Below are positions 1-64,000 of a DNA stretch of 64,000 nucleotides, one piece after another. Position 1 is the stretch's first letter, and the number at the start of each line of letters is the position of its first letter. The stretch comes from Alphaproteobacteria bacterium. Its GTDB lineage: Bacteria; Pseudomonadota; Alphaproteobacteria; Caulobacterales; Parvularculaceae. The DNA is taken from the NCBI GenBank assembly GCA_016125455.1, contig WGLS01000009.1:1-64000 (forward strand), read 5' to 3'. Made by a program: the position numbers and the translations under genes. A model generated the notes under the pieces. It was not told where the DNA came from, did not search any database, and saw only the letters and a program-made list of their open reading frames with translations.

Positions 1-210
1 GCCATGGCAGTGAAGTACGGATGGGCCCCACCGCCTCTCATCCATGGCGCGAGACAAAGGATAGGGCCGGCGGAAACCTGTTCGATAGATTTCCGCGAAA
101 CCGGCGCAGTTTTCGCCTAGTCTATTGTTTTGTATATGGAAATATCGACGCGTTTTGTTCGATAGATTTATTTTCAACGTGGTTAACGGGCGTTTATCCG
201 CATCGCCCGC
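1..210. other. Gene-free AT-richer stretch at the left edge with a 14-bp direct repeat
   Basis: No convincing gene. The stretch is more AT-rich than its surroundings between about 80 and 190. It carries two exact copies of TGTTCGATAGATTT, at 79-92 and 156-169, 77 bp apart. Such spaced direct repeats in an AT-rich stretch suit a promoter or operator region, probably for a gene starting outside the window on the left. This is inference; the neighbouring gene is not visible. Confidence 0.4.
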
Positions 211-318
211 GTCATCCTGACGACAGTCAGGATCCAGACCAACGCCGCCGCTTGCCGTTTGCTGGCAGCCTTTGCCTCCCGCCGCCGCCCATGGATCCCG
301 GATCAGGTCCGGGATGAC
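211..318. repeat. Palindromic intergenic repeat with GTCATCC/GGATGAC ends
   Basis: The unit begins with GTCATCC (211-217) and ends with its reverse complement GGATGAC (312-318). Each half holds its own hairpin: ATCCTGAC (214-221) with GTCAGGAT (226-233), and ATCCCGGA (295-302) with TCCGGGAT (308-315). This architecture is typical of dispersed palindromic or MITE-like repeats in alphaproteobacterial genomes. No other copy was recognised in this window. It lies just downstream of the small lipoprotein gene, so it could also act in transcript termination or stability. Confidence 0.6.
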
Positions 319-345
319 GGCGGCGGGCGCCGGATCAACGGGTCG

Positions 346-621
346 TCAGCGCCGCTGACGCGTCGGTTCCTCAGCGTCCGGCGGCCGGATGGTGCACGGA
401 TCACCCGGGTCGAGATCCGGATCGTCGCAGTCCGGGTAGGGAACATAATCTTCGTCGACCGCGTCGACGCCGGCGTCAATTGCCGCGCCGCCCGCCTTCA
501 CGGTCGTTTTCGCCGCCTTGCCGGCGACGGACGCGGCGCCGCCGACGACCTTGCCCGCGACGCAGGCCGAAAGGCTGACGGCAAGCATGGCGGCGAAGCC
601 GGCGGCCCTGACGCGGGCCAT
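346..621 (-). CDS. Small putative lipoprotein
   Basis: A 91-residue protein of unknown function, probably anchored in the membrane by lipidation. From the chosen ATG the N-terminus is a short basic start, a hydrophobic run and a lipobox-like LSAC with the Cys at about residue 20. After it come small-residue stretches rich in Gly, Ala, Val and Lys, and an acidic tail with three Asp/Cys/Pro-rich segments. The reading frame stays open further upstream, but only the start at 621 places the lipobox correctly. There is no clear ribosome-binding site. Palindromic repeats flank it on both sides, which fits an isolated accessory gene. Confidence 0.5.
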   Translation of the reverse strand: MARVRAAGFAAMLAVSLSACVAGKVVGGAASVAGKAAKTTVKAGGAAIDAGVDAVDEDYVPYPDCDDPDLDPGDPCTIRPPDAEEPTRQRR

Positions 622-1091
622 GATGACGGCGGCCCGCGACGCGGTCCGCCCGCAGGCGATGCGGCGAGGGCAGGTCGGCTCCAGAGCGACTGTCATAGCG
701 CGAAGCCTATCCCGCCGGGTCGGCCCGCGACAGCGGCCGGTTGGCGGGCAGAGGTTGCGGGCCCGCTCATCCTTCGAGACGAAGCGATGAGACGGGAATC
801 GATCGCCGCTTCATCCTGAGGAGCGAAGCGTCTCGAAGGACGAAGCGATGTTTCTCCTCAGGATGAAGACGAAGGCAATTCCCTTGTGGAGGGTCCGCGC
901 GCCCTTGTTGTGCGTCGATGCTTGCGACGTATGGCGGCTTGCGCTATTAGACCGAAACGTAGTTACGTCTGCGTGGCCGCTGCATTGCCGAAGGATCGTT
1001 GATCCAACGTGACGAGATCAACTCTTTGGCTGTCAACAAAGACCTCGTGATACGAGCAGCGCGTGTCCATTATGGTCGTTGTGAGACAGGC
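622..1091. other. Gene-poor gap with nested inverted repeats
   Basis: No supported gene. Bases 770-865 contain two interleaved inverted repeats: TCCTTCGAGACG (770-781) with CGTCTCGAAGGA (829-840), and CATCCTGAGGAG (812-823) with CTCCTCAGGATG (854-865). Sequences of this kind are widespread intergenic repeats in alphaproteobacteria. The rest is unremarkable until the AT-richer stretch that precedes the next gene. Confidence 0.5.
770..865. repeat. Interleaved inverted-repeat element
   Basis: Two 12-bp perfect inverted repeats overlap each other: arms at 770-781/829-840 and 812-823/854-865. The motifs AGCGAAGCG and CTGAGGAG recur inside. This looks like a REP/MITE-type element and not a terminator, as no T-run follows. 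Confidence 0.55.
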
Positions 1092-1826
1092 ATGTTTTCA
1101 ACTTATAGCCGTGCGAAAAGTGGAGCTAAGGCTCTCCACAGGAAGTTACGTTCACTCTCGATAGGCTTCCAGCTACACGAATGCCAACAGGCCGTCGCGC
1201 GTGGAGCCGGCTTCAGGGATTGGCATCACCTCCATTGCTATTTCAAAGACCACAAGAAGTTTGAGGCCCAAAGCGGTTTTGTTCAAAAGTTGTTGAGTAA
1301 TTTGCCACCTATAGCCCGAGAGCCGGCCCACTATATTTTCGAGCGAGAATCCTTTCAGTTTATTGAGCCTCGCGGCCCGTGGAACTCGGCACTCTCAGAT
1401 TCTGAATTTGAATTTGCCAGTTTCACTCTCCACTACAGATTCGCGGTAAGAGCATCGTTTAGTCGAAACTGTGCAATTATCATGCCCGGGTCTGGACCTG
1501 GCAGTAGAAATCGCGCAAATATTGTACATGATATATTGTCTTTATTCGATATGATGACTTTTGACGAAGACCCACCGATAATCGATCCGACTACATATGC
1601 ACTTAGGCACAGTGGGGATTTCGATCTCTATTTTCCAACTGACAGACGTCGAATTGATTTCGATCAGCAATTCCAGAAGCTTTCGGAAGCTGGGGTTCTA
1701 AAGTGGTCACCACACGCAGCCCCGAGAGGAACGATAGAATTGATTCCTGACCCAAGCTTTGACGTTGCTGCTCACGTGAGACTATTGCGCCAGAATACAT
1801 GGCGTCCAAACTTGGAAGGCGGCTGA
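1092..1826 (+). CDS. Hypothetical protein with Glyoxalase_8-like N-terminus, possibly transferred
   Basis: Function unknown; 244 residues from the ATG at 1092. A TTG-started frame reaches back to 999, but 1092 is the first ATG and is preceded by purine-rich sequence. Residues about 8-45 (AKALHRKLRSL, then QLHECQQAVARGAGF, RDWHHL) resemble the short helical module often seen before glyoxalase-superfamily or plasmid-encoded proteins, where the GFRDWxxL motif is typical. The remaining 200 residues match nothing I recognise. Base composition is clearly less GC-rich than all neighbouring genes and third positions are often A or T. With the repeats next to it, this suggests horizontal acquisition. 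Confidence 0.55.
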   Translation: MFSTYSRAKSGAKALHRKLRSLSIGFQLHECQQAVARGAGFRDWHHLHCYFKDHKKFEAQSGFVQKLLSNLPPIAREPAHYIFERESFQFIEPRGPWNSALSDSEFEFASFTLHYRFAVRASFSRNCAIIMPGSGPGSRNRANIVHDILSLFDMMTFDEDPPIIDPTTYALRHSGDFDLYFPTDRRRIDFDQQFQKLSEAGVLKWSPHAAPRGTIELIPDPSFDVAAHVRLLRQNTWRPNLEGG

Positions 1827-1918
1827 GGCATCTCAACGTGTCTAAGCAAGCTCAATCGGTAACGGAGCCGCCAACAATAGGCCTCGTGATCAATTCGGCT
1901 TGACTTACAGTTACTCAA

Positions 1919-4333
<2,415 letters not shown>

Positions 4334-4637
4334 GGGGGGAACATAGGCCGAACCGGTCGCGAGGGAAGGGCCCGGCGCGCTGGTGGCGCGATGGGGGCGA
4401 CGCGGCATTGCCATTTTCGGCCAGTGTTCAGCCTCTGGCGGTTGATCTTCCCGGTTTTCCCCAATCCTATGCCTGTGTGGGGCCTGCCAATGAGCGGCGC
4501 GCAGCGCAACGCGCGCCGCTCATTTGCGGGTATGTGGCGGGGATGGGAGAGGGTTTCCGGAACGAGATGCGTCGCCTGCGCCGCTCGCCCGGATGTCGCC
4601 TGCGTTCCGCCGAGCAATCAGGAACGGAGGGAACACT
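4334..4637. other. Divergent intergenic region between uvrB and the adhesin gene
   Basis: About 300 bases that should hold both promoters. The most striking element is the 14-bp perfect inverted repeat at 4489-4524, listed separately. A good ribosome-binding site, GGAGG at 4626-4630, ends the region in front of the adhesin. I saw no clear LexA-type box for uvrB. Confidence 0.5.
4489..4524. repeat. Long GC-rich hairpin upstream of the adhesin gene
   Basis: AATGAGCGGCGCGC (4489-4502) is the exact reverse complement of 4511-4524, with an 8-base spacer. The stem is very stable, but no T-run follows on either strand, so a classical terminator is unlikely. It lies about 110 bases before the adhesin start and could be a structured 5' leader or a protein-binding site. 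Confidence 0.6.
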
Positions 4638-6602
4638 ATGACCAACACAAAGAACTTGACGGCAAAAGCGACCATCCGCGTTCGGCGGCTGCTTGGCGGC
4701 GGTGGGGCAATGGCGATCGCAGCGGCGCAAGGCGTCGCGATCCTCGGCGCGCCGGCGGCGACTATCTTCGCGCCGACGCAAGCATTCGCGCAGGCTTGCC
4801 TTCTCGACCTCAACGCCAACGACGACGCCGATGCGGGCGACGGCGCCGAAGGCGCGGGAACATTCTCCGGAACGTCTGTCGCGTGCGGCCGCGATTCCTT
4901 CGCCGGTTCATTTCAGGACGTGGCGATTGGCAACGGCGCCCTGACGACGGACATTGGCGGCATAGCGATCGGCGGCGACGGCGTTGACCTCGATCTGTTC
5001 GGCGCAGTAGCCGACGGCGAGGAAGCGATCGCAATCGGCAATAATGCAATTGCGACGGGCGATTTCGCCCAGGCGATTGGCGGCAATGCGCTCGTCTCAG
5101 GCGATGGCGGCATCGCGTTCGGAGACTTCGCATCAAGTGACGGGACCGCCGCGCTGGCGATTGGTCCAGGGTCCACTGTCGTCGGCGGCGACTCCATCGG
5201 CATCGGCCGTTCGGCGGTCATCGACGCCAGCGGCGCCGTCGCCATCGGCCCGGACGCCGGCGTGAACGCAACGGCCGGCACCGCGGTCGGCGCCGGCGCG
5301 GCGGTGACGGGGTCGGACGGCGTCGCCGTCGGCGTGTTTGCGAGCGCTATCGAAAACGACTCCGTCGCGGTTGGCGGCAACTCCCTCGCGAGCGCGGAGG
5401 GCGCGACCGCGATTGGCGACGACGCGGTCGCAGAAGGGGTCGAGAGCTTCGCAGGCGCTGAAAACGCGCTTGCGTCAGGCGACAACGCGATCGCCATTGG
5501 TTCCGATGCGGACGATGACGCGAGCAATCTAGGCGCCCAGGCGCTCGGTGACAATTCGATCGCGATCGGCGCCGACTCCGAAGCGACGGTCAACGGGGCG
5601 ATCGCTCTCGGCGCGGAAGCGGCGGCGACGAATGTCGACGCGGTCGCCATTGGCCGCGGCGCGATCGCGTCGGGTTCGACGGCAGTGGGCGGCAACGCCA
5701 TGGCCACCGGCGCCAACTCGGCCGCGTTCGGCATGGACGCCGAGGCGAGCGGCGACAACTCGACGGCTCTAGGCGAAACGTCGGTCGCGCGGTTCGACAA
5801 CGCGACCGCCGTTGGTTACGGCGCGCTGCCGCAGGGAGCCGGCAGCGTTGCGCTCGGTTATCGTGCGACCACGGACGGCCCTGACGCCATTGCGATCGGC
5901 GAGTCGGCGGTCGCGGTCACCGAGGCGACGTCCGTCGGCGACGGCGCCTCGGCCGGCGGCCGGTCGGCGGTCGCCCTCGGCCGCAATGCCCAGGCCGATT
6001 TCGAAAACTCCGTCGCGCTCGGCGCCGGCGCGGCGACGACGCGGGACGACCAGATCGTTGTCGGGACGGCGACCAACACGGTGACGGCGCCCGGCGTGCC
6101 GTCGCTCGCGAGCCGGGCGGCGCAGTCCGGCCTGATCGAGATCGTGACGAGCGACGCAGACGGCAATCTCGCCACCGACGGTGGCGCAACGCTCGCCCAG
6201 ATAACGCAGAATGCGTCGGACATCTCCTTGCTTCAGGCCGCCAACGGCAGCGGCGACCGGTTTCTTGCGCTGGAGGATTCCGTCTCGTCGAACGCGACCG
6301 CCATCGACGCCTTCCGTAGCCAGATCGACCAGCTGAGCGCAGCGGTTGACGTCAACCGCGAACTGGCGCTGGAGGCGAATGACGGCGTCGCGGTGTCAAT
6401 GGCGATGGCGGGCGCGACATGGCTGCAGCAGAACGAGACCTTCGCCGTCAGCGCAAACTGGGGCAACTATGCCGGCTCCAACGGCATGGCGTTCAGCGCC
6501 GCGGCGCGGCTCAGCCGCAATGCGAGCTTCAACGCCGGCGTCGGCGTCGCGACCCGCACCGGCAAGGTCGGCGCGCGCGCTGGCGTGCGGCTCGGGTGGT
6601 GA
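4638..6602 (+). CDS. YadA-type trimeric autotransporter adhesin
   Basis: Surface adhesin secreted by the type V(c) route: a passenger of trimeric beta-roll head repeats is exported through its own C-terminal barrel. 654 residues from the ATG at 4638, which has GGAGG seven bases upstream. The N-terminus is a long signal peptide with a basic segment (IRVRRLL) and likely cleavage after PTQAFA near residue 51. Most of the protein is a run of degenerate 14-15-residue repeats of the form (S/A)xAIGxxAxAxGxx, the YadA-like head. About residues 520-580 form a neck and coiled-coil stalk. The last ~70 residues (from MAMAGATWLQ) fit the four-strand membrane anchor and end with a terminal Trp. It is a single gene with its own promoter region. 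Confidence 0.93.
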   Translation: MTNTKNLTAKATIRVRRLLGGGGAMAIAAAQGVAILGAPAATIFAPTQAFAQACLLDLNANDDADAGDGAEGAGTFSGTSVACGRDSFAGSFQDVAIGNGALTTDIGGIAIGGDGVDLDLFGAVADGEEAIAIGNNAIATGDFAQAIGGNALVSGDGGIAFGDFASSDGTAALAIGPGSTVVGGDSIGIGRSAVIDASGAVAIGPDAGVNATAGTAVGAGAAVTGSDGVAVGVFASAIENDSVAVGGNSLASAEGATAIGDDAVAEGVESFAGAENALASGDNAIAIGSDADDDASNLGAQALGDNSIAIGADSEATVNGAIALGAEAAATNVDAVAIGRGAIASGSTAVGGNAMATGANSAAFGMDAEASGDNSTALGETSVARFDNATAVGYGALPQGAGSVALGYRATTDGPDAIAIGESAVAVTEATSVGDGASAGGRSAVALGRNAQADFENSVALGAGAATTRDDQIVVGTATNTVTAPGVPSLASRAAQSGLIEIVTSDADGNLATDGGATLAQITQNASDISLLQAANGSGDRFLALEDSVSSNATAIDAFRSQIDQLSAAVDVNRELALEANDGVAVSMAMAGATWLQQNETFAVSANWGNYAGSNGMAFSAAARLSRNASFNAGVGVATRTGKVGARAGVRLGW

Positions 6603-6633
6603 CGGACACGATCGAAAAGGGAGGGGCCGCGCA

Positions 6634-6942
6634 ATGAGAGGTATACTGACGTTATTGCTCGCGATATTCTGGGCGGCGCTCGTCGTCATGGGGCTCTACG
6701 CCTTCCGGACGATTGAGCCATCCGGCGACGGGTTCACCCGCGGGCTGAATCGGCTCGCCGCTTTCTTCCAGTGGGAGCTTGGCGCGCTTCTTGTGGCGGC
6801 GGTCGCGTGGCGCGTCTCGCGCCAGTCGCCGCGCGCGCCGACGCGACTCATCGGGCGGGCGCCGATCATCCTGAGCGGCGGTTTTTTCCTCCTTGTCGTC
6901 GTTGTCTATGGCGGCGCGGTTGTGTGGTCGCGGCTGGGGTAG
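6634..6942 (+). CDS. Small inner-membrane protein, unknown function
   Basis: 102 residues starting at an ATG preceded by GGGAGGG (6620-6626). Three hydrophobic segments are visible: residues 3-24, about 47-62 and about 79-99, separated by basic loops. I recognise no family. It lies 31 bases downstream of the adhesin gene on the same strand and could be co-transcribed, but there is no functional evidence for a link. Confidence 0.6.
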   Translation: MRGILTLLLAIFWAALVVMGLYAFRTIEPSGDGFTRGLNRLAAFFQWELGALLVAAVAWRVSRQSPRAPTRLIGRAPIILSGGFFLLVVVVYGGAVVWSRLG

Positions 6943-7000
6943 GCGAAGGGCTACGCGACGAAAGCAACGCCTGGACAGGCGCGGGCCGTCCAGCCTCCGT

Positions 7001-7528
7001 TCAGCCCCGGTTCGCCGGGCCGCAGGCGTCGCCGGCCTGGCTCGCCAGGGCGGCGGCGATCCGGTCCGGCGTCGAGATGCGGCGGCGGATGAGGGCGACG
7101 CCCCGTTCGGACGGGCTCCGGACCGTCGTCGTCCCGGTTGGCGCCGCGTCGCCGGCCCGCACGATCGTCATCGACGCTCGGTCGGCGTCAAGCGTGTCGT
7201 CATTCTCTGTACGGAAATTATTCGTCGCGCCGTCATAGAATGAAATGGAGAAATAACCTTCCGTCGCGCCGGTTTCGATCGCGACGGGACCGTCGGCCAG
7301 GTCATAGGCGCAGATCGAGTAGAGCAGATCCGGCGAGGGTCGGACGATTGTCCGCGCGTCAGGCGACGGGGGCGGCGCGTGAACCATTCGGTTCCAGTCG
7401 CCAGCCCGCGCGGCCACGCCGCCCATGACGCGTCCCATTATGAAACCCGGCGTCGCGGCGATGGTCGCGATATGGCCAGCGATGGCGCTGGCGACGAACA
7501 GGGCGGCCGCGACAAGCAATCGTGTCAT
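7001..7528 (-). CDS. DUF1254 domain protein
   Basis: 175 residues. An N-terminal hydrophobic segment (residues 2-24) suggests a signal anchor. The core has the DUF1254 signature: IVRPSPDLLYSICAYDLADG, then a glycine-rich EGYFSISFYDGATNNF stretch. The biochemical role of this family is not established. Its ATG overlaps the stop of the upstream DUF1214 gene by four bases (7525-7528), so the two are translationally coupled. DUF1254 and DUF1214 are normally two domains of one protein or neighbouring genes, which supports both calls. Confidence 0.8.
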   Translation of the reverse strand: MTRLLVAAALFVASAIAGHIATIAATPGFIMGRVMGGVAARAGDWNRMVHAPPPSPDARTIVRPSPDLLYSICAYDLADGPVAIETGATEGYFSISFYDGATNNFRTENDDTLDADRASMTIVRAGDAAPTGTTTVRSPSERGVALIRRRISTPDRIAAALASQAGDACGPANRG

Positions 7529-8130
7529 GGCGTCGCCCGGCGGCAGGCCATCCGGCGGATGGCGGGGAATTCGGGCGGCGGCGAGGCGGTCAGTGCCGCA
7601 AGGTCGGGCCCGTATAGTCGCAGCGTCAGGTCAAACGCCTTCGCGCCGTTCGAGGAGATCCAGGGCGTTGCGTCGGCTGGCCGTTCGCCGCTGATGACGG
7701 CGCGCCAGCGGCCGCCGTCCGGCGCAATTTCCTCGGACTGGATCGACGCGGCGCCATCGTTATTGAGCGCAAGGAAATTTTCCTCGGCGTAGAGGGTCGT
7801 CGACCACCATTCGGCGGGCAATGCGCCGCCGGCAAGTTCGTAGTCGCAGGCCGGATCGAGGCGCGCGCCCGCGTCGTCCCGTGCGCGAACGAAGTAAACG
7901 GCTTCGCTGGCGTTCAGGGCGAACAGGCCGGCGCGCGCGATGCGGGCGCGTTCCAGCGGCCCCGCCGCTGCGGACCCCGTCGAAAGGTCCGCCATCCAGC
8001 CGTCAAGCAGGATGCGATTCTTGTCGTCGCCGGTCGCAAGGCGCCCGTCGATCCGCGCCAGGGCGAGGCCTGCGCCGACGACGGCGCCTGCCGCAAGCGC
8101 TGCGACGGCGATGAGGCGTTGTCCAGTCAT
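7525..8130 (-). CDS. DUF1214 domain protein
   Basis: 201 residues, first gene of a two-gene operon with the DUF1254 partner. It starts at an ATG with a strong site (AAGGAGGG) eight bases upstream. Residues 5-27 are hydrophobic and likely anchor the protein in the inner membrane. The C-terminal half carries the DUF1214 pattern: WWSTTLYAEENFLALNNDGA, then WISSNGAKAFDLTLRLYGP. Function is unknown. The pairing suggests the products form one periplasmic-facing complex. Confidence 0.8.
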   Translation of the reverse strand: MTGQRLIAVAALAAGAVVGAGLALARIDGRLATGDDKNRILLDGWMADLSTGSAAAGPLERARIARAGLFALNASEAVYFVRARDDAGARLDPACDYELAGGALPAEWWSTTLYAEENFLALNNDGAASIQSEEIAPDGGRWRAVISGERPADATPWISSNGAKAFDLTLRLYGPDLAALTASPPPEFPAIRRMACRRATP

Positions 8131-8371
8131 GCGAGCCGCCCTCCTTCGTCAGGTTAGCCGAAATGGCCATCCCTTCAAACGCTGGCGACGCAGGGCGAGG
8201 GCGGCATTGGCGACGCCGCTCCGTTCGTCCGACCGGAACAACGGGTCGTCGATGGCGGTATCGCTACAGATGTAGCAAGGCGCTACCCGGAAAGTCGCCG
8301 GCGAGCGCGGAAAGTTCAGCGTAGGGCCGCTCGGCGGGATCAGTAACCGCTCGATCGAGAAAGGATCTCCA

Positions 8372-8698
8372 ATGAAAAGAATCGCACTTCTCGCCTCGCT
8401 GGCCGGCGCCCTTGCGCTCGCGGCGGGCGGCGCATCCGCTGGCGAGCACGGCGACAAGGCAGCCAAGATGGAAGCGAAGTTCGCCAAGCTCGACGCCGAC
8501 AGCAACGGCTCCGTGAGCGAAGCGGAGTACATCGCCCACAAGCGCGCATGGCATGCGGAGAAAGGCAAGGAATTCACCGCCGACGCCGAAGCGAAGGCGA
8601 AAGAGCACTTCGCGAAGATGAGCGGCGGGGACGGATCGTTCACTCTCGCCGAGATGAAGGAAGCATATTCAAAAGACGGCAAGAAAAGCCGCGGCTAG
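8372..8698 (+). CDS. Secreted EF-hand protein
   Basis: A 108-residue exported protein with an N-terminal signal peptide (residues 1-23, cleavage near GGASAGE). One good EF-hand loop, DADSNGSVSEAE, lies at about residues 41-52. A second degenerate half-site (GGDGSFTLAE) is near the C-terminus, so it may bind one calcium ion tightly. AAAGGA precedes the start. A strong terminator follows, so it is monocistronic. Such short EF-hand proteins are common in alphaproteobacteria, with no assigned role. Confidence 0.8.
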   Translation: MKRIALLASLAGALALAAGGASAGEHGDKAAKMEAKFAKLDADSNGSVSEAEYIAHKRAWHAEKGKEFTADAEAKAKEHFAKMSGGDGSFTLAEMKEAYSKDGKKSRG

Positions 8699-8727
8699 AG
8701 CCTCGGGCGAAACGCGCCCGATCGGAA

Positions 8728-8759
8728 GGGAGCGGCCTTTGCGCCGCTCCCTCTTTTTC
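8728..8759 (+). terminator. Rho-independent terminator of the EF-hand gene
   Basis: GGGAGCGGC (8728-8736) pairs with GCCGCTCCC (8743-8751) across a six-base loop. It is followed by TCTTTTTC, 30 bases after the stop codon. Confidence 0.88.
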
Positions 8760-8800
8760 GCGTCCGGCGCGCATTCGGGGCCGGCGCGGCGCGCTCGCCT

Positions 8801-9541
8801 CTAGAAGACGGCGTTCACGAAGTTGATGGCGTTGTGGCCAAGAATCGGCAACAGCAGAGATCCCGTCCGTAGCCGGATCCAGCACAGCGCGAATCCGATG
8901 ATTCCTGTAATGACGATTGCGTCAGCCGCAACCGTCCATGCGCCGTTTGCATACTGAAGGCCGTGGCCCAGTCCGAAAAGCGCGGTCGAGGCCAGTGCGG
9001 CGACGCCGATCCGCGCCCCAAACAGGTTAAGTCCTTTCATCGGGGCCGCCAGCGCCAGCGTCGCCAGCAGCGTGCCGCGAAAGAACGGCTCTTCGTCAAG
9101 GCCTGGCATCGTCGCCTGATAGAGAAGGCGTTCGGGATCGCGCGCGGGCGGGTCGCCGGCGAGGAACGACAGACCCAGCATCGCCGCCGTGATGGTCGTT
9201 ATAAGGATGATCGATGGGCCGACCGAGCCCGGCGCCTGCCGAAAGGTGAAACCGGCGCGCGAGGGACCGACGTCGCGCGACGCGAGGCTGAGGGCGGCAA
9301 GGACGAGGATCGTCGCGCAAATGGAAGCGATCTTGCCGCCCCAGTTCCATCCGGCGTCGCCGAGCCATCCCGGCAGCGGGATGAAGTCGCCAAGATGCAG
9401 GATGCTGACGACATAGATCGCATGGATCGCAACCGACGCGGCGAGCCAGCCCCATCTCACCTTGCCGCGAAATAACGCCGCCAGCCCGAAAACGCCCAGA
9501 ACCGGCGCCCACCACGCGGCGAACGTGATTACTTCATCCAT
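8801..9541 (-). CDS. CPBP-family intramembrane metalloprotease
   Basis: An integral membrane protein of 246 residues with about seven hydrophobic helices, related to CAAX prenyl-endopeptidases and Abi proteins. The conserved motifs are present in order: DEEPFFRG (the EExxxR motif) near residue 150, FGLGHG near 190, and LGHNAINF at the C-terminus. Together these supply the glutamate, histidine and asparagine ligands of the catalytic site. GGGAGG stands just before the ATG. Its substrate is unknown. It is divergent from the DUF2975/HTH pair and shares an 83-base gap holding an inverted repeat. Confidence 0.87.
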   Translation of the reverse strand: MDEVITFAAWWAPVLGVFGLAALFRGKVRWGWLAASVAIHAIYVVSILHLGDFIPLPGWLGDAGWNWGGKIASICATILVLAALSLASRDVGPSRAGFTFRQAPGSVGPSIILITTITAAMLGLSFLAGDPPARDPERLLYQATMPGLDEEPFFRGTLLATLALAAPMKGLNLFGARIGVAALASTALFGLGHGLQYANGAWTVAADAIVITGIIGFALCWIRLRTGSLLLPILGHNAINFVNAVF

Positions 9542-9573
9542 TCTTGCCTCCCGCCGCCATCGGCTGATAAAAT

Positions 9574-9607
9574 CGACAGAAAATTATCAAGAAACGATAA
9601 TTTGTCG
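9574..9607. promoter_or_regulatory. Inverted repeat between divergent genes, candidate operator
   Basis: AAATTATC (9581-9588) and GATAATTT (9596-9603) form a perfect inverted repeat with a 7-base spacer. Outer arms CGAC (9574-9577) and GTCG (9604-9607) extend the symmetry with a small offset. It is the only AT-rich spot in the gap and sits before both divergent starts. The downstream HTH regulator is the obvious candidate to bind it, by inference. Confidence 0.5.
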
Positions 9608-9624
9608 ACCATCGGAGAAAGTCA

Positions 9625-10308
9625 ATGGATGATGACCCACGCGTCGCGCGGCTTCGCGGCGGCCGCGTTGGCGGCGAGCAAGGCGGCGTCGTCAGCGGCA
9701 AGCCGGCGCCGGCGAACCTGGCGCCGCCAGTTGCGGATAGCCTGTCGGGTGGGGCCGTCGGTGGAACGACCGGCGCCGAGGCGGCGGGCGTCGTTCGTAT
9801 CGCCAGCGTCGCGATGCTGTTCCTCCTGCCCGCCATGGCGCTCGTTGCGACGCTCGCGCCGGCCGCATACTGGCTCGCCGGCGTATACAGCATCGACGGC
9901 GGCCCGATCGGCGAGAATTTCGTCGAACTCGCCGACGGTCCGCCGCGCGAAGGTTATGGCTGGTTCGGCTGGCTGGTCGGCGCGCCGGCGACGCTTGCCT
10001 GGCTCATGGCGTTGTACAGGCTGCGGAAGGTTTTCGTGACGATCCGCAGGGACGCGTTCATCGACCGCGCGGCGGCGATCGACCTCCGGGCCTTTTCCGG
10101 GTTCGCCGCGCTGGCCGTGGCGCTCGACATTGCGACGAGCGGCGCGCGCCGCTGGGCCCTTGGCGAGCATGACGCCGCATTCCATACGCATATCAATGTG
10201 AATACGGAGCATTTCACGCTCGCGTTCCTCGCCGGCGTGCTCTACGTCGTCTCGCATGCGCTCGCCGAGGGCGATCGTTACCGCATCGAAACCGAGTCTT
10301 ACCTCTAG
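9625..10308 (+). CDS. DUF2975 family membrane protein
   Basis: 227 residues. The first ~55 are a Gly/Ala-rich, probably disordered cytoplasmic tail. Then come about four transmembrane segments (near 60-82, 111-129, 151-171 and 190-212) with a loop containing FVELADGPPREGYGWFGW. The layout and the HTH gene directly downstream are those of DUF2975 proteins, which are regularly encoded with a small Cro/C1-type regulator. The role is not established. GGAGAA precedes the start. Confidence 0.78.
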   Translation: MDDDPRVARLRGGRVGGEQGGVVSGKPAPANLAPPVADSLSGGAVGGTTGAEAAGVVRIASVAMLFLLPAMALVATLAPAAYWLAGVYSIDGGPIGENFVELADGPPREGYGWFGWLVGAPATLAWLMALYRLRKVFVTIRRDAFIDRAAAIDLRAFSGFAALAVALDIATSGARRWALGEHDAAFHTHINVNTEHFTLAFLAGVLYVVSHALAEGDRYRIETESYL

Positions 10309-10320
10309 GAGACGCTCGCC

Positions 10321-10587
10321 ATGGCGATCATCATCCGCCTCGACGTGATGCTGGCCCGGCGCAAGGTGAAGTCAAAGGACCTTGCGGCGGCGATTGGCTC
10401 GACCGAAGCGAACCTGTCCAAGCTCAAATCCGGCCACATGAAGGGCGTGAAGTTCGAGACGCTGGACCGCATCTGCGCGGTGCTTCAGTGCCAGCCGGGG
10501 GATCTGCTCGAATACGCGCCAGACTCGCCAGGCGACGAGGACCTCGGCGGCAAAGTCACGCGCCTTGCGCGGGTCTCCGGAGAGTGA
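10321..10587 (+). CDS. Cro/C1-type helix-turn-helix regulator (YozG-like)
   Basis: An 88-residue DNA-binding protein made almost entirely of one HTH_XRE/HTH_26 domain. LARRKVKSKDLAAAIGSTEA forms helices 1-2, NLSKLKSG the recognition helix, and the motif closes with CAVLQCQPGDLLEY. It starts 12 bases after the DUF2975 stop, with AGGAG overlapping that stop, so the two form an operon. It probably controls its own operon, and perhaps the divergent protease gene, through the inverted repeat at 9574-9607. Confidence 0.88.
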   Translation: MAIIIRLDVMLARRKVKSKDLAAAIGSTEANLSKLKSGHMKGVKFETLDRICAVLQCQPGDLLEYAPDSPGDEDLGGKVTRLARVSGE

Positions 10588-10628
10588 GGGGCGGCGAGGT
10601 TGGCGCGCCCTCATGACGAGATCGAAAC

Positions 10629-10680
10629 GGCGCCGCTCCGAACGACAGGGGGCATGTCGGGAGAGCGGCGCCGCTTCTTC
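10629..10680 (+). terminator. Probable terminator hairpin after the HTH gene
   Basis: GGCGCCGCTC (10629-10638) pairs exactly with GAGCGGCGCC (10663-10672). The intervening 24 bases contain GACA and TGTC, which can close a second stem. Only a weak pyrimidine tract (GCTTCTTC) follows, so termination is likely but not certain. Confidence 0.55.
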
Positions 10681-10827
10681 AGCGAATGGCGTTGCGGGGA
10701 GGGGTAGGGTGAACGCCATCCGTCATGCGGCGAAAGTTGGTGGCGGGCCGGCGCCGTACAAGGCCGGAGGCGCGCCTGCGACCGCAGGTCGCGACCTGGC
10801 AAGGCCCGTCTATCTCAATAGGCCCGG

Positions 10828-11289
10828 CTATTTCGCGAGAACCGTCGGCCAGTTGCCGTCCGCGAGCCGGATGAAGCCATCCGGATCCGTCGACCACGTC
10901 GCCTGAACCTTGTCATTGTAGTTCAGGTAGAGCTTGCCGTTGCGGATCGTCCAGTTGTTCGGATTGCCGCGCGCGGTGTAACCTTGGCTGACCGCCCAGG
11001 CGCAATAGCCGCCGTATTGCGGCGCATAGGCGTCGGGGTTGGCCTTGAACGCGTCCAGATTGGCCTGGCTGGCGAACCGCCATTCCGCGCCATTGTAGGT
11101 ATACTGATAATCAGCTGAGCCTTTCGTCGGCGCGCCGGCCTCGAAATAGGCGACCGGGTCATGGCCGTCCACGGCGAGATTCGACAGCCGGCCAGTGTAG
11201 ACGCCGCTTTTGTCCGCCGCGACGGCGGGGCCGGCGAACGCCGCCGCCAAGCTGGCGAGGACCGCCAGCGATATTGCTCTGATGTTCAT
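10828..11289 (-). CDS. Secreted YHS-domain protein
   Basis: 153 residues with a clear signal peptide (cleavage after AGPAVA near residue 24). The mature part holds a YHS module: LAVDGHDPVAYF, then a Trp/Tyr-rich stretch with YNGAEWRFASQANLDAF and YAPQYGGYCAWAVSQG. YHS domains in heavy-metal enzymes bind copper or other metals. Exported stand-alone versions like this one are common in proteobacteria but uncharacterised. AAGGAAG lies six bases before the ATG. It is divergent from the DUF885 peptidase. Confidence 0.85.
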   Translation of the reverse strand: MNIRAISLAVLASLAAAFAGPAVAADKSGVYTGRLSNLAVDGHDPVAYFEAGAPTKGSADYQYTYNGAEWRFASQANLDAFKANPDAYAPQYGGYCAWAVSQGYTARGNPNNWTIRNGKLYLNYNDKVQATWSTDPDGFIRLADGNWPTVLAK

Positions 11290-11476
11290 GCTCGTCTTCC
11301 TTGCTTCGGGGCCGTTGCGGCCCTTTACGTCCAGTCCACTGGTAGGCGACGACGCGGCCGGCAGGCCAATCTCTTTTGTTCACGAAACGCGGCGCGGCGC
11401 GCTTGCCGCGGCATTGCGGACGCGGATAGCGTGCAACGGCAAATTGATGGACGCGATGCGAAAGACGGGGAGTTCC

Positions 11477-13336
11477 ATGTTTAGAGGTCAGCTGAAACTG
11501 GCGGCGTGCGCCGCGGCGCTCTCACTGGCGGTCGGGGCGTCGCTGGCGCCGATGACGGCGTCGGCGGCGCAGACGGGCGCCGAAGATGCGCAAGCTGTCG
11601 CGAGCCCGGCTGCGAGTCCGGGAATGACTCCGGCCATGACTCCGGCGGCGAAGCTGGTCCAGCTCATTGATGACTACTGGGCGTTCGAGCTCGCCGAGTC
11701 GCCGTTTCGCGCCGAAGAGCACGGCGTTGAACCCGCGCGTCTCCTGAACGGCGTCGCCCCGGCGGATTACGAGCGGCGCGCCGAAGCCTACAAGGGATTT
11801 CTCGACCGCGTGCGCGCCCTCGACCGCGTCAGGCTCTCCGAGGAAGATCGGCTGAATGCGGATCTTCTCGAATTCATCCTTAAGCACGACGTCGCCCTTT
11901 CGGCCTATCGGGAATGGCGCGCGCCGTTCCTGTCGGACAGCGGCTTCCACTCGGGCATCGTCCGGCGGATCAAGTCGGCGACCCTTCGCACGGAGGCGGA
12001 CTATCGCCGCTATCTCGACCGTATGGCCGCGTTGCCGGAATGGATTGACCAGCAGATCGCGAACATGCGCGTCGGCATCGCCGAAGGCTACACCCAGCCG
12101 GCCGAGATCATGGCGGGGATCATGCCGTCATTCGAGGCTCTCGTCGTCGATGCGCCGGCCGCTCACCCGCTCCATGAGCCGCTTGAGAACGTCGACGCCG
12201 CGCTTGGCGCGCGCAAGGGCGCAGCGGTGCGGCGTGAGGGAGAGAAGATCCTCGCCGAAAAAGTCCTGCCCGCCTATCGCGCCCTTCTGACATTCATGCA
12301 GGAGGAATACCTGCCGGCTGCGCGCCCCGTCGTCGGCGTCAGTTCAACCACGGACGGCGCCGGGCATTACGCCGCGCTCGTGCGCTACTACACTACGCGC
12401 GATGACGCTACGCCGGATGCAATTCACCAGCTCGGACTGAAAGAAGTCGCCCGTATACGGAAGGAAATGGACGGAGTCATCAAGGATGCGGGATTCAAAG
12501 GGACGTTTGCGGAATTCCAGAATTTCCTGCGTACCGACGACCAGTTTTACGCCGAGACGCCCGAAGAGCTCCTGAAAGAGGCGGCGTGGATATCAAAGGA
12601 CATTGACGGCAAGCTGCCGTCGCTGTTCGGCAAGCTGCCGCGCCAGCCCTATTCGGTCGAGCCCGTCCCGGACGAAATCGCGCCGAACTACACCAGCGGC
12701 CGCTATGTCGGGGCCGCCCTCGATTCCGATCGAGGCGGCCAGTACTGGGTCAATATCTACGACCTTAAGCAGCGCCCGCTTTACGAATATCCGGCGCTGA
12801 GCCTGCACGAGGCGGTGCCGGGCCATCACCTGCAAAACGCCCTTTCGGCGGAGCTGGAGAACGTGCCCACTTTCCGGCAGGACTTTTATCCGCACGCGTT
12901 CGGCGAGGGGTGGGGGCTTTATTCCGAAAAGCTCGGCCTCGAAATGGACATCTACAAGACGCCTTATGACCATTTCGGGCGTCTGTCGTTCGAGATGTGG
13001 CGCGCGGCCCGGCTGGTCATCGACACCGGCCTGCATTCGCAAGGGTGGACCCGCCAGCAGGCGATGGATTACCTTGCTGGCAATACGGCGCTCTCGATGC
13101 GCAACGTACAGGTCGAAATCGATCGCTACATCGCCTGGCCGGGCCAGGCGCTCGCCTACAAAATTGGCGAACTGACCTTCCTCGAAACACGGGCGAAAGC
13201 GGAAGAGGCGCTCGGCGACGACTTTGACGTGCGCGCGTTCCACGACGCGGCGCTGTCCGCCGGCGGCGTCCCGATGGATATCCTCCGCCAGCGGATCGAT
13301 GCCTGGATCGCTGCGGAAAAGGCGAAGGGCGGGTGA
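11477..13336 (+). CDS. Secreted DUF885-family protein (putative metallopeptidase)
   Basis: 619 residues from the ATG at 11477, which has GGGGAG six bases upstream and gives a proper signal peptide (cleavage near MTASA, about residue 30). The open frame extends back to 11210, but that part overlaps the divergent YHS gene and looks non-coding. The DUF885 signature HEAVPGHH is at residues 444-451, a zinc-binding HExxxGHH variant. It is preceded by YEYPALSL and followed by GEGWGLYSEKLG, the usual second metal/substrate segment. A periplasmic peptidase activity is inferred from the family. Its stop overlaps the ATG of the next gene (TGATG). Confidence 0.88.
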   Translation: MFRGQLKLAACAAALSLAVGASLAPMTASAAQTGAEDAQAVASPAASPGMTPAMTPAAKLVQLIDDYWAFELAESPFRAEEHGVEPARLLNGVAPADYERRAEAYKGFLDRVRALDRVRLSEEDRLNADLLEFILKHDVALSAYREWRAPFLSDSGFHSGIVRRIKSATLRTEADYRRYLDRMAALPEWIDQQIANMRVGIAEGYTQPAEIMAGIMPSFEALVVDAPAAHPLHEPLENVDAALGARKGAAVRREGEKILAEKVLPAYRALLTFMQEEYLPAARPVVGVSSTTDGAGHYAALVRYYTTRDDATPDAIHQLGLKEVARIRKEMDGVIKDAGFKGTFAEFQNFLRTDDQFYAETPEELLKEAAWISKDIDGKLPSLFGKLPRQPYSVEPVPDEIAPNYTSGRYVGAALDSDRGGQYWVNIYDLKQRPLYEYPALSLHEAVPGHHLQNALSAELENVPTFRQDFYPHAFGEGWGLYSEKLGLEMDIYKTPYDHFGRLSFEMWRAARLVIDTGLHSQGWTRQQAMDYLAGNTALSMRNVQVEIDRYIAWPGQALAYKIGELTFLETRAKAEEALGDDFDVRAFHDAALSAGGVPMDILRQRIDAWIAAEKAKGG

Positions 13337-13887
13337 TGGACGGCGGACGGGCGAGCTGGGCTGAACCGCCGACCCTGATGACTGAGAGGTTTGTCCTCAG
13401 GCCTCACCGGCTGGAGGACTTTCCGGCGAACCTTGAGATGTGGAACACGATCAATGTCGGCGTCGAAAGCGGCCTGAGGCCGCTGACGCGGGAGGAGGCG
13501 TGGGGCAAGTTCACTCGCGGTTTCGGATTCTGGGTCCTGCACGGGCGCGGCCCGCTAGGGATCATCGACCGTGAAACGGGCGAGTATCTGGGCGAAGTTG
13601 GCGTTTCGGATTTCAATCGCGACCTCGCCCCTTCCCATGACCACATGCCCGAGTTCAGCTGGGCGGTGACGCTCGGCGCGCGCCGGCGGGGCGTCGCCTC
13701 CGAGGCGGTCGCGCGGATGGCCGCCTGGGCGGATGAAAACATTGCCGCGGCCCGCTGCTGCTGCCTGATCGACGTGCGCAACGCGCCGTCGATCAGGGTT
13801 GCGGAAAAGGCCGGCTTCGCCGCGGCCTACGCGGTCGACTACAAGGGATCGGCCTGCACGATCTTCGAACGTCCGCGGCGCGGGTAG
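13336..13887 (+). CDS. GNAT-family N-acetyltransferase (RimJ/RimL type)
   Basis: 183 residues with the acetyltransferase_3 layout: LMTERFVLRPHRLEDFPANL at the N-terminus, LGEVGVSDFNRD in the middle, and the acetyl-CoA-binding motif A written LGARRRGVASEAVARMAAWA. It ends with NAPSIRVAEKAGF, the family's motif B. The acceptor is unknown; relatives modify ribosomal protein N-termini or small amines. It is translationally coupled to the DUF885 gene through a TGATG overlap. Confidence 0.88.
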   Translation: MDGGRASWAEPPTLMTERFVLRPHRLEDFPANLEMWNTINVGVESGLRPLTREEAWGKFTRGFGFWVLHGRGPLGIIDRETGEYLGEVGVSDFNRDLAPSHDHMPEFSWAVTLGARRRGVASEAVARMAAWADENIAAARCCCLIDVRNAPSIRVAEKAGFAAAYAVDYKGSACTIFERPRRG

Positions 13888-14005
13888 ACCGCCGCGTTTC
13901 TTCGATCACATTTTGCCTGTCAGCCGCCCACGCCCTTGGCGACGCGGCCGGGTTGCGGGCAATATGCGCGCCTCGGCGACGAGCGGAAACCGGGTGGGGC
14001 GGCGC

Positions 14006-14281
14006 ATGGACATTTCAACGGCGATTGCGCTGTGGATCGGCGTCGGCGCCTACCTGCTTGTCGGCGTCATCGTTGGCGGCTTTTACCTCCTTGTTGGCGC
14101 GCGCAGGCTCGACGCTGCGGCAGATGGGGCGAGCGCCTGGTTCCGGCTGATCGCGCTGCCCGGCGCGGCTGCGGTCTGGCCGCTGCTGGCCCTGCGGCAG
14201 ATTGCCGGCGCGAAGGTCGACGAGGCGAGCGACGACGATCACGCGCGCGCTCTCCCCGCGTCTCCCGGGGGCACGGTATGA
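14006..14281 (+). CDS. Small membrane protein, first gene of the Rieske/ferric-reductase operon
   Basis: 91 residues with two hydrophobic segments: about 4-30 (IALWIGVGAYLLVGVIVGGF) and 48-65 (LIALPGAAAVWPLLALR). They flank a short Arg/Ala/Gly loop, and a charged acidic tail follows. No known catalytic motif. The W-P-L-L pattern after the second helix is one I associate with small membrane proteins next to heme/Rieske genes, but I cannot name a family. Its stop overlaps the next start (ATGA at 14278), so all four genes to 16327 are chained by overlaps. Confidence 0.65.
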   Translation: MDISTAIALWIGVGAYLLVGVIVGGFYLLVGARRLDAAADGASAWFRLIALPGAAAVWPLLALRQIAGAKVDEASDDDHARALPASPGGTV

Positions 14282-14439
14282 AACGCGCCCACCGCCGACT
14301 GCATCCATTCCTCTGGCTAGGCGTCTCCATGGTCGTCGCCTATGGCGTCGTGGCGCTTGCGCCGGCGCCGCCCGCCGCCGACGCGCTGGCCGCAGCGAAC
14401 CGCGCCGCGCCGGCGGACATCTTCGGGGAGACCCCCTGA
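14278..14439 (+). CDS. 53-residue single-pass membrane protein
   Basis: A very short gene between two overlapping neighbours. Residues 1-11 are basic (MKRAHRRLHPF), 12-29 form one hydrophobic helix (LWLGVSMVVAYGVVALAP), and the rest is an Ala/Pro-rich exported tail. It resembles small accessory subunits of membrane redox complexes; that is inference from size, topology and position. Both ends overlap neighbours (ATGA upstream, TGATG downstream), which strongly supports that it is translated. Confidence 0.65.
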   Translation: MKRAHRRLHPFLWLGVSMVVAYGVVALAPAPPAADALAAANRAAPADIFGETP

Positions 14440-15533
14440 TGGGCCACAAGTACCAGGCGATCCAGTGGAACGGGAACAAGCTTGTCTATGACGCCTACGT
14501 CGTAATTGCCGGCGTCGCGTTCTTAGGCGCGTTCTTTTTTGTCGGCCTCGCCCCTCACCCGAGCGGCCATGCCGCGGACCCAGTGGTGCTGGCGATCCGG
14601 GCGCTCGGCTCGGCGGCGTTCGTATTCCTGACAATCATCCTTGCGATCGGCCCGCTAGCGCGCCTCAGTCGCCGGTTCCTGCCGCTGCTCTATAACCGTC
14701 GCCATCTCGGCGTCTTCACTTTCCTGATCGCGCTCGCTCACTTCGGGCTGGCGACTCTGTGGTACCATGGCGGCGGCCCGCTCAATCCGCTCGTTTCGCT
14801 GATCGTTTCCGGACAGCCGGGGGACCCGTTCCCCGGCGTTCCGTTTGAGCTACTTGGCCTCGCCGCGTTCGCGATCCTGTTCGTGATGGCCTCCACAAGC
14901 CACGACTTCTTCCTGAACCATCTTGGCGCGCCGGTCTGGAAGGCGATCCACATGGGCGTTTACATTGCCTACGGATTGATCGTCCTGCACGTCGCCTATG
15001 GCTATCTTGCGACCGAAGCCGGCCCGCTGGCGCCGGCGCTCGTCTATGGCTCGTTCACCGGCCTCGCGGGCCTGCACGTTGCGAGCGGGCTCGCCGAATG
15101 GCGCAAGGACGGCGCGATGAGCGGACGCAAGGGGCCGTTTGGCCGGGACTGGATTGAGATCGGCGACCCGACGCGCATCCCTGATGGTTGCGCGGTGATA
15201 GCGCCCCTGCCGCGCGGCGACCGGGTCGCAATCTTTCGCGACGGCCGGTCGCTCTATGCGGTGCAGAACGCCTGTCGTCACCAGAACGGGCCCCTCGGCG
15301 AAGGCGCGCTGATCGACGGGCTGATCACCTGTCCCTGGCACGGCTGGCAGTACAGTCCGCGCAATGGCGTGTCGCCGGCGCCGTTTTCCGAGCGGATCGC
15401 GACCCATGATCTGCGTCTTGAAAGCGGCGTGCTGTTCGTCAGCGCCCGGCCCAATCCGCTCGGACGGGAGGGAGCGACTGTTGCCATCGGCGGCGCGATC
15501 GTCGGTGGGTACAACGGGGACGCCGCGCCATGA
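14439..15533 (+). CDS. Ferric-reductase-like heme membrane domain fused to a Rieske [2Fe-2S] domain
   Basis: 364 residues. The N-terminal ~240 form about six transmembrane helices with the ferric-reductase/MsrQ/NOX-type pattern: RRHLGVFTFLIALAHFGL and WKAIHMGVYIAYGLIVLHV supply paired histidines suited to b-type heme. The C-terminal ~110 are a Rieske domain with C279-R-H281 and C298-PW-H301, which bind a [2Fe-2S] cluster. No flavin or NAD(P)H domain is seen, so electrons probably pass between heme, Rieske cluster and an unknown partner. It is the core of a four-gene overlapping operon. The physiological donor and acceptor cannot be read from the sequence. Confidence 0.85.
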   Translation: MGHKYQAIQWNGNKLVYDAYVVIAGVAFLGAFFFVGLAPHPSGHAADPVVLAIRALGSAAFVFLTIILAIGPLARLSRRFLPLLYNRRHLGVFTFLIALAHFGLATLWYHGGGPLNPLVSLIVSGQPGDPFPGVPFELLGLAAFAILFVMASTSHDFFLNHLGAPVWKAIHMGVYIAYGLIVLHVAYGYLATEAGPLAPALVYGSFTGLAGLHVASGLAEWRKDGAMSGRKGPFGRDWIEIGDPTRIPDGCAVIAPLPRGDRVAIFRDGRSLYAVQNACRHQNGPLGEGALIDGLITCPWHGWQYSPRNGVSPAPFSERIATHDLRLESGVLFVSARPNPLGREGATVAIGGAIVGGYNGDAAP

Positions 15534-16327
15534 CCCTGAATCGCGGGATTATTTCGTCGCCGGACGAGCGCGACATGTTCATTGGCTGGGCGCGGGCGCC
15601 GGCCGTGGACCGCAGGTTTCTGGTGGCCGCGCTGCCGCTCGGCCTCGCCGGCGTCGGCGGCGCCGGCTACGCGCTTGCCGCCGCGCTCGACGATCCGGGC
15701 GCCGGCGCCTGGCTGACGGGCGCGACTCATGAGGTCGAAGGCGTATTCTCGCGGACCCCGTACCCGATGCTGCGCATCGCCGACCCTGCTGCGCCATTCG
15801 GCATGCGGACGATTCTGGTGATCGCCGAAGGCAAATGCACAAGCGCCCTGGCCCTCGACGCCTTCGCCGGCGAGGCCGTGCGCGCAAGCGGCGTTCTGAT
15901 CGAGCGCGGGCCCCGGCGGGCGCTCGAGGTGCCGCTCGCCCATCAGGACTGGATCGCGCAGCTTGACGCGCCGCCGTCGCCAGCGCTTGCCGCGCCCGCG
16001 GAAGAAGACCTCGGGCCTGTGTCCCTTGCCGGCATGATCATGGACTCCAAGTGCTTCTTCGGCGTCATGAAGCCGGCGCGCGGTCGCACCCACAAGGCGT
16101 GCGCGAGCCTTTGCATCCGCGGCGGCATCCCGCCGTCGTTCTGGGCGCGCACGCCCGACGGCCGCGAAGCGGTGCTGTTGATGACCAACGCGGACGGCGG
16201 CCCGATGGGCGATGCGATCCTGCCGCTGGTCGCCGAACCGGCCCGCGTGACCGGGCGTCTTGTCCGTGTCGGCGACATCGTCCAGCTTCGCGCCGACGCC
16301 GGCGACTACGCGCCTGCCGACGCCTGA
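15530..16327 (+). CDS. Membrane-anchored exported protein with a conserved Cys motif, Rieske operon
   Basis: 265 residues, starting inside the preceding gene's stop (ATGA). RRF at residues 28-30 followed by LVAALPLGLAGVGGAGYAL looks like an uncleaved Tat-type or ordinary signal anchor. The exported part has a lone Cys103 and then a striking block around residues 172-202: DSKCFFGVMKPARGRTHKAC, then SLCIRGGIPP, with Cys175, Cys191 and Cys195. These cysteines could bind metal or carry out thiol redox chemistry; no characterised family comes to mind. Its last 22 bases overlap the convergent glycosyltransferase gene. Confidence 0.7.
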   Translation: MTLNRGIISSPDERDMFIGWARAPAVDRRFLVAALPLGLAGVGGAGYALAAALDDPGAGAWLTGATHEVEGVFSRTPYPMLRIADPAAPFGMRTILVIAEGKCTSALALDAFAGEAVRASGVLIERGPRRALEVPLAHQDWIAQLDAPPSPALAAPAEEDLGPVSLAGMIMDSKCFFGVMKPARGRTHKACASLCIRGGIPPSFWARTPDGREAVLLMTNADGGPMGDAILPLVAEPARVTGRLVRVGDIVQLRADAGDYAPADA

Positions 16328-17442
16328 CCGCCGGCGGCGAGTTCGCGAAACAACCTGTCGTATTGCGCGATCATTGCATCGGCGCTGAAGTCGGCGCGGG
16401 CCTTTGCCCGGTTCGCCGCGCCGATCCGCAAGCGGAGGTCGTCGTCGAGGGCCAGCCGCCGCAGTGCGCCGGCATAGGCCTCCTCGTCGCCGAGCGGGGT
16501 GATGAACGGGCCGTTCGCCGGGTCCGTCATCGCGCGGACATCGCCCACGTCTGTCGACAGTATCGGTCGGCCGGCGGCCATCGCCTCAAGAACGCTGAGC
16601 GGCATCTGTTCGGTATCGGACGACAGGGCGAAGATGTCGAAGCCTGCATAAAAGGCCGCCGTATCCGTTCGCGCCCCAACGAATTCGACGCAATCGGCGG
16701 CGCCGGCCATTCGGGCCGCCGCCTTCAGCGATGCCGCCTCGGGTCCGTCGCCGACAATGATGAGCCGAACCGGGATCGCGTCCTGCATGGCCGCGACCGC
16801 GGCGATCAGCCGGCCGTAATTTTTTTCGGGCCGCAAGGCGCCGATCGTGCCGACGATGATGTCGTCAGGGTTCCGGCGCAACTCGCGACGGTCGGGCGGC
16901 GCGGCGAACGCCTCGACGTCAACGCCGTTTGGCAACAGCGACACCTGGGCGCGCGCAAATCCCCAGCGCTCGACGATCAGGTCGGCAAGTCCCTTCGCCG
17001 GCGTGACGATGCGCGAGCGCGCGCCGATGGCGATGCGTCGGGCGGCGATCCGGCGAGGCAACTGCCGGCTGGCGTTCTCATCCGGGCCAAAGCCGTCTTC
17101 GAAATGGACGTGAGGGATCCAGCGGCCGAGCCGATTGGCGAGCGACCATTCGATCGCGCCAAAATTATAGGTAAGCAGAAGATCCGGGCGGGACGCATCG
17201 AGGCTCTGGCGAAACGTGCGCAGGTTTAAGAGGCTGAAGCCGCGCGACTTGCGTACGGCGATGTCACGGGTCGCAAAGCCGACATTGGCGTCCACAAGCC
17301 CGGCGGCGGGAAAGCCGTTTGTCGCCGCGTCCATGGCGACGACCTCGTGCTGATATTCCGGTCCCAGTGCATTCGCAAGGCGGGCGAACCGCATCTGCGA
17401 GCCGCCGATCGCGAAGGTCGAGAACGCATGCAGAAGGCGCAT
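16306..17442 (-). CDS. Group 1 (GT4-type) glycosyltransferase
   Basis: 378 residues of GT-B fold. The N-terminal acceptor domain starts MRLLHAFSTFAIGGSQMRFA, with the GG motif typical of GT4. The nucleotide-sugar half contains GTIGALRPEKNYGRLIAA, IIVGDGPE, FVGARTD and the DIFALSSDTEQMPLSVLEAMA box with the ExxxxxxxE-type catalytic/donor glutamates. The ATG at 17442 is preferred over 17448 because AGAGGA then lies six bases upstream. Donor and acceptor sugars are unknown; no polysaccharide operon surrounds it. Its end overlaps the convergent operon by 22 bases. Confidence 0.87.
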   Translation of the reverse strand: MRLLHAFSTFAIGGSQMRFARLANALGPEYQHEVVAMDAATNGFPAAGLVDANVGFATRDIAVRKSRGFSLLNLRTFRQSLDASRPDLLLTYNFGAIEWSLANRLGRWIPHVHFEDGFGPDENASRQLPRRIAARRIAIGARSRIVTPAKGLADLIVERWGFARAQVSLLPNGVDVEAFAAPPDRRELRRNPDDIIVGTIGALRPEKNYGRLIAAVAAMQDAIPVRLIIVGDGPEAASLKAAARMAGAADCVEFVGARTDTAAFYAGFDIFALSSDTEQMPLSVLEAMAAGRPILSTDVGDVRAMTDPANGPFITPLGDEEAYAGALRRLALDDDLRLRIGAANRAKARADFSADAMIAQYDRLFRELAAGGQASAGA

Positions 17443-17501
17443 TGACATTCCTCTAGGGCGTTGAAAGCGCCGACTGCCGCGCCAAGGCCGGCCTGCGCGC
17501 A

Positions 17502-18941
17502 TCAGGCGGCGATGACGGCCTTTGTTTCCAGAAATTCGGACATGCCGTGAACGCCCCATTCGCGCCCGTTGCCGGATGCCTTGTAGCCGCCGAATGGCGC
17601 TTCGAAACTGGTGCCGCCGCCATTGACATGGACCTGGCCCGCGCGCACGCCGGCGACGATTTTTTCAACCCGGTCCGCGTCGCCGCCGCTGACGTAGGCG
17701 GAGAGGCCATAGGGCGTATCATTGGCGATCCGGATCGCGTCATTATCATCAGTATAAGGGATAATGACAAGGACCGGCCCGAAGATTTCCTCGCGCGCGA
17801 TCGTCATTTCATTGTTGACGTCGGCAAAGACGGTCGGGCGCACATAGTAGCCGGCGTTCAGGCCCTGGGGCCGTCCCGGTCCCCCCGCCGCCAGCCGCGC
17901 GCTTTCGCGCATCCCCGATTCGATCAGCTCCTGTATCCGCGTCCACTGTCGCTCGCTAACGACCGGCCCGATGCCGACGCCATCGTCCGATGGCGGACCG
18001 ACGACGATCGAGTTGGCGGTCGCGGCGGCGATATCGGCGACGTCCGCGGCCCTTGCGCGCGGCACAAGAAGGCGCGTCGGCGCGTTGCACGACTGCCCGG
18101 AATTGTTCATGCAGCGGTGCACGGCGGCCGGCACGGCCCGGGCGAAGTCGACGTCGTCGAGGAGGATGTTCGGCGATTTGCCCCCAAGTTCCTGGGCGAC
18201 GCGCTTTACCGTCGGCGCGGCGCCGATGGCGACCTCGACGCCGGCGCGCGTCGAGCCGGTGAAGGAGACCATGTCGACGTCCGGATGGCGCGCGAGCGCG
18301 GCCCCGACCGTCGGGCCGTCGCCGTTGACGAGGTTGAAGACGCCCGGCGGCGTTCCCGCGGCGTCCATGATCTCGGCAAAGATCATCGCCGAAACGGGCG
18401 CGATTTCCGACGGCTTCAACACCATCGTGCAGCCCGCGGCGATCGCCGGCGCGACCTTGCAGGCGATCTGGTTCAAGGGCCAGTTCCACGGCGTGACCAT
18501 GGCGACGACGCCGATTGGCTCGCGACGGATCGAATATCCGTCATGGTCTTCAACGAAAGGGAACCGGTCGAGCAGGGCCTGCGCGGTGGCGAGATGGGCG
18601 AGGCCGGCCGGCGCCTGCGCGTTTCCGGCGAGGCGCGCCGGGGCCCCCATTTCAAGCCGGACCGCCTCGGCAAGATCGCCAAGCCGCGCCTTGTAGGCTT
18701 CGATGATCCGTCCAAGGAGGAGCATTCGATCGGCGACTGTGGACGCCGCAAACGCGGGGAACGCGCGCCGGGCGGCGGCGACCGCCGCGTCGACGTCGGC
18801 TTGCGCGCCAACGGCGATTCGCGCGAAGGGTCGTTCGGTTGACGGATCGATAACGTCAAGCGTCGCATCGCCCGACGCCTGGCCGCTGCTTGGGGTCCAG
18901 GCGCCGTTGACGTAGAAGTTCAGATAATCGCGCATGTTCAT
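17502..18941 (-). CDS. NAD(P)-dependent aldehyde dehydrogenase
   Basis: 479 residues oxidising an aldehyde to an acid with NAD(P). The family motifs are in order: VTPWNWPLNQI, KPSEIAP, SFTGST, the general-base segment QELGGKSPNI (Glu about 251) and the nucleophile NNSGQSCNAPTRLLV (Cys about 285). EEIFGPV and the C-terminal GGYKASGNGREWG are also present. Two close starts exist, 18941 and 18935, both behind GGGAG. The open frame continues upstream to 19004 without support. Its substrate cannot be told, though it resembles broad-specificity medium-chain aldehyde dehydrogenases. Confidence 0.93.
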   Translation of the reverse strand: MNMRDYLNFYVNGAWTPSSGQASGDATLDVIDPSTERPFARIAVGAQADVDAAVAAARRAFPAFAASTVADRMLLLGRIIEAYKARLGDLAEAVRLEMGAPARLAGNAQAPAGLAHLATAQALLDRFPFVEDHDGYSIRREPIGVVAMVTPWNWPLNQIACKVAPAIAAGCTMVLKPSEIAPVSAMIFAEIMDAAGTPPGVFNLVNGDGPTVGAALARHPDVDMVSFTGSTRAGVEVAIGAAPTVKRVAQELGGKSPNILLDDVDFARAVPAAVHRCMNNSGQSCNAPTRLLVPRARAADVADIAAATANSIVVGPPSDDGVGIGPVVSERQWTRIQELIESGMRESARLAAGGPGRPQGLNAGYYVRPTVFADVNNEMTIAREEIFGPVLVIIPYTDDNDAIRIANDTPYGLSAYVSGGDADRVEKIVAGVRAGQVHVNGGGTSFEAPFGGYKASGNGREWGVHGMSEFLETKAVIAA

Positions 18942-19044
18942 AATCTCCCGGCACGGCTCTATCACAGGCAATGCGAAAGCGCGCATCGGGCAAACGCAAA
19001 ACATTCAATTCGAAATGCCCCGGAACGGCGCGAAAAAAAACTCG

Positions 19045-19050
19045 TTGACA
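19045..19050 (+). promoter_or_regulatory. Candidate -35 element upstream of the SAM-II riboswitch
   Basis: A perfect TTGACA follows an A8 run (19033-19040) and lies about 30 bases before the riboswitch. No good -10 hexamer is visible at 17 bases, as often in GC-rich alphaproteobacteria, so only the -35 is claimed. Confidence 0.4.
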
Positions 19051-19081
19051 ATCCGGCGCGTCCTGAGCCACCCTTTCCCCA

Positions 19082-19140
19082 GCGCCGATTTGAACCCTTC
19101 AGCTTGCGGGCGCTTTATAAATGACGCTAAAGCGAAGGGG
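19082..19140 (+). ncRNA. SAM-II riboswitch (metX leader)
   Basis: S-adenosylmethionine-sensing leader. GCGCC (19082-19086) pairs with GGCGC (19109-19113) as stem P1. The loop begins GATTTGAA as in known SAM-II aptamers. CCCTTC (19095-19100) pairs with GAAGGG (19134-19139) to make the H-type pseudoknot. The conserved 3' strand has ATAAAT (19117-19122) and GCTAAA (19126-19131) in the expected order. The next gene is metX, the classical SAM-II target in alphaproteobacteria. I saw no T-run terminator between here and 19247, so control may act on translation or through less obvious structure. Confidence 0.9.
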
Positions 19141-19246
19141 AGATCGGCAAAGGCGGCTTGGCCGCTGTTGGCATTAGCTTCTCCTCCTTACGCCCAGGCT
19201 CATTCCCGCAAGTTCTGTCAATGCATCGGCGCTCAAGGAGCGGTTG

Positions 19247-20317
19247 ATGACGTATTTGGCGGCGGAAGCGGTACAGTTCGACACTGGTGCGGGCGGGGAG
19301 AGTGGTGCGGCCGGGTCGCCGGAGATCGGCCGTTTCCGGCCGGGAACCGGCGGGGCGACGGTCGTGCGGTTGCGGCCTCAGCCGGCGACGTTCGAAGAGT
19401 TCGAAGCCCCGTTCAGCGATGATTTTCTTGCCGTGCACGGCGGGTCGATCGGCGATTCGGGCGTGCGGTTGCGCCGGACAGGGCCGGCGGACGCGCCGGC
19501 GATCCTCGTGCTTGGCGGCATATCTGCCGGGCGTGGGGCGGCGTCAGCGCCCGGCGATCCCGGCTGGTGGCCGGCGATCGTGGGGCCGGCTGCGCCGATT
19601 GACACGACGCGCTTTGCGGTCTGGACCGCGGACTATTTTCCGACCGCGCCGAAGGGTCTCGTCGACCTCTCGCCGGGCGACTTCGCCCGGCAGTACGTGA
19701 AGGCGTTGCGCCGTTTCGGCGTTGAGCGTCTCCATGCCGCGGTTGGCGCCTCGTTCGGGGGCATGGTCGCGCTGGCCATGGCGTCCGCCTATCCGAGTTT
19801 CGTGGCGCGCCTGTCGGTCCTGTGCGCGGCGGACCGGCCGAGCCCGATGGGTCGGGCGCTGCGCCGAGCACAGCGTCGGATTCTCGAGCTCGGCCTCGCG
19901 TCGGGGCGGGGAGATGAAGCGACCGCTATCGCGCGGGAGCTGGCGATCGCCACCTATCGTACGTCGGCTGAATTCAATGTCCGGTTCGAAGACCCCTATG
20001 TCCTCGACAGTTATCTCGACCATCACGGGCGCAAGTACGGCGCCGCCGTTGATCCGCGCCGCTACCATTCCCTGTCGGCCGCCATCGACCGTCACCTTGT
20101 CGATGCGGCGACGATCTGCGCGCCGACCCAGCTAGTCGCCGTCGAGGAGGACCAGCTTGTCGCGATCGGCGATGTCCGCCGCTTCGCCGAAGCGCTTGGC
20201 GGCCCGGCGCGCCTCGACGTGATTTCATCCGTTTACGGACACGATGGATTTCTGAAGGAAACCGACCGGATAGGCCCGCTTCTGGGCGACTGGCTGGGAA
20301 AGGATGCGCACCAATGA
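19247..20317 (+). CDS. metX: Homoserine O-acyltransferase
   Basis: Activates homoserine by acyl transfer, the first committed step of methionine synthesis. 356 residues from the ATG at 19247, with AAGGAG six bases upstream. It has an alpha/beta-hydrolase fold: the nucleophile elbow AVGASFGGMVAL (Ser about 169), an acidic residue in QLVAVEEDQLVA, and the histidine in VYGHDGFLKE. Sequence alone does not settle acetyl versus succinyl donor; the short divergent form with a cystathionine-gamma-synthase-like partner would fit O-succinyl chemistry too. It lies under the SAM-II riboswitch and overlaps the next gene by ATGA. Confidence 0.87.
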   Translation: MTYLAAEAVQFDTGAGGESGAAGSPEIGRFRPGTGGATVVRLRPQPATFEEFEAPFSDDFLAVHGGSIGDSGVRLRRTGPADAPAILVLGGISAGRGAASAPGDPGWWPAIVGPAAPIDTTRFAVWTADYFPTAPKGLVDLSPGDFARQYVKALRRFGVERLHAAVGASFGGMVALAMASAYPSFVARLSVLCAADRPSPMGRALRRAQRRILELGLASGRGDEATAIARELAIATYRTSAEFNVRFEDPYVLDSYLDHHGRKYGAAVDPRRYHSLSAAIDRHLVDAATICAPTQLVAVEEDQLVAIGDVRRFAEALGGPARLDVISSVYGHDGFLKETDRIGPLLGDWLGKDAHQ

Positions 20318-21543
20318 GCTTTGACGGCCCCATTCCGTTTTCGTCGCCGCACCGGCGCCCGCGGCCGGCGCGCCATGCGCAAACCGCCCTTGCCGCAGCC
20401 GCCGTCGGCGCGCCCGCAGGACGGGCGCGGCCCGCCGCGCCGCCGCTGTTCCTGTCGGCGACCTATGCCTGGGACGACCCTGCGGAAAAGCCCGACTATG
20501 ACTATGCCCGGTCCGGCAATCCGACGCGCGCCGCGCTTGAGGCCGCGCTGGCGGAACTTGAGGGCGCCGCTGCGGGCGTCGTGACGGCGACCGGCATGGC
20601 TGCGGTCAATCTGCCGCTCTGCCTCGTCAAGCCGGGCGAGCGGATCATCGCGCCCCATGACTGTTATGGCGGCACCCACCGTCTGTTGCGGTCCCGCGCC
20701 GCCCTTGGGCACTTCGAGGTCGACTGGATCGACCAGACCGATCCGGCGGCGCTTGACGCGGCATTCGCGCGGCCGGCGCGGCTCGTGCTTATCGAAACGC
20801 CGAGCAACCCGCTGCTCCGCATTACCGATATTGAAGACGTGACGGCGCGGGCCCACCGGGCAGGCGCGATCGTCGTGGCGGACAACACGTTCCTGTCGCC
20901 CGCCTTGCAGAACCCGCTTGCGCTTGGTTGCGACGTGGTCATTCATTCGACGACGAAGTACCTCAACGGTCACAGCGACGTCGTCGGCGGCGCAGCGCTT
21001 GCGAAGGACGCCGAACTCGGCGCGGAACTCGCATGGTGGGCGAACTGCACCGGCGTTACCGGCAGCCCCTTCGACAGCTATCTCACCTTGCGCGGCGCAC
21101 GCACCCTGTTTGCCCGGATCGAGCGGCAGCAGGCGACCGCCGGGATCGTCGCGGAGAGCCTCGCCGCGGACGACCGCGTCGCGCGGGTTTATTATCCCGG
21201 CCTTTCGAGCCACAAGGGCCATGAACTCGCCGCCCGCCAGCAGCGTGGTTTTGGCGCGATGCTGTCGGCAGAGCTCCGCGCGGACGTCGACACGCTCTCG
21301 TTTCTCCGGGCGCTGCGTATTTTCAACGTTGCGGAATCCCTCGGCGGCTTCGAGAGCCTTGTGTGCTGCCCGGCAACGATGACCCACGCGGCGATGACGC
21401 CGGAGGCGCGCGCCACCGCGGGCATTTCCGACCGGCTCGTGCGCTTTTCGGTCGGGCTGGAGCACGCTGACGACCTGCTCGCCGACCTTGAAGATGCGCT
21501 CGACGCCGCCGCGGCTCCGGCGGAAAGATTGGTTAACGGATAA
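20314..21543 (+). CDS. PLP-dependent cystathionine gamma-synthase / O-acylhomoserine sulfhydrylase
   Basis: 409 residues of the Cys/Met-metabolism PLP family. It uses the MetX product to make cystathionine or homocysteine. Motifs: DYDYARSGNPTRAALE, TATGMAAV, PHDCYGGTHRL, IETPSNPLLRITDI, ADNTFLSP and the PLP-lysine segment HSTTKYLNGHSD (Lys215). SLGGFESL and the C-terminal VRFSVGLEHADDL also fit. It could be MetB or MetZ; residues distinguishing thiol partners were not resolved, so no symbol is given. It is translationally coupled to metX (ATGA) and so is expected to be under SAM control. Confidence 0.9.
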   Translation: MSFDGPIPFSSPHRRPRPARHAQTALAAAAVGAPAGRARPAAPPLFLSATYAWDDPAEKPDYDYARSGNPTRAALEAALAELEGAAAGVVTATGMAAVNLPLCLVKPGERIIAPHDCYGGTHRLLRSRAALGHFEVDWIDQTDPAALDAAFARPARLVLIETPSNPLLRITDIEDVTARAHRAGAIVVADNTFLSPALQNPLALGCDVVIHSTTKYLNGHSDVVGGAALAKDAELGAELAWWANCTGVTGSPFDSYLTLRGARTLFARIERQQATAGIVAESLAADDRVARVYYPGLSSHKGHELAARQQRGFGAMLSAELRADVDTLSFLRALRIFNVAESLGGFESLVCCPATMTHAAMTPEARATAGISDRLVRFSVGLEHADDLLADLEDALDAAAAPAERLVNG

Positions 21544-21568
21544 ACATCGCGACTGATAACCTCGCCTG

Positions 21569-21594
21569 ACAATCTGGCCTCACAATCTGGCCTC
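21569..21594 (+). repeat. Tandem 13-bp repeat between the metB-like and hom genes
   Basis: ACAATCTGGCCTC occurs twice head to tail (21569-21581 and 21582-21594) in the 163-base gap. It is probably a replication-slippage duplication; a regulatory role is unproven. Confidence 0.6.
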
Positions 21595-21706
21595 GCCGCG
21601 CGGTTGACCTTTTCGCCGCCTTTGAGAGGATGGCGACGGGCGCCGATGGTGGTCTGGCAGGCGGCGTCGCCGGCAGGGATCAGGGGCAGCAAAGGGGGCA
21701 TCGACG

Positions 21707-23422
21707 GTGAACCATTCGACGCCGGTCGTCCTGAAGTTTGCGTCGTCCGTACTGCGCCGGCGGAGCGACCTGCCGCGCGCTGTCAGCGAGGTCTATCGCC
21801 ATGTACGCGACGGCCGGAAGGTCGTTGCGATCGTGTCGGCGCTCGATGACGAAACCGAGCGCCTTGCCGCTGACGCCGCGGAGATCGGCGCGGGCCTTTC
21901 CAGCCGCCATGCCGCCGGGTTCATCGCCCTTGGCGAGGCGCGCGCCGCCTACGCGCTGGCGATCGCCTGCGACCACAGCGGCATCGCCGCGGACGTTCTT
22001 GAGGCGAAGGAACTGCGCCTTTCCGCGAGCGGTCCGTTCGACGACGCCTGGCCTACCGGCGTCGATCCGGCAGGGGTCATGGCGGCGCTTCAGCACGCCG
22101 AAGTCGTCATTGCGCCGGGCTATGTCGCCGTCGGCCCGGACGGCGGGCTTGTCCTGCTTGGCCGCGGCGGCGCCGACCTGACAGCGATCGTTTTGGCTGA
22201 TGCGCTGGGCGCCGGGGAGGCGACGTTCCTGACGCGCGTCGGCGGCCTGTTCGATCGCGATCCGCTGACCCCGGAGCGCATGCCGGCCCCGGATGCGAAA
22301 CGTTTCGATTCAGTGACCTGGGCTGGCGCGCGCGCGCTCGCCGGCGATCCGATCCAGCCAAAGGCGCTATCCTATGCGGAGCGGCGCGAGGTCGCGCTGC
22401 GCCTGATCGCGCCGGCGGCGAACGACGGCACGGTGATCGGTCCAACCGGGGCGCCGCCGCGGCCGGCGCCAACGCCGGCGCCTGTGCGGATCGGCGTCGC
22501 CGGCCTTGGCGTCGTGGGGGAAGGCGCCGCCCTGCGCATTATCTTCGAACCCTCCCGGTACGAACTGGCCGCGACGCTGGTCAGCGACGCCGGGAAGCCG
22601 CGCCACCGGCAGATCGACCCGTCCAAGATCACGACCGACATCGGCGCCTTCCTGGACTCCCGCCCCGAGGTCATCATCGACGCAATGTCGAGCGGCGCGG
22701 CAGGGCTTGAGCTGATCGAAGCGGCGCTCGCCCGCGGCATTTCCGTGGCGACGGCGAACAAGCAGGCGATTTGCGATGACCTGCCGCGGCTTGAGGCGCT
22801 GGCGAAGGCGAACAACGCCCGCCTTGGCTATTCGCCCTCCGTCGGCGGCGGCGCGCCGATGCTCGAGACCGCCCGCCGCGCAGCGGCGATCGGCGGCGTC
22901 GGCGACATCCATGCCGTGCTGAACGGCACGGTGAATTTCATCCTGTCCCAGGTCGCCGCCGGCGCCAGTTTCGATGCCGCGCTGGCGGCCGCGCAGGCGG
23001 CCGGCTTCGCCGAGGCCGATCCGAGCGCAGACCTTTCCGGCGATGACGCCCGCGCCAAGGGCAAGATCCTGGCCTATGCGGCCTATGGCGCCGATCCGGC
23101 GGCCGTAACGACCGACATCGAGGCGCTTGATGGTCCAAAAGCGGATGGATTTGCGCGGGAAGGCGGCGTCTGGCGGCAGGTTGCCAGGATCTCACGGCGC
23201 GGCGACGGCGCCCATGTGGAGGTGCGCTACGAGAAGGTCGATGGCGATCCGTTCATGATGAGCCTGTTTGGCGAGCAGAACGCCTTGCGGGTTGAGACCG
23301 CCGGCGGACTCCTCGTCTGCCGCGGACGGGGCGCGGGCCGCGCGCCCACCGTCGAAGCCGCGCTTGCGGACGTCGGCGAAATTATCAGGGAACGGAGTTT
23401 ATCGTCCGGCGCGCGTCCATGA
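21707..23422 (+). CDS. Degenerate-aspartokinase/homoserine dehydrogenase fusion
   Basis: 571 residues. The C-terminal ~310 are a homoserine dehydrogenase: Rossmann motif VAGLGVVG (266-271), ATANKQAI near 352, VGGGAPMLETAR and NGTVNFILSQV with the catalytic segment ADPSADLSGDDARAK. It reduces aspartate semialdehyde to homoserine. The N-terminal ~235 resemble an aspartokinase domain but are eroded: KFASSVL replaces KFGGTSV, TRVGGLFDRDP replaces the TDVDG motif, and only LLGRGGADLTAI is well kept. No ACT domains are seen. Kinase activity is doubtful. The start is GTG, with GGGGG eight bases upstream. It overlaps proB (ATGA). Confidence 0.88.
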   Translation: MNHSTPVVLKFASSVLRRRSDLPRAVSEVYRHVRDGRKVVAIVSALDDETERLAADAAEIGAGLSSRHAAGFIALGEARAAYALAIACDHSGIAADVLEAKELRLSASGPFDDAWPTGVDPAGVMAALQHAEVVIAPGYVAVGPDGGLVLLGRGGADLTAIVLADALGAGEATFLTRVGGLFDRDPLTPERMPAPDAKRFDSVTWAGARALAGDPIQPKALSYAERREVALRLIAPAANDGTVIGPTGAPPRPAPTPAPVRIGVAGLGVVGEGAALRIIFEPSRYELAATLVSDAGKPRHRQIDPSKITTDIGAFLDSRPEVIIDAMSSGAAGLELIEAALARGISVATANKQAICDDLPRLEALAKANNARLGYSPSVGGGAPMLETARRAAAIGGVGDIHAVLNGTVNFILSQVAAGASFDAALAAAQAAGFAEADPSADLSGDDARAKGKILAYAAYGADPAAVTTDIEALDGPKADGFAREGGVWRQVARISRRGDGAHVEVRYEKVDGDPFMMSLFGEQNALRVETAGGLLVCRGRGAGRAPTVEAALADVGEIIRERSLSSGARP

Positions 23423-24552
23423 AAAGGGCGCCATCCGCCGCGGCCGCCATCGTTGCCGCACGGCGGATCGTCATCAAGGTCGGCTCGTCGCTGATCGTCG
23501 GCGCGGACGGGCGGCCAAACGACGAATGGCTCGACGGCCTCGCGACGGACATCGCCGCCATGCGCCGGACCGGCAAGCAGGTCCTCGTCGTCAGTTCCGG
23601 CGCCGTGGCGATCGGCCGCCGGATGCTCGGTCGCGGCGGGCCGATGCGGCTTGAGCAAAAGCAGGCGGCGTCCGCCGTCGGCCAGGCGCGGCTGATCGAC
23701 GCCTGGGCGAGGGCGTTCGCGCCTCACGACGCGCCCGTTGGCCAGATGCTGCTTACCCTCGACGACACGACCCATCGTCGACGCTACCTGAACGCACGGG
23801 CCACGCTCGCCGCGCTCCTCGATGATGGCGCGGTGCCCGTCATCAACGAGAACGATACGCTCGCGACGAGCGAGATCCGGTATGGCGACAATGACCGTCT
23901 TGCCGCGCACGTCGCTGAGCTCGCCGGCGCTGACCTGCTCGTCATTCTTTCAGACGTGGACGGACTATATGCCCGCGACCCGAATGCCGATCCGGACGCT
24001 GAGTTCCTGAGCGTTGTCGAGACCATTGACGCCGCCGTCGAGGCGATGGCTGGCGGCACCCGCAAGGACGCCGGCGAAGGGGCGGGCGGCATGGCGACCA
24101 AGCTGGCTGCGGCGAAGATCGTCCGGGCGGCCGGTTGCGCGACCGTCGTCGCCAGAGGCGAAGGGCGGCCTTTCGCGCGAATTGATGGCGGCGGTCGGGC
24201 GACGCTGTTCTGCGCCGACGGCTCCGTGGAGGCGGCGCGCAAGACGTGGATCCGCAATCTGCAGCGCTCGGGCGGGGCGATCCGCATCGACGCCGGGGCT
24301 GTCGCCGCGCTGAAAGCGGGCGCGAGCCTGCTCCCGGTAGGGGTCGTCGCCGTCGAAGGCGCGTTCCAGCTTGGAGACGTCGTCGTCGTCGAGGGGCCGG
24401 AAGGGGCGCGGATCGCCAAGGGCCTTGTCGCCTTTGACGCCGATGATCTCCGCCGCGTCGCTGGGCTTGCCTCATCAGAGGTCGCCGCAGCGCTTGGCTA
24501 CCGCCGCCGGGACGCCGTCATCGACCGCGACGACCTCGTGCTGACGGAATGA
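23419..24552 (+). CDS. proB: Glutamate 5-kinase
   Basis: First step of proline synthesis: ATP-dependent phosphorylation of glutamate. 377 residues. The amino-acid-kinase domain has IVIKVGSSLIV, VVSSGAVAIGRRML, PVINENDTLATSEIRYGDND and DVDGLYARDP. GAGGMATKLAAAKI supplies the catalytic lysine region, and a C-terminal PUA domain follows from about residue 280. It overlaps the homoserine dehydrogenase fusion by four bases, so it is co-translated with threonine/methionine genes, not with proA, which is not in this window. Confidence 0.94.
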   Translation: MKRAPSAAAAIVAARRIVIKVGSSLIVGADGRPNDEWLDGLATDIAAMRRTGKQVLVVSSGAVAIGRRMLGRGGPMRLEQKQAASAVGQARLIDAWARAFAPHDAPVGQMLLTLDDTTHRRRYLNARATLAALLDDGAVPVINENDTLATSEIRYGDNDRLAAHVAELAGADLLVILSDVDGLYARDPNADPDAEFLSVVETIDAAVEAMAGGTRKDAGEGAGGMATKLAAAKIVRAAGCATVVARGEGRPFARIDGGGRATLFCADGSVEAARKTWIRNLQRSGGAIRIDAGAVAALKAGASLLPVGVVAVEGAFQLGDVVVVEGPEGARIAKGLVAFDADDLRRVAGLASSEVAAALGYRRRDAVIDRDDLVLTE

Positions 24553-24630
24553 TCGTTTTCCTTGGCGGTGGGTTGTCTTTCGTGAAAGTTCGCGCCAAAG
24601 TCTCGCAATCGCAGCATCCTGAGACATAAA

Positions 24631-24762
24631 ATGCTCATCCGCGACAACGAAATCGACGATATTAGCGCCAGGCGCTCTGAATCCGGCGTGCCGAGCCTTG
24701 GCGTCGTCGTAGTGCTCGTCTTGCGCGTCCTTATCGGGGACGCGGGGGAGGACGTTCGCTAG
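24631..24762 (+). CDS. ilv leader peptide (attenuator)
   Basis: A 43-residue peptide whose middle is GVVVVLVLRVLI, a dense run of Val, Leu and Ile codons. It ends at a TAG about 27 bases before a terminator hairpin in front of ilvC. Ribosome stalling at these codons when branched-chain aminoacyl-tRNAs are scarce would prevent the terminator, as in other ilv leaders. The ATG at 24631 has only a weak purine tract upstream. A shorter version starting at GTG 24688 (PSLGVVVV...) is equally possible and keeps the control codons. It is not expected to have a function other than being translated. Confidence 0.8.
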   Translation: MLIRDNEIDDISARRSESGVPSLGVVVVLVLRVLIGDAGEDVR

Positions 24763-24789
24763 CTGGCCAGGAACAGCACGACCGCCAAG

Positions 24790-24818
24790 CCCGCTTCCCA
24801 CCGGAAAGCGGGTTTTTT
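24790..24818 (+). terminator. Attenuator terminator upstream of ilvC
   Basis: CCCGCTT (24790-24796) pairs with AAGCGGG (24806-24812) around a nine-base loop, and six T residues (24813-24818) follow. The hairpin lies between the leader peptide and ilvC, where an attenuator is expected. Confidence 0.85.
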
Positions 24819-24872
24819 CATTTCTGACAACGCCCCCAGCGGGCCGAACCGGACCAAACGAAGGAATGACCG

Positions 24873-25880
24873 ATGAAAATCTACACCGACGACGACGCCA
24901 ATCCGGACGCCATGAAGGACGGGCCCGTGGCCATTATCGGTTATGGCAGCCAGGGGCGGGCCCATGCCTTGAACCTAGCCAATTCCGGGTGCGACGTGAT
25001 CGTCGGCGTGCGGCCGGGCGGCGCGGGCGATCGCAAGGCCAAGGCGGACGGCCTGAAGACCGCGCCGATCGCCGATGCGGCGAAGGCGGCGCGCACCATC
25101 GTCATCCTGACGCCGGATATGAGCCACGAAACATTGTACAAGGAGGAAATTGAGCCGAACCTCGCGCCGGGCGACGCCTTGTCGTTCGCGCACGGCTTTA
25201 CGATCCTTTACGGACGGGTCAAGCCGCCGAAGGACATTGACGTCATCATGGTCGCGCCAAAGGGGCCGGGCGATCTCGTCCGCCGCGAGTACGAGCGCGG
25301 CCGCGGCGTGCCCTGCCTGTTCGCCGTGCACCAGGACGCGACCGGCGCGGCGCGAGAACGGGCGCTCTCGTATGCGCGGGCGATCGGCGGCACCGCGGCG
25401 GGCGCGATCGAGACGACTTTCCGGGAAGAAACGGAGACGGATCTTTTCGGCGAGCAGGCGGTGCTGTGCGGCGGCGCGACTGAGCTGATCCTCGCAGGCT
25501 TTGAGACCCTGACCGACGCCGGCTATGCGCCCGAAGTCGCGTACTATGAGTGCCTGCACGAGCTGAAGCTTATCGTCGACCTGCTGTACGAAGGCGGCCT
25601 CGCGAAGATGCACGAATTCATCTCCGAAACCGCAAAGTACGGCGATCTTGTTTCCGGACCGCGGGTCATCGACGATGCGGCGCGCGAGCGGATGCGCGGC
25701 GTCCTGAAGGATATCCAGACCGGCGTGTTCGCCCAGAACTGGATCATCGAGAACCAGACCGGCAAGGTCCGGTATGAAAAGATGCTAGAAGCAGATCTTA
25801 ACCATCCGATAGAGAAGGTCGGCAAGGATCTCCGGGAACGAATGGCCTGGCTGAAGGGCGGCAACAGCAGCGCGGAGTGA
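24873..25880 (+). CDS. ilvC: Ketol-acid reductoisomerase, class I
   Basis: Second enzyme of valine/isoleucine synthesis: alkyl migration and NADPH reduction of acetolactate. 335 residues, the class I length. The N-terminal Rossmann motif is [19 protein letters not shown]. The knotted C-domain has [37 protein letters not shown] with magnesium-binding acidic residues, and [17 protein letters not shown]. The start follows AAGGA by seven bases. It is the first structural gene after the attenuator. Gene order ilvC-ilvB-ilvN differs from the more usual ilvB-ilvN-ilvC. Confidence 0.97.
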
Positions 25881-25885
25881 CGGCA

Positions 25886-27727
25886 ATGAGCGCGACGGAC
25901 GCGAAGGCGGCGCCGGCGGAAAAATCCGCATCGGCGTCAGCGGCGGCGAAGCCGGCGGCCGGGTCCTCCCGGCTCGTCAAGGCCGGAGCGGAACTGCTTC
26001 TCGATGCGCTTGAGGAGCAGGGCGTCGAAGTGATCTTCGGCTATCCCGGCGGGGCAGTGCTGCCGATCTACGACGCGCTGCATCGGCGCACGTCGATCCG
26101 GCACATTCTTGTGCGGCACGAACAGGGCGCCCTCCACATGGCTGAAGGCTATGCCCGGTCGACCGGCAAGCCTGGCGTCGCGCTGGTCACCTCGGGGCCA
26201 GGGGCCACGAACGCGGTCACCGGCCTTGCCGACGCGCTGCTCGATTCCATTCCCGTCGTCTGCATTTCCGGGCAGGTGGCGCGCAAGCTGATCGGCACCG
26301 ACGCCTTTCAGGAGTGCGACACCGTGGGCATAACAAGGGCGTGCACGAAGCATAATTACCTTGTGCCGTCGGCGCAGCGCCTGCCGACCATCGTTCATGA
26401 GGCGTTTCACGTCGCGGCGGAGGGCCGGCCCGGCCCGGTGCTGATCGACATTCCGAAGGACGTGCAGTTTGAGGAGGCGCCGTACGTCTCGAAGGCTGAC
26501 GCGGTCCTGCGGGAAGCGGGCGTCAAGGCGGAAATCCGCGCGAGCGACGTCGAGACGGCCGTCGACCTAATGCGCCGCGCGCGCCGGCCGGTTTTCTATA
26601 CCGGCGGCGGGGTCATCAATGCCGGAAAGGGCGCAAGCGACGGCCTGCGGGCGCTGGTGCGCGCAACCGGCTTCCCGATCACCTCGACGCTGATGGGCCT
26701 TGGCGCGTACCCTGCGTCCGACCCGCAATGGCTCGGCATGCTGGGCATGCATGGCAGCTATGAAGCCAACAACGCGATGCACGACTGCGACCTGATGATC
26801 TGCGTCGGCGCGCGGTTCGACGACCGGGTGACAGGACGCCTTGATGCGTTCTCGCCGGCGTCGCGGAAGATCCATATCGACATTGATCCGTCCTCGGTAA
26901 ACAAGAACGTGCCTGTCGATATCGCCATCATCGGCGATGCCGGCGAAGCGCTTCGCGCCCTGCTGGCCGAATGGGAGTCGCGCGCATCGGCGGAGGCGCC
27001 GGAGGAAGGCCGCCTCGATGACTGGCGCGCCCGGATAGAGGCATGGCGCGAGGTGAAGTCGTTCGCGTACGCCCGCTCGTCCGATGCGATCAAGCCGCAA
27101 CACGCGATTGAACGGCTGTACCAGCTGACGCGGGATCGCGATGTCTATGTCACGACGGAGGTCGGCCAGCACCAGATGTGGGCCGCCCAGCACTTCCATT
27201 TCGACGAGCCGAACCGCTGGATGACCTCGGGCGGCCTCGGCACCATGGGCTACGGTCTGCCCGCCGCGATCGGCGTCCAGGTCGCGCATCCGGACGCGCT
27301 CGTCGTCGACATTGCCGGCGACGGCTCGGTGCAGATGACCATGCAGGAAATGTCGACGGCGGTTCAGTTCGGCCTGCCGGTGAAAATCTTTATCCTGAAC
27401 AACAGTTATCTCGGCATGGTGCGCCAGTGGCAGGAGCTTCTGCACGAACGGCGTTACGCCCATTCCTATTCCGATGCGCTGCCCGATTTCGTGAAGCTCG
27501 CAGAAGCCTATGGCGGCTACGGTTTCCGAGCGACGCATCCTGATGAACTCGATGAAAAGATCATCGCGATGATCGACGCGCCAGGTCCGGCGCTGTTTGA
27601 TTGCGTCGTCACTGCGGAGGAAAACGTCTTCCCGATGATCCCGTCAGGCGCCGCGCACCATGAGATGCTGCTTGGCGGCGCGGTGACGGGCGAGGAAATC
27701 GGCGCCGAGGGACGCAAGCTCGTATGA
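25886..27727 (+). CDS. ilvB: Acetolactate synthase large subunit
   Basis: ThDP- and FAD-dependent catalytic subunit that makes acetolactate or acetohydroxybutyrate. 613 residues from the ATG at 25886, preferred over the GTG at 25877 that overlaps the ilvC stop. The first ~30 residues are an Ala/Lys-rich extension. Motifs: VIFGYPGGAVLPIYDAL, the catalytic Glu in ILVRHEQGALHMAEGYAR, TSGPGATNAVTGLADA, GARFDDRVTG, and the ThDP motif beginning GDGSVQMTMQE and ending with NNSYLGMVRQWQ. It ends overlapping ilvN by four bases. Confidence 0.97.
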   Translation: MSATDAKAAPAEKSASASAAAKPAAGSSRLVKAGAELLLDALEEQGVEVIFGYPGGAVLPIYDALHRRTSIRHILVRHEQGALHMAEGYARSTGKPGVALVTSGPGATNAVTGLADALLDSIPVVCISGQVARKLIGTDAFQECDTVGITRACTKHNYLVPSAQRLPTIVHEAFHVAAEGRPGPVLIDIPKDVQFEEAPYVSKADAVLREAGVKAEIRASDVETAVDLMRRARRPVFYTGGGVINAGKGASDGLRALVRATGFPITSTLMGLGAYPASDPQWLGMLGMHGSYEANNAMHDCDLMICVGARFDDRVTGRLDAFSPASRKIHIDIDPSSVNKNVPVDIAIIGDAGEALRALLAEWESRASAEAPEEGRLDDWRARIEAWREVKSFAYARSSDAIKPQHAIERLYQLTRDRDVYVTTEVGQHQMWAAQHFHFDEPNRWMTSGGLGTMGYGLPAAIGVQVAHPDALVVDIAGDGSVQMTMQEMSTAVQFGLPVKIFILNNSYLGMVRQWQELLHERRYAHSYSDALPDFVKLAEAYGGYGFRATHPDELDEKIIAMIDAPGPALFDCVVTAEENVFPMIPSGAAHHEMLLGGAVTGEEIGAEGRKLV

Positions 27728-28272
27728 GCCTCAACCCCTCTCAGTCGGTCTATCCGGTCGCCGGTCCCGCGGAGGAGGCCTCGGAATGCGTGCTCGCCAT
27801 CATCGTCGACAATGAGCCGGGCGCGCTGGCCCGGGTGGTCGGGCTTTTCTCAGCGCGGGGGTACAATATCGAGAGCCTGACGGTGGCGGAAACCGACGTG
27901 AAGCGGCACCGCTCGCGGATCACCATCGTCACCCGCGGCGCACAGTCGACGCTCGAGCAGATCAAGCTGCAACTGGGACGATTGATCCCGGTGCGGCGAG
28001 TCGTTGACGTCTCCGCCGAGGAAGACGCGCTGCAGCGGGAGCTTGCGCTGGTCAAGGTCGTAGGCGAAGGCGATCACCGGGTCGAAGCGATGCGCATGGC
28101 GGAGATCTTCCGGGCCCGCGCTGTCGACATCACCCATTCATCGTTCGTGTTCGAAGTGACCGGCGCGCGAGAAAAGGTCAACGCCTTCATCGACCTCATG
28201 CGGCCGCTTGGGCTGTCCGACGTCGCCCGCACAGGGGTCCTGTCGATCCGTCGGGGCATCGCGAAGGACTAG
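27724..28272 (+). CDS. ilvN: Acetolactate synthase regulatory subunit
   Basis: 182 residues. It activates the large subunit and confers valine feedback inhibition. The N-terminal ACT domain has LAIIVDNEPGALARVVGLFS and ARGYNIESLTVAETD. The C-terminal ALS_ss_C domain runs from about residue 95 (LALVKVVGE...) to the end. It is last in the ilvCBN operon, coupled by ATGA to ilvB. No obvious terminator follows in the 88-base convergent gap. Confidence 0.96.
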   Translation: MSLNPSQSVYPVAGPAEEASECVLAIIVDNEPGALARVVGLFSARGYNIESLTVAETDVKRHRSRITIVTRGAQSTLEQIKLQLGRLIPVRRVVDVSAEEDALQRELALVKVVGEGDHRVEAMRMAEIFRARAVDITHSSFVFEVTGAREKVNAFIDLMRPLGLSDVARTGVLSIRRGIAKD

Positions 28273-28360
28273 GCAGCGAAGGATTAGATTGCCAGGGGCC
28301 GGGCCGCGAGGCGCGATCCTGCAAAGGCGAATGCGGCCTCTTTGGCCGGCGCTTTGTTGG

Positions 28361-30784
28361 CTATGGCGCCGGCGTCAGGTCAATCACCTGGGCCGTTCCG
28401 ATCGCGTCAATATCAGTCTCGATGCGGAAATAGTCGCCGGCGAGCCATTTGCGCTGCAAGTCGTCATAGTGCGGAGACGTGAAGTGCCCTGACTGTCCGT
28501 TCGGCAGGGCGAACCACGACGCCGCCATATCGGACATGTCGAACACCATCCTGAGGCTCGGACCGCCGCCGCCAACGGCGCGCGCCGGCAGTTCGGCGTA
28601 GTCGAAATAGCCGACGTTCGGCGCGTCGGGGCCGCTCGCGCGCGGCGTCTCGCGGGAGAGGATCGGGCCGATCACCGGGAACGCGGCAAGCCCAAGGTGC
28701 GGGTGTTCCGCCACGTAGACCTCGCCCCAGGGCCTCGAAAGGGCCGCGCCGTTCGCCTCGTTCAGCAGCGTCGCCGTCGTGGCCAGGCTTTCGTTCAGCA
28801 TGCCCAGGCAGGTTTCGATCGCATCGGTGCGCGCGTCGTCGCAAATCTCGGTCAGGTCGTTCTCAAGAACGCTGGCGAGAAATTCCGGCTCGTATCGGAA
28901 GAAACGGTCGAACGCGTCGCCAAGGTCATCCTCGGCGATCGCACGGAGAAACTCGCGCGTCCAGGTCGCATAGACAAGCGGGCCCAGGGCCTCGGCGGTC
29001 CAGCGACCGTCCCAGTCCTTCAGGATGCGGATCGTCATTGCTTCGGCGTCGCCGGACGGTTCCGCCGCCAGCATCATGGATTTGATGGCGTCGACGTTTG
29101 TCGTGCCCACGTCGAGCTGGATCGCCTGAAATGACGCGACGTCGTGGGCGGGCGTGGCGTCGAGCAGGTCCTGGATCCGTTGCTGGCGCGACGGATTGGC
29201 GAAGTCGATTGCCCGGACGTAAGGGTATTCGTCCGGCGTCACCTTGGCGTTCGCCGTCACGAGGGCGCCTGACGACGGGTTGATGACGAGCGGCGTCAGC
29301 TCCTTCGGGATGTAGCCCCGCCAGTCGTTGGCGGCGTTCGCGCCGTCCGCAGGGGACAGCCCGCGTGTTTCGTGCCCGTCGGCGCGGATCGGCGCGCGGC
29401 CGACGACCATCAGGCCGGTCGTGCCGTCGCGGTGGGCGAAGACGAGGTTCTGCACCGGGCCTACATACTTGTCGCGCAGGACCTCGACGAATTCGTCGAC
29501 CGTAGCCGGTTCGACATTGTTCATCATGGCGCTGATCGTCGTGTCGATCTCGGTGAGGCTCGTCCATTGCAGCGCAGTGCGGACGACCGCCGGGTCGGAC
29601 CAGTCGCCCGACAGCTCCTCGGTCAGGACCGGCCCGTGGCGCGACCGCAGGAAGGTGCGCTGAACGTCCTTGCCGAAGCGCACCTTGATGGTCTCCTCGC
29701 GGGCGTCAAATCGCGCCCAGCCGTCAGGCGTCGCGTACTGCATCGCGTCTTCTGGGTTCACGCGCTCAAGATAGAGATCCTGCACGTCCGTGCGGTTGTT
29801 CGTGACGCCCCATGAAATGTCGTCATTGCGGCCGACGATGACCGCGGGAATGCCGGGGATGGTCGCGCCAATGACGTTGCGGTCGCCAATTTTCAGGTGA
29901 GCCAGGTACCAGAAGCCGGGCATTGAAAAGGCGAGATGCGGATCGTCGGCGAGCATTGGAGCGCCGGATGTCGTCCTTGATCCGGCGACGACCCAGTCGT
30001 TCGAATTTTCCTGGTCCGGCGCGGAAAGGATTTTCGCAACGCCCTGATCGCCCGCACGGCCATCTTCCGCCCCATCGGCCGGCGCCATCGGCAGGCCGAG
30101 CGTGCGGGCGAGATCCGGCCACGCCATCGCCACATGGCCTTCAGCCGGATATGGCGGCAGGAACGCCCGCGCAATCGCGTCCGACGCCTTGGCGCCGAGG
30201 CGGGCCCGCGTCGTCTCCGTACGGAGGTTGAGGCTGAGGGTCAGCCAGATCGCCTTTTGCACATACAGGCTGTCGGTTGGCGCCCATGGTTCCGGGCGCG
30301 TCAGGGTGAGGACATATTCTGCTGGCGGGCGGTACGCGTCGGAGGCAATCCAGGCATTCACGCCGTCCGCGTAGGCCTCAAGCTTCTCCTTGTCGGATGC
30401 CGGCATCGCCGCCCAGCTCGCCTCCACGTTTGGCGCGAACTGAAGGGAGCGATGGTAGATGTCCGCGTCGAGGGCAATGTTGCCGAAGATTTCCGCCAGC
30501 CGCCCCTGGGGCGATCGGCGGCTGAGGTCCATCTGCCAGAGCCGGTCCTGGGCGTGGGCGAAGCCGAGCGCGAAATAGGCGTCCGTGGGGTTCGCCGCCA
30601 CGATGTGCGGCACGGCGTTGTCGTCGCGGTGGATGCTGACGGGGGCGGCCAGGCCGGCGACGTCGAAGGAACCGTCATAGGCCGCGCCGGCCGACCGAGC
30701 CCGTGTCCACTGGGCGGCCGCGAACAAGACCGCGGCGGCGAGAACCAACAAAAGCGCAAAAAGCCCCCAACGAACGAATCGCAT
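28361..30784 (-). CDS. Penicillin acylase-type Ntn hydrolase
   Basis: 807 residues from the ATG at 30784 (GGGGGAAGGA just upstream). A longer frame to 30976 overlaps the promoter zone of hemC. An N-terminal hydrophobic segment exports or anchors it. The precursor is expected to cleave itself before Ser261 in ENS-NDWVVAGSRTTSG, whose serine then becomes the catalytic N-terminal residue. LADDPHL, GRNDDISWGVTNNRTDVQDL and the HGPVL block are typical. The family hydrolyses amides such as beta-lactam side chains or acyl-homoserine lactones; which one applies here cannot be read from the sequence. Confidence 0.92.
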   Translation of the reverse strand: MRFVRWGLFALLLVLAAAVLFAAAQWTRARSAGAAYDGSFDVAGLAAPVSIHRDDNAVPHIVAANPTDAYFALGFAHAQDRLWQMDLSRRSPQGRLAEIFGNIALDADIYHRSLQFAPNVEASWAAMPASDKEKLEAYADGVNAWIASDAYRPPAEYVLTLTRPEPWAPTDSLYVQKAIWLTLSLNLRTETTRARLGAKASDAIARAFLPPYPAEGHVAMAWPDLARTLGLPMAPADGAEDGRAGDQGVAKILSAPDQENSNDWVVAGSRTTSGAPMLADDPHLAFSMPGFWYLAHLKIGDRNVIGATIPGIPAVIVGRNDDISWGVTNNRTDVQDLYLERVNPEDAMQYATPDGWARFDAREETIKVRFGKDVQRTFLRSRHGPVLTEELSGDWSDPAVVRTALQWTSLTEIDTTISAMMNNVEPATVDEFVEVLRDKYVGPVQNLVFAHRDGTTGLMVVGRAPIRADGHETRGLSPADGANAANDWRGYIPKELTPLVINPSSGALVTANAKVTPDEYPYVRAIDFANPSRQQRIQDLLDATPAHDVASFQAIQLDVGTTNVDAIKSMMLAAEPSGDAEAMTIRILKDWDGRWTAEALGPLVYATWTREFLRAIAEDDLGDAFDRFFRYEPEFLASVLENDLTEICDDARTDAIETCLGMLNESLATTATLLNEANGAALSRPWGEVYVAEHPHLGLAAFPVIGPILSRETPRASGPDAPNVGYFDYAELPARAVGGGGPSLRMVFDMSDMAASWFALPNGQSGHFTSPHYDDLQRKWLAGDYFRIETDIDAIGTAQVIDLTPAP

Positions 30785-30994
30785 GTCCTTCCCCCGCATG
30801 GCCTGTCCAACAAGGTTGTTTTCGCATGGGTCGTCATCAAGGTCACTATCGTCGGCCGATTGGCCGGCCTTTGCGCCTCCAGCGCCTTTCAGATGCCGCC
30901 CGGATTGAGCAGCGATCATGTTGATGGCCGACTCATGTCCCCGCCGACGCGCTTCGCGCTTGATCCTGTCCGCCAACTCGGGAATTTTGCTGCG

Positions 30995-31960
30995 ATGCGT
31001 ATTGGAACCAGATCAAGCGCCATGGCGATGGCGCAGACCGACGAGGTCGCCCGAAGGTTGCGCGCGGCGGCCGCCGGCGTCGTCCCCGAAATCTGCGCGA
31101 TGAAGCCATCCGGCGACGTCGACCAGGTCAGCCGCCTTGATCGCCACGGCGGCAAGGGCGGTGCCTTCGTCGCCGACATCCGCGCGGCCATGACCGCCGG
31201 CGAGCTCGAATGCGCCATGCATTCGCTGAAGGACATGCCCGGCAATGAAGAGACCCCCGGCTTTGTCGTCGCCGCCTATCTGACCCGCGAAGCGCCGGAA
31301 GACGCACTCGTCGTACGGCCGGGACTCGACGTCGCGGACGTCCTCGCGTCGAAGGCCGCCGGCCTGCGCATCGGGACGAACGCGGTGCGCCGGGCGGCCT
31401 ATCTGAAGCGCCTGTTTCCCGAGGCGGAAGTCATCCACTATCGCGGCGCCGCGGATACGCGCCTTCGCAAGCTCGATGAGGGCGTGCCGCAAAAGCTGCC
31501 GGACGGCGGCGAAACGCCGCCTGCGGATCTTCTCGTCTGCGCCAAGAACGGCCTTGTGAGGATCGGGCGCGGCGACCGCGTCGCGCATACGTTCTCGCCC
31601 GACGAGATCCTGCCGGCGATCGGGCAGGGCATTGTCGCCGTGGAATGCCATGCCCGCGACTGGCCGACGCGCACCGCGCTCGGCGCCATCGACGACGAGG
31701 TGTCGCGCGTGTCCGCCGAGGCGGAACGCGAGATACTCTGGGTCCTAGACGGACACTGCAATTCGCCGATTGCCGGGTTTGCAGAAATCCGATCGACGAC
31801 CATGAGGCTCAAGGCCGCCGTGCTGTCGCTTGATGGAGCGGAAATCCTGGAGGCGGAAGCGACCGGGCCGATCGATCATCCGCGCACGCTCGGGCGTCAG
31901 GTCGCCCTGAAACTTCGGGACCTCGGCGCCGACCGCTTGATTGAGGCAAGCCGCGTCTGA
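30995..31960 (+). CDS. hemC: Hydroxymethylbilane synthase, divergent type
   Basis: Polymerises four porphobilinogen units in heme synthesis. 321 residues. The start MRIGTRSSAMAMAQ matches the family N-terminus, though its ribosome-binding site is weak. Motifs kept are KGGAFVADIRAA and MHSLKDMPGNEETPG, then RIGTNAVRRAAYLK, YRGAADTRLRKLDEG and the cofactor cysteine in LDGHCNSPIAGF (Cys255). Sequence around these motifs departs from standard HemC (for example SLKDMPGNEETP where SLKDVPxELP is usual). It could be a second, specialised copy. It is divergent from the acylase; other heme genes are absent, but a TspO gene lies 0.8 kb downstream. Confidence 0.88.
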   Translation: MRIGTRSSAMAMAQTDEVARRLRAAAAGVVPEICAMKPSGDVDQVSRLDRHGGKGGAFVADIRAAMTAGELECAMHSLKDMPGNEETPGFVVAAYLTREAPEDALVVRPGLDVADVLASKAAGLRIGTNAVRRAAYLKRLFPEAEVIHYRGAADTRLRKLDEGVPQKLPDGGETPPADLLVCAKNGLVRIGRGDRVAHTFSPDEILPAIGQGIVAVECHARDWPTRTALGAIDDEVSRVSAEAEREILWVLDGHCNSPIAGFAEIRSTTMRLKAAVLSLDGAEILEAEATGPIDHPRTLGRQVALKLRDLGADRLIEASRV

Positions 31961-32054
31961 GCGACGGCGGCGGCCGGGCGTTCGCCCGGCTGAATTTGTT
32001 TCAAGCCAAAGAAGCGCGTATCCTGCGAGCGGAAACGTGCTGGAGGCGCCGCCG

Positions 32055-32549
32055 ATGACAGTCTCATACGCAAGAGCGACAGGTTCTGGCCTGACGAACG
32101 CTGGCCTGACGGCGTCCAGCGGGCAGAGGCTGTCGGTGGCGACGGCGCGGCGCATCGCGATAGCGCTCGTCGCGGCGGTGTCCCTTGCCGCCGCGCTCTT
32201 CATGACGCAGGGCGACGCCGCCATGAAAATCGCCGCAGCCGATCCTGACCTGGCGCGGCTGCTGAAGGCGATGACTGCGATAAAGGCGGTTCTCGCGCTT
32301 GGCGTCACTGCAGCGGTGGGCTTGCGCGCGGGCGCGCCGATGGGCGCGCGCTGGAGCGTCGCCTATGCCGGCGCCGTCGCAGCAATGTGGGCGGGCGTCG
32401 GAACGATGTGGCGCCTGCAGTTCACCGGCGTCGCCGCCATCGCGATGCATGTCGGCCTCTTCGGCGCGATCATCCTGTTCTTCCGCGATCCCGCGGTTGA
32501 ACGGGCGCTGGCGAAAGCCTTGTTCAGAAAGACTGCACGCCGGCTTTGA
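32055..32549 (+). CDS. Membrane protein of unknown function
   Basis: 164 residues from the ATG at 32055, with GGAGG eight bases upstream. Four hydrophobic segments lie at about 33-52, 72-88, 98-117 and 122-141, with a basic C-terminus (ALAKALFRKTARR). No family recognised. It lies between hemC and tspO on the same strand; the 94- and 180-base gaps allow either co-transcription or separate promoters. Confidence 0.65.
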   Translation: MTVSYARATGSGLTNAGLTASSGQRLSVATARRIAIALVAAVSLAAALFMTQGDAAMKIAAADPDLARLLKAMTAIKAVLALGVTAAVGLRAGAPMGARWSVAYAGAVAAMWAGVGTMWRLQFTGVAAIAMHVGLFGAIILFFRDPAVERALAKALFRKTARRL

Positions 32550-32729
32550 TCCCTGCAACCTTTCGGTTGCGGCCGTCGCTGCGGCTCACAATATACGTGT
32601 TCGTGATATTCGCTCGTGCGTGGGCGGCGGCCTGGCAAGGAATTGCGGCGGCAAATGACGCTGACGCTCAATGTCCGCGCCGCCGGCGAGCCGCAACCAG
32701 CCGGCACCTGACGAGCTTCGGAGACGTCC

Positions 32730-33236
32730 ATGGACTGGTCGACATTCGGCGCATTCGCGCTCGCCAACTTCATCGCCGCAGCGTCCGGCGGCTTGTTCAA
32801 GCCGGGGCATTGGTACGCGCAGTTGAACCGCCCCGCCTGGACGCCGCCGAACTGGGCGTTTCCCGTCGTCTGGTCGACGCTATTCCTGATGAACGCCGCC
32901 GCCGGGGCGATCGCTTGGACGGCTGCGACGGCCATTAGCGACGGCATGGTGGCGCTGCCCTTCATCGTTTATGGCGTCAGCCTGTGCTTCAATTTCGCCT
33001 GGTCAGCGTTGTTCTTCGGACTGCGACGGATGGATCTGGCGCTGGTCGACGTCGTATTCCTGTGGATGACGATCGCGGCCGTTTTGGTCCTGTTCGCGCC
33101 TTTGTCGCCGCTCGCGGCGGGCCTCGTTGCGCCTTATCTCGCGTGGGTGACCCTCGCCGGCGTTCTGAACCTGCGAATGATACAGCTGAACCCAGCCGCA
33201 GCGTCCGAGGGGGTTGGCGACCGCGCCTCAACCTGA
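32730..33236 (+). CDS. tspO: TspO/MBR-family tryptophan-rich sensory protein
   Basis: A 168-residue five-helix membrane protein that binds porphyrins and other tetrapyrroles; in Rhodobacter it modulates photopigment gene expression and porphyrin efflux. The signature is clear: SGGLFKPGHWYAQLNRPAWT, then PPNWAFPVVWSTLFLMNA, and the Trp/Phe-rich SLCFNFAWSALFFGLRR. A nearby hemC and a carotenoid cluster 7 kb away fit a tetrapyrrole or oxidative-stress role, by inference. Confidence 0.92.
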   Translation: MDWSTFGAFALANFIAAASGGLFKPGHWYAQLNRPAWTPPNWAFPVVWSTLFLMNAAAGAIAWTAATAISDGMVALPFIVYGVSLCFNFAWSALFFGLRRMDLALVDVVFLWMTIAAVLVLFAPLSPLAAGLVAPYLAWVTLAGVLNLRMIQLNPAAASEGVGDRAST

Positions 33237-36014
<2,778 letters not shown>

Positions 36015-36043
36015 ACCGTCAGTTTACAGAACAAGAACGAAGG

Positions 36044-36070
36044 GCCGCGCGAGTGATCGCGCGGCTTTTT
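36044..36070 (+). terminator. Rho-independent terminator of katG
   Basis: GCCGCGCG (36044-36051) pairs exactly with CGCGCGGC (36058-36065) over a six-base loop. TTTTT follows directly, about 30 bases after the stop. Confidence 0.92.
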
Positions 36071-36120
36071 CATTCGCAAGCCGGGTCGGCCCCGTTTCGG
36101 GCGGATGCGTCGCCCATCGC

Positions 36121-36552
36121 TCAAACGGGATGGAAAACATACAACGTTCGGTCGTTTTCCGTCTCGTCGCGCACAAGACCGTTGTCTGCGTAGACCTGTC
36201 CCGCGCGGTCGTTCTCGGACTGGACAATCAGTCAGAACCCGGTTGGAAAATCCTGTTTGGCAAGGTCGAGAAGAGCACGCCCGACGCCGGGACGCTGAAC
36301 CTCCCGCGCCACAAAGAGCTGATCGACCCGCTGCGCCGTCATGTCGAGAGCGAGAAACGCCGCCATCCGTCGTCCGTTTCCGCGACAAACGTTCGCCAGC
36401 GCGTCCGCATTTCCCTTTCCGCTCGCGCGGTCATGGCGTTTTCGTCCACGCACCTTTCGGCGGAGTTGGTTGAGAGCCAGCTGCGAAAAAAAGAGACGCG
36501 CGATCTGTTGCGCTTCTTCGGCACTGGCGGCGCGCAGTTCCAGACCATGCAT
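36121..36552 (-). pseudogene. Broken GNAT acetyltransferase
   Basis: The N-terminus MHGLELRAASAEEAQQIARL and the acetyl-CoA motif VDQLFVAREVQRPGVGRALL are those of a GNAT enzyme. The frame stops at TGA (36232-36234) directly after FPTGF, where relatives have Trp. In the same frame beyond it, translation resumes as LIVQSENDRAGQVYADNGL and then VRDETENDRTLYVF, the normal family C-terminus. TGG-to-TGA explains the stop. Between, the central segment reads better in another frame (FVAETDDG), with a T7 run as a likely slip point, so there is probably frameshift damage too. It is very likely inactive. Confidence 0.8.
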
Positions 36553-36601
36553 TCCGATCAGGCGCTCGGCCCCTTGTCGGGAAGTTCCCTGATGCGACGG
36601 G

Positions 36602-38542
36602 TCAACCTCTCCGACCTTCGATCAGCTGATCAACAACGCCGGGATCGGCGAGGGTGGAAGTGTCGCCGAGGTTCGAGAAGTCGTTTTCGGCGATCTTGCG
36701 GAGGATGCGGCGCATGATCTTGCCGGAGCGGGTCTTCGGCAACGCCGGCGTGATATGGAGCTTGTCGGGCTTGGCGATCGGACCAATCTCGGTACGGACG
36801 ATATCGACGAGCGCTTTTTCCAGGGCGGGCGTCGCATCGACGCCTTCCATCAGCGTCACATAGGCGTAGACGCCCTGTCCTTTCAGCTCGTGGGGATAGC
36901 CGACGACGGCAGCCTCCGCGACCGATGGATGAAGAACCAGCGCGCTCTCGATTTCCGCGGTGCCGAGACGATGGCCGGAGACGTTGAGCACGTCGTCGAC
37001 GCGGCCGGTGATCCAGTAGTCGCCATCGGCGTCACGGCGGGCGCCGTCTCCAGTGAAGTAAAGGCCCGGATAGGTCGAGAAATAGGTTTCGAGAAACCGG
37101 TCGTGGTCGCCGTAAACCGTGCGCATCTGTCCCGGCCAGGAATCCGTGAGCACGAGATTGCCGCTCGCGGCGCCTTCAATGAACTTGCCGTCCGCGTCGA
37201 CGAGCGCCGGCTTTACGCCCGGCAGCGGCCTGGTCGCCGATCCAGGCTTCAGGACGTAGGCCCCCGGAAGCGGCGCGATCAGGCATGCGCCCGTTTCGGT
37301 CTGCCACCAGGTGTCAACAACCGGGCATCGGCCGCCGCCGACAACACGGTGATACCAGCGCCACGCTTCGGGATTGATCGGTTCGCCCACAGTGCCAAGC
37401 AGCCGGAGCGAGGAGAGGTCGGCCGACGTCACCGGCGCGTCGCCCTCGCGCATCAGCGCACGGATCGCCGTCGGCGCAGTGTAGAAGGTGGTCACCTTGT
37501 GCTTTTCGCAGACCCTCCAGAACCGCGACGCGTCAGGATAGGTCGGGATGCCTTCGAACATCAGCGTTTTCGCGCCGTTCGCCAGCGGCCCATAGACGAT
37601 ATAGCTGTGTCCGGTCACCCATCCGACGTCGGCCGTGCACCAGTACACGTCGTCCTGTTTGAGATCGAACACGAGCTCGTGAGTCCACGACGCCCAGGCG
37701 AGGTATCCGCCGGTCGTGTGCAGCACGCCCTTCGGCTTGCCTGTCGATCCAGACGTATAAAGAATGAAAAGCGGATCCTCCGCATTCATCATTTCCGGCG
37801 CGCATTCGGGCGCGACGTCTTCCCGGGCTTCATGCCACCACAGATCGCGGCCCTTCGACCAGTCGACTTCGCCTCCCGTGCGCCGGACGACCAGCACGAG
37901 CCGGGCGTCCTTGGTCTTCTGGAGCGCGGCGTCGACATTCTTCTTCAGGGGGATTTTCTTGCCGCCCCTGACGCCTTCGTCGGCGGTGATGACCGTGCGC
38001 GCGCCGCAGTCCTCGATGCGGCTCGCCAGGGCGTCCGGCGAGAAACCGCCGAAGACAACCGAGTGCACGGCGCCGATGCGCGCGCAGGCCAGCATCGCGT
38101 AGGCCGCCTCCGGGATCATCGGCATGTAGATGACGACGCGGTCGCCCTTCTTGACGTCCCGCGCTTTCAGGATGTTCGCCATCCGGCTGACTTCTCCATG
38201 GAGCTCCCGCCAGGTGATCGCCTTGTCCTCGCCCGGGGCGTCGCCCTCCCAGATGATCGCGACATCGTTCGCCCGTTTCGGCAAATGACGGTCAACGCAG
38301 TTCGCGCAGGCGTTGAGGCGGCCGTCCTCAAACCATCGGATCCGGAAGTCGTTCTTGTGGAAGGAGACGTCCTTGACCCTGGTGAATGGCTTGTCCCAGT
38401 CGAGACGCTCGCCGATCTTGCGCCAGAAAGCGGTCTCGTCGCTTGCGGACGCCTCGCGAAGCGCCGCAGCGCCTGTGGCGTCCAGATTGGCTTTCGAGGC
38501 GAATGCCTTCGATGGCGGGAACAGGTCGGGCGTTTCGGTCAT
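36602..38542 (-). CDS. acs: Acetyl-CoA synthetase
   Basis: AMP-forming enzyme converting acetate, ATP and CoA to acetyl-CoA. 646 residues, the full family length. Motifs: [18 protein letters not shown], the ATP-binding loop [63 protein letters not shown] and [29 protein letters not shown] carries the lysine that protein acetyltransferases modify to switch the enzyme off. It is divergent from panD. Acetate and propionate use fit the prp genes 13 kb downstream. Confidence 0.97.
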
Positions 38543-38673
38543 GGCGGCGGTCCTTTTTGGCGTAATCTATCGACGAGCCGGCGCGCCTTCAAATGCTCGT
38601 CAGCGCTTATTGTGTCGGCGCTGCCGCATCGCTATTGGCACGGAGGAAGCGACTACGAGGAGCGCGAGGGGCA

Positions 38674-39030
38674 TTGTACCTTACACTCTTGAAGACCAAG
38701 CTGCACGGCGCAACCGTGACGAAAACCGACCTCCACTATGAAGGTTCGATCGCGATCGACGAGAACCTGATGGACGCCGCTGGCCTGGTCGAGTTCGAGC
38801 GCGTCGACGTCTGGAACGTTACGTGCGGCTCACGCATCGAAACCTATGTCATCAAGGGCGAACGCGGCGCCGGCGAAGTCATGCTGAATGGCGGCGCCGC
38901 CCGCCATGCCGAACCCGGCGACAAGGTGGTGATCGCCGCTTTCGCGACCGTCGAGGCCGACACGGCCCGCAACTACAAGCCGACGGTCGTGATCATGGGC
39001 GAAGGCAACGCGGTCAAGTCAATCCGCTGA
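38674..39030 (+). CDS. panD: Aspartate 1-decarboxylase (pyruvoyl enzyme), TTG start
   Basis: Makes beta-alanine for pantothenate and CoA. 118 residues. No ATG or GTG lies in a suitable place. The TTG at 38674, behind GAGGGG, gives MYLTLLKTKLHGATVT and puts the self-cleavage pair Gly24-Ser25 (LHYEGSIAID) at exactly the E. coli positions. The new N-terminal serine becomes the pyruvoyl group. Lys9 (KTKLH), WNVTCGSRIETY (Tyr58 region) and NGGAARHAEPGD are conserved. It is divergent from acs. Confidence 0.93.
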   Translation: MYLTLLKTKLHGATVTKTDLHYEGSIAIDENLMDAAGLVEFERVDVWNVTCGSRIETYVIKGERGAGEVMLNGGAARHAEPGDKVVIAAFATVEADTARNYKPTVVIMGEGNAVKSIR

Positions 39031-39033
39031 CCA

Positions 39034-39864
39034 CTACCCCGCCGCGTCCGCGACGGCCCCGGTCCGACCCTCGGGCAATGGACCGGCGGGCTCGGCAAGG
39101 CCCCGGTCCGTGCCGCAGAGCAAATCCCAGAACCTGAAGTACAGCCCGTAATTTGTCCGGTAGTTCGTGTGATGGACGTTGTGGTGGCTGGCAGTGATCA
39201 GCCGCCGCCCCACGGGCGTTTCGAGCCACCGCCGCGGCAGCACTTCCCATCCGGCATGGTTCGCGACGCTGCAATAGGTCATGAACACCAGCAGGAAGAG
39301 CACGGCGCCCTCGTGAATCGGGACGAAAAAGGTGGTCAACGGCAGCAGCCAGGCGGAAATCGCCGCTTCCCAGGGGTGGAACGAGAACGCGGCCCAGGCG
39401 GTTGGCTGGCGCGACTTGTGATGGGTGAGGTGGGTCGCCCTGAACAGGGCCGGCGTGTGCATCGCACGGTGAGTCCAGTAAAAATAGGTGTCGTGCAGGA
39501 ACAGGTAGAACAGGATGCTCGCCGGGATGTAGGCGATACCCGCAACGCCGCCGATGTCCGCATAAATCGCCGTGCCGCCAGCTTGCCAGGCGAGAAACAC
39601 GAGCGCCCCCGCGATGGCGTAGATCGCCGACGAGATAATCGACATGGTGATTTCATGCTGGAATTCCGGTCGCGTTGGCCGCCTCGCGGCGAGGCGCGTG
39701 GCGCTGACCTTTTCCGGCGGGCGTCCCCACAGAAGAAACATGAATGCGCCGGCGATCACGAAATAGCGCGCCCAGATGATCGTCGCGATCTGGAGGTAAA
39801 TGGCTGGAAAATTGGCGAAATCGCTGGCGCTGAGCCCTTCGAATGGCTGAAAAACGGCGGGCAT
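39034..39864 (-). CDS. Sterol desaturase/fatty acid hydroxylase family protein
   Basis: 276 residues from the ATG at 39864 (AAGGA seven bases upstream; a GTG at 39879 is an alternative). A di-iron integral-membrane oxygenase: the three histidine boxes are HDTYFYWTHRAMH, HLTHHKSRQPTAW and HHNVHHTNYRTNYGLYFRFW, with about four hydrophobic helices. Substrates in this superfamily range from sterols to lipids and carotenoids. It is encoded next to crtI but divergent from it, so a carotenoid-ring or lipid hydroxylase role is possible but unproven. Its end lies three bases from the panD stop. Confidence 0.88.
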   Translation of the reverse strand: MPAVFQPFEGLSASDFANFPAIYLQIATIIWARYFVIAGAFMFLLWGRPPEKVSATRLAARRPTRPEFQHEITMSIISSAIYAIAGALVFLAWQAGGTAIYADIGGVAGIAYIPASILFYLFLHDTYFYWTHRAMHTPALFRATHLTHHKSRQPTAWAAFSFHPWEAAISAWLLPLTTFFVPIHEGAVLFLLVFMTYCSVANHAGWEVLPRRWLETPVGRRLITASHHNVHHTNYRTNYGLYFRFWDLLCGTDRGLAEPAGPLPEGRTGAVADAAG

Positions 39865-40137
39865 TGGCGGATCCTTCACGGCGCCCGGCGGCGATGGATC
39901 CCGTCGCCGGTCGATTTTTCCGTTTCTACGGGCGCTGGCGACGGGTGTCTAATGTCGGCTAAGGGTGAGGCGGGGGCGAAAAGGTCGCGCCGGATTCCGG
40001 GGGGCAGCGCTGATCGCCCATGATCGAAGCGCCGTAATTGCTGTCGTAACCATGGCCAAACGCGGTAAGTTGCGGCCCGACGCAATCTGAACCCGCCGCG
40101 GTCGGCAAGCCCGGTTCCCGGAGAGAGTGACATTGAC

Positions 40138-41667
40138 ATGACGACAGCGGCGGTGATCGGTTCCGGTTTTGGCGGGCTTGCGCTCGCGGTTCGCCTGCAG
40201 GCGGCAGGCATCCAGACGACGCTATATGAGAAACGCGACAAGCTCGGCGGGCGCGCCTACGTCTACACGCAGGACGGCTATACCTTCGACGCCGGGCCGA
40301 CTGTCATTACCGAGCCGGCATCTATCGAAGCCCTGTTCGCGCTGACCGGGGCGAACATCCGCGACTATGTCGAGCTGATGCGCGTCGACCCGTTCTACCG
40401 TCTCCTTTGGGAGGACGGCTATTCATTCGACTACTGCCAGGATGAGGACGCGCTTTTGCGACAGATCGAGGCCAAGAGCCCCGGTGACGTCGATGGTTAC
40501 AAGCGCTTTCACGACTATTCCGAAGATCTCTACGTCGAGGGATACCAGAAGCTCGGGGCGGTGCCGTTTCTGAATTTCTGGTCAATGATCAAGGCGGCGC
40601 CCCAGCTCGCCAAGCTTCAGGGCTATCGAAGCGTCTACGGACGCCTTTCCGACTTCATCAAGGACAAGCACCTGCGAGAGGCGTTTTCGTTTCACTCTCT
40701 GCTGGTTGGCGGCGACCCGTTCAAGACGTCGGCCGTCTACTCGCTTATCCATGCCCTTGAGCGCCGCGGCGGCATCTGGTTTCCACGCGGCGGCACGGGC
40801 GCGCTTGTCCATGGCCTTGGCCGGTTTTTCTCGGATCTTGGCGGCGAGATCAGGCTGTCGACGCCGGTCGCCGAGGTGACGGTCGTCGACGGCATGTGCC
40901 GCGAGGTCGTCGCCGAATCCGGCGAGCGCCGGACGTTCGACGCCGTCGCCTCCAATGCCGATGTCGTGCACACCTATGAAAAGCTGCTCGGCCGATCAAA
41001 GCGCGGCGCCTCGATGGGGCGGGCGTTGAAGGGCAAGCGGTTCTCCAACTCCCTGTTTGTCGCCTATTTCGGGACAAACAGGCGCTTCGAGAACCTCGTC
41101 CACCACACAATCATTTTCGGCCCGCGATACCGCGAACTGATCGCCGATATCTTTTCCGGTCCGCAGCTCCCGGATGACTTCTCGCTCTACCTTCACCGGC
41201 CGACGGCGAGCGACCCTGCGCTGGCGCCTGATGGTTGCGACAGCTTCTATGTGCTCTCGCCGGTCCCGAACCTTGAGAAGGCCGATGTCGATTGGGCGGT
41301 TGAAGGGCCGAAGTACAAGGAAAAAATCTTCAAGTACCTTGAAGAGCGCTACATGCCGGGCCTGCGCGAGAGCATCGTCACGGACCGGATCTTCACGCCG
41401 GCGCATTTCGAGACGGAACTGAACGCGCACGCCGGCTCGGCGTTCTCGATCGAGCCAATTCTGACCCAGTCTGCATATTTCCGCATTCACAATCGCGACG
41501 ATCAGATCCCGAACCTTTACTTCGTGGGGGCGGGGGCGCATCCGGGCGCGGGCGTGCCGGGCGTCGTCGGATCCGCGAAGGCGACGGCTGGCCTTATACT
41601 CGAAGACCTGGGCGCTGCTTATCCGGCAGAAACGGCCGACGGCCGGGCCGCCCTCGCGGCGGAGTGA
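40138..41667 (+). CDS. crtI: Phytoene desaturase
   Basis: FAD-dependent enzyme converting phytoene towards lycopene, membrane associated. 509 residues. It begins at once with the dinucleotide-binding motif AAVIGSGFGGLALAVRLQAAG. KLGGRAYVYTQDGYTFDAGP, FPRGGTGALVHGL and the C-terminal NLYFVGAGAHPGAGVPGVVG are the bacterial CrtI signatures. GGAGAGAG precedes the start. crtB follows by 11 bases, so crtIB is an operon. Confidence 0.96.
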   Translation: MTTAAVIGSGFGGLALAVRLQAAGIQTTLYEKRDKLGGRAYVYTQDGYTFDAGPTVITEPASIEALFALTGANIRDYVELMRVDPFYRLLWEDGYSFDYCQDEDALLRQIEAKSPGDVDGYKRFHDYSEDLYVEGYQKLGAVPFLNFWSMIKAAPQLAKLQGYRSVYGRLSDFIKDKHLREAFSFHSLLVGGDPFKTSAVYSLIHALERRGGIWFPRGGTGALVHGLGRFFSDLGGEIRLSTPVAEVTVVDGMCREVVAESGERRTFDAVASNADVVHTYEKLLGRSKRGASMGRALKGKRFSNSLFVAYFGTNRRFENLVHHTIIFGPRYRELIADIFSGPQLPDDFSLYLHRPTASDPALAPDGCDSFYVLSPVPNLEKADVDWAVEGPKYKEKIFKYLEERYMPGLRESIVTDRIFTPAHFETELNAHAGSAFSIEPILTQSAYFRIHNRDDQIPNLYFVGAGAHPGAGVPGVVGSAKATAGLILEDLGAAYPAETADGRAALAAE

Positions 41668-41677
41668 ACTTCAGGGC

Positions 41678-42652
41678 ATGCGAACGTCCCACGAAACCCT
41701 TGAGGCGTTCGCCCGGGAGACGATCGCAAAAGGCTCAAAGAGCTTTGCGCTCGCTTCACAACTTTTTGAACCCCACATGCGGCTGCATGCGCAGCTGCTC
41801 TATGCCTGGTGCCGCCACTGCGACGACGTTATCGACGGTCAGGACCTCGGCGGGGATGCGCCGGACGCCGCCCTTTCCGCCGCCGAACGCCGCGGTCGGC
41901 TCGACGCTCTCAGGGTAAAGACGAAAGAGGCGCTGGCGGGGCGGACCGTTGACGAGCCAGCTTTTGACGGGCTTGGCGTCGTTGCGCGCGTGAGCCGGTT
42001 GCCGCAAGCCTATCCGATGGCGCATCTCGACGGCTTTGCGCACGACGTAGACGGAACGGCGCCGCGGACGATGGACGACCTTCTTGAATACTCCTACGGC
42101 GTCGCAGGCGTCGTCGGCGTGATGATGGCGATCGTGATGGGCGTCGATCCGGGCGACGACGAGACGCTTGATCGCGCCTGCGATCTCGGCCTTGCGTTTC
42201 AACTGACAAACATCTGCCGCGACGTGCGCGACGACGCCGAAGGCGGCCGGGTTTATCTGCCAACGGACGACCTTGCCGGCCGAGGCGTTGAGCCAACCCC
42301 CGAAGGCCTGCTGCGCGCCCGGCCGGAAGCCGTGTTCGCCGTCGTCGAAAGGGTGCTCGACGAGGCCGATCGTTACTACGCCTCCGCGACGCAGGGGATC
42401 CGACGACTGCCGCCGCGGGCGGGCGCAGCGATCGCTGCGGCCCGGAATGTCTACCGCGATATCGGCTTGACCCTTCGCCAATTCGGGCCGGAAGGCCTTG
42501 CCCGTCGCACTGTCGTCGGCGCGTCGCGCAAGGCAGCGCTCGCCGGCGCCGGCGCGGCGACGGGGGCGGCGGCGGCGTTGTTCCTGAACGGCCAGCGACC
42601 GGCGCCGCGCACCGGATTGTGGCCGCGCCCGGCGGCGCGCGCGACAGCCTGA
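41678..42652 (+). CDS. crtB: Phytoene synthase
   Basis: Condenses two geranylgeranyl diphosphates to phytoene. 324 residues. KGSKSFALASQLFEPHMR is the start of the squalene/phytoene synthase fold. The two aspartate-rich magnesium sites are YAWCRHCDDVIDGQD and NICRDVRDDAEGGRVYLP. The last ~50 residues form an Ala/Arg-rich tail common in alphaproteobacterial forms. Second gene of the crtIB operon; crtZ is convergent. Confidence 0.95.
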   Translation: MRTSHETLEAFARETIAKGSKSFALASQLFEPHMRLHAQLLYAWCRHCDDVIDGQDLGGDAPDAALSAAERRGRLDALRVKTKEALAGRTVDEPAFDGLGVVARVSRLPQAYPMAHLDGFAHDVDGTAPRTMDDLLEYSYGVAGVVGVMMAIVMGVDPGDDETLDRACDLGLAFQLTNICRDVRDDAEGGRVYLPTDDLAGRGVEPTPEGLLRARPEAVFAVVERVLDEADRYYASATQGIRRLPPRAGAAIAAARNVYRDIGLTLRQFGPEGLARRTVVGASRKAALAGAGAATGAAAALFLNGQRPAPRTGLWPRPAARATA

Positions 42653-42700
42653 TTATTGGCAATCCGGCGCGAGGCCCGCGCGCGAAGGCGCAGGGCCGTC

Positions 42701-43210
42701 CTAGCCGGTGGTCGCCTTCCGGCCAGCGCCGGCGCGCATCCGAGCTGATTCAGTGCGTGAAAGCATTGCTTTCAGCTTTTGCGGCGGCGGCGCGAAGATA
42801 AACCCGAACGATACGCAACCCTCCTTGCTTTCGACCGCATGGTGGAGGCGGTGAGCCTGGGTGATCCGGGCGAGATAGCCGCGCTTCGGCCGCATGCCGA
42901 GATCGACGCGGCGATGCACCAGCATGTCATGGAGGAAGAAATAGATCGCCCCATAGCCGAAAATGCCGACGCCAACTGCAAGCGCCTCGAGGCTGCCGCG
43001 CACGCCAATATAGATCAGCACGATTGACGGAATGGCGAAGACGACGCCGAACAAGTCGTTCAGTTCAAAAGCGCCTTCGCGCGGCGAGTGGTGCGACTTG
43101 TGGATCGACCACAAGGCGCCGTGCATCACGTAGCGATGCATCGTCCAGGCGAACGCCTCCATCCCCAGGATGGTCGCGACCACAATTGCAATGAACGCCA
43201 GCGCCGTCAT
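42701..43210 (-). CDS. crtZ: Beta-carotene hydroxylase
   Basis: Di-iron membrane hydroxylase adding 3-OH groups to beta-ionone rings, giving zeaxanthin. 169 residues. The histidine motifs are MHRYVMHG, IHKSHHSPREGAFELND, HDMLVHRR and HRLHHAVESKEGCVSFGF, in the CrtZ arrangement, with hydrophobic helices around them. It lies 69 bases upstream of the divergent-facing crtE end and reads in the same direction as crtE. It needs a lycopene cyclase product, yet no crtY is in the window. Confidence 0.94.
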   Translation of the reverse strand: MTALAFIAIVVATILGMEAFAWTMHRYVMHGALWSIHKSHHSPREGAFELNDLFGVVFAIPSIVLIYIGVRGSLEALAVGVGIFGYGAIYFFLHDMLVHRRVDLGMRPKRGYLARITQAHRLHHAVESKEGCVSFGFIFAPPPQKLKAMLSRTESARMRAGAGRKATTG

Positions 43211-43278
43211 GAGGTCTTTATCGCACGATCAGCATGCGAATGGCGATGCGCCTTCGCGTCGCGCGCCGCTTGCGCGTC

Positions 43279-44211
43279 CTAGCTTGCCGTGATGGCCGAA
43301 AAATTTGCGTTCACAAAGCGGGCGAGGCCGGACAGCGAGCGCGGCCCGCGGCCGCCGGCGGCGTCGGCGATCGCCGCAGCCCGTCCGAGCCAGACCGACG
43401 CGGCGTTCGAGGCGCCATCGCGGCCAAGGAGCGAGACCACAGTCGACTTGCCTTCGTCCTGGCCTTCGTCCTTGCCGGTTACTTCCGATGGCGCAGCGCA
43501 ATCGATGACATCGTCGAAGGCCTGATAGCCGAGCCCCAGCGCGTCGCCATAGTCGCGCATGGCCTCGACGAAATCAGCGTCGGCGCAAGCCGTTTCCGCT
43601 CCCATCGCTGCGGCCGCCGCAAACAGGGCGCCCGTCTTCTGCCGGTGGCGCAGCTCCATTTCAGCGAGCGTCTTGCCGGCATTCTTGCCGTCGCAGGTAA
43701 TGTCCTTTTCCTGGCCGCCGGCGAGCCCGTCCGGACCGATCGCCTTTGCGAGATAGGCGACGCACCGCAGGCGCCGCTCGGCGGGCACGTGCTTCATGTC
43801 GGAGATCACCCGGAACGCTTCGTTCATCAGCGTGATGGTCGCGAGCATGCCGGTCCCTTCGCCAAAAACCACGTGGGTAGTCACGCAGCCGCGACGGAGC
43901 CGGGCGTCATCCATGGCCGGCAAATCATCCATGATCAGCGACGCTGCGTGCACCATCTCCACAGCGCAGGCGACGTCGAGGGCGAGTTCGGGCTCGCTGC
44001 CCCACTGTTCGCAGGAAAGGAGGGCAATGATCGGCCGCAAACGCTTGCCCGGCGACAATAGCCCGTGGCGGATGGCGCAAATGAGCCGAGGAGGGTCCCG
44101 TTCTTCGTGGAAAAGAGCTTCCAATCGGGCGTCTACGAGGGATTTTAGATCACCGAGCCGCCTTGGATCGAGCGCGCCTATGCCGCTCGCTGCCGATTCC
44201 GCTACAGCCAT
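43279..44211 (-). CDS. crtE: Geranylgeranyl diphosphate synthase
   Basis: Short-chain trans-prenyltransferase that supplies the C20 precursor for CrtB. 310 residues. GKRLRPIIALLS is region I; the first aspartate-rich motif is LIMDDLPAMDDARLRRG and the second is YQAFDDVIDCAA. GEGTGMLATI and the KTGALFAAAAAMG segment fit the CrtE branch; a farnesyl diphosphate synthase (IspA) is less likely because it sits next to the crt genes. It heads the minus-strand pair crtE-crtZ. Confidence 0.92.
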   Translation of the reverse strand: MAVAESAASGIGALDPRRLGDLKSLVDARLEALFHEERDPPRLICAIRHGLLSPGKRLRPIIALLSCEQWGSEPELALDVACAVEMVHAASLIMDDLPAMDDARLRRGCVTTHVVFGEGTGMLATITLMNEAFRVISDMKHVPAERRLRCVAYLAKAIGPDGLAGGQEKDITCDGKNAGKTLAEMELRHRQKTGALFAAAAAMGAETACADADFVEAMRDYGDALGLGYQAFDDVIDCAAPSEVTGKDEGQDEGKSTVVSLLGRDGASNAASVWLGRAAAIADAAGGRGPRSLSGLARFVNANFSAITAS

Positions 44212-44406
44212 GCTGATCGCTACCCGCCCTGCGCAACGCCATTACCCGGCGCAAACGCGCCTTCTGGTCCGGAGCGTGGCATGAGCCGCGGCGCAATAGC
44301 AACGCTTTCCTGCGGCGAAGCCGCCGCGTGATGCGCGCCAGGCAGGTCCCGATTTTTTTTTAACCCTGTTTTGAGGGCGGAGCCCCCGGCGTCACGTCTC
44401 GCGCCC

Positions 44407-46326
44407 TTACAGGCCAAGATAACCGCCTTCTTCGAGAAACCGGACGATGTCGGCGGCGGCGTCCTCGGCGCTGCGCGTTGTCGTGTCGACGCGGATTTCC
44501 GGCGCCGCGGGCGCTTCATAGTCGCTGTCGATGCCAGTGAAGTTCTTGATCTCGCCCCGCCGCGCTTTCGCGTAAAGGCCCTTGACGTCGCGCTTCTCGC
44601 AGACCGCGAGCGGCGTCGCCACATGGATTTCGATGAACTCGCCATCCTCAAGCAGCTCCCGCGCCATCCGGCGTTCACTTGCAAACGGCGAGATGAACGA
44701 CACGAGGCAAATAAGCCCCGCGTCGGCCATCAACTTTGCGGTCTCGGCGACGCGGCGGATGTTCTCCACCCGGTCGGCGTCGGTGAACCCGAGATCCTTG
44801 TTGAGGCCATGGCGAACGTTGTCGCCATCAAGAATATAGGTGTGCCGCCCCATGTCCGCGAGGCGCTTTTCGACAAGGTTGGCGATCGTCGACTTGCCGG
44901 AGCCCGACAGCCCGGTGAACCACAGGACGCACTGGCGCTGGTGCTTCGCCGTCGCCCGCACTTTCTTGTCGACGTCGAGGCTTTGCCAGTGGACATTCTG
45001 GGCGCGGCGCAACGAAAAGTCGATCATGCCTGCGGCGACGGTCGCGTTCGACAGCCGGTCGATCAGGATGAATGACCCGGTCCGATGATTCTCCTTGTAG
45101 GGATCGAACGCGACCGGCTTGGCGAGGGAAAAATTGCAAACGCCGACTTCATTGAGATCGAGCGTCTTCGCCGGCTGGCGTTCAAGCGTGTTGACGTTGA
45201 TTTTGTATTTCAGGTCCGTGACCGTCCCCGAGACCGACGTGTTGTCGGTCTTCAGAATATACTGGCGACCGGGCAGCATGCCGTCTTCGGCCATCCACAC
45301 GACATGGGCGGCGAACTGATCGGTCTGCTCGGCGGGGCTCGCGCCGCCGCAGATCAGGTCGCCGCGGCTGATGTCAATCTCATCGACGAGGGTGAGGGTG
45401 ACGGCCTTGCCGGTTGCGGCGGCGTCCAGCGGGCCGTCCATGGTTTCGATCGACTTGACCCGCGAGCGCTTGCCAGACGGCGCGACGACAATCTCATCGC
45501 CCGGCCTGATGACGCCTGATGCGATCGTGCCGGAAAAGCCGCGAAAATCGAGGTTTGGGCGGTTTACCCATTGTACGGGCAGGCGGAACGGCGCGTCGGC
45601 CTTCGCCTCGTCGAGCTTGACGGTTTCAAGATAGGGCAGCAGCGCGGAGCCGTTGTGCCATTGCATGCGCGTCGAGCGCGTCGTGATGTTGTCGCCCTCC
45701 AGCGCGGAAATCGGGATTGCGACAATGCTTTCAAAGCCGAGCCCCTCGGCAAAGCGGCGATAGTCGGCCTCAATCGCGTCGAACCGTTCCCGGGCGTAGC
45801 CGACGAGGTCCATTTTGTTCACCGCAAGCACGATGCGCCGTATGCCGACGAGCTGGCAGATGAAACTGTGGCGGCGGGTCTGGGTCAGGATCCCCTGGCG
45901 CGCGTCGACGAGGATGACGGCGACGTCGGCTGTTGACGCGCCGGTCGCCATATTGCGCGTGTATTGCTCGTGGCCCGGCGTGTCAGCGACGATGAACTTG
46001 CGTCGCTCGGTTGAGAAAAAGCGATAGGCGACGTCAATCGTGATGCCCTGTTCGCGCTCCGCGGCGAGGCCGTCGACGAGAAGGGCGAAGTCGATCTTCT
46101 CGCCCTGCGTGCCCATCCGGCGGGAATCCGCTTCGAGCGTGGCGATCTGGTCGTCATAGAGAAGCTTGGTATCGTAAAGGAGGCGGCCGATCAGGGTTGA
46201 CTTCCCGTCGTCGACGCTGCCGCAGGTGATGAATCGCAGCATCGACTTGCGCTCATGGGCGTCGAGATGGGCTACGATATCTTCGGCATTCGAACCAACG
46301 TCTTCAAGGGTGGCGGCGCGTGCCAT
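44407..46326 (-). CDS. cysNC: Bifunctional sulfate adenylyltransferase subunit 1 / APS kinase
   Basis: Two steps of sulfate activation in one chain of 639 residues. The N-terminal GTPase subunit CysN has [35 protein letters not shown] and NKMDLVGY, then the elongation-factor-like beta-barrels. It drives APS formation by CysD. The C-terminal ~190 residues are adenylylsulfate kinase CysC, with [30 protein letters not shown] and [14 protein letters not shown], making PAPS. This NodQ-like fusion is common in alphaproteobacteria. It begins 51 bases after the cysD stop and forms an operon with it. Confidence 0.96.
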
Positions 46327-46377
46327 TGTGCGTTCTCCGTTCAGGCGGGCTTTGAGGCGGGCGATCGGCGCGCGGGC

Positions 46378-47571
46378 CTAAAAGTAGCCTTCCTGCTTTT
46401 TCTTCTCCATTGAGGCGGCCTGATCGTGATCGATGACCCGGCCCTGGCGTTCCGACGTTTTCGTGAGCAGGGTTTCCTTGATGATTTCCGGCAACGTCGT
46501 CGCGGTCGATCGGACGCCGCCCGTCAGCGGATAGCACCCTAGCGTCCGAAAACGGACCATTTCCTTTAATGGCTTTTCATTGGCGCCGAGCGGCATACGC
46601 TCGTCATCGACCATGATGAGCACGCCGTCGCGCTCCACGACCGGCCGAGGGGCGGCGAAATACAGCGACGGGATCTCGATTTTCTCCCGGTGAATGTATT
46701 GCCAGATGTCGAGCTCGGTCCAGTTCGACAGGGGGAATGCCCGAATGGTCTGGCCCTTTGAAATCCGGGCGTTGTAGATGCTCCAGAGCTCCGGGCGCTG
46801 ATTTTTTGGATCCCAGCGATGGCCCTCGGCGCGAAACGAGAGCACGCGCTCTTTCGCGCGGGATTTTTCTTCGTCGCGTCTCGCGCCGCCGAACGCCACG
46901 TCGAACTTGCCGGCGTCGAGGGCCTGTTTCAGCGCCTGGGTCTTCATGATGTCGGTGTGGAGAGCCGAGCCGTGGGTGAACGGGCCAACGCCCATGCGCA
47001 CGCCTTCGTCGTTGATGTGCACGAGCATCTTCAGTCCGCGTTCGCGCGCGATCCGGTCGCGAAACTCGATCATTTCACGGAATTTCCAGGTCGTATCCAC
47101 GTGCAGCAGCGGGAAGGGCGGCTTTGACGGATAGAACGCCTTCAAGGCGAGGTGGAGCATGACCGAAGAGTCCTTGCCCACCGAATAGAGCATGACCGGG
47201 TTCGCCGCCTCCGCGGCGACTTCCCGCATGATGTGGATCGCCTCCGCCTCCAGCCTGTCGAGGTGGGTCATCGTAAGCGGATCCGTTGCCGCGCGACTCG
47301 CGCCGGAATCGATGGAAGCGGACATGGTCTCGGTCCTCTTTGGGGCTTGGGCGCGGGCCGGCGCCATTTCGCGCTCGAGCGCGTCGAGCCTTTCGGTTGC
47401 GGCGGCGAGCGTCTTGACGGTGCACTGGCCGCCGGCTTTCAGCCGCGCGAGGCCCTTTCCGTCGTTGAAGAGCTTTCGGGAAACCGTCGACAGCGACAGG
47501 CCGGACGCATCGGCGAGGCGTTCGGCCCGGCCAATGAGGTCATCCAGACGGGCGCTGTCGTTCGTGGTCAT
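46378..47571 (-). CDS. cysD: Sulfate adenylyltransferase subunit 2 with N-terminal HTH-like extension
   Basis: ATP sulfurylase catalytic subunit. From the ATG at 47571 (AGGA seven bases upstream) the product has 397 residues, about 95 more than usual. The extra N-terminus ([20 protein letters not shown], then [20 protein letters not shown] and [15 protein letters not shown]) looks like a small stand-alone helix-turn-helix protein. An internal ATG at 47325, with AGAGGA eight bases upstream, would give an ordinary 315-residue CysD starting MSASIDSG. There is no stop between the two. CysD motifs are normal: the PP-loop [47 protein letters not shown] and the C-terminal QEGYF. Both forms may be made. 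Confidence 0.92.
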
Positions 47572-47593
47572 CACTGGATCCTGGCGCGGTTGA

Positions 47594-47607
47594 TGGGATT
47601 TATCCCA
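47594..47607. promoter_or_regulatory. Inverted repeat TGGGAT-TT-ATCCCA, candidate operator
   Basis: TGGGAT and ATCCCA are arranged symmetrically around TT, 23 bases upstream of the long cysD start. The same TGGGA-N4-TCCCA frame recurs 72 bases away at 47666-47679. Confidence 0.55.
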
Positions 47608-47665
47608 CAAATCTCACGAATTCAAGCATGAAAACCACTACTGTCGTGCAGATTCAGGGTGCGCG

Positions 47666-47679
47666 TGGGAATATTCCCA
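47666..47679. promoter_or_regulatory. Perfect palindrome TGGGAATATTCCCA, candidate operator
   Basis: A 14-bp perfect palindrome in the divergent gap between cysD and the regulator gene. With the copy at 47594-47607 it defines TGGGA-N4-TCCCA. The centres are 72 bases apart, close to seven helical turns, which would suit one protein binding both. Confidence 0.6.
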
Positions 47680-47740
47680 TCAGAATGGTTGGTTTTGCTG
47701 GTTTTTGTGCCCGGTTTTCGCAGGGTCGCCCAGACAGGCA

Positions 47741-47769
47741 TTGCAACTGGATCGGTATATACATATATT
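47741..47769 (+). promoter_or_regulatory. Promoter of the GbsR/MarR-type regulator
   Basis: TTGCAA (47741-47746) is a good -35. Seventeen bases later comes TATATT (47764-47769) as -10. The expected transcription start, about seven bases on, falls at 47776, the A of the regulator's ATG. The mRNA would then be leaderless. Confidence 0.6.
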
Positions 47770-47786
47770 TCTGTCATGACAGAAAT
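47767..47786. promoter_or_regulatory. 20-bp perfect palindrome over the regulator start codon
   Basis: ATTTCTGTCATGACAGAAAT is its own reverse complement. It overlaps the -10 box, the predicted transcription start and the ATG, so a protein bound here would block transcription. The likeliest binder is the dimeric regulator it precedes. Confidence 0.75.
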
Positions 47787-48366
47787 GGCGGAAAAAACCG
47801 GCTCAGAGGCCGTTGCCCAAAACGCGGTTGAGCGTTTCATCCTCCACTGGGGCGATCTCGGCGCAACCTGGGGCGTCAACCGGTCGGTCGCGCAGATCCA
47901 TGCGCTGCTGCTGGTAAGCGACCGCCCGCTCACCGCCGAGGCGATCTGCGACCGGCTCGGGCTCGCCCGGTCGAACGTGTCCGGCAGCGTCAAGGAATTG
48001 CAGGGGTGGGGCCTTGTGCGGCGGGAGCCGATCGCGGGCGACCGGCGCGATCATTTCGTCGCCGTCGGCGACGCCTGGGACATGGCGGCGAAAATCGTCG
48101 CCATCCGCAAGGCGCGGGAGATCGATCCGGCGAAGGCGATACTGAAGTCCTGTCTCGCCGACGTCGCCGACGACCCGGCCGCGAGCGACGCCGCGGTGCG
48201 TCGGCTACGAGACATCAACGATACGATCGACCTTCTTGATGACTGGTACGCGGAAATGAAGGACCTGCCCCGCGAGACGGCTGTCAGCCTCCTCGGGCTT
48301 GGCCGGCGCGCGGTGGAATTTCTACGGCCTTTCTTGAAGAAAAAAGCCGTGGACGGAGCGAATTGA
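47776..48366 (+). CDS. GbsR/MarR-family winged-helix regulator
   Basis: 196 residues. The DNA-binding domain runs over residues ~20-90: WGVNRSVAQIHALLLVSDRP, LTAEAICDRLGLARSNVSGS (recognition helix) and VKELQGWGLVRREPIAGDRR (wing). The C-terminal half is helical and likely dimerises. This pattern is that of the GbsR-type branch of MarR-like regulators. No Shine-Dalgarno sequence precedes either ATG (47776 or 47785), in line with leaderless translation. It is divergent from cysD, so sulfur or osmolyte control is conceivable, but the ligand is unknown. Confidence 0.87.
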   Translation: MTEMAEKTGSEAVAQNAVERFILHWGDLGATWGVNRSVAQIHALLLVSDRPLTAEAICDRLGLARSNVSGSVKELQGWGLVRREPIAGDRRDHFVAVGDAWDMAAKIVAIRKAREIDPAKAILKSCLADVADDPAASDAAVRRLRDINDTIDLLDDWYAEMKDLPRETAVSLLGLGRRAVEFLRPFLKKKAVDGAN

Positions 48367-48396
48367 CGAAGTGCGATAACGGCAGAGGAGAACGCC

Positions 48397-48978
48397 ATGG
48401 GCGCGCCGGTGATGATTGCGGAACGGATGGAAGCAGGCGGCGGCGGCCGACGCCCGGCGTTCAGGGTCATTGAGCCTGCGCCGCCGCGCGCTCATGCACA
48501 TGACGAGGACATCCCGCGCGACGCCGCGCACCCGGGCGGCGTCAACGGCGCCGCGGCGGCGAGCCTTGCCTACCTTGCCGCAGCGCCGCTTCTGGGCGCC
48601 GCCATCTGGCTCGTCGCAGGGGCGGGCGGGCGCGACGCGACGATCCTCCACGCCATGGGAACCTATGGCGCGGCGTTGATCCTCTTCTTTGCGGGCGTGC
48701 GCTGGGGCGTCGCCGTCATGAAGCCCGGCGGGCCGACGGTGCGGGCGCTTGGCGGCGCTGCGCTGCCGTTCGCGCTCGCCCTGCCGCTTCTTTATCCTTT
48801 TGACCCGGACCTGCGCCTGCCGGCGCTGATGCTCACCATCCTGGCCTTGTTGCTGGACGACCTGCGCGCGACGAACCGCGGCGATGGCGCGCCGACATGG
48901 TACCTCGCCGTGCGGCTGCCGCTCACGGCTCTTGTCATGGTGGCGTTCGCAGTCGCGCTGGCGGCGACTGCGCCCTAA
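48397..48978 (+). CDS. DUF3429 family membrane protein
   Basis: 193 residues. After a ~55-residue hydrophilic N-terminus come about five transmembrane segments. The DUF3429 hallmark MGTYGAALILFFAGVRWGVAVM is in the middle, and a short charged loop DDLRATNRGDGAPTWYLAVR precedes the last helix. Function unknown. GGAGAA precedes the ATG. It starts 30 bases after the regulator stop and could be in its operon. Its stop overlaps the convergent next gene by four bases. Confidence 0.8.
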   Translation: MGAPVMIAERMEAGGGGRRPAFRVIEPAPPRAHAHDEDIPRDAAHPGGVNGAAAASLAYLAAAPLLGAAIWLVAGAGGRDATILHAMGTYGAALILFFAGVRWGVAVMKPGGPTVRALGGAALPFALALPLLYPFDPDLRLPALMLTILALLLDDLRATNRGDGAPTWYLAVRLPLTALVMVAFAVALAATAP

Positions 48979-49325
48979 ATCAGGGCGATCCGCTCCCGCT
49001 GGGCAGGATCGGGATAGGGGCGGTAGAGGCCGACGTCGACGGTCGCGATCATTGCATGGAGCTGGTCGTAGCGGCGCGCGGGTTCGTCTTGCATCTGGGA
49101 AAGCGCAGAGAATGTGCGTTCCAGTTCCGCGAGGTTCTCGACTTCGACTTCGAGGATGAAGTCTGTGTGCCCGCCGGAGGCGAGGCCGAATTTTCGCCGG
49201 AAGAGCCGCCAGCCTAGGATGAGGCCTTCGTCCTTGAGATGGCCAAGCCAGGCTTCGACCGCTGACGAAAAGGCAAGCGCCCGCTCGCTGTCCTTGAGCT
49301 CGATCATGCAGTGATAAAGGTTCAT
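48975..49325 (-). CDS. DUF6614-like small protein
   Basis: A 116-residue soluble protein beginning MNLYHCMIELKDSERALAFS, followed by VEAWLGHLKDEGLILGWRLF and RRKFGLASGGHTDFILEVEV. I recognise this as a conserved uncharacterised family that resembles ferredoxin-like dimeric alpha/beta proteins; the DUF number is from memory. No catalytic residues are evident. Its end overlaps the DUF3429 stop on the other strand. Confidence 0.7.
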   Translation of the reverse strand: MNLYHCMIELKDSERALAFSSAVEAWLGHLKDEGLILGWRLFRRKFGLASGGHTDFILEVEVENLAELERTFSALSQMQDEPARRYDQLHAMIATVDVGLYRPYPDPAQRERIALI

Positions 49326-49354
49326 CCTCGTGCGCCCCCTGATGGGAAAATTGC

Positions 49355-49368
49355 CGTCAAATTTGACG
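49355..49368. promoter_or_regulatory. Perfect 14-bp palindrome CGTCAAATTTGACG
   Basis: It lies 30 bases upstream of the DUF6614-like start, in a gap of about 200 bases shared with the TSUP gene. Flanking TTGC and GCAA nearly extend the symmetry. It is a plausible operator for one or both genes. Confidence 0.45.
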
Positions 49369-49526
49369 CAACAGTCCTTGCCAGCTCTTTAACGGGGACG
49401 AGCGCATTGTCGCTTTGACGGGGCACGGACCGACCGGCGCTGGAGCCGCCGCAGCTTGCCGCGAGCCGTCGACCGGTCTAGGCGCTTGGCGCGGTGCTAA
49501 CGGGCAGTGGCTGAGGCGGCGGGCTG

Positions 49527-50285
49527 GTGGAGCTTTCCTATCCTGAACTGGCGCTCCTCGCCCTTGCAGGCGGCGCGGCCGGCTGGCTGAATGTGCTTGC
49601 CGGAGGCGGCTCGCTCCTCACAGTGCCGATCATGCTGTTCATGGGGCTGCCGGGACCGGTAGCGAACGGAACCAACCGGATCGCCATCATCGCCCAGAAC
49701 ATCGTCGCCGTCGCGAGCTTCTTTCGCCGCGGCTTTTCGGATTTCCGCCTTAGCCTTTCGCTGGCTGCGTGCGCCAGCGTCGGGGCTTTCTTCGGGGCGA
49801 ATGTCGGCGTTGCGGTGGAAGGCGCATGGTTCGACCGGCTCGTCGCCGCGATCATTATCGGCGTCATGATCCTGATGGCGACGGGGGGCGATAAATCATC
49901 AGTTAACGGATCAAAAACGGGGGAGCCGAAGAACCTTGTGCTCGGGCATGTCCTGTTCATTGGCGCGGGATTCTGGGGCGGCTTCATACAGATCGCCGTC
50001 GGCTTCGTCATGATGCCGATCCTGCACCGCGTCATGGGTCTCGACCTCGTGCGGGTTAACATGCACAAGGTCTTTGTCGCGCTCTGCTTTTCGTTAGTGG
50101 CGCTCGCCGTGTTCGCGGCCAGGGTCGACATCGCGTGGGACGCGGGCGTCGCGCTGGCGGTTGGAAACGCGGTGGGCGGATGGCTGGGCGCCAATGCCGC
50201 CGTTGACAAGGGCGCGCCGTTCATTCGCAAGGTGCTCTACGTCGCGCTCGCCGGCATGGCGCTCAAGCTGATATTCTTCCCATAG
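49527..50285 (+). CDS. TSUP-family (TauE/SafE) membrane permease, GTG start
   Basis: A 252-residue exporter or importer with about eight transmembrane helices. The duplicated TauE/SafE motif appears as LALAGGAAGWLNVLAGGGSL near residue 20 and as GHVLFIGAGFWGGFIQIAVG in the second half. TVPIMLFMGLPGPVANGTNR is typical. Family members move sulfite, sulfoacetate or other organosulfur anions. The cysD/cysNC genes 2 kb away make a sulfur anion attractive, but this is inference. The start is a GTG with a weak GAGG upstream; no better start exists. Confidence 0.87.
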   Translation: MELSYPELALLALAGGAAGWLNVLAGGGSLLTVPIMLFMGLPGPVANGTNRIAIIAQNIVAVASFFRRGFSDFRLSLSLAACASVGAFFGANVGVAVEGAWFDRLVAAIIIGVMILMATGGDKSSVNGSKTGEPKNLVLGHVLFIGAGFWGGFIQIAVGFVMMPILHRVMGLDLVRVNMHKVFVALCFSLVALAVFAARVDIAWDAGVALAVGNAVGGWLGANAAVDKGAPFIRKVLYVALAGMALKLIFFP

Positions 50286-50392
50286 CCACTTCAGGCCATG
50301 GCATCTTCGGGCCAAAGGATTTTCAGGCAATAGCATTTCCCGGGTAGCGCCGATTGCGAGACGCGCCGCTGTGCGCTCCTTCGCGAAGCCCC

Positions 50393-51052
50393 CTATGCGT
50401 CGTCGAGACGAATAAGGACGGCCTGATGGCCGGCGTGCCGCCTGGACGCCGGCAACGCCTTCTGGAGCAGGCGCGCGGGCAGGTTCGTTACGTCGTTGTT
50501 GATCATCCGTTCCATGAAGAACGCGTGCTCGACGTCGCGGACTTCATGTGCGTCGACGCCCGAACCCACGCCCATGAAGTATGTGCAGGCGCCAAACGGA
50601 CACGTTAGGGAATGAAACTCGCGGAAGGTGTATTCGCGCACATGGTATGGCCAGAAGGCCCGGCCGTAGCTCCACAGCGGCGTTGTGATGAACGCCTTGC
50701 GGCGCGCGATCCGCAGAAGGTTGGCGAGGAACGCCTGGTCGTTCTCGACGTGTTCGATGACGTCGATGCAGGTGACGACGTCGTAGCTGTTGTCGGCGAA
50801 CTCGCTCAGCGGCTTGACGATGACGCCCGCGGCTTCGAGTTGCGGGTCAATGTCCTGTCGATCGACGCGGGACGCCGCGGCCGCGAGCAGCGCCGCGTCC
50901 CGGCCGGTGCCGGCGCCGACGTCGAGCGTCGTCAGGCCATCCAGGAACTTAGCTGCGAACGCATACCAGCCGGTCTGGCCCGTCCCGCGCCCGGCGATTG
51001 CGTCCGCGTCGCCGGCGACGCGCACACTTTCGGTATAGATGTTCCTTGGCAT
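50393..51052 (-). CDS. SAM-dependent class I methyltransferase
   Basis: 219 residues from the ATG at 51052; an upstream ATG at 51094 is the alternative. The Rossmann-like SAM site is LDVGAGTGRDAALLAAAAS (motif I), with QDIDPQL as motif II and YDVVTCIDVIEHVENDQAFL as motif IV. The C-terminal part (SYGRAFWPYHVREYTFREFH) is Tyr/Phe-rich. The substrate is unknown; the shape resembles small-molecule or sugar methyltransferases of the Methyltransf_11/23 type. It is isolated and convergent with the TSUP gene. Confidence 0.85.
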   Translation of the reverse strand: MPRNIYTESVRVAGDADAIAGRGTGQTGWYAFAAKFLDGLTTLDVGAGTGRDAALLAAAASRVDRQDIDPQLEAAGVIVKPLSEFADNSYDVVTCIDVIEHVENDQAFLANLLRIARRKAFITTPLWSYGRAFWPYHVREYTFREFHSLTCPFGACTYFMGVGSGVDAHEVRDVEHAFFMERMINNDVTNLPARLLQKALPASRRHAGHQAVLIRLDDA

Positions 51053-51158
51053 GGGCCGCCGCCCCCCCTGACCCCTTTTGTGGTGAGTGTTCATATCTCC
51101 GTGCGGGGATCAAGATTAATCGTGGCCGGCGAATGGCGAGCACGTTGCGACGGCGCGG

Positions 51159-51587
51159 TTACCGGCCTGCTTCCACATCCGGGCCGTAAAGGTTCTCCTC
51201 GCGATGTCCCGGCTGCGCCGCCCAGTAGATGATGAGCACGATGCCGATCCCGGTGAGGATCAAGAGGAGCCACCAGCCCGACTTGCCGATGTCATGCAGT
51301 CGGCGCACGCCCATGCCGAGGCTCGGGAAAAAGGTCAGGAGCGTCCAGACCGAAAAGACCGGGCGGATGCCCGGCTCGGCGAGCGCCAGATACGGAAAGA
51401 CGATCGCGTCGAGGCTCTGGGTCAGGGCGCCGATCAGGAACAACCATGCCACGTACCACCAGTAGGCGCCGCGCGACGACCGCCCCTCGAACTTGAAGAA
51501 GTTCCCGAACGCCAGGAACAGCGCCGCAAAGAACGATACCCGCCGATCGGCCGGCATCGGCCCCATGACCGCCTGCTTGTAGGTCAT
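51159..51587 (-). CDS. DUF805 family membrane protein
   Basis: 142 residues from the ATG at 51587. Residues ~28-50 (FGNFFKFEGRSSRGAYWWYV) give the family N-motif, and about four helices follow. The other DUF805 signature is LGMGVRRLHDIGKSGWWLLL near residue 95. Function unknown; related proteins are sometimes linked to phage exclusion or envelope stress. The open frame extends further upstream without support. It is divergent from prpD. Confidence 0.82.
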   Translation of the reverse strand: MTYKQAVMGPMPADRRVSFFAALFLAFGNFFKFEGRSSRGAYWWYVAWLFLIGALTQSLDAIVFPYLALAEPGIRPVFSVWTLLTFFPSLGMGVRRLHDIGKSGWWLLLILTGIGIVLIIYWAAQPGHREENLYGPDVEAGR

Positions 51588-51805
51588 CGCCGCACCCCGC
51601 ACCCGCCGCCTCGATGGGCAAAACCTAAAAAGCCGTCGCCTCCAGGTCCACCGCCTGCGCCCCGGAAATCGGCGCCTCGAGCATTCGGCGCGCCGGGCTG
51701 CGCCGGCGGGAGCGGCTTTTGACACCTTATCGCGGCTCGGGCAGAACGCGCGCGAGCGAAGCCGCCGCGGTCCTGCGGCGCCGCACGACGAGGGAGCCTC
51801 CGCAC

Positions 51806-53347
51806 ATGATCGACCACGCCGTCCACGCCTACCGCTCAAAGGACAAGCTGCCGCGGGAAGACCAGCTTGCCTGGAAAATCGCTTCGGTCGCTAGCGACAA
51901 CGTCGCCGTGAACGACGATGTGGTCGATATGATCATTAACCGGATCATCGACAACGCCTCGGTCGCGATTGCCTCGCTCAATCGCGGACCGATCAAGTCA
52001 GCGCGCGCGATGGCGACGGCGCACCTGCGCAATGGCGGCGCGACCTTGTTCGGCGCGCCGGCGGATGTTGCGGTATGCGCCGAATGGGCCGCGTGGGCGA
52101 ACGGCACGGCCGTGCGCGAACTGGACTTCCACGATACGTTTCTCGCCGCGGATTACTCCCACCCCGGCGACAACATCCCGCCAATTCTTGCCGTTGCGCA
52201 ACAGTGCGGCAGGGGCGGCATTGACCTCATCCGCGGCATTGCAACGGGCTATGAAATTCAGGTCAACCTCGTGAAAGGCATCTGCCTGCACGAGCACAAG
52301 ATCGACCATATTGCGCATATCGGCCCCTCGGCGTCGGCGGGAGTCGGCGCGCTGCTCGGCCTGCCGACCGAAACGATCTATCAGGCGGTGCAACAGGGCC
52401 TCCACACGACGGTGACGACCCGCCAGTCGCGCAAGGGCGAGATTTCGAGCTGGAAGGCGTTCGCCCCGGCATACGCCGGCAAGCTGGCGATCGAGGCCGT
52501 CGACCGCTGCATGCGCGGCGAGGGCGCGCCGAGCCCGATTTATGAAGGCGAGGACTCGGTCATTTCGTTCATCCTGAACGGACGCACGGCGCGCGATCGC
52601 GGCGAAGACCCGTTTGCGCCGACCTACACCGTGCCGTTGCCGGCGCCCGGCGAGCCAAAGCGGGCGATCCTCGAGACGTATACGAAGGAACACTCCGCGG
52701 AATACCAGTCCCAGGCGCTTATCGACCTTGCGTTCCGCATGGGGAAAGTCATTGTGGATCGCGGCGGGTTCGACAAGGTCAAGTCGATCGTTCTGCACAC
52801 CTCGCACCACACCCATTATGTCATTGGCACCGGCTCGGGCGATCCGCAGAAGATGGACCCGAACGCCAGCCGCGAAACCCTCGACCACTCGATCATGTAC
52901 ATTTTCGCCGTCGCCCTGCAGGACGGCGAATGGCACCATGTGCGATCCTACGCGCCGGAGAGGGCCCAGCGTCCCGACACGGTGGCGCTCTGGCGCAAGA
53001 TCTCGACCATCGAGGATCCGGATTGGACTCGGCGGTACCATTCCCACGATCCGAAGGAGAAGGCGTTCGGCGCGCGGGTCGTCGTAACGATGGAGGATGG
53101 CGCTGAGATCGTTGACGAACTCGGCATCGCGAACGCTCACCCGTTCGGCGCGCGGCCGTTCGGCCGGAAAGAGTATGTGAACAAGTTCAAGACGCTGACT
53201 GACGACATACTCGATCCGAAGGAGAGCGAACGGTTCCTGGCCCTGGTCCAGCGGCTGCCCGAGCTTTCCGCTGCCGAGGTTAGGGCGCTGAACCCGGTTG
53301 CGCCGGCGGGCTACCTTGAGGAGAACCCCGCCAAAGGGATTTTCTAG
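51806..53347 (+). CDS. prpD: 2-methylcitrate dehydratase (MmgE/PrpD family)
   Basis: Dehydrates 2-methylcitrate in propionyl-CoA breakdown. 513 residues from the ATG at 51806 with AGGGAG nine bases upstream. MmgE/PrpD markers: [36 protein letters not shown], the mixed Lys/His segment [17 protein letters not shown] and the [20 protein letters not shown] stretch. In the C-terminal half, [18 protein letters not shown] and [16 protein letters not shown] are typical of true PrpD. It leads a same-strand run to prpC. Confidence 0.93.
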
Positions 53348-53403
53348 ACGGCGGCATTGAGCGTCTGCGATCGGCGCTGGCGCCGAGACGGGAGAGAGCA
53401 TTC

Positions 53404-53895
53404 ATGATGCGAACGTTTCTGGCCGCAAGCGCAATTGCGCTATTGTCAGCGTGCGGCGGCGAAACGGCGCCGGCCAGCGAATTCGACAAGGCAGCCATCC
53501 TGCACGCCCTCGACGATGAGCGCGCAGGCTTTGAGGCGGCCGTCGCGTCGGGCGACCCCGAGGCCGTCATGGCGGCGGTCGCGCCGGGGGCGGCGATGGT
53601 GCAGCCTGGCTCGGATGCTTGGCGCGCAATGCAAGCCGCCGCCGGCGGCGCGCCGTTCCCGCCAGGCGCGCGGATCAAGATCACGCCGATCGAGACCGAG
53701 GTCATCAGCGACGAATGGGCGTATGAATTCGGCTCGTCGGTCGTGACCTATCCAGCGGGCGCGGACGGCGACGAAACGGCTATCCGCGACACCTATCTTA
53801 TCCTGTTCAGGAAGGCGGACGGCCGATGGCGCCCCTACCGCGAAGTGGCGAGCGCCAGCCCGCCGCCCGGCGGCTGGCCAGATGCGGGTGAGTAA
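53404..53895 (+). CDS. Lipoprotein with NTF2/DUF4440-like domain
   Basis: 163 residues. The signal ends in a lipobox LLSACGG (Cys about residue 17), so it is likely lipid-anchored. The rest resembles a SnoaL/DUF4440 NTF2-like cone: ALDDERAGFEAAVASGDPEA, VAPGAAMVQPGSDAWR, SDEWAYEFGSSVVTYPAG and the terminal strand YLILFRKADGRWRPYREVAS. In such domains this last strand lines a ligand pocket. Substrate or role unknown. It lies 56 bases after prpD on the same strand. Confidence 0.7.
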   Translation: MMRTFLAASAIALLSACGGETAPASEFDKAAILHALDDERAGFEAAVASGDPEAVMAAVAPGAAMVQPGSDAWRAMQAAAGGAPFPPGARIKITPIETEVISDEWAYEFGSSVVTYPAGADGDETAIRDTYLILFRKADGRWRPYREVASASPPPGGWPDAGE

Positions 53896-54049
53896 GGGGG
53901 AGCGATCCATTCGAAAGGCGAGGCGTTGAATTCGTGATGACGAAGAACGGCGTCTGCGGACTGAAGCCCTGATGAGGGACAAGGGAAGCGGCAATCTGCG
54001 GCCGCCGATTAAAACGCAGGCGGATCAATAAACGCTCAGGAGAGACTTT

Positions 54050-54424
54050 ATGCTGGCCTATTCGACGATCGGCACGAATGACATGGATCGCGCGCGCGGA
54101 TTCTACGACGCGTTGTTCGCGGAAATGGGCGCCAAGCGCATGTTCGACATGGAGACGTTCACGTCCTACGGGGTCGGCCCCAACCAGCCGATGTTCGCGA
54201 TCGCCAGGCCTTATGACGGCAAGGAAGCGACTGTCGGCAATGGCTGCATGGTCGCGATCGCCGCGAAGGACCCGGCCCAGGTCAAGGCGCTTTACGACAA
54301 GGCCCGTTCGCTCGGCGCAACCTGTGAAGGCGAGCCAGGGCCGCGCATGAACGGCGCGTTCAGCTGCGGCTATGTGCGCGACCTTGATGGCAACAAGCTG
54401 AACTTCTTCTGCATGGGCGCCTGA
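54050..54424 (+). CDS. VOC-family (glyoxalase-like) protein
   Basis: 124 residues of the vicinal-oxygen-chelate fold, with paired beta-alpha-beta-beta-beta units. It begins YSTIGTNDMDRARGFYDALF and ends FSCGYVRDLDGNKLNFFCMG, as in glyoxalase/bleomycin-resistance proteins; the final acidic residue of the metal site is not obvious. Possible roles are aldehyde detoxification or isomerisation. It is two bases from the next gene, and within the prp region. Confidence 0.87.
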   Translation: MLAYSTIGTNDMDRARGFYDALFAEMGAKRMFDMETFTSYGVGPNQPMFAIARPYDGKEATVGNGCMVAIAAKDPAQVKALYDKARSLGATCEGEPGPRMNGAFSCGYVRDLDGNKLNFFCMGA

Positions 54425-54426
54425 CC

Positions 54427-54924
54427 ATGGACGCCAGCAGCGGAAAATTTCACCTGGCGGAGCTCAATGTGGGGCGGCTGAAAGCGCCGCCCGATGATCC
54501 TCGCGTGAGGGACTTCATGGACGCCCTCGACATGGTCAACGGTCTCGGCAAGCAGATGCCGGGTTTTGTCTGGATGATGGAAGGTTCGGGCGAGCCCGGC
54601 ACAGGCAATACCGAAAACAAGATCGGCGGCGATCCGTGCGCCATATCCAATCTGACAGTCTGGGAGGATGTGGAGAGCCTGGAGCGCTTTGTATGGGGCA
54701 CCGTGCACCGAAAGTTCTACGAGCGCCGTCGCGAATGGTTCGAGCTTCTGGGCGAGATGCATTTCGTTATGTGGTTTGTGCCCCTCGGGGATCGGCCATC
54801 CCTCGACGAGGCGCTGGCGCGCCTTGCGTTGCGCCAGGCGAAAGGCGATACCGATCAGGCCTTTGGCTGGGAATACCTGCGCGCCGCGAAGATGTACAAG
54901 ACCCATCGGTGCGCGGCGGGATGA
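54427..54924 (+). CDS. DUF3291 domain protein
   Basis: 165 residues. FHLAELNVGRLKAPPDDPRV at the N-terminus and DPCAISNLTVWEDVESLERF, then HRKFYERRREWFELL, give the DUF3291 pattern, which is structurally like dimeric heme-dependent or monooxygenase folds. No function is established. It starts two bases after the VOC gene stop, so they are co-transcribed, with prpB 73 bases further on. Confidence 0.82.
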   Translation: MDASSGKFHLAELNVGRLKAPPDDPRVRDFMDALDMVNGLGKQMPGFVWMMEGSGEPGTGNTENKIGGDPCAISNLTVWEDVESLERFVWGTVHRKFYERRREWFELLGEMHFVMWFVPLGDRPSLDEALARLALRQAKGDTDQAFGWEYLRAAKMYKTHRCAAG

Positions 54925-54997
54925 CGGCTCCCGGTTCGTATCCCTCCGCGGTCAGCCCCTGATTTTCCAGCGGCCTGTTCTTGAAAGGAACGCAAAA

Positions 54998-55909
54998 ATG
55001 CTCTTTACACAGAAATCGGCTGCTGAAAAGCGCAGGATGTTCCGTGACGGGCTGGCGTCGGGCAAGCTTCTCCAGTTTCCCGGGGCGTTCAATCCGCTCT
55101 GCGCACAGATGATCGAACGCAAGGGCTTTGACGGCGTTTATGTCTCCGGGGCGGTTATGTCCGCGGATCTCTGCCTGCCGGATATCGGCATCGCCACCAT
55201 GACCGAATTCGTCGAACGCGGCCGGCAAATCGCTCGGGTCACGGACTTGCCGGCTTTCATCGACATCGACACCGGCTTTGGCGAACCGATGGCCGCAGCC
55301 CGAACGGTGATGATGATGGAGGAGGCGGGCCTCGCCGGCTGCCACATCGAGGATCAGGTCATGCCAAAGCGGTGCGGCCACCTGGACGGCAAGGAAATCG
55401 TCCCGACCGAGATAATGATCCAGCGCGTCAAGGCGGCGTCGGATGCGAAACGCGATCCGGATTTCGTCCTGATCGCCCGTTCCGACGCCCGCGCGGTCGA
55501 AGGGCTCGACGCCTCGATCGACCGAATGAAGGCCTATGTCGACGCGGGCGCGGACATGATCTTCCCGGAAGCGATGAAATCCGTGGCCGAGTTCGAGGCG
55601 GTCCGCGCGGCGCTCGACGTGCCGATCCTCGCGAACATGACCGAATTCGGGAAGAGCCGGCTTCTTAACACGAAGGAACTCGAGGATCTCGGGTTCAACG
55701 TTGTCATCTATCCGGTGACGACCCTGCGGCTGGCAATGGGGGCTTGCGATCGTGGGCTCGACGCCATTCTGAGGGATGGCGACCAGAACGGTATCCTCGG
55801 CGACATGCAGCACCGCCGCGATCTATATGATCTTCTCCGCTATCATGACTACAACAAGTTCGACGAGAGCATTTTCAACTTTCAGGTGGGCGACACGCCA
55901 ACGTCCTGA
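54998..55909 (+). CDS. prpB: Methylisocitrate lyase
   Basis: Cleaves 2-methylisocitrate to pyruvate and succinate. 303 residues from the ATG at 54998 (AAAGGAA upstream); the frame extends upstream only through the DUF3291 gene in another frame. PEP-mutase/isocitrate-lyase barrel motifs: FPGAFNPLCAQMIERKGF, YVSGAVMSADLCLPDIG, IDIDTGFGEP with metal-binding aspartates, HIEDQVMPKRCGHLDGKEI (catalytic KRCGH) and IARSDARAVEGLD. The KRCGHLDGK form distinguishes PrpB from oxaloacetate hydrolases fairly well. Confidence 0.95.
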   Translation: MLFTQKSAAEKRRMFRDGLASGKLLQFPGAFNPLCAQMIERKGFDGVYVSGAVMSADLCLPDIGIATMTEFVERGRQIARVTDLPAFIDIDTGFGEPMAAARTVMMMEEAGLAGCHIEDQVMPKRCGHLDGKEIVPTEIMIQRVKAASDAKRDPDFVLIARSDARAVEGLDASIDRMKAYVDAGADMIFPEAMKSVAEFEAVRAALDVPILANMTEFGKSRLLNTKELEDLGFNVVIYPVTTLRLAMGACDRGLDAILRDGDQNGILGDMQHRRDLYDLLRYHDYNKFDESIFNFQVGDTPTS

Positions 55910-56148
55910 CGGTCCTCGACGCTGACGGTCATGGGCGCCGCCGTCCGTTGGAGGCTGGCGTTCGGTCGACGGTGTGCTATTGGACCGCGATAAAAATGTC
56001 GGCGCACAGGAACCTTACGTGAACATCGTGTCGCGGCGGCGCGCGGAAATCGGAAATTCGTAAAACTGGATCGGCGGCGCGCTTCGTATTACGCGCGCAA
56101 TTGAGCGTCGATCCTCGACGCGACAGGGCAAGCAGGAGAGCAGGACGG

Positions 56149-57297
56149 ATGGCGGACAACGAGGTCAAATACGGGCTGGCGGGCGTTGTCGCCGACGATA
56201 CCGCGATTTCGAAAGTCATGCCCGACATCAATTCGCTGACCTATCGCGGCTACAAGGTCCAGGATCTCGCGACGAAGTGCCGTTTCGAGGAGGTCGCCTA
56301 CCTGATCTGGAACGGCGATCTGCCGACCCAGACTCAGCTCGACACGCTGAATGTGGTCGAGCGCAAGGAGCGCGGCCTGTCCCGCGACCTCCACGATGTG
56401 ATGGCGAAATTTTCGAGCCACGCTCACCCGATGGACACCCTGCGGACGGCGATATCCTTCCTCGGCCAGGAAGATCCCACTACGGACGATTCTACTCCTG
56501 GCGGCCTCTACAAGAAATCCGTGCGGATGTATGCGAAGATCCCTGAAATCGTCGCCGCAGACTTCCGTCGCCGCAACGGCAAGGCGCCGATCGCGCCTGA
56601 TCCGGACCTCGATTTTTCGGAAAACTTCTTCCACATGTGCTTTGGCGAAGTGCCTAAGCCGGAAATCATCAAGTGTTTCGACATTTCGATGACGCTCTAC
56701 GCTGAGCACTCGTTCAATGCGTCGACGTTCACGGCCCGGACGATCGCGTCTTCGACATCGGATATCTATTCCGCCGTCACGGGCGCCGTTGGATCGCTGA
56801 AGGGACCGCTCCACGGCGGCGCGAACGAAGCCGTAATGCACATGCTGACCGAGGTCGGCGATCCCGACAACGCGCGCGACTGGATGCTGACGGCGCTGAA
56901 GGAGAAGCGGAAGATCATGGGCTTCGGTCATCGGGTATATCGGTCGGGCGATAGCCGCGTGCCGACGATGACCGACGCCTACAAGAAGATGGTCGACGTG
57001 ATTGACACCGAAGAAGCGCAGAAATACTGGGAGATTTCACGCATCCTCGATGAAACGATGGTGGGCGAGAAGGGCATTTATCCGAATCTCGATTTCCCGG
57101 CCGGGCCGTCGTATTATCTGATGGGCTTCGAGATACCGATGTTCACGCCGATTTTCGTCATTAGCCGGATTACCGGCTGGACGGCCCACGTCATGGAGCA
57201 GCTCGCGAGCAACAAGCTGGTCAGGCCGCTCTCCAACTATGTCGGCGCGCCGCAAAGAGACGTCGTCGACATCGCGTCGCGCGAAGAAAAGAAATAA
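56149..57297 (+). CDS. prpC: 2-methylcitrate synthase (citrate synthase family)
   Basis: Condenses propionyl-CoA with oxaloacetate. 382 residues from the ATG at 56149 with AGGAGAG nine bases upstream. MADNEVKYGLAGVVADDTAI is the short N-terminus of the PrpC/CitZ type. The catalytic histidines are in GPLHGGANEAVMHML and KIMGFGHRVYR, and the aspartate in NLDFPAGPSYYLMGFEI. The final ~10 residues are charged. Position after prpB supports PrpC over an ordinary citrate synthase, though such enzymes may use both substrates. Confidence 0.93.
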   Translation: MADNEVKYGLAGVVADDTAISKVMPDINSLTYRGYKVQDLATKCRFEEVAYLIWNGDLPTQTQLDTLNVVERKERGLSRDLHDVMAKFSSHAHPMDTLRTAISFLGQEDPTTDDSTPGGLYKKSVRMYAKIPEIVAADFRRRNGKAPIAPDPDLDFSENFFHMCFGEVPKPEIIKCFDISMTLYAEHSFNASTFTARTIASSTSDIYSAVTGAVGSLKGPLHGGANEAVMHMLTEVGDPDNARDWMLTALKEKRKIMGFGHRVYRSGDSRVPTMTDAYKKMVDVIDTEEAQKYWEISRILDETMVGEKGIYPNLDFPAGPSYYLMGFEIPMFTPIFVISRITGWTAHVMEQLASNKLVRPLSNYVGAPQRDVVDIASREEKK

Positions 57298-57302
57298 GGG
57301 TC

Positions 57303-57319
57303 TGCGGGCCGCGCCCGCA
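57303..57319 (+). terminator. Possible terminator hairpin after prpC
   Basis: TGCGGGC (57303-57309) pairs with GCCCGCA (57313-57319) over a three-base loop right after the prpC stop. There is no T-run, so termination is uncertain. Confidence 0.35.
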
Positions 57320-57421
57320 TACGCTTTCCGTTCGGGGGATCGAACTCGGAGCGCGCGTCATCGGCGGCAGGGAGACTTCGCGCCGCTCGATAATCGCTCC
57401 TGATGACCACGAGGCGACTAT

Positions 57422-58198
57422 ATGGCTTATGAATGCATACTGACTGAAAAGGATGGGGCTGTCGGCGTCGTCACGCTGAACAGGCCGGACGCGCTCAACG
57501 CGTTCAACCTGCAGCTCATGAACGAGCTGACCGAGGCCATTCAAAAATACGACTCGGATCCGGATATCGGCTGCATAGTCGTCACCGGCTCAGAAAAGGC
57601 GTTTGCGGCCGGCGCCGACATCAAGGAAATGGCGAACAAGACTTATATTGACGCCTACATGAACGACTTCATTACGGCGAACTGGGAGGCGACGTCACGC
57701 GCGCGCACGCCGATCATCGCGGCGGTGGCCGGCTACGCCCTTGGCGGCGGCTGCGAATTGGCCTTGATGTGCGACTTCATCATTGCAGCGGACAATGCGA
57801 AATTCGGACAGCCGGAGATCACTATCGGCGCTATGCCGGGCGCTGGCGGGACCCAGCGGCTGGCGCGTTTTATCGGCAAGTCGAAAGCGATGGAAATGTG
57901 CCTTACCGGCCGCATGATGGACGCTGAGGAAGCGGAGCGTTCGGGGCTGGTGTCGCGCATCGTTCCGGTCGGCGACCTGAAGGACGAAGCCTTGCGCACG
58001 GCGAAGCAGATTGCGGACTATTCGCGCCCGATCGTCATGCTGACGAAAGAGTCGGTGAACCGCGCTTACGAAACGACGCTTGCCGAGGGCGTGCGTTTCG
58101 AACGTCGCGTCTTCCATTCGGTCTTCGCTTTTGACGACCAGAGCGAAGGCATGACTGCCTTCGTTGAAAAGCGCAAACCGTCGTTTAAGAACCGGTAG
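57422..58198 (+). CDS. Enoyl-CoA hydratase
   Basis: Crotonase-family enzyme adding water to trans-2-enoyl-CoA in beta-oxidation. 258 residues with GAGG six bases before the ATG. Motifs: [32 protein letters not shown] (oxyanion hole), [19 protein letters not shown] with the first catalytic Glu region, [20 protein letters not shown] with the second Glu, and [20 protein letters not shown]. Both catalytic glutamates appear present, favouring a true hydratase. It may supply or use propionyl-CoA in step with the prp genes. Confidence 0.94.
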
Positions 58199-58223
58199 AG
58201 GCCGCCCTTCAAGGGATAGGGAC

Positions 58224-60221
58224 TTGCAGAACCTCGTACTTGCGTTCGCGCTGATCGGCGTTCTTGGCGTCGGCGCGCAATGGGCAGCATGGCGCTTCAG
58301 CCTGCCGGCAATTGTCGTCATGGCGATTGCGGGGCTGATCGCCGGACCGGTGACGGGCCTCCTGTGGCCGGCTGGCTATGACCCTTCGACCGCGGACGCC
58401 CCGCCGATGGAAGCGCTGTTCGGCGATTTCTATCGGCCGATGATCGGCATCGCCGTTGCGGTGATCCTGTTCGAAGGCGGCCTTACGCTCAATCTTGCGG
58501 AATTGCGCGGCATCAGCGCAGCCGTCCGTAGACTGATATTTCCTGGCGCTTTCGTCGCGTGGACGCTAGGCGCGGCGGCGGCGCGCTATGTCGGCGGTCT
58601 TGCGTGGGAAACGGCGATCCTCTTCGCTGGCGTGATGGTCGTTACCGGGCCGACGGTTATCGCGCCGCTCCTGCGGCAGTCAAAGCTCAATTCCCGTCCT
58701 GCCGCCCTCCTGAAATGGGAGGGAATCGTCAACGACCCGCTAGGCGCGTTGCTTGCCGTGCTGGCCTACGAGGTTGCGGTGCTCGATGTCGGCGTCGCCC
58801 ACGAGGGCGCGCCGGCGCAAATCGTCGCGTCCCTCGTTCTGGCGGCGCTCCTCGACGCGGGGTTCGGCTTTGTGCTCGGCAAGGCGATCGCGATGCTCTT
58901 CCGCCGAGGCTGGACGGCGGAGTACCTGAAGCCGCCGATTCTGCTTGTCGCCGTGCTGGTGTGCTTTGAAATCGCAAACCTGCTGCAGGAAGAAGGCGGC
59001 CTCGTCGCCGTCACGGTAATGGGCATGACGCTGGCCAACTCCCGGGTCGCCAGCATCAATGAACTGAGGCTCTTCAAGGAGAATGTCGCGGTTCTTCTCA
59101 TTTCCGGCGTGTTCGTCATCCTGACGGCAAACCTCACCTGGCAGAACTTCGCGGCTCTCGATGCGCGCGCCTACCTGTTTCTTGCAGCGATGCTTTTTGT
59201 CGTCCGTCCGGCGACCGTGTTCCTTTCGACTATCGGGGCGGACTTGCCCTGGCGCGAACGCCTGCTCGTGGGATGGATTGCGCCGCGCGGGATTGTCGCC
59301 GTCGCGGTCACCTCTTTTTTTGGCGCCTCGCTCGCGAGCGGCATTTCGACGTCGCTTGAGGCGGCCGCCGACCCGGCGGCGCGCGAGGCCCTGGCGTATT
59401 CGCTGGCTTCGGCGGAGAAAATGATCCCATTGGCGTTCGCGATGGTGTTCGCGACGGTGGTGCTGCATGGGTTTACGATTTCTCCGCTTGCGAAGCTTTT
59501 GGGCCTGGCGTCGTCAGAGCGCCCGGGCGTCCTGATTAGCGGGTCCTCGTTGTGGTCCGCGGCCCTCGCCAAGGCGCTGGCGGACGCGGACGTGCCGGTG
59601 CTGGTCGCCGATGCCAGCTGGCGGCGCTTGCGCCCGGCGCGGGAGGCGGGCTTGCAGACCTATTATGGCGAGCTGCTCTCCGAGGTTACCGAGCATCACC
59701 TTGAGCTTAACCGCTACGGCGTGCTGCTCGCGGTTGGCGGCAATGAGGCCCACAATGCGCTCGTCTGCACGGACCTCGCGCCGGAGATGGGCAGGGCGGC
59801 TATCTATCAGGTCAATGCGCGCGGCAAGGACGACGACAACAGACGCGCGCTTTCCTACACCCTGCAGGGGCGCACGCTGCTGAAATCAGCGGCGCCGCTC
59901 GATCAGCTCATGAACCGCCACTTTGCGGGCTGGCGATTTCGAAAGGCGACGCTGTCCGAAGAGTTTACGCCCGAGGCATATCAGAAATCGCTCGCGAAGG
60001 ACGCGGAAACCGTGGCGATCATCCGTCGGGGGAATGTCTTGATCGAATCCCCCGAAGCGCCGCTGCGCCCGGCGGTCGGCGATGTCGTCATTTACTATTC
60101 GCCGCCGTCTGACGCGGACGATGACAAGCCGGAGACGCCGCCCCAGACCGAAGCCGAGGAACGGCTGCGACAAGAAGTCGAAGCGGAGGGAGAAACGGCC
60201 GCGCCGGCGCCGACCCTCTGA
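58224..60221 (+). CDS. CPA1-type cation/proton antiporter with TrkA-N-like domain, TTG start
   Basis: 665 residues exchanging Na+ or K+ for H+. No ATG lies near; the TTG at 58224 behind AAGGGA (seven bases) starts MQNLVLAFALIGVLGVG. About 12 membrane helices follow. The transport core has FEGGLTLNLAEL, VVTGPTVIAPLL and KWEGIVNDPLGALLAV, the ND pair of electroneutral NhaP-type exchangers. From about residue 430 a cytosolic Rossmann-like domain (LISGSSLWSAALAKALADAD, then NEAHNALVCTDLAPEMG) resembles TrkA-N/RCK regulators. An acidic Pro/Glu-rich tail ends it. Confidence 0.9.
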   Translation: MQNLVLAFALIGVLGVGAQWAAWRFSLPAIVVMAIAGLIAGPVTGLLWPAGYDPSTADAPPMEALFGDFYRPMIGIAVAVILFEGGLTLNLAELRGISAAVRRLIFPGAFVAWTLGAAAARYVGGLAWETAILFAGVMVVTGPTVIAPLLRQSKLNSRPAALLKWEGIVNDPLGALLAVLAYEVAVLDVGVAHEGAPAQIVASLVLAALLDAGFGFVLGKAIAMLFRRGWTAEYLKPPILLVAVLVCFEIANLLQEEGGLVAVTVMGMTLANSRVASINELRLFKENVAVLLISGVFVILTANLTWQNFAALDARAYLFLAAMLFVVRPATVFLSTIGADLPWRERLLVGWIAPRGIVAVAVTSFFGASLASGISTSLEAAADPAAREALAYSLASAEKMIPLAFAMVFATVVLHGFTISPLAKLLGLASSERPGVLISGSSLWSAALAKALADADVPVLVADASWRRLRPAREAGLQTYYGELLSEVTEHHLELNRYGVLLAVGGNEAHNALVCTDLAPEMGRAAIYQVNARGKDDDNRRALSYTLQGRTLLKSAAPLDQLMNRHFAGWRFRKATLSEEFTPEAYQKSLAKDAETVAIIRRGNVLIESPEAPLRPAVGDVVIYYSPPSDADDDKPETPPQTEAEERLRQEVEAEGETAAPAPTL

Positions 60222-60301
60222 ACACGCCACAATCCCCACCTGTCTGGTTAAATGTCCGTTAGCGCTTGACCGCATAGGATCGACGCCGGGAGACGTGGTT
60301 T

Positions 60302-61270
60302 ATGCCCTCGGCGGCGACAGCTAAACGAACCAGCGGCGGCATGATCGCCGCGTACCTGACGCGTTACGCGCCGACGGGACCCGACGCCGCGCCCGACTGT
60401 CCCGTCGGGGAAAGAGATGCGTCCGTCCGATCCTCCGCTTTGCCGTTATCTTTGTTGTCCGGCGATGCCGGCATCGAAGACCCTTCCGAACACGCGGTTG
60501 CCGAAGGCCTTTCAAGCGATCCGCGCCTTGACGCCAATGCGGCGAGCGCCGATCGCGCGGCGGTCCTCAAAGCCGCCGCTGCGTCTTTGCTGGACGCCAG
60601 CCACAGGCTGCGCACGCCGGTGAACGCCATTGTCGGTTTCGCATCGATGATCGAGGATGCTGAGACCTATGGCGTCGATGCCGGAAAGTGCAGCGCCTAT
60701 GCGGCCTATATTGCACAGTCAACGGATGTTCTTGTTCGCCATTTCGATCTCCTCTTCGAAACGGCGGCGTTCGACGCGGCGACCGTCGCCCCCGTGACCC
60801 AGAAGATCGATCTCGCCGAACTCGTGGGCGCCGCTGCATCGCGCGTCGACCGGGCGGCGCAGGCGGCCGGCGTCACGGTCGCTGACCGGACAACGGCGGC
60901 AGAGGCTGCGGCGGTCGGGGATCCTGATCTTTCCGCCTCGGCGATCGAGCACCTGCTGCGCGCCGCCATCGAGCGCTCGCCGGAGGGAGGCGAAATCCTG
61001 GTAAGGGCCGCAATGGCCGGCGAAGGCCGCGTCGGGGTCAGCGTTCGGGATTTTGGGTCGGCGATGCAAACGGACGCCGTCGACGATGCTCTTTCGATCG
61101 CTGTCTCGCCTGAGCTCGGTCTCGGCCGGATGCTGCGCGGCGCCGGCGGCGGGCCGCCAGGCGCCATCGCGATGGCGCGCCGACTTGTCGAACTTCAGGG
61201 CGGCGCCATTGCCCTGAAGAGTCGCGAGGGGCGGGGACTGCTCGTTCAACTCGACTGGCCGATGGCCTGA
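60302..61270 (+). CDS. Histidine kinase-like protein with degenerate ATPase domain
   Basis: 322 residues. The dimerisation helix is good: ASHRLRTPVNAIVGFASMIE with phospho-acceptor His101. The ATP-binding domain is worn: the N-box asparagines are missing (IEHLLRAAIERSPEGGE), the G1 box reads VRDFGSAMQ instead of DxGxG, and the G2 region is stretched with extra glycines (LGLGRMLRGAGGGPPGAIAM). ARRLVELQGGAIALKSREGR at the end is normal. It has no membrane segment or sensor domain and no adjacent response regulator. It may act as a phosphotransfer protein or regulator. GGGAG precedes the ATG. Confidence 0.75.
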   Translation: MPSAATAKRTSGGMIAAYLTRYAPTGPDAAPDCPVGERDASVRSSALPLSLLSGDAGIEDPSEHAVAEGLSSDPRLDANAASADRAAVLKAAAASLLDASHRLRTPVNAIVGFASMIEDAETYGVDAGKCSAYAAYIAQSTDVLVRHFDLLFETAAFDAATVAPVTQKIDLAELVGAAASRVDRAAQAAGVTVADRTTAAEAAAVGDPDLSASAIEHLLRAAIERSPEGGEILVRAAMAGEGRVGVSVRDFGSAMQTDAVDDALSIAVSPELGLGRMLRGAGGGPPGAIAMARRLVELQGGAIALKSREGRGLLVQLDWPMA

Positions 61271-61295
61271 GATAATCGGGATAGGGAATATCACC

Positions 61296-63011
61296 ATGAG
61301 CAAGACCAGGCTCGCGCGGAAACAGCTCGAGGACGCAGGCGCACCCGTCTCGCGAATCCCTGAGCCGAAGCTTATCGGCCGCGTCGTCTCGATCGACGGC
61401 GCCCATGCTGTCATCTCACTGTCGCCCGGCGCCCTGTCCGCCGCCCGCGAGGACCGGCCGCAAATCGGGGCGATCCTGTCAATCGATGCGGGCCCGTCGG
61501 TTGTGCTTGGGCTTGTTTCGGCGATGAGCGGACCGCCGGCCGCCGCCAGTGCGGCGAACGCGGACGGGCGCTCGACCGGCCCCGGCGCGCTTGTGGAACT
61601 GGAACTGATCGGCGAATTTTCAAAGCCGACCGCCAGTGCGCCTGGCCGTTTCCGCCGCGGCGTTTCTTTCTATCCGGCGCTGAATGACGGCGCTCACCTG
61701 GCGACTCGCGACGAGCTTGCGGCGCTCTTCCTGTCGAACAGCGGCGCAACGGTCCGGGTTGGCGCCATCAAGCAGGATGCGTCAATTCCAGCGTCCGTTG
61801 CCGTCAACAATCTCTTCTCGCGGCATTGCGCGATCCTCGGAACGACCGGCGCCGGCAAATCGTGCGCCGTTACGCTCATGCTGAACTCTGTGCTAAAGAA
61901 ATATCCGCATGCCCACATCGTCCTGCTCGACGTGCATAATGAGTATGCAAACTGTTTTGGCGAGAAGGCGATCGTCTTTGATTCGTCTAATCTCACGCTG
62001 CCGTTTTGGATGCTGACGTTCGAGGAATTCTCGGAGATCCTTTACCCCGGCCGGCGCAATTGCGAAGAAGAGATCGAGATACTGCTTGAGCTCATTCCGG
62101 CGGCTCGCCGGATGAATCTTGGCGCGCCGACCAAGAGCGGGGCAGGCCTAACCGAACGCCGCTCCGACCCGAGCGCCGTGACAGTCGATACGCCGACGCC
62201 CTACCGCGTCTCTGACCTCTTGACGCTCATTGACCGGTCGCTAGGCGGCCTAGACCATGCCCGTGCGACGGCGCCATTCAAACGGCTCCGGGCGCGGTTG
62301 AAGCAGATCAGCACCGACGCCCGCTACGGCTTCATGTTTGGCGGGCTCACCGTGCAGGACACGATGTCCGAACTGCTCGGCCAGTTGTTCCGCATCCCTG
62401 TCGCCGATGCCCCGGTCAGCGTCATTGAGCTCGGCGGCATGCCGGACGAAGTAGCGCAGGTCGTTGTTTCGGTGATCGCCAGGATCGCGTTTGAGTTTGG
62501 CTTGTGGAGCCATGGCGCGGCGCCGGTCGCGCTGATCGTCGAAGATGCTCACCGGTTCGCCGCTGCGGATTCCGACAGCGGCTTCGCCCCGACCCGGCGA
62601 GCGCTCGTTCGCATCGCGAAAGAAGGCCGCAAGACCGGCGTATCGCTCTGGGTCGTCTCCCAGCGGCCGACGGAACTCGATCCGACCGTCTTGTCGCAGT
62701 GCAATTCCATCTTCGCGATGCGGCTGGCCAACCAGGCCGACCAGGACGCGCTGCGCGCTGCAATCCCAGACGCTGCAACGAGCCTGCTCGCGTGCCTGCC
62801 CTCGCTTGGCCTTGGCGAGGCGATCGCCATCGGGGAGAGCGTGGCGCTGCCCTGCCGGATCCGGTTCGACGCTGTCTCGCGTGAGACGACGCCGCGCAGC
62901 CTGACCTCCAGCTTTACTGAAGCCTGGGCGATTTCGATTGAAGACGAAGCTTTCCTCGAACGCATCGTCGACCAGTGGCGGGCCCAGAAAATCCTGACGG
63001 CGCTGTCCTAG
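61296..63011 (+). CDS. HerA-like hexameric ATPase (DUF87 family)
   Basis: 571 residues. The N-terminal ~110 look like the HAS-barrel of HerA (LIGRVVSIDGAHAVISLSPG). The ATPase core has Walker A ILGTTGAGKSCAVTLMLNSV (182-189) and Walker B ALIVEDAHRF near 415, with SQRPTELDPTVLSQCNSIFA as the arginine/sensor region of the FtsK-HerA superfamily. HerA proteins pump DNA, often with the NurA nuclease, in end resection or phage defence. No NurA, Sir2 or other nuclease gene is adjacent, so the role here is open. It starts 26 bases after the kinase-like gene and is probably co-transcribed. Confidence 0.87.
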   Translation: MSKTRLARKQLEDAGAPVSRIPEPKLIGRVVSIDGAHAVISLSPGALSAAREDRPQIGAILSIDAGPSVVLGLVSAMSGPPAAASAANADGRSTGPGALVELELIGEFSKPTASAPGRFRRGVSFYPALNDGAHLATRDELAALFLSNSGATVRVGAIKQDASIPASVAVNNLFSRHCAILGTTGAGKSCAVTLMLNSVLKKYPHAHIVLLDVHNEYANCFGEKAIVFDSSNLTLPFWMLTFEEFSEILYPGRRNCEEEIEILLELIPAARRMNLGAPTKSGAGLTERRSDPSAVTVDTPTPYRVSDLLTLIDRSLGGLDHARATAPFKRLRARLKQISTDARYGFMFGGLTVQDTMSELLGQLFRIPVADAPVSVIELGGMPDEVAQVVVSVIARIAFEFGLWSHGAAPVALIVEDAHRFAAADSDSGFAPTRRALVRIAKEGRKTGVSLWVVSQRPTELDPTVLSQCNSIFAMRLANQADQDALRAAIPDAATSLLACLPSLGLGEAIAIGESVALPCRIRFDAVSRETTPRSLTSSFTEAWAISIEDEAFLERIVDQWRAQKILTALS

Positions 63012-63093
63012 GTTCGCCTATCCGGGGGGTTGGCCCTTAACTTTCCGGACGGCATGGCTCACTCTCCGGCGGAAGCCTTTGTGGGAGACTGCC

Positions 63094-64000
63094 ATGTCCG
63101 GCCTCAGCCGCTCGCCTTTTGTTCGTTTCGGGATTGCCGCCGTCGCGGCGTGCGCCATGGTCGGCGCCGCAAGTGCAGCGGAAAAGATGAGCAAGCCGCC
63201 GCTGACAATCCTTATCCACGGCGGCGCTGGCGCGCTCGAAAAAGGTCTTTATACGCCTGAGGAAGAAGCCGCCTTTCTTGGGGCCCTCGAAGAGGCCTTG
63301 CGGCTTGGATATGCAGTTCTTGAGGGCGGCGGCCCGGCGCTCGACGCCATCACCGCATCGATCACCTACCTTGAGGATTCGCCGCTGTTCAATGCGGGCA
63401 GAGGCGCCGTCTTCACCCGCGACGGCAAGAATGAGCTTGATGCCTCGATCATGGACGGCGCAACGCGCAACGCAGGTTCCGTCGCCGGAATCACCCGGAT
63501 CAAGAATCCGGTCCTTCTGGCGCGCGCCGTCATGGAGAAGTCCGAACACGTCATGCTGATCGGCGAGGGGGCCGAAGAGTTCGCCCGCGAGCAGGATCTG
63601 GAGTTCGTCTCGCCATCCTATTTCCGTACCGAAAGGCGCTGGTCGGACTACAAGGCGCGACTTGCGCGCGAGAAGGAAGCCGGCAGGCAGGGAGCGCTCG
63701 ACCCTGTAACCGGTCCTGCCGGCAATCCGGAAACAGGCGACGCTCGCCAAGACAAGTACGGCACAGTCGGCGCCGTCGCAATTGATGCGGATGGCAATCT
63801 CGCCGCGGGCACGTCAACGGGCGGCATGATGATGAAACGCTACGGTCGGGTTGGCGACGTGCCGATCGTTGGCGCGGGCGTTTATGCCGATAACGGATCA
63901 TGCGCCGTGTCGTCGACGGGATGGGGTGAGTACTTTATCCGGCTCAGCGTCGCCCGCGAGATTTGCGCGCAGGTCGAATACGCCGGAAAGACCGTCCCCG
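63094..64000 (+). CDS. Isoaspartyl peptidase/L-asparaginase (N-terminal nucleophile), cut by window end
   Basis: The first ~302 residues of a plant-type asparaginase/isoaspartyl peptidase (IaaA). GGGAGA precedes the ATG at 63094. A signal peptide ends near GAASA (residue ~28), so the enzyme is exported. The mature start PLTILIHGGAGALEK, ALDAITASITYLEDSPLFNA, then GRGAVFTRDGKNELDASIMD fit the alpha subunit. Self-cleavage is expected before Thr224 in KYGTVGAVAIDADGN, followed by AAGTSTGGMMMKRYGRVGD. A segment near residues 180-210 is longer than in E. coli IaaA. The C-terminus is outside the window. Confidence 0.93.
   Translation, partial: MSGLSRSPFVRFGIAAVAACAMVGAASAAEKMSKPPLTILIHGGAGALEKGLYTPEEEAAFLGALEEALRLGYAVLEGGGPALDAITASITYLEDSPLFNAGRGAVFTRDGKNELDASIMDGATRNAGSVAGITRIKNPVLLARAVMEKSEHVMLIGEGAEEFAREQDLEFVSPSYFRTERRWSDYKARLAREKEAGRQGALDPVTGPAGNPETGDARQDKYGTVGAVAIDADGNLAAGTSTGGMMMKRYGRVGDVPIVGAGVYADNGSCAVSSTGWGEYFIRLSVAREICAQVEYAGKTVP

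Follow-up and report, generated by a model that had tools for sequence, protein, structure and literature searches.

Positions 24569–24872 of the 64,000-nt stretch of DNA analysed here (the window) very probably constitute a ribosome-mediated transcription attenuator of the proteobacterial ilv type, a reading for which a short ORF, its codon bias, a terminator, mutually exclusive stems and conservation were computed. From these features we infer transcription start, translation, stalling, termination and readthrough, as well as which of Val, Leu and Ile is the most important amino acid. Conservation, exclusive stems and earlier alphaproteobacterial descriptions support, at the level of sequence, what the initial annotation proposed: an ilv leader and attenuator preceding ilvC. 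The element is a further example of a long-known control device and not a new principle; with it, the branched-chain amino acid genes of an alphaproteobacterial genus that has received little study, represented here by the window's genome (G000) and two congeners (G001 and G002), gain a likely means of control.

Table 1 Coordinates of the putative attenuator, the genes behind it and the related leuA leader (window positions unless stated)
Feature	Position	Strand	Basis or remark
Conserved block, possible promoter/transcription start region	24569..24615	+	Conserved window vs G002
Leader peptide ORF	24631..24762	+	43 codons; G002 frame from matching ATG also 43 codons
Control codons	24703..24735	+	Residues 25–35, VVVVLVLRVLI; Val/Leu-rich run in both congener leaders too
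Stem 1:2 over last control codons	24724–24732 with 24736–24744	+	Fold of 24698–24762; nearly identical in G002
Segment 2, predicted antiterminator 5' arm	24736–24740, 24742–24746	+	Pairs with 24790–24799 once RNA 5' of 24736 is omitted
Segment 3	24790..24799	+	Pairs with segment 2 in the antiterminator, with segment 4 in the terminator
Intrinsic terminator	Stem 24787–24815, six T 24813–24818	+	Own script and fold; also in G002 and G001
ilvC, ketol-acid reductoisomerase	24873..25880	+	NF004017, TIGR00465 (NCBIfam)
ilvB, acetolactate synthase large subunit	25877..27727	+	NF006581, TIGR00118; GTG start listed, ATG 25886 also possible
ilvN, acetolactate synthase small subunit	27724..28272	+	NF008864, TIGR00119
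leuA leader of the genus	G000:C22, ~280–510 bases upstream of leuA match (L159)		Also L163, L164

Leader ORF and upstream block

The leader region is the gap between proB, which ends at 24552, and ilvC, which starts at 24873, a site upstream of branched-chain biosynthesis genes that is kept in relatives. The 43-codon frame initially annotated before ilvC-ilvB-ilvN was recovered, with the three genes identified by NCBIfam models; it runs on the forward strand from ATG 24631 to TAG 24760–24762 and would encode MLIRDNEIDDISARRSESGVPSLGVVVVLVLRVLIGDAGEDVR. The bias of its codons towards the end products of the operon, also claimed at the outset, held up: in the core of the ORF, GVVVVLVLRVLI, 10 of 12 clustered residues are Val, Leu or Ile (with one Ile codon in the run), and among 678 ORFs of 12–70 aa on both strands of the window the leader alone exceeds 7 per 12. 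Dinucleotide shuffles of the forward strand from 24553 to 24786 (n = 3000) peaked at 8 of 12, a value reached by 10 of them, and none had 10. By eye, no clear Shine–Dalgarno sequence was seen before ATG 24631. The conserved block farther upstream contains TTGT at 24573–24576, lacks a good consensus −10 and may be the promoter, a role that we can only infer because a sigma-70 consensus scan of 23400–28600 found none.

Terminator and alternative folds

Folding of 24775–24820, as if a ribosome stood at the stop codon, yielded the terminator with its U-tract between the leader and the first structural gene (−17.4 kcal/mol, z −3.2, equalled by 1 of 200 shuffles); the gap 24553–24872 as a whole gave a z of only −1.7, with 3 of 100 shuffles equally stable. 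The hairpin had been placed 27 bases past the frame and credited with six T residues; the T residues are there, and the distance is right if the stem is counted from 24790, but counting from 24787 gives 24 bases. Our own script located 11 terminator-like sites on the forward strand of the window and 2 on the reverse, 13 in all, this one alone being preceded by a Val/Leu/Ile-rich ORF, and a separate consensus terminator scan of 23400–28600 returned 9 sites, the hairpin at 24787–24818 not among them.

Segment 2 begins at the first base past the last control codon. When 24698–24820 was folded entire, stem 1:2 formed together with the terminator (−59.3 kcal/mol, z −3.5, equalled by 0 of 200 shuffles); when the upstream RNA was omitted, mimicking its masking by a stalled ribosome, the antiterminator became the minimum-energy fold of 24736–24820 (−35.8 kcal/mol). 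In the folding model, leaving out the control codons is thus what flips the predicted structure from terminator to antiterminator. The segment 2–3 duplex of the window was equalled or bettered by 21 of 200 shuffles (18 for G002, 36 for G001) in this region of high G+C content; with shuffles doing so well, pairing within this single sequence is a weak test.

A structured RNA at 24698–24820 would also be expected if a metabolite- or tRNA-binding element, similar to a riboswitch or T-box, regulated the genes without ribosome stalling and the ORF were secondary. We consider this so improbable as to be nearly negligible: no Rfam family reached its gathering score in the gap upstream of ilvC, and the feature that recurs across genera is the Val/Leu/Ile run shortly before the stem, though our script selected for such runs. 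Riboswitch and T-box candidates were rejected after a whole-window Rfam scan that gave only SAM_alpha and a local scan (E up to 10) that gave neither type. The best of four local hits was to Trp_leader (RF00513), itself an attenuator family, at 20.4 bits against a gathering score of 41. Since no Rfam family is at cut-off on the leader, a new family could be built with the help of the present collection of leaders.

Proposed mechanism

In the attenuation that we favour, RNA polymerase would initiate upstream of 24631 and a ribosome would translate the 43-codon leader behind it. With charged Val-tRNA and Leu-tRNA plentiful, the ribosome would reach the stop codon and cover segment 2, leaving segments 3 and 4 to form the terminator at 24787–24818 and keep ilvC-ilvB-ilvN off. 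With Val or Leu short, it would stall within 24703–24723 and mask segment 1, so that segment 2 (24736–24746) could pair with segment 3 (24790–24799), the terminator would be blocked and the operon would be read. The size of the ribosome footprint, from which we judged which stall positions leave segment 2 free, and the arrangement of the codons point to the Val-rich 5' half of the run as the place where stalling would matter most, because a ribosome farther along would cover segment 2.

An attenuator of this kind might have a second function in trans if the RNA left by termination, or the leader peptide, also acted on other targets, as excerpts from PMC10117765 describe for rnTrpL/peTrpL of another alphaproteobacterium, Sinorhizobium meliloti. 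For the window such a role is very unlikely, as little of the peptide is conserved between congeners beyond the control run and the C-terminus, which the RNA constrains.

Conservation within the genus

Both congeners have a leader, then a terminator, then ilvC at matching positions, with 26 and 25 nt between stop codon and stem, vs 24 in the window. The matching frame of G002 ends in LRVLPVVLTVRVLIGDAREDVG (listed by the script in a longer version that starts upstream), and that of G001 contains VLVGDVLVGDLLVG. In the alignment of the window with G002, conservation is highest over the start codon region, segments 1–2 and the terminator, and the remainder of the ORF has drifted. Alignment with related genomes had been suggested as a check for conserved Val/Leu codons and paired stems; the stems, the terminator and the richness and position of the run are kept, but single Val/Leu codons are not, differing even among congeners. 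The G001 leader has a control run (L003 ~2705–2749, minus strand) that by eye consists of three near-identical 15-base units, GTGCTTGTGGGCGAT, and looks as if its codons had been multiplied by tandem duplication.

A DNA search of 41 genomes with the entire gap matched, besides the window, within the leader of G002 only; G001 was matched at the start of ilvC alone and G014 on another contig. As whole-gap DNA matches were so few, the wider comparison was anchored on ilvC.

Leaders beyond the genus

We sought ilvC in 61 related genomes, of which 55 had a match and 30 loci were taken for comparison, and in a named genome collection, from which the best 80 of 576 confirmed loci were used; stretches upstream of ilvD were added. 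From a starting set of 152 loci, 17 were unscored and 24 more lacked upstream room, leaving 111. Twelve loci had been excluded beforehand (six copies of the window or its congeners, L034, L144, L151 and the paralogue loci L116, L118 and L127), and five had no ilvC or ilvD head for the script (L142, L143, L145, L146 and L147). The script called a leader where an ORF ended near a terminator and had 7 or more Val/Leu/Ile among 12 residues, antiterminator pairing being unused; L152, a repeat of L122, was omitted from the pairing and arm-swap tests.

Leaders were found at 52 of the 111 ilvC/ilvD heads vs 4 of the 3495 control windows that these loci supplied, the former being a count of loci, not species, because some overlap in part (e.g. 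L024/L084/L121 and L115/L117/L148), and the latter possibly including L047 and L048, real leaders beyond the limits of the script. Among the 59 loci at which the script found no leader, L047 and L048 have one, as does L024 by eye (with L084 and L121, on the same contig); the remaining loci may truly be without. The stop codon and stem are 16–40 nt apart over the 52 leaders found, and 20–38 nt apart in Parvularculaceae. Of the 52 leaders formed by the window and 51 loci, 38 had segment 2–3 pairing that ranked in the top 10 of 200 shuffles, and 26 ranked in the top 2; the centre of segment 2 lay a median of 17.5 nt before the stop codon (52 leaders). Taken with the predicted fold switch, the 38 of 52 leaders argue for an antiterminator that excludes the terminator and would be freed by stalling.

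When terminator arms were permuted among the 52 leaders, 0 of 10000 trials reached the observed fit. The same arm-swap test inside Parvularculaceae (20 leaders) was not significant (2388 of 10000), and the co-variation of segments 2 and 3 therefore lies between clades; examples are CCCCGCACCGGC with AGCCGGTGCGGGG in L071 and CCCGCTCCC with GGGGAGCGG in L035. That segment 2 follows segment 3 across clades speaks against the hairpin being a mere terminator of the upstream hom-proB and the ORF a chance frame in G+C-rich intergenic DNA, and so do the codon run, which has no equal in the window or its shuffles, and the recurrence of leader, spacing and terminator before ilvD or ilvC at loci where the upstream neighbour is a gene other than proB (e.g. 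a divergent ilvD in L042, L043, L053 and L099). The hairpin does lie between proB and ilvC, on the same strand, and might also end proB transcripts; as the whole explanation, we judge a chance frame before a proB terminator highly improbable and rejected it on ORF uniqueness and conservation.

Operon layout and the loss of ilvD

The initial annotation ascribed the position of the attenuator before ilvC to an inverted gene order, an explanation that the cluster maps contradict: sister genera have the order leader-ilvD-ilvC-ilvB-ilvN, with leuA next where looked for, and ilvD is absent from the cluster here. In the sister genera g2, g3 and g6, ilvD precedes ilvC in every mapped locus and the leader, where found, precedes ilvD; the script found none for G023, G029 and G036 (L130, L132 and L134). 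In the family genera g4 and g7, ilvC stands in other gene contexts. In the window's genus the gap from proB to ilvC (~320–500 bases), which holds the leader, matched no other gene in any of the three genomes, and ilvC heads the operon because ilvD has gone from the cluster. In all three members ilvD is located elsewhere; the congeners' copies are 85% identical to that of the window's genome, which is ~50% identical to the type in the operons of the sister genera. Within 700 bases upstream of the stand-alone ilvD, the script found neither a terminator nor a Val/Leu/Ile-rich ORF in the three genomes. The leader has stayed at the head of the operon while the gene behind it changed. Robiginitomaculum (G040, L024) seems to have lost ilvD in the same way; in its relative G048, ilvD still stands behind the leader.

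The genes before the leader in L123 (G033) and L035 are, by eye, hom, proB and proA, and a family search confirmed proA of G033 and G011. proA, next after proB in sister genera, is missing from the window's cluster; neither G000 (96% complete) nor G001 (66% complete) gave a proA match above cut-off, and G002 has one on another contig.

leuA and the weighting of control codons

In G016, G011 and further loci leuA follows ilvN. In the members of the window's genus it lies on another contig, in 3 of 3 genomes behind its own terminator and an upstream ORF with a Leu run (LLLLLGLL, LLLLLMLL and LLLLLS). In G016 and G011, where leuA comes after the ilv genes, no terminator was found before it, and G011 alone has a weak ORF (6 of 12). 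The comparison of gene orders points to one attenuated operon having been split into two with different codon content. The fuller scenario, a breakup of an ancestral leader-ilvD-ilvC-ilvB-ilvN-leuA operon that left a Val-weighted attenuator at ilvC, a Leu-run attenuator at leuA and a stand-alone, unattenuated ilvD, is offered tentatively, as possible but rather doubtful. Under that scenario, leader codon content would track operon content in evolution. ilvC-ilvB-ilvN and leuA, as two units each with its own leader, amount to a small natural experiment on control codons vs gene content.

A general rule that leuA in the operon goes with a Leu-richer leader was unsupported. The 31 loci with a leuA match at most 5.5 kb after ilvC had means of 5.5 Leu and 2.6 Val per 14 residues vs 5.0 Leu and 3.2 Val at 5 loci with room but no leuA match, without a clear difference; L041 (Parvularcula), with 4 Leu, 6 Val and a leuA match 3.5 kb on, disfavours the rule in its simple form. 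Members of the window's genus each have 4 Leu and 5–6 Val, the three genomes not being independent. Leu outnumbers Val in the control runs of 8 of 10 Marinicaulis-side leaders and 3 of 7 Parvularcula-side leaders. At seven loci with leuA 24–60 bases past ilvC (L062, L071, L075, L080, L081, L082 and L103), the leaders have 6–8 Leu and 0–3 Val per 14 residues; L095, with a leuA layout like that of the L062 group, has 4 Leu and 2 Val.

Comparison with known leaders

Caulobacter crescentus is an alphaproteobacterium of the window's order in GTDB. Its ilvBN leader, compared here by description only, resembles that of the window in its tandem codons for branched-chain amino acids and in a rho-independent terminator placed ahead of acetolactate synthase genes, but it lies before ilvBN and not ilvC and is described with Ile/Val codons; the excerpts of PMC4117421 that describe this ilv leader in Caulobacter credit ilvBN attenuation to Tarleton, Malakooti and Ely 1994. 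PMC1273637 refers to an ilvB leader peptide of alphaproteobacteria as previously described, with credit to Vitreschak and others 2004, and PMC1183508 names ilvGMEDA and ilvBN of E. coli and Salmonella as established cases of attenuation. Among the matches listed in a literature search on ilvC leaders and Parvularcula attenuators, which covered few subscription journals, none concerned Parvularculaceae.

E. coli ilvL (NC_000913.3 3950322–3950420) shares with the window a short Ile/Val/Leu-rich leader, MTALLRVISLVVISVVVIIIPPCGAALGRGKA, and a terminator, 21 nt past the leader, before the ilv operon (ilvXGMEDA), but its first gene is ilvX/ilvG, its leader has 32 aa and its Ile codons are many more. 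Some relatives of the window have a C-terminus that resembles E. coli ilvL, for example L037 (ISPPWGAAMERTR). Leaders in sister genera of the Parvularculaceae have the anatomy seen in the window but with ilvD between leader and ilvC; leaders of the same anatomy are found at Sphingomonas, Lysobacter, Thermomonas and Stenotrophomonas loci, there immediately ahead of ilvC. Actinobacterial ilvB leader peptides are also encoded by short ORFs that contain a run of Ile, Val and Leu and are accompanied by a terminator ahead of ilvB; according to excerpts from PMC1262725, unlike in the window, the ORF overlaps the hairpin, and codon replacement in Streptomyces coelicolor was without effect.

Other features of the window

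A single ORF at 21707–23422 matches aspartate kinase models over residues ~7–249 and homoserine dehydrogenase models over ~259–564, all below curated cut-offs; visual inspection shows this fusion in L123 too and a shorter dehydrogenase ORF in L035. The SAM_alpha (SAM-II) riboswitch lies at 19072–19150, its 37.3 bits barely above the gathering score of 36, and is followed, by eye, by a homoserine acyltransferase-like gene and one resembling PLP enzymes of Cys/Met metabolism (ORF 20314–21543).
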